Virus record (IMG/VR): IMGVR_UViG_3300036814_000106
Coordinates: 1-26,922 of that record
Source: a virus
Reading direction: 5' to 3' (one strand)
DNA: 26,922 nt
The notes under the pieces are model-generated. The model saw nothing but the letters and a program-made list of their open reading frames with translations. It did not search any database and was not told the DNA's origin. The translations under genes and the position numbers were made by a program. Positions 1-26,922 of the stretch are shown one piece after another (position 1 is the first letter of the stretch; each line of letters opens with the position of its first letter).

Positions 1-1824
1 CCTATCTAAGGTAGATATACCTCGGCCTAGTCTATCAGCCTGCCTATCGAGGCTACGTCCTGCTCCTCGTTTACCCGCTTTGAACGCTCTCTGAATTTGG
101 CCCCAAGGTTGTTTTGCTCCTCGACGCATTTCCCCAAATTCCTGTCCACGTTGTTCCCGTTCAGTCATAGGTTGTTGAGGTACATAAGACGGGTCAGCCC
201 GTCTTGTAGATGGACTCTCAGATGATTCTGTATCAGGCTTTGACCCCCTACCCTGCCTAAAGATTCTCTGCAATCGTCCTAAAGGCTTCTCTGCTCCCTC
301 ACGCATTTCTCCAAACTCTTTCCCACGTTGTTCACGTTCAGTCATAGGTTGTTGAGGAACGTAACTGGGGGGTGCAGTAGAAGTAGATGCCCCTACATTA
401 GCCGTAGGAATATTAGGAGGCGTAGGCTGATTCGGCTCTGGATTTTCAGAGCCTGGCGGCTTAGGAGGTTCTTGCGGAGTAACATTAGTGGGGGGGTTAG
501 AATAAAAAGGGGCTTTATCTAATGGACGGCGGGGTCTAGATTCCCTCTTCTGCAAAACATTGTAAAATATTTCTAAAGATTTCTTTAACTCCCCATCCAG
601 TTTATCTCCCAAATCTTGCCCAGATTCATTTACAACCCACGGGGGTTTAACATGTATGGGTATACCACCATCATCAGTTTCAGTTTCAACTACTGGGATA
701 TACCGCATAGTCTCTATGTCAGGTTCTGACGGAAAACCATACTCCTGAAGAAAGCGATGATGTTCAGCATCCCTTCCCTCAAAGTTATCAAGGGTAGGAA
801 ATGATTTACCGCTCTTCAAAGGGTCTGCTTCTTTTGCCATCCAATTTGTAAAAGATTTCTCAAAGTTGATTTTACCAGTATTGTCAGACCTCATAATTAC
901 AATCTTCCTATGAACTTGTATTTGCGGGGAATCTTTTTCTCCCGCTTCAAATAACTGGCAGTAATCCCCAGGCATTATATCGCCTACTACTACATCACAA
1001 GTTCGTGTATCAGAGTTAAAGTATTTGCAGTGCCCACAGTTGATTCCAAGGTTCATTTCAGGGGCCGTAGCGTCTCTATAACCACACTGGTCTTTATCCA
1101 CTTTTCCTGTTTGGGGCATCTCAGCCTTCAATATCTCAAAACTAGCTCCCTGATTTACCCCCTTCTCACAAACCGTCACTTCTGCTAATTCCATTTCATC
1201 CACTTGCATATACGGAGTTAGCCCCTTCTTCATGTTCTGGATTTTAGTAGCACTTCCTGCTATAGAATAGCTTTTTAACAGCCCATTATTAATCTGGTCT
1301 GCCACCTTTTTAGAAATAGCTGTATCATCCCGTAGTTCACAAATAAAGAATAATCCGTTTTCCCCCACCCCAGACTTAAATATCTGCCCACCTTTAGATA
1401 TATAAGCAGGCAAAGCCCAACCTACCTGAACGTCTGAATGCAAGACCATAACATTACGAGTACGTTGATTACTCATAAATTTTTGAAAAGCTCTATTCAA
1501 AGCATTAGTAGTAATTAGATGCCCCTCTCTATCAATCATTTCAATTGATGCAGGGCCACCAATTACCATAGGGTCAACCATATCCATTTTTTGAATTTCT
1601 GTAGCTGCTTTTTTATATGTAGGACTATCAGGAAAAGCTCTATGTAAAGTTAAAATCTCTGCCTTAGATGAGTTTCCTGCGTGATAATTCCGCTCATATT
1701 CTTGCAAAGCATCTTGGATATCTTCCACAGTAGTACGTCCTGACTTACCCTTTTCCAACCAAAAGAGGGAATCAGGTTTAGCAGCAGCAGTAGAGGCATT
1801 TATATACGGTGTTGCAATACTCAT
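1..1824 (-). CDS. Prohead protease-type protein with Fe-S-like Cys cluster and long C-terminal extension (3' end outside window)
   Basis: The frame is open from the ATG at 1824 to the window edge, giving 608 residues without a stop. Residues about 83-235 look like a phage prohead (capsid maturation) protease of the XkdF/S78 type: 'SIEMIDREG' near 93, His129 in 'VLHSDVQVG', Ser187 in 'KSYSIAG', then 'AEVTVCEKGVNQGASFEIL'. Such proteases cleave scaffold and capsid proteins in the procapsid. Residues 247-289 hold five cysteines (C247, C263, C266, C276, C289) in a pattern resembling high-potential iron-sulfur proteins. A Pro-rich linker (about 440-486) leads to two copies of a 41-residue repeat. 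The ATG overlaps the upstream TAA (TAATG) and I see no Shine-Dalgarno, so translation is probably coupled. The gene lies after the capsid gene, whereas the protease usually sits between portal and capsid. The protease call is fairly secure; the function of the C-terminal half is unknown. Confidence 0.75.
   Translation of the reverse strand, partial: MSIATPYINASTAAAKPDSLFWLEKGKSGRTTVEDIQDALQEYERNYHAGNSSKAEILTLHRAFPDSPTYKKAATEIQKMDMVDPMVIGGPASIEMIDREGHLITTNALNRAFQKFMSNQRTRNVMVLHSDVQVGWALPAYISKGGQIFKSGVGENGLFFICELRDDTAISKKVADQINNGLLKSYSIAGSATKIQNMKKGLTPYMQVDEMELAEVTVCEKGVNQGASFEILKAEMPQTGKVDKDQCGYRDATAPEMNLGINCGHCKYFNSDTRTCDVVVGDIMPGDYCQLFEAGEKDSPQIQVHRKIVIMRSDNTGKINFEKSFTNWMAKEADPLKSGKSFPTLDNFEGRDAEHHRFLQEYGFPSEPDIETMRYIPVVETETDDGGIPIHVKPPWVVNESGQDLGDKLDGELKKSLEIFYNVLQKRESRPRRPLDKAPFYSNPPTNVTPQEPPKPPGSENPEPNQPTPPNIPTANVGASTSTAPPSYVPQQPMTEREQRGKEFGEMREGAEKPLGRLQRIFRQGRGSKPDTESSESPSTRRADPSYVPQQPMTEREQRGQEFGEMRRGAKQPWGQIQRAFKAGKRGAGRSLDRQADRLGRGISTLDR
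67..189 (-). repeat. Intragenic repeat copy 2 (41 codons)
   Basis: This is the second copy of the repeat at 244-366 (residues about 546-586), starting 'SYVPQQPMTEREQRG' and ending in a Lys/Arg-rich stretch. The N-terminal half of the unit is almost identical to copy 1. The C-terminal half ('GQIQRAFKAGKRG' against 'GRLQRIFRQGRG') has diverged but keeps the amphipathic, basic pattern. Further copies could lie beyond the left edge. Confidence 0.85.
244..366 (-). repeat. Intragenic repeat copy 1 (41 codons)
   Basis: This is the first of two tandem-type coding repeats in the C-terminal part of the prohead-protease-type gene (residues about 487-527). It starts 'SYVPQQPMTEREQRG' and continues 'EFGEMREGA'. 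The second copy starts exactly 177 bases (59 codons) further along; the first 22 residues of the two copies differ at one position. The DNA is also conserved, including an identical 23-base block at 335-357 and 158-180, so the duplication looks fairly recent. Confidence 0.85.
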
Positions 1825-2753
1825 TAACTTGAATGGACTCCCCAAATAACACCATACACCTGGGTACCAGCCCCAGACGCAATAGCAGATATTTTGGTTC
1901 GGGCATCTATAGGCCAATTAGTTGTTATGGATTCCCCTGTTTTCAAGAGGATTCCTGTGGAGGTTGCACCCGCAGCCGTAGCATCCGTGTCTATACCTAT
2001 ATTAACTGTTTGGCTTCCGTGCCCATTCTTTAAACTAAACCCACGTACCGCTGAAATTCCTGGCCTACGCTTGGATTCAGATAAATGGGCAGTGCCCAAC
2101 CATTCATAATTGACTCCTTGGGCACCATCTACATAATCACTTAGGTTCCCATCTCTACGTTGTTCTATCATAATCTTATCTACATAGAAATCTATGTTGT
2201 GCTGTGTAACGGTAGTGACAGCTACTCTATAGGTGGCTGCTACACGTTCAGCAATTTCATACTTAATAGAGATACGAGCAAAAGATGTTGTTAAGCTATG
2301 AGTAGCACTGGCAGCTAACTCAACCCCATCAGCATCTTGAATCGAAATCTTTACATCCCCTGACGCAGAAGCCCCCCTAACTTCACAATTCGCCACAATG
2401 AATGTACCTTCAGTATGCCCTGCAAACTTATCACTCCAATAGAACCCTTCCCCAACTGCTGCGTTAGCAGGATTTACCAAAAGGGAATTGCTGCCTGTGG
2501 CAGCTTGGGCACTACTTTGTGAAATTGCGGAGCCTGAGACAGTAAATTCTGATATTGTGGCGTGTTCAATAGAGGGGTTCTTTACAAGGTTGACAGCTGG
2601 CTCTCCCCGTGCTACAGTTAATAAATCAACTGCGGTAGTACCAACGGTAATGTCAATCGGGACATACTTAGTCCATAGATGTACACTACTTCTAGTACTG
2701 GGGTCTATTTCCCATTCAGGCCAGTTCTCTGGAAAATGTTCTGAAGTTGGCAT
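1824..2753 (-). CDS. Putative virion surface/decoration protein with CBM-like jelly roll
   Basis: This is a 309-residue protein with no signal peptide or membrane segment. Residues about 55-205 read like a carbohydrate-binding-module (CBM_4_9-type) jelly roll: 'NLVKNPSIE', a Gly/Ser-rich strand pattern, and 'IDFYVDKIMIEQ' near the end. It is followed by 'YVDGAQGVNYEWLGTAHLS', a module often seen in phage structural proteins. The last 80 or so residues look like a small beta domain ending 'VYGVIWGVHSS'. Together with its position just after the capsid and decoration-like genes, this suggests a head fibre or glycan-binding surface protein. A good Shine-Dalgarno (AGGAG, 5 bases before ATG) supports the start. 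Its stop overlaps the start of the protease-type gene. The general fold is moderately sure; the ligand is unknown. Confidence 0.6.
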   Translation of the reverse strand: MPTSEHFPENWPEWEIDPSTRSSVHLWTKYVPIDITVGTTAVDLLTVARGEPAVNLVKNPSIEHATISEFTVSGSAISQSSAQAATGSNSLLVNPANAAVGEGFYWSDKFAGHTEGTFIVANCEVRGASASGDVKISIQDADGVELAASATHSLTTSFARISIKYEIAERVAATYRVAVTTVTQHNIDFYVDKIMIEQRRDGNLSDYVDGAQGVNYEWLGTAHLSESKRRPGISAVRGFSLKNGHGSQTVNIGIDTDATAAGATSTGILLKTGESITTNWPIDARTKISAIASGAGTQVYGVIWGVHSS

Positions 2754-2761
2754 ATAATCTC

Positions 2762-3031
2762 CTAATCAGCTGAGAACCAGTTCATTATACCAATAAGGCT
2801 ACCCAGCACTATTGCTGAATGGGTAAATAGTACACCCATCACAAACAAGGCTGATTTAGCCCCATACATACGAGTTCTCCAATGCTTTATTTCATCGAGT
2901 TCATCATTAAGTTTCTCTAAACTATTGCAAATCGTCGCGTTTAATTGAGTTTGTCCTTCTATATACCTATCTAATCTCTCTGTATAGACCGCTAAGTTTA
3001 CTTCAATAGAGGTATCATTGGGTACAGGCAT
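2762..3031 (-). CDS. Small coiled-coil membrane protein, possibly holin-like
   Basis: This 89-residue protein has an N-terminal amphipathic, probably coiled-coil segment (about 8-52) followed by a hydrophobic stretch at about 60-84 that could form one long or two short membrane helices. This architecture (helical N-terminus, C-terminal membrane anchor) resembles XhlA/haemolysin-type phage proteins and some holins. It lies between the decoration-like and jelly-roll genes, with no lysis enzyme visible nearby, so a lysis role is only a possibility. A membrane-anchored head or tail factor is an alternative. The start has only a weak ribosome binding site and lies 8 bases after the upstream stop. 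Confidence 0.55.
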   Translation of the reverse strand: MPVPNDTSIEVNLAVYTERLDRYIEGQTQLNATICNSLEKLNDELDEIKHWRTRMYGAKSALFVMGVLFTHSAIVLGSLIGIMNWFSAD

Positions 3032-3039
3032 AGGACATA

Positions 3040-3363
3040 CTATCTACCAAATACTAAGACACGAACAGCAACTGCTGATACGTTAGTAGTATTAGCAACT
3101 TCATCCAAGATGGCACCGTCTGCACCAGCTTCATACAAAGCAATTTTAGAGTTAGTATAATCATACTGGGCCACGTAACCACTGTTTTCCATTGACAACA
3201 ACACGATATGAATGGATTCCAATCCCAAGGTTGCCGCCGTTAGAGCCTCACCACCCGTAACATAGCTGCTATCAAAAGTGGCAGTCTTAATGACATATTT
3301 ATTGTTTCCAGGGACACCTGACATATCTGAAGCGTTGCCTGGAACTGTTATTGCAAGAGCCAT
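3040..3363 (-). CDS. Putative head decoration/stabilisation protein
   Basis: This 107-residue, non-membrane protein lies immediately after the capsid gene and its terminator. The 'TFDSSYVTGGEALTAATLGL' stretch (about 28-47), followed by 'YVAQYDYTNSKIALYEAG', is a pattern I recognise from small phage virion proteins encoded next to major capsid genes. These are commonly annotated as structural or decoration proteins. It is mostly beta-strand in character and lacks Cys. The Shine-Dalgarno AAGGAGG lies 7 bases before the ATG, one of the strongest in the window and fitting high expression. Role assigned by position and pattern only. Confidence 0.6.
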   Translation of the reverse strand: MALAITVPGNASDMSGVPGNNKYVIKTATFDSSYVTGGEALTAATLGLESIHIVLLSMENSGYVAQYDYTNSKIALYEAGADGAILDEVANTTNVSAVAVRVLVFGR

Positions 3364-3386
3364 AGTTTATCCTCCTTAAATAGAAC

Positions 3387-3423
3387 AAAAAATGGGGGAG
3401 AGCAGTTTGGAGTCTACTCCCCC
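3387..3423 (-). terminator. Intrinsic terminator after the major capsid gene
   Basis: On the minus strand a 7-bp G+C-rich stem (GGGGGAG at 3423-3417 pairing with CTCCCCC at 3400-3394) encloses a 16-base loop and is followed by A plus six T residues (3392-3387). This is a classical rho-independent terminator, lying 12 bases beyond the capsid stop codon. It would end most capsid transcripts, leaving the downstream decoration, jelly-roll and protease genes to read-through or a separate promoter. Confidence 0.85.
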
Positions 3424-3434
3424 CCAAGAAAGCC

Positions 3435-4799
3435 TTAGACGCTTAGGTCACAGATTTTAGCCTGAACAAAGAAGTTCTTGCAGCGCAACTCACCAAGAGT
3501 GTACAGCAAGCCCCTGACAACAAGGCTGTTAGCAGCGAAGTAGTCACGGTTTTCAATGTACTGGGTAGGCTGGGCAATTGACATCTCAAGATAGTCAGTG
3601 TCCAGTACGTAAACGTTAGTACCCAGAATTGCACCAGCGGAGCTTACGCTCTTCGGCACATCGGCATCAGGTAGGATGGGGATACCCATATAGGTAGCCA
3701 AAACCAATCCAGTACGAGTACCAGGGAATGTACGCTCAGAGCCTACACCAACCTGATATTCTTCCTGTCCCATATAGCGTTGCTGGGAATTGAGCAGTCT
3801 TTCCAATTTGAAGTACTGGTCATGTCCCATGAGAATCAACTTAGGTTCGCCACCATTTTCCCGAATCTTCTGGATACAAGTATCAATTAGATTAAGGGAA
3901 AGGTCACGGCCTACACCAGCGTTGTGGCTGACGTTAGCAGCAGCGTTCCAACCACCAGCAGTACGAGCAGCCAACGTTAGGTCAAAAGCCCTAGCGTTAC
4001 CAGCCAAACCACCAGAAGCAGCCCCGTCTTCAGCTACGATATCATCCAAGCTGGTGAACCCAGCGCGGGAATATACGTAAGCCAAGTCACCAGCAGCCCA
4101 GGCAGGGCTAGAGGTATCGACGGTTACAGTAGCAACGTTATGGGCAGTACTTGAAGCACCACCAACTGTGACACCAGAGGTAAGGTCATGAGCAGTTTGG
4201 TCACCGTCGTAACGGGCAATCTCATCACCTATATGGAAGTTATTAGCAATCGCAGAACTGCCGAAAACAACAGTAGTACCACTACCACCAGTGGCCCTCG
4301 CAGCAGCCAAGGACAACAGTTCAAAGTTGACCTCTTTCATGTGGTCTAGCTGGGCGTTCTCATTCTCCAACGCCAGCACGTCACCGACACCACCTTCTAG
4401 TTGGGCAGTGAAGACTGACTTGACCGATGCACCGAAGGTTGTAGCAACGATTCGGGGCAAGCTGGAAACCGTCTGGATAGCAGAAATATCTACTGTCGGG
4501 AGGTTACCAGTTTCTAGGATAGGCGCACTGCGGTTCGCACCACGGTCAGACCGAATCCTCCAACCAGCTGTATTACCCCACACGGTACGTGGGATAGCAT
4601 TAAAAAACCTAGTTTGGTTGTTTAGAGCTTGCCAGACCTTCCGTCCATACGTGGTATTAAAAATACCAGTAGCGGTATCAACCGTGAACGGAACGCCGAT
4701 TCCAGCACTGGCTTTCTTCATGAAGCCTGCACCGAAAACACTCTGATACAACCCTCTTTGGGACTGAGCAATATACTCAGCAAGGGATGGATTAGACAT
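3435..4799 (-). CDS. Major capsid protein (HK97-fold type)
   Basis: This is a 454-residue protein. The C-terminal part, 'VYVLDTDYLEMSIAQPTQYIENRDYFAANS' split across about residues 393-425, followed by 'RGLLYTLGELRCKNFFVQAKICDL', is typical of HK97-fold phage capsid proteins of this gene arrangement. The N-terminal region has a helical stretch and 'FFNAIPRTVWGNTAGWRIRSDRG', consistent with an N-arm and E-loop region. Context supports it: a coiled-coil acidic scaffold candidate upstream, a decoration-like gene and strong terminator downstream. The Shine-Dalgarno AAGGAG lies 8 bases before ATG. I cannot see from sequence alone whether the N-terminus is cleaved by the protease. The family call is secure by context; the fold call rests on pattern recognition. 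Confidence 0.85.
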   Translation of the reverse strand: MSNPSLAEYIAQSQRGLYQSVFGAGFMKKASAGIGVPFTVDTATGIFNTTYGRKVWQALNNQTRFFNAIPRTVWGNTAGWRIRSDRGANRSAPILETGNLPTVDISAIQTVSSLPRIVATTFGASVKSVFTAQLEGGVGDVLALENENAQLDHMKEVNFELLSLAAARATGGSGTTVVFGSSAIANNFHIGDEIARYDGDQTAHDLTSGVTVGGASSTAHNVATVTVDTSSPAWAAGDLAYVYSRAGFTSLDDIVAEDGAASGGLAGNARAFDLTLAARTAGGWNAAANVSHNAGVGRDLSLNLIDTCIQKIRENGGEPKLILMGHDQYFKLERLLNSQQRYMGQEEYQVGVGSERTFPGTRTGLVLATYMGIPILPDADVPKSVSSAGAILGTNVYVLDTDYLEMSIAQPTQYIENRDYFAANSLVVRGLLYTLGELRCKNFFVQAKICDLSV

Positions 4800-4828
4800 A
4801 ATTTATCTCCTTAATCTTTTGTTTCAAA

Positions 4829-5665
4829 TTATCCTATAAGTTCTTGTGGAACGCCGTCCGTTTCACCACTCTCGATAGTTTCCTGCAACCGACGCAAATC
4901 CTGATAGGACAATTGCATCATTTGGTCAACAGTATCTAAACCAGCAGATTCCTTCTGGATGACAGTAGTCCCATCTGTACCCATGCTATCTTCATAGCGG
5001 ATAACGGTAGGACGGGTGAGAGAAGTCTCTTCACGGAAGCCCATCTTTCGTAGACGGCCTTCGGTTTCTTGCTGAACAGCCTTTCGCATATCTGTAGACT
5101 CATTCAACATAGACTTCAATTGTTTAATCTGCTTCTGCATATTCTCTAATACTGGGTACTGTGCAGCGTTCTCAAGTTCCTCATCGTCCATGCCATATCC
5201 TTCCTCGTCAACATCTTCTTCGTCTTCTTCTCCATTCTCTTCCATTGCATCTTCGTCTTCAGCCTTAGCCCACTCGTTTTTCAACAAATTAAGCTGCTTT
5301 TGCATAGCTTGCAGCGTAGCTTGCTGTTCAGGCAACTTACTTACAACAGTAACTGCCTTTTCAGAGTCATCATGGCCCTTTGCTACCGATGCAGCCTTGC
5401 GTTCTTTCGCAGAGCCATCTTTGTCCATGTCAGGCATACCTTGGTCAGCTTTAATCAAGCCGTATACTTCTCCAGCAACTGCTTTAATGATTTCTTGCTT
5501 CTCAAAAGCATCCTCTTCGTCAGCCAGTTCCATGTCTTCAAACTCTTCCTGTTTACTTATACGGGAGTCCATTTTGTGCAAGACCTCCGCAACAGCAGCA
5601 AGAGCAAGATTAGAGCCTTCTATCTGTTTCTCCAACCTTTGTACAATGTCATTATCTTGTGCCAT
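4829..5665 (-). CDS. Putative capsid scaffolding protein
   Basis: This 278-residue, highly charged protein has predicted coiled-coil segments (about 6-45, 112-135 and 172-205) and an extremely acidic linker at 136-165. It has no Cys and no membrane segment. Location directly upstream of the capsid gene, high helical content and acidity match scaffolding proteins, which line the procapsid and are removed or cleaved during maturation. I place the start at the second ATG (5665): AGGAGG lies 6 bases before it, whereas it abuts the first ATG at 5671 with no spacing. The gene is the first one after the 5751-5766 promoter candidate. A clamp or internal head protein is an alternative. Confidence 0.65.
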   Translation of the reverse strand: MAQDNDIVQRLEKQIEGSNLALAAVAEVLHKMDSRISKQEEFEDMELADEEDAFEKQEIIKAVAGEVYGLIKADQGMPDMDKDGSAKERKAASVAKGHDDSEKAVTVVSKLPEQQATLQAMQKQLNLLKNEWAKAEDEDAMEENGEEDEEDVDEEGYGMDDEELENAAQYPVLENMQKQIKQLKSMLNESTDMRKAVQQETEGRLRKMGFREETSLTRPTVIRYEDSMGTDGTTVIQKESAGLDTVDQMMQLSYQDLRRLQETIESGETDGVPQELIG

Positions 5666-5734
5666 GTGCATCCTCCTTCCTAGTTCAGAAAGTTGGTCTA
5701 AGCCACCTCCGACTTCCCGACAAATAAATAAATG

Positions 5735-5753
5735 TAGTACGAATTTCGTACTA
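5735..5753. promoter_or_regulatory. 19-base perfect palindrome (possible operator or 5' leader hairpin)
   Basis: Two 9-base arms (TAGTACGAA and TTCGTACTA) flank a single central base. The palindrome overlaps the last three bases of the -10-like motif at 5751-5766 and would contain the predicted transcription start. It could be a repressor binding site or a short hairpin at the 5' end of the scaffold/capsid mRNA. The other copy of the promoter motif, at 12059-12074, has no such palindrome. Confidence 0.6.
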
Positions 5754-5766
5754 ATATATTATACTA
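5751..5766 (-). promoter_or_regulatory. Candidate late promoter upstream of scaffold/capsid genes
   Basis: The minus strand reads TAGTATAATATATTAG, containing an exact TATAAT. It differs at one base from the motif at 12059-12074, the only other sizeable intergenic gap in the late region. No TTGACA-like -35 box is evident at the usual spacing; upstream sequence is merely A-rich. It lies about 85 bases ahead of the scaffold ATG. Recognition by the phage sigma factor (24856-25437) or by host sigma-70 cannot be told apart here. Confidence 0.65.
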
Positions 5767-5801
5767 TGATTCCTGAATTATTTTGATTTTTATAGTATAA
5801 T
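5758..5801. repeat. 10-base inverted repeat carrying opposed TAGTATAAT motifs
   Basis: Arms at 5758-5767 (ATTATACTAT) and 5792-5801 (ATAGTATAAT) are perfect reverse complements separated by 24 bases. The left arm contains the core of the minus-strand promoter candidate; the right arm places TAGTATAAT on the plus strand. The element may be two opposed promoters or a dyad for a regulator. A terminator is unlikely because the stem is nearly all A/T with no U-tract. Confidence 0.5.
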
Positions 5802-5805
5802 TATC

Positions 5806-6030
5806 TCAAGCTGATAAATCGTCTTCAATAGGAACTTCACCTGTAACTGTAAGCTTCAGAATTTCGTTTCTAAAGTCATACAGAGGAATTTGTATCAATT
5901 TTTTAACTTTTTCGCATTGGGTGCCTTCAGGCATAGCAGTCTCAATTAAGTCTAAAACTTTACCTACCATACGTGAATGTCTCGCAATAACATACTCTTG
6001 TAAAGGGGTTACTTTACTAACATCTACCAT
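5806..6030 (-). CDS. Small unknown protein
   Basis: This 74-residue, helical, charged protein ('RMVGKVLDLIETAMPEG', then 'QCEKVKKLIQIPLYDFRNEI') has one Cys and an acidic C-terminus. I do not recognise the family. It has a good Shine-Dalgarno (AAGGAG, 8 bases before ATG) and sits between two small unknown genes and the scaffold. Its stop marks the end of the transcription unit before the promoter region at 5666-5805. A head-assembly accessory role would be a guess from position. Confidence 0.6.
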   Translation of the reverse strand: MVDVSKVTPLQEYVIARHSRMVGKVLDLIETAMPEGTQCEKVKKLIQIPLYDFRNEILKLTVTGEVPIEDDLSA

Positions 6031-6045
6031 AATCTCGCTCCTTAA

Positions 6046-6429
6046 TTATAAAAATCTTTGTAAACTATTAGGTTGGCTTATCATTTGTAGGAATTCCTGT
6101 ACTACTTCTTGTATAGAGAATCCTAATGTAGGAGAGTCCTCTTCTTTTTCTTCTAAAAGTGCCGTCTCCATTACCGAAGGCATTTCCGTCTGCCTGTTGT
6201 GCGGAGCAGTCCATATCCACCTCCCCTTTATACGTCTCCAATATCCTGCAACTGGTTGCCCACCGGCTGCTGCCGTCTCTGTTCGTTCTAATACTGCATC
6301 AATACTATTCACAGCAATATCCCCCTGAAAGTTTATTGTAAATAATCTGTCAGGGAGACGAGCTTTTAGAAAAGATAAGAGGCTTTTATTAAGAGCATCT
6401 TCAATTTGTTGTTGAGGATTCTTAGGCAT
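6046..6429 (-). CDS. Unknown protein in head module
   Basis: This 127-residue protein has an amphipathic N-terminal helix, a middle part with 'GYWRRIKGRWIWTAP' (about 63-77) and a helical C-terminus. I do not recognise it. The ATG at 6429 is the first possible start, because an in-frame TAA lies three codons upstream. Its nearest Shine-Dalgarno-like sequence (AAAGGAG) is about 20 bases away, too far for normal use. A promoter-like TATAAT lies only 6 bases ahead of the ATG (see findings), so initiation may be leaderless or coupled to the upstream gene. Confidence 0.6.
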   Translation of the reverse strand: MPKNPQQQIEDALNKSLLSFLKARLPDRLFTINFQGDIAVNSIDAVLERTETAAAGGQPVAGYWRRIKGRWIWTAPHNRQTEMPSVMETALLEEKEEDSPTLGFSIQEVVQEFLQMISQPNSLQRFL

Positions 6430-6441
6430 AATACATTATAC

Positions 6442-6666
6442 TCATGGTATCTCCTTTGTACCTTCCAATGAAATTCTTTGAATCTTTTTCTTTGTAATTC
6501 TTTCCTTCGCCCCAAAACCCCAACGTTCTCTTAATCCTGGCCTACGCAACAGTTCCTGCCTTAGGACTTCCAATTCCTCTTCATCAAGCTCCCCACCAAA
6601 TCCAGGGGTGAGGAGCCGTATATCATATCCTGTACGTTCTGTGAATGTCCTTTTAAACTTTGGCAT
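6442..6666 (-). CDS. Small unknown protein, charged
   Basis: This 74-residue protein starts 'MPKFKRTFTERTG' and has a Glu/Leu/Arg-rich helix ('DEEELEVLRQELLRR', about 29-43). I place the start at the ATG at 6666, which overlaps the upstream phosphoesterase gene by 14 bases. An upstream in-frame ATG at 6684 would add six residues but has no better ribosome site. No recognisable domain. It forms part of the tightly packed set between the phosphoesterase and the scaffold. Confidence 0.55.
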   Translation of the reverse strand: MPKFKRTFTERTGYDIRLLTPGFGGELDEEELEVLRQELLRRPGLRERWGFGAKERITKKKIQRISLEGTKEIP

Positions 6667-7969
6667 ACGTGGTAGCCCACACATCTTTCATAGTACTGTT
6701 AAACATGCTGGGTGTATCGTCAAACCTATCTAGGTAAATAACTTCCATACCCACATTTCCGTAATACGGGTGCCAATACGTAACTACTTGTTTAGGGGGA
6801 GTAATGGCCTGTACACGCTGTAAAGCAAACTCGTCCCCACCCTTCATTGTCCCACATAGATATGCTGCCCCCGTACCTATATCCATGACATCTATCCGAT
6901 GGAAGTGCCCCATCATCACATCACTAAAGTTTCCTGGCATAACCCCATCATGTTCTACAATAGTGCTTTCCAGAGCTTGTTTAAACTGTATAACCCCACG
7001 CATATTCCCAATCATTCGACTGATAGATGCGGAACTTCCACCCCCTGATATAGCATCACCATGAAACATTAGAACATTTTTACCAGCTATATCCACTATA
7101 TGAGCAAAGGATTTAGGTATATCAAATTGAATGTTCTTCTGATTCGCACAGAAAGCCGCCATCCATTGATAGGCTAAGTAATCCCAATCCATGTATTTAT
7201 CCTTCATTGGGGGTTTTTTTGTCATTCTTCCATGATTACCCACCACGCAAGGAACCTTAATGGTTTTAAAGTGTGGTGCTAGGAACATAAGAGCTTGGGC
7301 TATTGAACTAGCAGTGTGCATCATTTGCATCATACAGTTATCAAGATTAGTACGAGACAATTCTTCATGTATATCACCACTAATCATATCTCCTAACATA
7401 GGAACCATCAACTCATCAATAGTACAAATGTTACGTCGATATGTGGCTAAGTTTAAAACTTGGTTTGCCCAACCCGATAGCCGCCGATTAAAAATATCAT
7501 AATCATAGGAGTTCATATCCATCATTTGAGGTGCAAACACTTGTTCCCCTACATGTGTATCTGTAAGCACAGCCACCATGACTTGGGGGGTAGCTGATTT
7601 CCCTTTAGCAGGGGGTGGTTTAACAGGCACGGCATCAAAAGTTGGTGCGTATGTTTGTATAGCCTCTACAATTAAATCTTTCTTAGCATCTCCTGAAATG
7701 ACTTGCTGATACAATTTTTTATAGTAATTTAGTTCTGCTTTATAGGTTGCTAGTTTCTTATCAAGTTTAGTTCTATCCTCTATCGACTCCAAGAGTTCTT
7801 CTTGGTCTACCTCGTCTTCGCTGAAAGCCTCTCTGTCGTACCAACGTTGGACGGTTGTCCTGTGAATCGGTATCCCGTATTCCTCCTCTATCCACTGTGA
7901 TATCCCCGTCCACGTCTCCCCCTCTTGCTTCTTTTTTATTATCTCTAATCTTGCCTGTTCTGGAATCAT
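6653..7969 (-). CDS. HTH-metallophosphoesterase fusion
   Basis: This 438-residue protein has an N-terminal helix-turn-helix-like region (about 1-47, 'LEIIKKKQEGETWTGISQW' then 'IHRTTVQRWYDRE'), a helical linker and a calcineurin-like phosphoesterase domain from about 128. Metal-ligand motifs are in order: D137-T-H139, G-D194, G-N245-H246, H303-G-D and G-H355-F-H357. The last two motifs complete the five-block signature of the superfamily, which includes Mre11/SbcD-like nucleases and phosphodiesterases. AGGAGG lies 4 bases before ATG. The HTH suggests DNA binding, so a DNA-end or nucleotide phosphodiesterase is plausible; substrate unknown. Its first 197 bases are also read in another frame by the zinc-ribbon gene. 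Confidence 0.8.
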   Translation of the reverse strand: MIPEQARLEIIKKKQEGETWTGISQWIEEEYGIPIHRTTVQRWYDREAFSEDEVDQEELLESIEDRTKLDKKLATYKAELNYYKKLYQQVISGDAKKDLIVEAIQTYAPTFDAVPVKPPPAKGKSATPQVMVAVLTDTHVGEQVFAPQMMDMNSYDYDIFNRRLSGWANQVLNLATYRRNICTIDELMVPMLGDMISGDIHEELSRTNLDNCMMQMMHTASSIAQALMFLAPHFKTIKVPCVVGNHGRMTKKPPMKDKYMDWDYLAYQWMAAFCANQKNIQFDIPKSFAHIVDIAGKNVLMFHGDAISGGGSSASISRMIGNMRGVIQFKQALESTIVEHDGVMPGNFSDVMMGHFHRIDVMDIGTGAAYLCGTMKGGDEFALQRVQAITPPKQVVTYWHPYYGNVGMEVIYLDRFDDTPSMFNSTMKDVWATTYAKV

Positions 7970-8090
7970 ATTTCCTCCTTACCGTCAACACAATAATAGT
8001 GCCACACATACGGCAATTCAAATCTTTATCGTCATTGACATACATGGTGCCTGAACACTTAGGACATATATTATCAGAAATACTACTCAC
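7773..8090 (-). CDS. Zinc-ribbon protein with Arg-rich tail overlapping the phosphoesterase gene
   Basis: The frame encodes a clear four-cysteine zinc ribbon (C9-x2-C12 ... C26-x2-C29) followed by a hydrophobic strand and a long Arg/Gly/Asp-rich tail. The likely start is GTG at 8090, overlapping the upstream stop by 8 bases; TTG codons at 8096 and 8102 are alternatives. Only about 40 codons lie outside the phosphoesterase gene; the remaining 65 share DNA with its N-terminus in a different frame. The ribbon itself looks real and fills an otherwise empty gap. The tail may be translated as read, or the ribbon may be joined to the phosphoesterase by frameshifting. Function unknown. Confidence 0.55.
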   Translation of the reverse strand: MSSISDNICPKCSGTMYVNDDKDLNCRMCGTIIVLTVRRKYDSRTGKIRDNKKEARGGDVDGDITVDRGGIRDTDSQDNRPTLVRQRGFQRRRGRPRRTLGVDRG

Positions 8091-9555
8091 CGTCAACTGC
8101 AAATAATGCAGAGATTAGTGGGGTTTCATCACCCGAATCCTCTAGCATTTTTCGCATTGCCTCTAATTTAGCAACTTTTTCAGCTTCGGGTATCCACATT
8201 GCATCACTTTCTTCTTGAGTTACTTCAGGGTCTTCTGTATCTTTTGCCCCCCCTCTAGCTAAAGCGTCTTGAGCAAAGGTATCTGGGCCACTTCCATATG
8301 CAGCCATTTGCAGCCCCAAACCAGCGACTGGCTGTGAACCCTCTGGTTCAGTATTGCTCTCTTGTTTACGTTTTCGTTGCATATCATTCTCCTTAATTAC
8401 AGCATCTTTATGGGGAGCTTCATTAGGATTATCCCCACCCCCATCAATAAACGCCTTTTGAGGATGCGGCCCATCCGCAGATTCGTTATTCCCATCGGGG
8501 GATATAAACGTAGTTGCCGGGGGAACTGCTTTTTGCACATAGGAATTATGCTTTCCCCAATCTGGGGAACGCCTCGTTTTAGCATTGCCAACAGGATTAG
8601 CACTATCATCTCTGGGTTCTGTAGCTAATACACTGGCTTCCATTCCTCCTGGGAGTCCCATATTAATGTGGGGTTCATTATCTTCAGCAGTTTTTAATGC
8701 ATCCTCTAATGGACGGCTTGTCCTCTTATGATTAAGAGCATCCTCTGTAACATCTTTCTTCCAATTAAGTACGACAGGCGAATGGGTTCTATTGTTCCAG
8801 GCGTGTCCTGTTGCACCATTCCCTGTCTTATCATCATCGAGTCCTGGGGCAAGGCCCATTCTTTTAGCCATGTGGGGAGAACCATCATATAGGAACTGCA
8901 CAAGACGTTCTACCCCACTTTTCTTCTCTTTACCCATCAATTTCTTTCGTTTCTTATCCTGCCGTTTATGGTTTTTCAGTTGTTTTTTCTTTGTTCCTCT
9001 GCCTCCATAGGTAGGACTAAAAATACCAGCATTAGTCGAGGTAAAGACTGTATCGGATAGGCCGTTAAATGCCCCTCCGTCTCCTCCCCCTTCTCCTTCT
9101 TTCTGTAAAGAATTCTCCATCCCCATTCTAGCCCTCTCCCGTGCTGAGGAGGGCTTCACTTCTTCCCACTTAGAGGCATTGGATGTATCATAATCTTCTC
9201 GTTTGCCATATCTGTGAGTAGACCCTGTCACTGGCCCTGAGGTTCCTCCCTCTTGTTGAACAGGAAATTGACGAGGCATACCGCCCCACGGCGATGACAC
9301 ATTTCTTTTACGAGCAACACCCTCATCGCGCCAATGTCCCATAATATCACGGGGATTTTCTAGGGAGCCTTTCTCTTTAGAATGGTCAATTGGCCCAAAT
9401 CTCTGAAACCCACTGCCAGCTTCTTTTCCTTTCGCCCAATTACGGCGAGTTTCTTCAGAGGCTTCATCTAAATCATCATCCTTGCTAGGCACAGTCCAAT
9501 CATCAGCTTTTTCCACGAACTTCATTAGCTTTTGAACATTATCTTTATTGGGCAT
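8083..9555 (-). CDS. Large low-complexity hydrophilic protein after portal
   Basis: This 490-residue protein is almost wholly hydrophilic and rich in Gly, Asp, Glu, Lys, Asn and Pro, with a strongly basic patch (about 190-215, 'KKKQLKNHKRQDKKRKK'). No enzymatic motif, membrane segment or Cys is visible. It is probably largely disordered. I prefer the ATG at 9555, 6 bases after GAGG and overlapping the portal stop by 11 bases; the ATG at 9561 abuts the GAGG. Position between portal and capsid suggests an internal head or ejected protein, or a substrate of the maturation protease. That is inference; I do not recognise the family. Confidence 0.6.
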   Translation of the reverse strand: MPNKDNVQKLMKFVEKADDWTVPSKDDDLDEASEETRRNWAKGKEAGSGFQRFGPIDHSKEKGSLENPRDIMGHWRDEGVARKRNVSSPWGGMPRQFPVQQEGGTSGPVTGSTHRYGKREDYDTSNASKWEEVKPSSARERARMGMENSLQKEGEGGGDGGAFNGLSDTVFTSTNAGIFSPTYGGRGTKKKQLKNHKRQDKKRKKLMGKEKKSGVERLVQFLYDGSPHMAKRMGLAPGLDDDKTGNGATGHAWNNRTHSPVVLNWKKDVTEDALNHKRTSRPLEDALKTAEDNEPHINMGLPGGMEASVLATEPRDDSANPVGNAKTRRSPDWGKHNSYVQKAVPPATTFISPDGNNESADGPHPQKAFIDGGGDNPNEAPHKDAVIKENDMQRKRKQESNTEPEGSQPVAGLGLQMAAYGSGPDTFAQDALARGGAKDTEDPEVTQEESDAMWIPEAEKVAKLEAMRKMLEDSGDETPLISALFAVDGE

Positions 9556-11596
9556 TTTCATCCTCGTCATCATAGTCCCAATCATTGTCTATTTGTTTGT
9601 TATTACCTGTAGGACTATAACTGGCCCCAGGCGTATGCGGCTGTTTGTAAACTGGCCCCATACCAAAGGAAGCTTTTTCAACGTGTGTCACACCCGTGGG
9701 ATGTAAGTTAGCAATGTAGTCTACCCCATCTTGAGCAAACCACATCTTAGACCCATCATTAGTAACTTGCTTAATTATCGGCGTTAAATATCCCTTTGAC
9801 ATCAGCCCCTGCACCCAATTTTTGGGGGGTTCAACATCTTTAGTTGGGTCATCATCAGGTTTACGATTATCTGCATATTTATCTAACTCCTCAGTAGTCC
9901 TCTCCTTCCTTGGCAGATAGTTATATGTATAGTCTTTATTTTGACCTCCTTTTAAGGGAGCGAACTCCATCATCTGCATGGGCATAGGAGGCATAGGCTG
10001 GGCCTCTGCTGATTCTCCCCCACCTGGGGCAGACCCAGTGCGTCCAGGGGCTTGATTCACGCCCTCAGGAGGAGCAGGGGCTTGTCCTGGCTGTTGACCA
10101 GATTGTGCTTGCTCTTCCATCATCTGTTGTTGTTGTTCCATTTGTTCCATCTGTTGCTTTTGCTGGTCAATTGCCATATCCATCTGTTCCCCTTGCTTTT
10201 CCATCATATTGACAGGCTTCCCGAATATCATAAACTCAGCATTTTCTACAGGAACTCCATCATCCTTTAACCGAATATCAAAACCTAAAGCAACAAACTG
10301 ATTAGCTATTTGTGCCTTCTGTTGTGAGAAGCTAATACGAGTAGCTTCCGCTTTCTCCTCAGGATTAGGTAATTTCAGTCCCCAATCAGTTATACCAAAG
10401 GCTTCTAAGATTTGGGGGAATACTTTTTCATGGAACAGTCTCTGGTCACCTTCAACCACCCTACTCATAACAACTAATTGCTGAGTTTGGGTAGAGAGGC
10501 CACCAAAGGCTTCAGGTGCGCCCTGCCATGCAGGAGTTACACCCCACATAGCTGCTATCCGTTCCCGTATCTCTCCCCGTACAGGCAGATAATCCATCTC
10601 ATTAAGAGTATGGAACAATCGTACCATGTCAACTCTGCCCCTATTATTACGAGAGGAAACAGCTACCATTGGTATATAGTTGGGGTCAAGTCTTGTTTGC
10701 GCTGCAATCTGTTGACGTTCTCTACGCAAAGACTCTGGGTCATCAGTAAACACCATCATCATACTAGCTGGCATTTTCCGTTCAAAGAAGTATCTATACA
10801 GATTTTTATCCATACCAATCAATGTTAAAGCTTTTTCAAAGATTGTTAAGATAGGACTCCATCCATAAGTTTCGCTTGGCGAGAACTTAGATAAATGAAT
10901 GACTTCTCCATCCAAGAAGAACAAATGTTGATTCCGATGGTAATACTTATACATCACAGCTTGTAATTTTAAACCACAATCAGTGTTAAGACAGTCACCA
11001 GGGTCTTCTTTAACCTCATCCCGATGAATAGGACACAGGAAATGGGCATTTTTTGGCAATCCCGCTGCATCAAGGTCAAACTCCACTAATGCGGGGTTCA
11101 AGCGTCTAATTTCATTCACTTTAGAACGCATGGTTCCATCATCTAACTTTCTATATTCTTTCACTAAATATAAGAAAGCATCGTCAATGGCATTTAGGTC
11201 AAAATGAAACTGACGAAGCGTTTCTTCCAGCGATTGGTCAAAGATATTACAATCATCCATAAAGGAAACCAATCTTTTCTGCTGTTCTTTGTCAGGGTTT
11301 TCAACTAGGGGAACCCACTCAATTCCCCGCCTGAATACTTCCCCAGTAATGTGTTGTAATGGAGAACGCACCTCTTCAATTGAATATGCCAACATCTGTA
11401 AGTCCATTACAAGCTGTTGACGATAAGCCATTTGATGGCGTACCCATGTATTAACTACATGGTCTAGACCAATAGTAGGCGCACGGCCCGTTTCGCCATT
11501 CGATTTCATTAAGTCTAAGAAATTAATCTGTTCATTCAAATTAATGACAGTTTGAGCTAATTTGGGCACCTCAGGTAAATAATCCTGTAGTCTCAT
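9545..11596 (-). CDS. Portal protein with zinc-binding insertion and long C-terminal extension
   Basis: This 683-residue protein has portal features in order: an N-terminal helical region, 'GEVIHLSKFSPSETYGWSPI' near 230-249, 'IAAMWGVTPAWQGAPEAFGG' near 347-366, and 'TQTQQLVVMSRVVEGDQRLF' following. Portals form the dodecameric DNA channel at one capsid vertex and bind the large terminase. Two things are unusual. C188-x2-H191-x10-C202-x4-C207 looks like a zinc-binding insertion. Residues about 462-683 form a long extension that starts with a Gln/Met-rich stretch and a Pro/Gly-rich linker and ends very acidic. AGGA lies 7 bases before ATG. The portal call is supported by length, motifs and neighbours. 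Confidence 0.8.
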   Translation of the reverse strand: MRLQDYLPEVPKLAQTVINLNEQINFLDLMKSNGETGRAPTIGLDHVVNTWVRHQMAYRQQLVMDLQMLAYSIEEVRSPLQHITGEVFRRGIEWVPLVENPDKEQQKRLVSFMDDCNIFDQSLEETLRQFHFDLNAIDDAFLYLVKEYRKLDDGTMRSKVNEIRRLNPALVEFDLDAAGLPKNAHFLCPIHRDEVKEDPGDCLNTDCGLKLQAVMYKYYHRNQHLFFLDGEVIHLSKFSPSETYGWSPILTIFEKALTLIGMDKNLYRYFFERKMPASMMMVFTDDPESLRRERQQIAAQTRLDPNYIPMVAVSSRNNRGRVDMVRLFHTLNEMDYLPVRGEIRERIAAMWGVTPAWQGAPEAFGGLSTQTQQLVVMSRVVEGDQRLFHEKVFPQILEAFGITDWGLKLPNPEEKAEATRISFSQQKAQIANQFVALGFDIRLKDDGVPVENAEFMIFGKPVNMMEKQGEQMDMAIDQQKQQMEQMEQQQQMMEEQAQSGQQPGQAPAPPEGVNQAPGRTGSAPGGGESAEAQPMPPMPMQMMEFAPLKGGQNKDYTYNYLPRKERTTEELDKYADNRKPDDDPTKDVEPPKNWVQGLMSKGYLTPIIKQVTNDGSKMWFAQDGVDYIANLHPTGVTHVEKASFGMGPVYKQPHTPGASYSPTGNNKQIDNDWDYDDEDENAQ

Positions 11597-11599
11597 AAA

Positions 11600-12034
11600 T
11601 TAATCCTTTGTCAAATTTTCTATGTCTGACATACTGGTAAGTTTAAGAAGAGTTTGCATTGCCATTTCTTTTAAAAGATACCCTTCAGATTGGGGCTTTT
11701 GAGGGACTGGGGGCAGAGTAACCACTACTTCTTTAGGTTGTGTTTCCAGCACCGCAAGTTTCTCCCGTAACGCAGTATTTTCCTCTTCTAATTCAGGATT
11801 CTCCCCAAAATTAGCGTTTTGCAAAACACCTAATCTAGCTGCTTCTTTCACTATCGCTATAAATGCCCCTTCAGTGATAACCATAACAGCTTTACTCGTA
11901 TCTTCTATGTCATCTTCTGGCCCTAATTGAGCCAAATCCTCATGCCAAGTATCTAAAATACGCCATGTATTCGTCATATCATCTCTATTGGCTGTATATT
12001 GTACTTCCCTATCCTTTAGAAACATTCCTACCAT
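11600..12034 (-). CDS. Small coiled-coil protein preceding the portal
   Basis: This 144-residue protein is the first gene after the promoter candidate at 12059-12074. It has a helical N-terminal part, a Glu/Leu-rich coiled coil at about 78-95 ('ELEEENTALREKLAVLE'), a Pro-rich linker and a short C-terminal helix. I do not recognise the family. AGGAGG lies 6 bases before ATG, which fixes the start. It ends 3 bases before the portal ATG, so the two are co-translated from one message. A portal-associated or terminase-adaptor role is possible, but nothing in the sequence proves it. Confidence 0.65.
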   Translation of the reverse strand: MVGMFLKDREVQYTANRDDMTNTWRILDTWHEDLAQLGPEDDIEDTSKAVMVITEGAFIAIVKEAARLGVLQNANFGENPELEEENTALREKLAVLETQPKEVVVTLPPVPQKPQSEGYLLKEMAMQTLLKLTSMSDIENLTKD

Positions 12035-12058
12035 AATAATCCTCCTTACCCTACTTCT

Positions 12059-12074
12059 CTATTATATTATACTA
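12059..12074 (-). promoter_or_regulatory. Candidate late promoter upstream of portal operon
   Basis: The minus strand reads TAGTATAATATAATAG in the short gap between the ribonucleotide reductase stop and the next ATG, about 25 bases ahead of that ATG. It matches the element at 5751-5766 at 15 of 16 positions. TATAAT is exact, and a second TATAAT overlaps it. No convincing -35 hexamer is seen. The predicted leader contains AAGGAGG and little else. Confidence 0.65.
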
Positions 12075-12089
12075 CATAATTTGTTTTTG

Positions 12090-13940
12090 TTACGAAATCT
12101 TACACGCACTCCACCCACACACTTTACAAGTTTCACAACCACTTTCTTGGACAATCAACGGAGACTCACAATCACATTTAGGAGTTTCCCCTTCTAAATG
12201 TCCTGTCACCAATACCTCTTTCTCTCTACTGCCATTACGATATACTGTAATCCCTTTGCATCCCGTCTCCCAAGCTGTCATATAAGCTGCAAACACATCT
12301 TCTAAGGTAGCATCAGACGCAAAATTAATGGTCTTAGATATGCCAGAATCCACATATTTTTGGAAACGGGCTTGCATTAAAACATGGTCTTCAGGAGAAA
12401 TATCTTGGGCCGTTACATATACTTCTTTAACCCAATCTGGGACATCATCACGGTCTTTTAAAGAACCACCAGAGGCCAAATAAAGCATAAGGTCTTCAGA
12501 ATAGAAATTATTTTCTTGCGCGTCTTTTTTAAACTCTTCATTACTATAGAATAGGGTCTGACCTTCCAATATATTTTGTTTACGCCACGCCAAAGCAAAG
12601 ATAGGTTCAATTCCACTAGCGCACCCCGCAATCATAGAAATAGTGCCCGTAGGGGCTACCGTCAAACGACAAGCGTTCCTATAATTTTCTTGAATCTTAT
12701 AACTACTTTGTTCCCAAGCGGGGAAAGTCCCTCTAACTGCACCCAATTCTAATGATTTAACACTTGCCATATGATTAATAAATCGCATCACCTCGTCCCC
12801 AACTGTCCGTGCCTCCTCAGAATTATACGGTATTCGCAATTTAATCAATAAATCAGCGAAGCCCATAACACCTAAGCCAATCTTACGAGTAGCCTTCGTC
12901 ATTTTTTCAATCTCAGGAATGCTGTAATCATTCGCATCAATAACATTATCAAGAAAATGTACCGCATTACGCACTACGTGTTGAAGCCTATCCCAATCAA
13001 TCATGCCTTCCCAACCCACGGCAGACTGGTCAAGCCCAGTAGTCCGAATAAACTTAGCAAGATTAATTGACCCCAAATTACAACTCTCATACCCTAATAG
13101 GGGCTGTTCTCCACAAGGATTCGTTGCAATTATATCCCCGTATTCCTCACCAACTTTATTGTCTTCATTCATTCTATCGAGGAAGACCACCCCAGGTTCT
13201 CCATTACGCCACGCACCCTGAACAATCTTTAAAAAGACTTCTCGTGCATTTAAAACTGAAACTGGCAAACCTGTTTTAGGGTCATTTAATGTATATTCCT
13301 GGCCCATTTTAACAGCCTCCATGAAGGGAGTGTCAACAGCAACAGAAATATTAAAATTATGGATGTCACCCTCTACTTTCTTACATTCAATAAAAGAAAG
13401 GATGTCTGGGTGTCGCACACTCAGAACAGCCATGTTAGCCCCATCACGCTTGCCACCCTGCGTTATCATACTGGACACCCTAGAGAGGGTTTTAAGCACC
13501 TCTATGGGGCCACAGGCAACGCCATGAGTAGATTGAATCTTGGCTCCCTTAGGTCTAATTTTAGACAGAGCAAAACCTGTGCCACCACCAAATTTCTGCA
13601 CCATAGCTGCATCCGTAGCAGACTTCATGATTTGTTCCATACTATCTTCCAATGGCAAAACAAAACAGGCTGACAAGGTGCCTTGAGCAGTGCCTGCATT
13701 CATTAGTGTGGGGGAATTAGGTAGAAATTCCAGATTCCATAGCATCTCAAAGAAATTCTGTTCTAAGAGTGTGACTTCATTAGGAAGAACTTCATAATAA
13801 CTGTCTACCTCAGCTATTGCTTTCGCCACCCTCCAAAAGAGTTCTGGTGAATCTTCTGTTGGGTTCCCATCCGTATCTTTAAGAAAATATCGGTGTGCCA
13901 AAATGGTTTCTGCCTGTTCAGAAATGTGTGTGTCTATCAA
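12090..13940 (-). CDS. nrdJ: Adenosylcobalamin-dependent (class II) ribonucleoside-diphosphate/triphosphate reductase
   Basis: It converts ribonucleotides to deoxyribonucleotides for phage DNA synthesis using coenzyme B12. Numbered from the TTG start (616 residues), the active-site set is visible: N274-x-C276-x-E278 ('NPCGEQ'), and the redox pair C92 ('LSACFVLP') and C287 ('ESCNLGSINL'). 'VAPTGTISMIAGCASGIEP' is also typical, and a Cys-rich C-terminus ('CETCKVCG') serves as the re-reducing tail. No NrdB-type gene is present, as expected for class II. The best start is TTG at 13940, four bases after the terminase stop and next to GGGGGTAGGAG. A GTG at 14021 would force a 77-base overlap and add residues unlike the family. 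Class II use implies a host that makes or imports B12. Confidence 0.92.
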   Translation of the reverse strand: MIDTHISEQAETILAHRYFLKDTDGNPTEDSPELFWRVAKAIAEVDSYYEVLPNEVTLLEQNFFEMLWNLEFLPNSPTLMNAGTAQGTLSACFVLPLEDSMEQIMKSATDAAMVQKFGGGTGFALSKIRPKGAKIQSTHGVACGPIEVLKTLSRVSSMITQGGKRDGANMAVLSVRHPDILSFIECKKVEGDIHNFNISVAVDTPFMEAVKMGQEYTLNDPKTGLPVSVLNAREVFLKIVQGAWRNGEPGVVFLDRMNEDNKVGEEYGDIIATNPCGEQPLLGYESCNLGSINLAKFIRTTGLDQSAVGWEGMIDWDRLQHVVRNAVHFLDNVIDANDYSIPEIEKMTKATRKIGLGVMGFADLLIKLRIPYNSEEARTVGDEVMRFINHMASVKSLELGAVRGTFPAWEQSSYKIQENYRNACRLTVAPTGTISMIAGCASGIEPIFALAWRKQNILEGQTLFYSNEEFKKDAQENNFYSEDLMLYLASGGSLKDRDDVPDWVKEVYVTAQDISPEDHVLMQARFQKYVDSGISKTINFASDATLEDVFAAYMTAWETGCKGITVYRNGSREKEVLVTGHLEGETPKCDCESPLIVQESGCETCKVCGWSACKIS

Positions 13941-13944
13941 TCTC

Positions 13945-15627
13945 CTACCCCCTATGTCCACAATATATACAAAGTTTCCGTTCTGGTACCCAAAATTCTG
14001 GTTTGCAAATAATCTCGTCACAAATTGGATTTGGACAATCTGCCATCGTTAAGTCTGGGTTCATTGCCCTAGTATAATCCATCTTGATGCCACCTGGCAA
14101 GGCCATTTCCTTAACTGGGTCAAGTTCAGTTTCCAAAACTGCTGGTGGTTCCCCTGTTTCCTTCATCTCTGCTGGGTCTTCTGGGTCAAGAAATCCTTGC
14201 AAGTCACCTAGATTGGTAAAACCAAACTGTCCTGTTTCCCAGGAAGCTAATAAGGCCATGCCAATAGAAAAGAATGCATCTCCATGCCCCATAGGGGTTT
14301 CAGGAGCCTTTAATTCATTACTAACTGACAAGATTTGCTGCTTCTGCCGCTCATCTTTTAGAAGTTTAATTTTCCCCGAAAGAACATATTTTTCAAAAAT
14401 CTGTGCCATTGTGTTTTTGGACTTAACAGTAAAGGTTAGGGGCTTCCACCTATAATCCAACCCCCTATCCTCTAATTCTCCTCTAGTATTATCTACATAC
14501 CCTTTATCTATATCAAAATTCTCTGCTACTTCATTTAAGTATTCTATTTGGTCAGAATAGTTCCACCCATCCAACCAAGACTGATGAAGTTGGCGGCATG
14601 TACCATCTCCACCTCTCTCAAATATAACTAGGTGAGAAGGGTGCCGTTTTTTACCAACATCAAACCCTGCAAAAATAAATGAATCTTCTTGTTTCCTATA
14701 TTTACGGGTTGAAGGCAACTCCCGCAACGTCTCATCTTCGCAACTGACAATATCTTCCTCACTAAAATAGGCCTCAGTAGCAAAGTGAGGAACCAGCAGA
14801 AACTCTGATGCAAAGGATTTGGGCCTAGCTTTTTGTTGTTGCAACAGCCAGTTCTCATCATATAACTCAGGCATCAACACCCTGCGCCCAGGAACGGGGT
14901 CAAGGGCTGGCAACACTCTAGATAGGAAACGTTCATCCTTCTGGAGGTTAGCAAGTAAATCTCCAGGCATCATAGGAGTTCCTAGAACTATAACAGGCAC
15001 ACCCTTCAAAGGAATGAATAAAGACTCAGTTAAGAAATGGTCTTCAACCTTTGTTACCTGTCCAATATTCAAAGGGTTTTCAGGGTCACGGAGAATGTCA
15101 TCTGCAATCAACGCACCATTAACATGCATACCCCGCTTAAATGAAAAAAGACCCCCATGCATAATATTCATAGGCTTATTATTAATCAGATATCTAGCGG
15201 AGAAGTCAGCTTTGGGAGTACGGTTATCCATCCACTCTACTAATTGAGGGTTTCTAGAGATGGCCTTATTAATTTCAGAGATATGGTAACGGGCCATCCC
15301 ATCACTATACGATAAATACAGCACAGAACAGTCCCTAGGAGCCGTTAAGAGCCTCCACACACTAAAGGCGTGGCCCAATAGGGTACTTTTAAAATGGAAC
15401 CGTGGGAGGATGGCACAATAATTTAACCCTGCTTGCATAGCCTTTTCAATATCTTCAGCCACTATCCCAACATGCCAAGCTTTAAAGTATTCTGGGTTAT
15501 CAAAACTTTGTGCCCATATATTAACGAGAAACTCATGGAATGACCCTACCTTGGCTTTTCCAGACGTTAGTAATCCTGCTGCTAATCTATCAAATGCATC
15601 ATTAAAAGTAGTTATCTCTTCTGTCAT
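13945..15627 (-). CDS. terL: Terminase large subunit
   Basis: This 560-residue DNA-packaging motor combines ATPase and nuclease. ATPase: Walker A-like 'LPRFHFKST' (74-82) and Walker B 'ALIADDI' (172-178). Nuclease (RNase H-like): D323 in 'FAGFDVG', D379 in 'GYVDNTRGE' and D450 in 'GHGDAFFS'. The Walker A has Phe where Gly is common ('RFHFKST' against R-G-x-G-K-S/T), as in several phage large terminases with a deviant P-loop. The last 30 residues contain five cysteines (C531, C536, C541, C553, C556), an unusual zinc-binding-like tail. ATG overlaps the small-subunit stop (ATGA), and GAGGAG lies 11 bases upstream. The neighbouring small subunit upstream supports the call. Confidence 0.92.
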   Translation of the reverse strand: MTEEITTFNDAFDRLAAGLLTSGKAKVGSFHEFLVNIWAQSFDNPEYFKAWHVGIVAEDIEKAMQAGLNYCAILPRFHFKSTLLGHAFSVWRLLTAPRDCSVLYLSYSDGMARYHISEINKAISRNPQLVEWMDNRTPKADFSARYLINNKPMNIMHGGLFSFKRGMHVNGALIADDILRDPENPLNIGQVTKVEDHFLTESLFIPLKGVPVIVLGTPMMPGDLLANLQKDERFLSRVLPALDPVPGRRVLMPELYDENWLLQQQKARPKSFASEFLLVPHFATEAYFSEEDIVSCEDETLRELPSTRKYRKQEDSFIFAGFDVGKKRHPSHLVIFERGGDGTCRQLHQSWLDGWNYSDQIEYLNEVAENFDIDKGYVDNTRGELEDRGLDYRWKPLTFTVKSKNTMAQIFEKYVLSGKIKLLKDERQKQQILSVSNELKAPETPMGHGDAFFSIGMALLASWETGQFGFTNLGDLQGFLDPEDPAEMKETGEPPAVLETELDPVKEMALPGGIKMDYTRAMNPDLTMADCPNPICDEIICKPEFWVPERKLCIYCGHRG

Positions 15628-16133
15628 GAAAGTGCTGGCTCCTCAGTTTGTATTAATGCCTTTAAACGTCCTGCCACCCGTTTCAACACGTCCTCATCGT
15701 TAATTTCTTCCACTAAGACACTTAACACACCCTGTACAAACTGGAGATTAACCATTCCTTTAATGACTTCTCGCTCTCCTTTTATACCCATGTCTAGGGC
15801 TTTAGCAGCATCCGATGCTTTATCAAAATTTAAATGTTCTAATTCATGCCCTGCTTTATGACGGAGGGATTCATAGGTATCTAAATGCTCCTGCTGAGTT
15901 CTTGCGAATCGTTGGCCCTCACTTTCTTTTATCTTATTAATGGCCTCAACACGAACTTCTACTTGTTGCACACCCCAATCTCCATCCCTTGCCCACAAAT
16001 AGATGGTGGATGGCTTCACCTCAATAGCGAAGTCATCCCACAGCATCTCGGCAATCTCTCTAGCAGATTTATCCCCTTTAATGTATAAACCTAAAGCCCT
16101 CTCCTTAATCTCAGGAGGGAATTGTTTCGGCAT
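15624..16133 (-). CDS. terS: Putative terminase small subunit
   Basis: This 169-residue protein has an N-terminal helix-turn-helix/homeodomain-like region (about 8-53: 'PEIKERALGLYIKGDKSARE' then 'VKPSTIYLWARDGDW'). It is followed by a long helical region that could form the oligomerisation core. Small terminases bind the packaging site and present DNA to the large subunit. It lies immediately upstream of terL, with an ATGA stop/start overlap. The ATG at 16133 is chosen because AGGGAG lies 8 bases upstream and only one base separates it from the previous stop. An in-frame extension to 16289 would run deep into the upstream gene and begins with unrelated sequence. The call rests on HTH plus position. 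Confidence 0.75.
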   Translation of the reverse strand: MPKQFPPEIKERALGLYIKGDKSAREIAEMLWDDFAIEVKPSTIYLWARDGDWGVQQVEVRVEAINKIKESEGQRFARTQQEHLDTYESLRHKAGHELEHLNFDKASDAAKALDMGIKGEREVIKGMVNLQFVQGVLSVLVEEINDEDVLKRVAGRLKALIQTEEPALS

Positions 16134-16134
16134 A

Positions 16135-16617
16135 TTAATACTCCCTAATATCTGGGGAACGTAAACCCCTTCTGGGTGCCCTATCTTCCTGTCCCCAATT
16201 AGAAGGGATGTCGAATGACGGGTCTTCCATATGCTGGGATTCAATACTTCCCCCATAAGGCGTTCCATCAGACTGTAGCAATCCTGCAAAACTCAGGTTC
16301 CCTGTTTTCCTTACCGCAGAAGTAAAGCATTCAGGTTTACCGTTAAGATATTTTAATCCAATCTCTTGGCGAGTACATAGCCCTCTCCACACACCAGCAT
16401 CTTTACCAATAGGTTGATACCCACGCTTATTCAATAACTTACCAGTTGTCCGTTGAGTATCTTCCACTTGAGTATTATATTTACACCCAAAGTAGTCGCA
16501 CCAAACCACTACCCCATACTTCTTTTTAAATTCTTGGGCTGTCATGCCCTCAGGTAGTTTATCAACATACTCTACACTAGTCTCGGTCTTCCCTTTCATA
16601 TAAAACACTACACTCAT
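16135..16617 (-). CDS. Unknown protein with four-cysteine metal-binding pattern
   Basis: This 160-residue protein has C40-x4-C45 ('WCDYFGCKYN'), C81 ('RGLCTRQEI') and C97 ('PECFTS'), a spacing that suggests a small zinc- or iron-binding fold. The remaining C-terminal 60 residues look flexible and charged. I have seen similar 'CxYxxC ... CxRxEI ... C' small proteins in phages but cannot name a function. The ATG at 16617 is favoured: GGAG lies 5 bases upstream and it overlaps the RuvC-like stop as ATGA; the ATG at 16647 is less likely. It sits directly upstream of the small terminase, so a link to packaging is possible. Confidence 0.6.
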   Translation of the reverse strand: MSVVFYMKGKTETSVEYVDKLPEGMTAQEFKKKYGVVVWCDYFGCKYNTQVEDTQRTTGKLLNKRGYQPIGKDAGVWRGLCTRQEIGLKYLNGKPECFTSAVRKTGNLSFAGLLQSDGTPYGGSIESQHMEDPSFDIPSNWGQEDRAPRRGLRSPDIREY

Positions 16618-17105
16618 ATTATCTCCTCTGCCAGTTCCAAATACCATTTTCTACACCACAAAGCCACACAAGCTGCATCAGCCCAATCCTGTTCTGCAAA
16701 CTGAGTATCCCAAAACTTGTTGGCATACTCTAAAATATCGCTTTTCGCCGCATTCCCATTTCCCACCGTCACTTTCTTCCATGTCTTATTTTGTACTAAT
16801 ATGCTATCCAAGCCATGTAAAGAACATATAAACTTGGTGGCGTACACTACAGAAGCAATCTGCATTGTAGTTCGTGGATTTTGAATAAAAATAGGGGCTT
16901 CAACAGCCACCCATAAAGACGGATACCTTTCTATTATTATACCTAGTTCTTCGTAAAACTTAGTCAAAAAATCCACGAATCTGGAGTCAAAATCCTTAAT
17001 TGGGGAAACCCATTTTATAGTCTCTTGCAAAACTTTATCCTGATTAATGATAGTGCCATGAACGGCTTTACTAGAACAATCTAATCCTAGGTAATGCCTA
17101 TCCAT
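16614..17105 (-). CDS. RuvC-like Holliday junction resolvase
   Basis: This 163-residue protein has the RNase H-fold acidic quartet of RuvC: D9 in 'YLGLDCSS', E69 in 'WVAVEAP', and D140/D143 in 'EQDWADAACVALW'. RuvC-type enzymes cut four-way junctions during recombination and clear branches before DNA packaging. Length matches the family (about 160-175). The ATG at 17105 is chosen, with AGG 8 bases upstream; GTG at 17114 is an alternative adding three residues. It overlaps both neighbours by a few bases. It closes the recombination set of RecA-like recombinase and nucleases. Confidence 0.85.
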   Translation of the reverse strand: MDRHYLGLDCSSKAVHGTIINQDKVLQETIKWVSPIKDFDSRFVDFLTKFYEELGIIIERYPSLWVAVEAPIFIQNPRTTMQIASVVYATKFICSLHGLDSILVQNKTWKKVTVGNGNAAKSDILEYANKFWDTQFAEQDWADAACVALWCRKWYLELAEEII

Positions 17106-17598
17106 AACTAACACCTGGGGAAATACGAAGAGCTACAATCCTTGAGACTGTGTGATAAGCAGAAGTGTAAGCACTAAGCACACCAGACATTTTCACATAT
17201 GTCGCTTCTTGTTCAATAATTTCCCTACTCAACTCTCGTAACTGGGGGTAGTTAGTTAATGCCGCCCCACGAACTTCATCTCTAGTTAACTTCTTCCTGC
17301 CCTCTGATTCTCTGTCCTCTGCCATTTTATACCCAGCAGTTGCATATCCTTCATCAAATGCTGCTTTTAAAGCGTTCTTACCAGCTTCAACATCAGCTAC
17401 CCTAGACTCTAAATATGCTTTATACCCACCATATAAAGTTAAAAACTCTTCTAGCGTTTTAGCATCAGCATTCATCAAATTAGCAAAGTCTAAGTTGGGT
17501 TGTTCACTTAAATCCGTCTTAAACGGAGGAACCATTAACTCATCTATAACTCTAGTCGCTTTTCCCAAGGCTTTCATTGGTGTCCACTTCTCTACCAT
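17098..17598 (-). CDS. Unknown helical protein in recombination module
   Basis: This 166-residue protein is mainly helical and charged ('YKAYLESRVADVEAGKNALK', then 'REIIEQEATYVKMSGVL'). No Cys, membrane segment or catalytic motif is visible. I choose ATG at 17598: AAGGAGG lies 6 bases upstream, whereas earlier in-frame ATGs abut or precede it. It overlaps the Cas4-like gene by 47 bases and the RuvC-like gene by 8. Position suggests a recombination partner, but I do not recognise it. Confidence 0.6.
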   Translation of the reverse strand: MVEKWTPMKALGKATRVIDELMVPPFKTDLSEQPNLDFANLMNADAKTLEEFLTLYGGYKAYLESRVADVEAGKNALKAAFDEGYATAGYKMAEDRESEGRKKLTRDEVRGAALTNYPQLRELSREIIEQEATYVKMSGVLSAYTSAYHTVSRIVALRISPGVSYG

Positions 17599-18283
17599 CC
17601 TCATCCTCCTTATAGTGCCTACAGGCACACCATGATGGCCCAGTACAGCTATCTGGTATTACTGTTGCTTCTTGTATTTTAGTACACCTATTAACTAAAG
17701 TGTTCCACTCTTTAGCACTTCTGGGTACTTTAAACGCTTTTAGCTTCTGGTCATTCTTATTTTCATACAACACAATCCCATAGGCTTTGTCCAATAATTG
17801 CAGATAAATCTGTAATTGTATTGAGTGTTCTGGTTTAGGCTTACTGTATAAATTCTTAAAGCCTTTGTCATTAATTGATTTAAGTTCTAGAACAATCTCC
17901 TCATGCTCTTCATGAGCAAGTAAGAAGTCTGCTCGGCCTGAAATGGGGGGATTGTCACATTTAAGTGGGATTTCCCTCCCCTTTAAAATCCCCATTTGTT
18001 CAAAGTATTTGGTCATCCTATCCTCTAAAGAAGACCCCGTATCAAAAATCCTTTGGGTTCCGCTACTAATCACTTGCTGTGGTAGAACTCCTCTATATGC
18101 TAGGTACAAATATCTATCACACTCATTCCCTAACATAGAGGGGTAAAACACCCCCACTCGACTACTCCTTTGTTCAGACCCCAACGTATTCTCAAACATT
18201 TTAAGGAGCCATTTATCTTGATTAGATGTACGGTTACGAGTTTTAGTTTCTGCTAGTTGGTTAAGTTGTTTAATGCCTGCCAT
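17552..18283 (-). CDS. Cas4/RecB-like PD-(D/E)XK nuclease with Fe-S cysteines
   Basis: This 243-residue protein carries a RecB-family nuclease core: 'ISGRADF' with D119, 'IVLELKS' with E133 and K135, and 'HSIQLQIYLQLL' with the QxxxY-type motif (about 156-160). One N-terminal cysteine (C55 in 'LGNECDRYLYLAYRG') and three C-terminal cysteines (C213, C219, C221) give the Cas4/AddB-type iron-sulfur pattern. Such nucleases process DNA ends. No Cas1 or CRISPR array is nearby, so a recombination role with the RecA-like protein is likely. AGGA lies 6 bases before ATG. Confidence 0.8.
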   Translation of the reverse strand: MAGIKQLNQLAETKTRNRTSNQDKWLLKMFENTLGSEQRSSRVGVFYPSMLGNECDRYLYLAYRGVLPQQVISSGTQRIFDTGSSLEDRMTKYFEQMGILKGREIPLKCDNPPISGRADFLLAHEEHEEIVLELKSINDKGFKNLYSKPKPEHSIQLQIYLQLLDKAYGIVLYENKNDQKLKAFKVPRSAKEWNTLVNRCTKIQEATVIPDSCTGPSWCACRHYKEDEDGREVDTNESLGKSD

Positions 18284-18552
18284 AATGTATCCTTTATCCC
18301 TTGTTTAGTAGTATCTTTAATGTGCAAAATGTTCCCTATCCCAAAAATCCTCATTATTTCAGAGTCCCTATATGCATCCCTCTTCCCCAAATGCCCATAC
18401 ACTCCATCTGCTTCAATGACAAGACCTAATTCAGGAACATAGAAATCAGCTGTGTATTGATTTATAGGTACTTGTTGGTCATACCGCAGACCGAATTCCG
18501 ACAATTGGTCTGCGATAAGGTTTTCTTGTTTAGTATAATCTCTAGGTAACAT
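18253..18552 (-). CDS. Small Vsr/DUF559-like endonuclease
   Basis: This 99-residue protein shows the compact PD-(D/E)XK layout of the Vsr/DUF559 group: E10 in the first helix, 'YTADFYVPELGLVIEADG' with D36 and E47, then H54 ('GVYGH'). These proteins are small DNA endonucleases or nicking enzymes. It is short but covers the whole domain. It overlaps the RecA-like gene by 11 bases and the Cas4-like gene by 31 bases; its own ribosome site is weak, so translation is probably coupled. Role probably DNA repair, recombination or host DNA degradation; substrate unknown. Confidence 0.7.
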   Translation of the reverse strand: MLPRDYTKQENLIADQLSEFGLRYDQQVPINQYTADFYVPELGLVIEADGVYGHLGKRDAYRDSEIMRIFGIGNILHIKDTTKQGIKDTLWQALNNLTN

Positions 18553-19489
18553 CTGCTTTCAACTTGTCTACTAGAGTAGGATTAGTCAGCAATTGGGTTT
18601 TTAAACCATTCATACCCATAGCTTTAATTCCTTCATAATCATACCATGCACCTTTTTGAGTAATCAACTTCTGTTGTATGGCTTCTCTAATGTAACTTTC
18701 TAGTACATCAATCCCACCATCCACTCTAAAGGGCACAATGGCATTACTCCAGTTCTCACCCCCCACCTTACTCTTGCGTAATCGAACCTCCATATCAAAC
18801 CCCACCTTATTTCCTTTAGGTTCTTCAATCCATCCAGACCTTCTAACCTGAAGTAAGAAATGAGCAAAGAATCCTTGGGCTAAACCCCCAGGCATAGTGT
18901 CTAGAGCTACAGGGCCAATACTTGACCTTACTTGATTGATAGCAATGAAGGCTGACCCAGATTTTAGATTCGGTAGAAGTCTGGGGAGAGCGGAGTTTAC
19001 GAACCTGGCTTGCCAGGCCATTGGACTAAACTCAAACCCCTTGTCATTATCCTGCACATCTGATGGAACTAACCCTGCAATCGAATCCAAAACAATAATG
19101 TCTATTCCTGCCCTCATAAGTTCTTTGACTGTTCCTAAAGCTTCTTCCCCACTAGTAGGCTGAGATACGAGCATACGTTCAGAATCTAGGCCACACTTTT
19201 CTACCCATTCTGAATCCCAGGATAATTCTGTGTCTATCCATGCAGCCGTTCCACCGTCTCGTTGAACATTTGCCACCACTTGGGAAGCAAGATAAGACTT
19301 CCCCACATTTGTAGGCCCATACATAATGGTCATGCGTTTCTTAGGGATGCCACCACCAGTAAGTTTATCTAGCGCAGGAATGCCAAAGGGAATACGTGTG
19401 TAATTAAAGGTGTCACTATTTCCCTTTTGTAAGTTTAGTTTTTTATCCCCCAGTAATTGGGCGATTACTTCATCAGCTGTATTTTTCAT
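18542..19489 (-). CDS. recA: RecA-like recombinase
   Basis: This 315-residue strand-exchange ATPase has Walker A 'GPTNVGKS' (58-65), catalytic E88 in 'AWIDTE', Walker B 'IIVLDS' (D135), and an L2-type region 'INQVRSSIG' (184-192) with 'MPGGLAQ' following. These match RecA/UvsX proteins, which form filaments on single-stranded DNA for homologous pairing. The ATG at 19489 is preferred because AAGGA lies about 11 bases upstream; the ATG at 19528 lies deep in the preceding gene without a ribosome site. Neighbours (nucleases, RuvC-like resolvase) make a complete phage recombination set. Confidence 0.9.
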   Translation of the reverse strand: MKNTADEVIAQLLGDKKLNLQKGNSDTFNYTRIPFGIPALDKLTGGGIPKKRMTIMYGPTNVGKSYLASQVVANVQRDGGTAAWIDTELSWDSEWVEKCGLDSERMLVSQPTSGEEALGTVKELMRAGIDIIVLDSIAGLVPSDVQDNDKGFEFSPMAWQARFVNSALPRLLPNLKSGSAFIAINQVRSSIGPVALDTMPGGLAQGFFAHFLLQVRRSGWIEEPKGNKVGFDMEVRLRKSKVGGENWSNAIVPFRVDGGIDVLESYIREAIQQKLITQKGAWYDYEGIKAMGMNGLKTQLLTNPTLVDKLKADVT

Positions 19490-19661
19490 TTTTTGTGTCT
19501 TCCTTAAATTGAGCTTCAGCCATCGCAAAACATATCGCTGCTAATTGAATATAGTGTGTATATTCATACAAGCGACTGTAGTGTGGTTCCCAAGCTGTAT
19601 CGTGTCGTTCTCGTTCTAACAATACATCCTCTAATACTTTAACCCTTGCTATTTCACTCAT
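19473..19661 (-). CDS. Small unknown protein
   Basis: This 62-residue protein is rich in aromatic and charged residues in its middle ('HYSRLYEYTHYIQLAAICFA') and helical throughout. No known motif. ATG overlaps the previous stop as ATGA, and AGGGAG lies 6 bases upstream. It overlaps the RecA-like gene by 17 bases. I do not recognise it; tight packing and a good ribosome site make it a real gene. Confidence 0.6.
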   Translation of the reverse strand: MSEIARVKVLEDVLLERERHDTAWEPHYSRLYEYTHYIQLAAICFAMAEAQFKEDTKNEKYS

Positions 19662-19882
19662 GAGGTACTCCCTGAATCAAGCACATTCTCAATCTTTTCA
19701 TCTACTGCTTCTCTAACTACCGTCCATACTTGGTCTAGAGCCTTAGATGCCTCATTCATCTGGTCTTTCACAGGCAATTCAGTATCTATATCCCTAACAT
19801 CCACATCAATACGACTGTACTGATTCGTTTCTAGTGGCCCTACCCTAAACGTAAATCCTAAATGTACACTTACTTTAGCCAT
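19658..19882 (-). CDS. Small unknown protein
   Basis: This 74-residue protein has an N-terminal beta-rich half ('KVSVHLGFTFRVGPLETNQY') and a helical acidic C-terminal half. AGGAGG lies 6 bases before ATG. It lies 10 bases after the DNA polymerase gene and overlaps the next gene by 4 bases (ATGA). No family recognised. Co-expression with replication and recombination genes is the only clue to function. Confidence 0.6.
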   Translation of the reverse strand: MAKVSVHLGFTFRVGPLETNQYSRIDVDVRDIDTELPVKDQMNEASKALDQVWTVVREAVDEKIENVLDSGSTS

Positions 19883-19892
19883 TCTTATCCTC

Positions 19893-21872
19893 CTAATCCC
19901 AATCTATAGCTTCCTCTATTGTAACAGGTTTGGGGATATCAGTCAAGTATTTCTTGGTGGCCCAGGAAGGGTCACATACCTCGACATCCACCTTGAGGGG
20001 AATCCCCAAACTATTCTCTTCTAGTAATTTCTGTATTTCTGATGGTACGCTGTGTATTTCATCATCAGGAATTTCACAAATGATTTCATCGTGGACTTGG
20101 AGCAAGATGTGAGCTTTTTTATCTTTAAGATATCCATGTATTTTAATTATCCTTTCATTTATAATATCAGCACTGGTGCCTTGTACTAAGTAATTAACCC
20201 CTTTGTAGGCTAAATCCGCTGGTATTTTATACACCCTACCATACCGATTCTTAACCCAACCCCGTGCCGCCACGGTACGGGAGACTTTATCTATAAAGGA
20301 CTTTGACCCAGATATGCCAGCAAAGTACTTCTTTTTGTATTGAAATGCTTCTTTCTCAGACACATTCAATTGATTAGCAAGTCTGGCCTTCCCTATACCA
20401 TAGATAACTCCAAACGTAATGTTCTTCGCCATCTGCCTATAAAACTTATATTCACTACTACTCTCATCTACCCCAAAAGCAATTTTTGCTGCTTCCCCAT
20501 GAAAATCTACATCTTCTCTTGCCAAGAGTGCATCAACGTCTTCATTGTGTAAATAACTCAGGAAGACTCTAACTTCCATCTGAGAATAATCAAATGACAC
20601 TAACCTGTACCCTTTCCTAGGAATAAACATTCTACGCATTGCTACCTGTTCTCTATCCTCAGGGTCAAAGGATTCGTCCCCCACAAAGCCCCAGGTGTCC
20701 AATACATGGTTACTAAGGTCTAGGACTGCACTAGTACCTTTAGCGGCTATAATGGCGTTTATACGGCCTTTAACGGTATTCCTTTCGTCCTCTGTAAGTT
20801 CCCTATCCAGCAACTTGAAATGGGTTCTGGGGATGTTTTGGAGATTGGGTTCTTTAGAAGACAGCCTACCTGTTAACGTTCCCCAATTACAGTACGAAGT
20901 ATGCATTACAGAAGCATCTAAATATGGTTCCAGATAAGTGGACTTCAATTTCTCTAATGCCCTATATTGTCTAATGTATCCTGCTAAGGGGTCATCTATC
21001 TGAACTAATGCCACCTCACTCCAAGACTCTTTTCCCTTAGGAGTCTGAATAGATGACCTAATGCCCCTCTCATTCAGGAGTTCTCCTACTTGTTGCGAAC
21101 TATTTATATTAAACTCTTTATTAGCTAAGTCATAAATTTTAGCCTCTACCTCATTTCGACGTTGGTCAATTCTAGTAATAGCATCTTGGACATACGCCGT
21201 GTCAATAGATATACCTTCGTTCTCTAAAGAATATAGAACCTTAGTTAAATCGAATTCTAGATTCATGACATCAACTTGGTTACTTTCTAAAATCTGTTTA
21301 AGGGTTTTAACGTAGAGCTTATGCGTCCAATACACATCTTGCTCACAATATGGCCCTAGTAGTTCAGGGGGGGATAAGGAGAAGTCTTTATGCCACTTAT
21401 GAGAGCGTAATTCCTTCTTTGTGTCCTTATCGTAGGATGCCGCTGCTTCCCCGTACACCCTTTGAATTGTGTGGGTCAGCCCCAATTCCTTTACAGAAGC
21501 TGGTTCAGTTAAGCGAACCATGACAATCACATCAGCAAAAACCACTTCTTCAGGTGGTTTATATCCTGCTTTCTCTAGAAACTTGAGGTCAAACTTGATG
21601 TTATACCCAACCAACTTATCTGTTTGTTCCAGGCATCTCATCAATCGCTGTAATTCCGTTGGGCCTAAATTATCTCCCTGTTGATGCATAAAGGGGAAAT
21701 AGTATGTGTCCTCACCATATCCAATCCCCACCCCACACAATTGGTTACGGCCAAAGGCATCTAAACCATTCGTCTCTACATCAACTACGATATGACTTGT
21801 AGGATTGTGGGCCAAATCTTTTTCAAGTTGGCCCACATAATAGTCAAAGTCTATGGCAGTCTTAACTAACAT
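19893..21872 (-). CDS. polA: DNA polymerase, family A, with 3'-5' exonuclease
   Basis: This 659-residue phage replicative polymerase has proofreading motifs D31-x-E33 ('VDVETNGLD'), D95 ('GYNIKFDLKFLE') and D179 ('YCEQDVYWTHKLY'). Polymerase motifs are A with D428 ('VSFDYSQMEVR'), B 'RQMAKNITFGVIYG' (479-492) and C 'LQVHDEI' with D595. There is no 5' nuclease domain. The motif B position equal to E. coli Phe762 is Phe (F487), a residue reported mostly in virulent phages. About 60 extra residues (roughly 350-410) lie between 'PNLQNIPRT' and 'MRRMFIP', where bacterial enzymes have only a short link. The start overlaps the upstream stop (TAATG) and lacks a clear ribosome site, suggesting coupling. 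Confidence 0.93.
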   Translation of the reverse strand: MLVKTAIDFDYYVGQLEKDLAHNPTSHIVVDVETNGLDAFGRNQLCGVGIGYGEDTYYFPFMHQQGDNLGPTELQRLMRCLEQTDKLVGYNIKFDLKFLEKAGYKPPEEVVFADVIVMVRLTEPASVKELGLTHTIQRVYGEAAASYDKDTKKELRSHKWHKDFSLSPPELLGPYCEQDVYWTHKLYVKTLKQILESNQVDVMNLEFDLTKVLYSLENEGISIDTAYVQDAITRIDQRRNEVEAKIYDLANKEFNINSSQQVGELLNERGIRSSIQTPKGKESWSEVALVQIDDPLAGYIRQYRALEKLKSTYLEPYLDASVMHTSYCNWGTLTGRLSSKEPNLQNIPRTHFKLLDRELTEDERNTVKGRINAIIAAKGTSAVLDLSNHVLDTWGFVGDESFDPEDREQVAMRRMFIPRKGYRLVSFDYSQMEVRVFLSYLHNEDVDALLAREDVDFHGEAAKIAFGVDESSSEYKFYRQMAKNITFGVIYGIGKARLANQLNVSEKEAFQYKKKYFAGISGSKSFIDKVSRTVAARGWVKNRYGRVYKIPADLAYKGVNYLVQGTSADIINERIIKIHGYLKDKKAHILLQVHDEIICEIPDDEIHSVPSEIQKLLEENSLGIPLKVDVEVCDPSWATKKYLTDIPKPVTIEEAIDWD

Positions 21873-22570
21873 TAAAACAAATCGTCAGCATCAGTGCTAG
21901 AAGCAGTAGACACACCAGCCATTGCTGGAGCTTGCGTAGTCTGCCCACCATAGCGAGACTTAAAGTACTCTTTAATCGTAGGCAAGTCTGCAATCTTCGC
22001 CTCTTCATCACTAGGAATTTCTTCTTGTCGAGCAGTAGCCGCTAGTTGGTAAGACGTATCAAACATCCCAGTGCCAGTACGCTTAATTCGCATAACACCC
22101 TTATTTAGACCACTCCAATCATTGTAAATATCAACGAGTTGGTTCCAAATATAATCACTACGCCCAAAGGTTAGGGAGATAATACGGAAATCATGTATGC
22201 TTTCCTTGTAAACCTTCTTACCACCTGGGCCTTGCACAACTTCCCAATCATCATTGCGCCGTTCAGTATGAATAATTTCATGGACATATGCCCAAAAAGC
22301 AAACTTATGAGAAGGGCGTTGATTATCCGGTACCTCACTCTTATCTACATCAGCATCATCTAGTAGATTTACCCAACGACTTCCAGAATTGTAGGTGTAC
22401 ATGTACAAATCATCGAGGTTAGTATCGCCTTCTTCCCCTGTTGCTACTGAAGATAGGAATGCTTGGTCACCATCCCTAAACCAGATTTCTCTCCCTGGAA
22501 CCCCATTACTTCCACCTTGACCCTGAGTCCTAGTTTCCCGTGCTTCTTGAATTCTTCCTATTCCACTCAT
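21872..22570 (-). CDS. Putative single-stranded DNA-binding protein
   Basis: This 232-residue protein lies between the primase and polymerase genes. It has a mixed beta core with aromatic residues ('HKFAFWAYVHEIIHTERR', 'RIISLTFGRSDYIWNQL', 'MRIKRTGTGMFDTSYQL'), then a low-complexity linker (about 205-225) ending in acidic 'DADDLF'. An acidic tail after a flexible linker is the hallmark of phage and bacterial SSBs (gp32/gp2.5/SSB), where it recruits polymerase and helicase. AAGGAG lies about 8 bases before ATG. No sequence motif proves the OB fold, so the call rests on tail and context. Confidence 0.7.
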   Translation of the reverse strand: MSGIGRIQEARETRTQGQGGSNGVPGREIWFRDGDQAFLSSVATGEEGDTNLDDLYMYTYNSGSRWVNLLDDADVDKSEVPDNQRPSHKFAFWAYVHEIIHTERRNDDWEVVQGPGGKKVYKESIHDFRIISLTFGRSDYIWNQLVDIYNDWSGLNKGVMRIKRTGTGMFDTSYQLAATARQEEIPSDEEAKIADLPTIKEYFKSRYGGQTTQAPAMAGVSTASSTDADDLF

Positions 22571-22584
22571 ATAATTCTCCTTCC

Positions 22585-23448
22585 TTAAAAAAATGTTCTG
22601 CTATTTATAATACTTAGAAGTTCATCGCTATTTCTTACATCCTGTACATCTTTGTACTCCTTTGGCAATTTCACATAGCTTACCACAAAACTTTTGGATA
22701 AGCAACCCATAGCTTTTTGAAAACCTATTTGGCCTGCTTCATCATTATCTAAGCATAGCACCAATTCTTCGGTTTGTAAACCCAAGGTTAATGCTTCTTG
22801 AGCTTTAGACAAGGATGCCCCTAAGAGGGCTACGCTAGGGCACCCATGCTGGTCTAACCACATAGTATCTAACGTACCTTCTGTAATACAGACAAAGGGG
22901 GTTTTCTCTACCCTTAAATGTTGCCCAAACAACACCCTAGATTTCTTTAACCCCTTAGAATATAAATATTTGGGGGTCATATATTGCCTACGCCTAACCC
23001 AACCAACTAAACGAGAGATGTCATCTTTAATTGGAATGATTAAACTATTCTCACTGTCTATCCCACAACCCCATTTTTGAAGGGTGGGTTTATCAAACCC
23101 CCTATCAAATATCCATTCAGGAACATATCCTTCTTTAAACGGGAATCGTACTTCAGGCATAATACTATCATCTACTATCAATCCGTCAAACATATTCAGG
23201 TTAAAAACAGATGTGTTGATTAAGACTTTCTGTGTTGCTTCCTCATAACTAATGTCTAAGTACTTCATTAAGAAGCCATATAAGGTACCTTGCCCACAGC
23301 CTGCAAAACAAATCCATACCCCCTTCTCAATGTTTATCGAACATGAATCAACAGTATCTTCATGGAAGGGGCACTGGAGGGTAAACTGGTCTTTATCAAT
23401 AGGGACAATAATCCCTATATCTGCCAATACATTGGCCCACTCAGTCAT
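22585..23448 (-). CDS. dnaG: DnaG-type primase (CHC2 zinc finger plus TOPRIM)
   Basis: This 287-residue protein has an N-terminal zinc-binding domain C26-P-F-H29 ... C47-x3-C51 ('WICFAGCG') and a TOPRIM catalytic core with E190 ('CITEGTLDTMWL') and D234-x-D236 ('LCLDNDEAG'). It makes RNA primers on the lagging strand. It is shorter than bacterial DnaG and lacks the C-terminal helicase-binding domain, common in phages. The helicase is a separate gene directly upstream, and the primase ATG overlaps its stop (TAATG), suggesting coupled translation and stoichiometric production. Confidence 0.88.
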   Translation of the reverse strand: MTEWANVLADIGIIVPIDKDQFTLQCPFHEDTVDSCSINIEKGVWICFAGCGQGTLYGFLMKYLDISYEEATQKVLINTSVFNLNMFDGLIVDDSIMPEVRFPFKEGYVPEWIFDRGFDKPTLQKWGCGIDSENSLIIPIKDDISRLVGWVRRRQYMTPKYLYSKGLKKSRVLFGQHLRVEKTPFVCITEGTLDTMWLDQHGCPSVALLGASLSKAQEALTLGLQTEELVLCLDNDEAGQIGFQKAMGCLSKSFVVSYVKLPKEYKDVQDVRNSDELLSIINSRTFF

Positions 23449-24686
23449 TAGAAATCGTCTGGGGCTTCAGCTATAAGGCCATTATTAACTTGCCAGTCTA
23501 AGATGGCAGTATTCAAAGGCATGACTCCATCTCTATACTTCTGAAAGGCTAGGAGTCGTTTCTCACTTTCATCTTCAATCATACACATAGACATGACTAC
23601 ATCAGAAGCCCGTAACAGAGCATCCCCAAAAGCTACTTGGTCTGCCATAGGTGGCATAAACACATCCGATGCTTCTTTCGTAGCTTGTGTAGAAACAAAC
23701 ATAGCTGTGTTTGTAGATAAGCATATATTCTTCAAGCCATAAAATAACATGTGTGTCTGTTCCCACATAGCTTTAAAACTTCTACTAGAAGTAGTGATTA
23801 AATAAACGCCATCAATAACTACAAAGTCTGGTACATACTTCCGAATAAGGTTATGAATACTTTCTAAAGATATGCTAGACTCCCCCTCAATGTGGTCACA
23901 CACTAACAAAGGCACATTATCTAGATTACGTAGAAATTCCTGATAAGACTCTTCATCAATTGGATTACCATTACGTAAATCAGCATGGGAGAAGTTATAC
24001 CCCATAGCCTTACCCATGACTACATCCGTTCTCATGTTCATTTGAGCGGCAGGCATCTCAGTAGATATCAAAAGAGTTTTATGCCCACTCAATGCCGCTG
24101 TAACAGCAGCTTGGACACATACCCAAGACTTACCTACTGATGGCCTAGCAAATAGGGATACCATTTCGCCTGGAAGCCATCCAACACCTAATCTATTAAT
24201 GGAATGGAATGGGGTTGGAATCCCCATAATCCCATCACCCATTCGACGTTTCTCAGTGCGCTTTTTCCATTCATCATAACGATTTTCAGCTTGTGTATTA
24301 TAAAATAACACATCTTCATCATAAATCACCGACACATCTTGAAGCCCATGATTTATGTTCGCTAATGCATGTTTAGGATTTTCAGATAACAAATCTTTAT
24401 TATCTTGGAAGACACCGATAACTTGTCTAAACAACACTTGGTCTTGAAAGGTATCTAAAGCATACTCAAAATTTAAGTTTTGAGCTGCTGGGTTTAATGT
24501 GGGGAAATTTTCACAAAGCGTTTCAGGGCTGGGGACTTCGCCATAAGTATCATAATGAGTAGTAACAAATTTGTATGCATCTCCATGTTTAGCAAAATCT
24601 TTTCCTGAGTATTTAAATTTTCTAAAGGTTAATCGGTCAGTGAGGCCGAAAACGACACCAGATTCAATAAAATCAAAGTTCTCCAT
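23448..24686 (-). CDS. dnaB: Replicative DNA helicase, DnaB-type
   Basis: This 412-residue protein has an N-terminal helical domain and a RecA-fold ATPase: Walker A 'ARPSVGKS' (180-187), catalytic E210 in 'ISTEMP', Walker B 'FVVIDG' (288-293) and the later 'FVSTQATKE' sensor region. It unwinds DNA at the fork as a ring hexamer. At 412 residues it is close to bacterial DnaB in length, with the N-domain only weakly DnaB-like. GGAG lies 6 bases before ATG. Helicase, primase, SSB and polymerase follow in order, a self-contained phage replisome. Confidence 0.88.
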   Translation of the reverse strand: MENFDFIESGVVFGLTDRLTFRKFKYSGKDFAKHGDAYKFVTTHYDTYGEVPSPETLCENFPTLNPAAQNLNFEYALDTFQDQVLFRQVIGVFQDNKDLLSENPKHALANINHGLQDVSVIYDEDVLFYNTQAENRYDEWKKRTEKRRMGDGIMGIPTPFHSINRLGVGWLPGEMVSLFARPSVGKSWVCVQAAVTAALSGHKTLLISTEMPAAQMNMRTDVVMGKAMGYNFSHADLRNGNPIDEESYQEFLRNLDNVPLLVCDHIEGESSISLESIHNLIRKYVPDFVVIDGVYLITTSSRSFKAMWEQTHMLFYGLKNICLSTNTAMFVSTQATKEASDVFMPPMADQVAFGDALLRASDVVMSMCMIEDESEKRLLAFQKYRDGVMPLNTAILDWQVNNGLIAEAPDDF

Positions 24687-24701
24687 ATCTTCTCCAAAGT
24701 A

Positions 24702-24875
24702 TTAAACTTTAGATATAACTCTGTTGGAATCCCCATGAATATAAACATCTAAATCATGACGTTTAACATCCTGGGCTTGGGCAAGGGCTTCTTCTAAGTT
24801 AGTGAATGTGCCCCATGTTTGGATACCTTCAGTGGCTTTATCTATGCTAATAACTCTATACTCTTCCTGCGTCAT
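24702..24875 (-). CDS. Small unknown protein between sigma factor and helicase
   Basis: This 57-residue protein begins 'MTQEEYRVISIDKATEG' and has a beta-alpha-beta appearance. The ATG at 24875 has AAGGG 6 bases upstream and overlaps the sigma gene end by 20 bases. An in-frame ATG at 24926 would need a 71-base overlap with no ribosome site. No family recognised. Confidence 0.55.
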   Translation of the reverse strand: MTQEEYRVISIDKATEGIQTWGTFTNLEEALAQAQDVKRHDLDVYIHGDSNRVISKV

Positions 24876-25437
24876 TGTCAACCCTTGTTTCCGAAACATC
24901 CCCCCGCGTCGAGTTCTTTTCCTCATTTAATGCCCCCACAAGTAATTTTTCTCGTACTGTTTGCCGTATCCTATATGCTGGTTCCCCTAAGTCTTCGGTA
25001 ATTTCCTCCATAGTTAATCCCTCTAATCTTAGAGTAATGAAAGCCTTTTCTAATTCATCTAATGCACATTCTTGTAAAAATTCATTAAACTCAACATCAG
25101 TAGTAAAATCTATGGGATAAGTTAGAGCCTCTAAAATTTCCGTAGATTGCATAGGCATTGTCGAAAACACCGATTCTACATCATCCAAACTTTCAGTAGG
25201 AGGATTCAATTTCTGACTTTTAGTAATTAAAGTTCTAATAGTATTAACCATTGCAGTATGTAAATACGTGTGGAATAACACACCACGGTCTTCTTCAAAT
25301 CCTTTAGCTGCTTTTACAATTGCTAATCGAAGTTCTTGTGTTAAATCTTCTCTATCCAACCCTACAATGTACGTATTAGAAGCCATGCGTTGTACTTTCG
25401 GTTCCCATTGCTGAATCAACTCGTCATTAATCTCCAT
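24856..25437 (-). CDS. Sigma-70-family RNA polymerase sigma factor
   Basis: This 193-residue protein has a region 2-like segment (about 23-72: 'LDREDLTQELRLAIVKAAKG' then 'FHTYLHTAMVNTIRTLI') and a C-terminal region 4-like helix-turn-helix (about 127-166: 'LEGLTMEEITEDLGEPAYRI'). A variable acidic linker joins them; regions 1.1 and a full region 3 are absent, as in short alternative or phage sigma factors. It would redirect host RNA polymerase to phage promoters. AGGAG lies 6 bases before ATG. The conserved 16-base motifs at 5751 and 12059 are natural candidate targets. A TATAAT-containing sequence at 25504-25519 lies about 70 bases upstream of its own start. Confidence 0.8.
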   Translation of the reverse strand: MEINDELIQQWEPKVQRMASNTYIVGLDREDLTQELRLAIVKAAKGFEEDRGVLFHTYLHTAMVNTIRTLITKSQKLNPPTESLDDVESVFSTMPMQSTEILEALTYPIDFTTDVEFNEFLQECALDELEKAFITLRLEGLTMEEITEDLGEPAYRIRQTVREKLLVGALNEEKNSTRGDVSETRVDNDAGRV

Positions 25438-25459
25438 ACTATTCTCCTAAAAACTTCTT

Positions 25460-25831
25460 TTAACTATCTTTACGTCCTTTATAGTAACAAGGTTTGCTAC
25501 AGTATATCTTATTATACTTCCTTCTATGCCTCTGTGTCACCTCTGACCGTTTCAAATAAAAGTCTACATGACAAAAAGAACAAGTGACTTTCATACGATA
25601 ATAAGTGAAATGGCAAGAACCACTACATATATTGACGCGGGTGCCAACAGGTTCGTTACATTGTTTGCACCTATTGAATTTCTTCTTCTTAGGAACACTA
25701 GTATTTAAATCTTCCTTCCGAAGAATTTTATGGACGTATTGTTTAGATACGCCCACTTCTTTTCCTATCTCCACAGAGTTCATTAAGGGGTTCTCTGTAC
25801 GGAGTTGTATTATTTGTTCTTTACTACCCAT
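25460..25831 (-). CDS. HTH and double zinc-finger protein, putative DNA-binding regulator
   Basis: This 123-residue protein has an N-terminal helix-turn-helix (about 5-37: 'SVEIGKEVGVSKQYVHKIL'), a basic hinge, and two cysteine sets: C55-x2-C58 ... C69-x3-C73, and C84-x2-C87 ... C111-x3-C115 ('IYCSKPCYYKG'). The second set resembles zinc fingers found beside HNH-type homing endonucleases, but no HNH catalytic histidines are evident. It lies just upstream of the sigma factor and overlaps the fibre gene by 8 bases. A transcription regulator is most likely; a decayed or catalytically silent homing-type protein is an alternative. Confidence 0.6.
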   Translation of the reverse strand: MGSKEQIIQLRTENPLMNSVEIGKEVGVSKQYVHKILRKEDLNTSVPKKKKFNRCKQCNEPVGTRVNICSGSCHFTYYRMKVTCSFCHVDFYLKRSEVTQRHRRKYNKIYCSKPCYYKGRKDS

Positions 25832-26922
25832 TATTTTCTAACACTTCTATCCTAGCCTGCATTTTCTTTAACTCTGATAATAACAAGACACTAAGTAATG
25901 GGTAGTCAATAGATTTAGGCTCTTGATTTTTATCAAGGACAACTAATTCTGGTAAAATTTCATTTACTTCTTCAGCAATCATCCCAAAAGAATTTTCGCC
26001 TACTTCTGTATAAGATGTAGTTTCATCAGTTTCATCATTCCACACTTCAATGAGTTGGTCTTTAAATTTAAAGTTTCTAGGTACTAAATCATATAGCTTA
26101 GAAGTATCAATTGTAAGGTCTACAATATTTTCCTTCACCTTTCTAGTAGAACTCACTTCAGTTACTAAACCAGAAGTATTATGTACTTTTAAGTAGTTTG
26201 TACTTGATGAATTAGTGCCTAAATTTTCATGGTATACATTCGGGTCAGTTGTAAACAACCGTCCAGTACGAACTTGATATGCAGGAGAGGTAGAACTTCC
26301 ACAGTAAGGACTAGTGCCGTTAAAATAAATATTATTTACATACATTCTAGAAGTTGTTCTGGAACTAACAGCAGATTGTAGAATATTAGTACCAGTAAAA
26401 ACAGCTACATAATTGTTAGTTCCACCTGTATGACTACCATCATGTCCAGAAGCTAGTGTGTGCTGATGGCTACCTGTTGTGTGGGCCTCAGAGCTAGTAC
26501 TTGCACTTGATTCACCTGTATATGAAATGGTGATTGTGTCAGTTGACGCATTCCCTACGATACTAATCCCTGCTCCATTTGCAAAGTTTAAGGTATCATC
26601 CCCTGTAGCCGTAAGGGTATTCCCACCCGCAGTAACTAGTCTAAAAGCATTGCCAGTAAATGTCATAGAATCAGCACCCGAATTCCCAACAAGACCTATA
26701 ACACTATTAGCAGAAGTCATAACTAGGGTGTCATCCCCAACCGCATCTAAATCTGTACCGCTAACTTCAATAGTAGTGAAATGGTTACCACTACTACCAC
26801 CACCATGAGTACCATGCTCAGAAGCATTTTGGAAAGTAGCATCTCCAGAAGCCCCATTATATGTTAAGACTTGCTTACTACCAGAAGAACCACTTCCACC
26901 AGTAGGAATATGTTTATTACCA
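25824..26922 (-). CDS. Fibre/tip protein with S74-type intramolecular chaperone (5' end outside window)
   Basis: The frame is open from the right edge to the stop at 25824, about 366 visible residues; the true start lies outside. The N-terminal visible part is a Gly/Ser/Thr-rich, repetitive beta structure ('TGDDTLNFANGAGISIVGN') with His-rich linkers ('TTGSHQHTLASGHDGSHTGG'), typical of phage fibres. The last 110 residues match the peptidase S74 chaperone: 'SSTRKVKENI' (Ser cleavage site plus Lys), 'ENSFGMIAEEVNEILPELV' and a final trimeric helix 'LLSELKKMQARIEVLE'. Such domains guide trimer folding and then cleave themselves off. The internal ATG at 26720 is not the start, since the reading frame continues upstream without a stop. 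Confidence 0.85.
   Translation of the reverse strand, partial: GNKHIPTGGSGSSGSKQVLTYNGASGDATFQNASEHGTHGGGSSGNHFTTIEVSGTDLDAVGDDTLVMTSANSVIGLVGNSGADSMTFTGNAFRLVTAGGNTLTATGDDTLNFANGAGISIVGNASTDTITISYTGESSASTSSEAHTTGSHQHTLASGHDGSHTGGTNNYVAVFTGTNILQSAVSSRTTSRMYVNNIYFNGTSPYCGSSTSPAYQVRTGRLFTTDPNVYHENLGTNSSSTNYLKVHNTSGLVTEVSSTRKVKENIVDLTIDTSKLYDLVPRNFKFKDQLIEVWNDETDETTSYTEVGENSFGMIAEEVNEILPELVVLDKNQEPKSIDYPLLSVLLLSELKKMQARIEVLENNG

Follow-up and report, generated by a model that had tools for sequence, protein, structure and literature searches.

The window analysed here, a stretch of 26,922 nucleotides (positions 1 to 26,922 of IMG/VR record IMGVR_UViG_3300036814_000106), contains at one end a gene in which a prohead protease domain is directly followed by a block of cysteines. 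This locus raises the question whether the block is a domain of the high-potential iron-sulfur protein (HiPIP) type, as a sequence-only reading of the window had suggested, and, if so, what such a domain would do on a capsid maturation protease. HiPIPs are known from photosynthetic bacteria and from bacteria that oxidise iron or sulfur, in which they carry electrons in the periplasm.

The gene (3..1824, minus strand) encodes a prohead serine protease of the S78 type. The encoded protein starts with MSIATPYIN (translation of 1824..3, minus strand), and 607 residues lie within the window, where the frame is open at the contig end; relatives of the protease reach 1144-1199 amino acids and have a tail rich in R, G, Q and A. 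The protease core spans residues 77-239 (1108..1596, minus strand; PF04586, E 7.8e-6; PHROG head maturation protease, E 1.6e-15). Within it, the Peptidase_S78 match (Pfam PF04586) covers residues 155-239 and scores 26.6 bits against a cut-off of 21, which supports the earlier assignment as a protease. The alignment of the protease family shows no variation in the peptides VLHSD and YSIAGSA, which are inferred to be the putative catalytic His and Ser sites. The gene context is that of an S78 protease: a major capsid protein of the SU10 type (3435..4799; Pfam PF17236, 9.1e-11), a portal protein (9545..11596; PHROG portal, 1.7e-40) and the terminase are all encoded on the minus strand, as is the protease. 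The gene behind the portal (8083..9585, minus strand; hereafter the post-portal gene) is without a HiPIP-type module in the window, and its counterpart in sister viruses carries one. The terminase and portal genes are separated by a ribonucleotide reductase gene (12090-14021, minus strand) that overlaps the last part of the terminase open reading frame.

No close isolate of the window virus was found among phage records. The nearest proteases in these records are the S78 (Pfam) prohead proteases of the Haloarcula viruses HCTV-1, HVTV-1 and HCTV-5, which resemble the window protease in the core (~29-32% identity). HCTV-1 gp111 (L107:3698-5695) differs in that it is without the HiPIP-type domain, and its acidic tail bears a different cysteine cluster (CPECGVPFEECGC). 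In the window (3-600, minus strand) and in L111, L130 and L155 the protease runs into a tail of ~600 residues rich in R, G, Q and A, which is probably disordered and possibly represents a built-in scaffold or DNA-binding part; in L111 and L130 this tail terminates in FAKAFGLA(A/S)TRR.

The cysteines C247, C263, C266, C276 and C289 are located where the sequence-only reading had placed them (translation of 1824..3, minus strand). The motif order that it had given (CxxC - C - C) is also correct, but the spacing is not, as CDVVVG represents Cx4G and not Cx3G. Conservation was analyzed in an alignment of 61 IMG/VR relatives of the protease with 47-89% identity. The four predicted ligands Cys263 (1036..1038), Cys266 (1027..1029), Cys276 (997..999) and Cys289 (958..960, all minus strand) are invariant in 40 out of 40 distinct relatives bearing the block; for Cys289 this corresponds to 40 of 41 aligned residues, the exception being a sequence without the domain. 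Cys247 (1084..1086, minus strand), which had been listed together with the other cysteines, was retained by only 18 of the 39 sequences. It is not a conserved ligand, and a role as fifth ligand was rejected for this reason. The Cys3-x12-Cys4 spacing is fixed and a Gly is present at Cys3+5 in each of 37 sequences. In about 10 distinct relatives (block-less sequences L013, L041-L045, L047-L050, L054, L057 and L061) the whole block of ~45 amino acids is absent by clean deletion, with the core and the downstream region still aligning, indicating that the block is an optional module that does not belong to the protease fold. Relatives lacking the cysteines had been named as evidence that would speak against the HiPIP likeness; the outcome was in favour of it, as every relative with the block has all four cysteines and the others lack the entire block. 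The dN/dS ratio over residues 240-296, calculated for the window and those close relatives for which pairs were computable, is 0.03-0.16 and similar to that of the protease core. The HiPIP-type block is thus under purifying selection. L028, L020 and similar relatives contain extra CIDGSC(L) repeats, such as TCIDGSCLVQKQECDGSCFLQK, between the protease core and the HiPIP-type domain.

The HiPIP-type domain comprises residues ~240-295 (940..1107, minus strand) and matches the viral HiPIP profile A4 with an E-value of 3.6e-27, the window sequence itself being included in A4. A profile made from 19 viral domains gave 13 matches at E<1 in the PDB, 12 of which are HiPIPs, including PioC (6xyv, 4.9e-8), 3h31 (1.2e-5), 1hlq (8e-4) and 1isu (0.007). 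Profiles of the protease family found PioC in the PDB as well, with an E-value of 2.2e-6 over nearly the whole domain and followed by other HiPIPs when 17 members were used, and with an E-value of 6.8e-6 when 36 members were used. A stand-alone viral copy matched 3h31 (1.5e-5) and PioC (5.7e-5). Among protein families, the best matches of the viral domain are Pfam HIPIP (PF01355), which matches 8 of 17 family members at E<10, and the NCBIfam model for the Iro iron oxidase, also a HiPIP (NF041615), which matches 11 of 17 members with a best E-value of 5.5e-7. The protease domain of L034 (32.1 bits) and the stand-alone copy L172 (22.7 bits) pass the Pfam HIPIP cut-off of 22. The window's own domain alone scores below this cut-off, as do most of its relatives, and its link to the HiPIPs runs through its family; the search against PF01355 that had been proposed earlier was therefore positive for L034 and L172 and negative for the window copy taken alone. 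The zinc-ribbon search proposed alongside gave no convincing match, the only match of the window copy to zinc-binding profiles being zf-primase with an E-value of 0.82. Matches to P2X receptors, obtained in narrower PDB profile searches, reflect a likeness around the cysteines only and disappeared with the broader profile. Matches at E 2-9, among them Rhizobium phage RHEph10 and Synechococcus S-CAM3, were regarded as chance; such cysteines are absent from RHEph10 gp005.

The cellular members of PF01355 and NF041615 are stand-alone, exported proteins, whereas the window copy is neither stand-alone nor exported to the periplasm and forms an internal domain of a capsid protease. We therefore refer to it as a HiPIP-type domain and not as a HiPIP electron carrier. 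Export and the stand-alone state describe the setting in which HiPIPs usually occur and do not define the domain itself.

PioC of Rhodopseudomonas palustris TIE-1, a HiPIP of 54 residues represented by PDB entries 6xyv, 7a4l and 7a58, allows a comparison residue by residue. Its cluster ligands are Cys22, Cys25, Cys34 and Cys47, with Trp46 and Tyr50 nearby in the numbering, and aromatic residues at Cys4-1 and Cys4+2/3 are a conserved HiPIP feature (PMC7462912). A second study lists Tyr14, Phe30 and Tyr48 (Trp in PioC) together with Cys24, Cys27, Cys36 and Cys49 (PMC10654088). All cysteine and aromatic positions cited from these two papers have counterparts in the window domain, and the aromatic residues that had been noticed next to the cysteines match the positions described for PioC (PMC7462912; PMC10654088). 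Tyr249 (1078..1080, minus strand) is the counterpart of the PioC-type N-terminal Tyr (Tyr14 in PMC10654088), and this position is Tyr or Phe in 31 and Leu in 6 of 37 sequences. Phe269 at Cys2+3 (1018..1020, minus strand), corresponding to Phe30 (PMC10654088), is Phe in 35 and Tyr in 2 of the 37. The two positions around the last cysteine (PMC7462912) are always aromatic: Tyr288 at Cys4-1 (961..963, minus strand) is Tyr in 26 and Trp in 11 sequences, and Phe292 at Cys4+3 (949..951, minus strand) is Phe in 28 and Tyr in 9. PioC and the window domain are thus alike in the cysteine motif (CxxC-x8-C-x12-C in PioC and CxxC-x9-C-x12-C in the window), the aromatics at Cys4-1 and Cys4+3, the Phe at Cys2+3, the N-terminal Tyr and a length of ~50 residues. 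They differ in a 4-residue insertion between the N-terminal Tyr and the first Cys, which are separated by x13 in the window and by x9 in PioC, in the portal copy L152 and in stand-alone viral copies. PioC is moreover a free periplasmic electron carrier, whereas the window domain lies within the chain of a cytoplasmic capsid protease. Taken together with the PDB profile matches and the score of L034 above the Pfam cut-off, these positions sustain the comparison to HiPIPs as far as the sequence goes.

Structure prediction was performed with AlphaFold. The model of the protease together with the domain (39 sequences) had a pLDDT of 42, which is too low for use, and the model of the domain alone (36 sequences) was of low confidence (pLDDT 58) and gave no significant match in Foldseek and VIA-align. 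PioC reportedly has no clear secondary structure and a fold that is driven by the cluster (PMC7462912), and the poor outcome of AlphaFold and Foldseek therefore argues neither for nor against HiPIP identity.

Gene contexts independent of the protease were obtained by scanning IMG/VR with a DNA pattern that represents the motif alone. The pattern was found in 84 stretches with x9 spacing and in 108 stretches with x8 spacing, giving ~190 viral copies, and a control x9 pattern, in which the codon for the last Cys was replaced by a Ser codon (AGY), gave no matches in IMG/VR. The x9 pattern gave 14 matches in 84,980 GTDB genomes, a number that does not allow a fair comparison of abundance with IMG/VR, as viral copies had served to adjust the pattern. 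Twelve of these 14 resemble ordinary small HiPIPs of Hyphomicrobiales, Sulfurimonas, Thiobacillus and others, and the remaining two (L212 and L222) look like chance matches. Of the 84 viral x9 loci, 58 belong to the protease family of the window and the rest are located on other proteins, many of which are virion proteins. The module was found on the post-portal protein of sister viruses (L115 and L148 groups), on XkdF-type proteases (L297, L303 and L273; Pfam PF14550, E 9e-23 to 4e-6), at the N-terminus (L152 and L247) or C-terminus (L224; Pfam portal, 6e-77) of portal proteins, on tail proteins (L260 and L313; PHROG tail) and as stand-alone viral open reading frames of 52-118 amino acids. 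Some small viral open reading frames with the motif have no particle context. In phage records, a stand-alone copy is encoded by Synechococcus phage S-SRM01 (gp061). Actinomycetia phage DSL-LC01 (OQ999401) encodes a capsid maturation protease that is S78-like, with an S78 match just below the cut-off, and that ends in CANCILYEGGSSCKIIDAEVEPGGYC with the same CxxC-x8-C-x12-C motif. The DSL-LC01 protease is distant from that of the window (35.7% over 28 residues; E 0.07, a weak match) and has the domain at its far C-terminus.

The scan also revealed unusual domain combinations. L224:3917-6193 (plus strand) encodes a portal fused to an inorganic pyrophosphatase domain (PF18823, 2e-19) and the C-terminal HiPIP motif. 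In L178:3-1334 (plus strand) a low-molecular-weight phosphotyrosine phosphatase domain (PF01451) is followed by two tandem HiPIP-like four-cysteine motifs. In L110:11279-12229 (plus strand) and L237:1391-2299 (minus strand) the HiPIP motif precedes a long metallothionein-like cysteine-rich stretch (CNCAGMSKCIGCACSGCQTC...CCSDCS) in one phage protein.

Within the lineage of the window virus the module occurs in different genes. Six contigs (L115, L138, L144, L176, L241 and L291) encode a portal that is 57-70% identical to that of the window (57-72% for the sister viruses overall) and, where covered, also share the terminase (61-63% identity) and the ribonucleotide reductase with it. These same contigs bear the module in the post-portal gene, at the position of window ORF 8083-9585. 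A tblastn comparison with L109, L138 and L176 showed that residues 238-337 (814..1113, minus strand) are common to the window protease and the sister post-portal protein; this similarity in several sister contigs indicates that more than the cysteine block has moved. Contig G024 (44 kb) contains both genes, a protease without the module and a post-portal protein with the module. Two modules in one contig were not found among the contigs searched, which are up to 82.7 kb long, and as the contigs are mostly fragments the one-per-genome pattern is provisional. A strict rule of exactly one module per virus of the lineage was rejected, as contigs G001, G007 and G010 (L013, L047 and L050) contain both genes and carry the module in neither, indicating that it is dispensable in some viruses.

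A peptide TVFTSTNxGI[FY][ST]PT[YFH]GG, often located after a Gly-rich stretch, is shared by post-portal proteins that are otherwise very different (residues ~182-198 of window ORF 8083-9585, minus strand, and L109, L112, L115, L123, L148, L156, L174 and L253) and may be a signal by which head-carried proteins are packaged or targeted. Post-portal proteins of sister viruses have swapped enzyme domains and look like cargo: L115:1566-3863 (minus strand) has an HNH nuclease and a PAP2 phosphatase, and L156:830-2215 (plus strand) has a domain of the RNase H superfamily.

We consider it rather probable that residues ~240-295 form a portable HiPIP-type [4Fe-4S] module on virion-assembly proteins, whose presence at the particle matters and not a control of the protease. 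This interpretation builds on the sequence homology, the invariant ligands, the purifying selection, the portability and the one-per-contig pattern, and it predicts cluster binding, entry into the particle and a role there. In the host cytoplasm, Cys263, Cys266, Cys276 and Cys289 would hold one [4Fe-4S] cluster, supplied by the host's Fe-S assembly system, around which the domain folds. The adjacent aromatics would shield the cluster, and being buried it should make the domain stable to oxygen. Because the domain is located between the S78 core and the long basic tail, we propose that it enters the procapsid with the protease; in other viruses, whichever carrier protein bears the module would bring it to the assembling head. 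There it may serve as a compact, oxygen-tolerant Fe-S centre, either redox-active or as a structural attachment site in the particle. The carriers differ and the module is strongly constrained, suggesting that it acts at the particle, or where the particle is assembled, and does not control S78 catalysis. Its presence on other virion proteins likewise speaks against a role limited to the protease.

The main rival is zinc in a HiPIP-derived fold: the domain would descend from HiPIPs and bind zinc as a structural zinc knuckle, and would only stabilise a linker or a contact between proteins of the head. Two pairs of cysteines are able to hold zinc, the cytoplasm is a reducing environment, Cys4-1 is more often Tyr than Trp in the protease family (26 and 11) and the window domain alone has the weak zinc-finger match mentioned above. 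The best family matches, however, are HiPIPs and not zinc ribbons, and zinc binding would not demand the HiPIP aromatic shell and the x12 spacing that are kept in 37 of 37 sequences, which makes this explanation unlikely. A redox switch, in which the state of the cluster controls autoproteolysis of the protease or the timing of capsid maturation, would fit the location of the domain directly behind the S78 core, between core and tail in one chain, and the purifying selection acting on it. It is somewhat less likely still, considering that proteases up to ~68% identical are without the domain by clean deletion (L013), that sister viruses have the module on a different protein and that the portal and tail carriers contain no protease in the chain.

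Iron loading of the particle, exploiting host iron uptake or supplying Fe-S to the next host, is related to the 'Ferrojan horse' idea, which concerns phage tails. The fusions to tail proteins (L260 and L313) would expose the module, and L110 and L237 couple it to long cysteine-rich stretches. A HiPIP cluster, however, is buried, one per carrier protein represents little iron and a module inside the head could not meet a receptor, so that we regard iron loading as improbable. That the cysteines are a chance arrangement without any cofactor could be argued from the poor structural model, but is already contradicted by the conservation (40 out of 40), together with the profile statistics and the control pattern without matches, and hardly deserves credence. 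Returning to the portable [4Fe-4S] module, a further-reaching possibility, which we put forward tentatively and consider doubtful, is that many tailed viruses build a high-potential [4Fe-4S] cluster into their particles by means of a HiPIP module fused to whichever head, portal, protease or tail protein is suitable, as a redox-active virion cofactor of a so far undescribed kind. Such a part might, for example, be reduced inside the cell and oxidised outside.

No paper on a HiPIP associated with a prohead protease was found in a literature search of partial coverage, and an earlier notice is possible; the publications retrieved for HiPIP with phage, bacteriophage or prophage deal, judged by title and abstract, with cellular HiPIPs or other subjects. 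The motif CxxCx[YF][YF]...Cx2VxGx[IV]...[WY]C offers a sequence handle for phage open reading frames annotated as hypothetical. The occurrence of a HiPIP-type domain in capsid proteases, among them that of the marine virus studied here, and its relocation between virion proteins within one lineage represent a new biological setting for this domain and let one expect an Fe-S cluster during virus assembly or in the virus particle.
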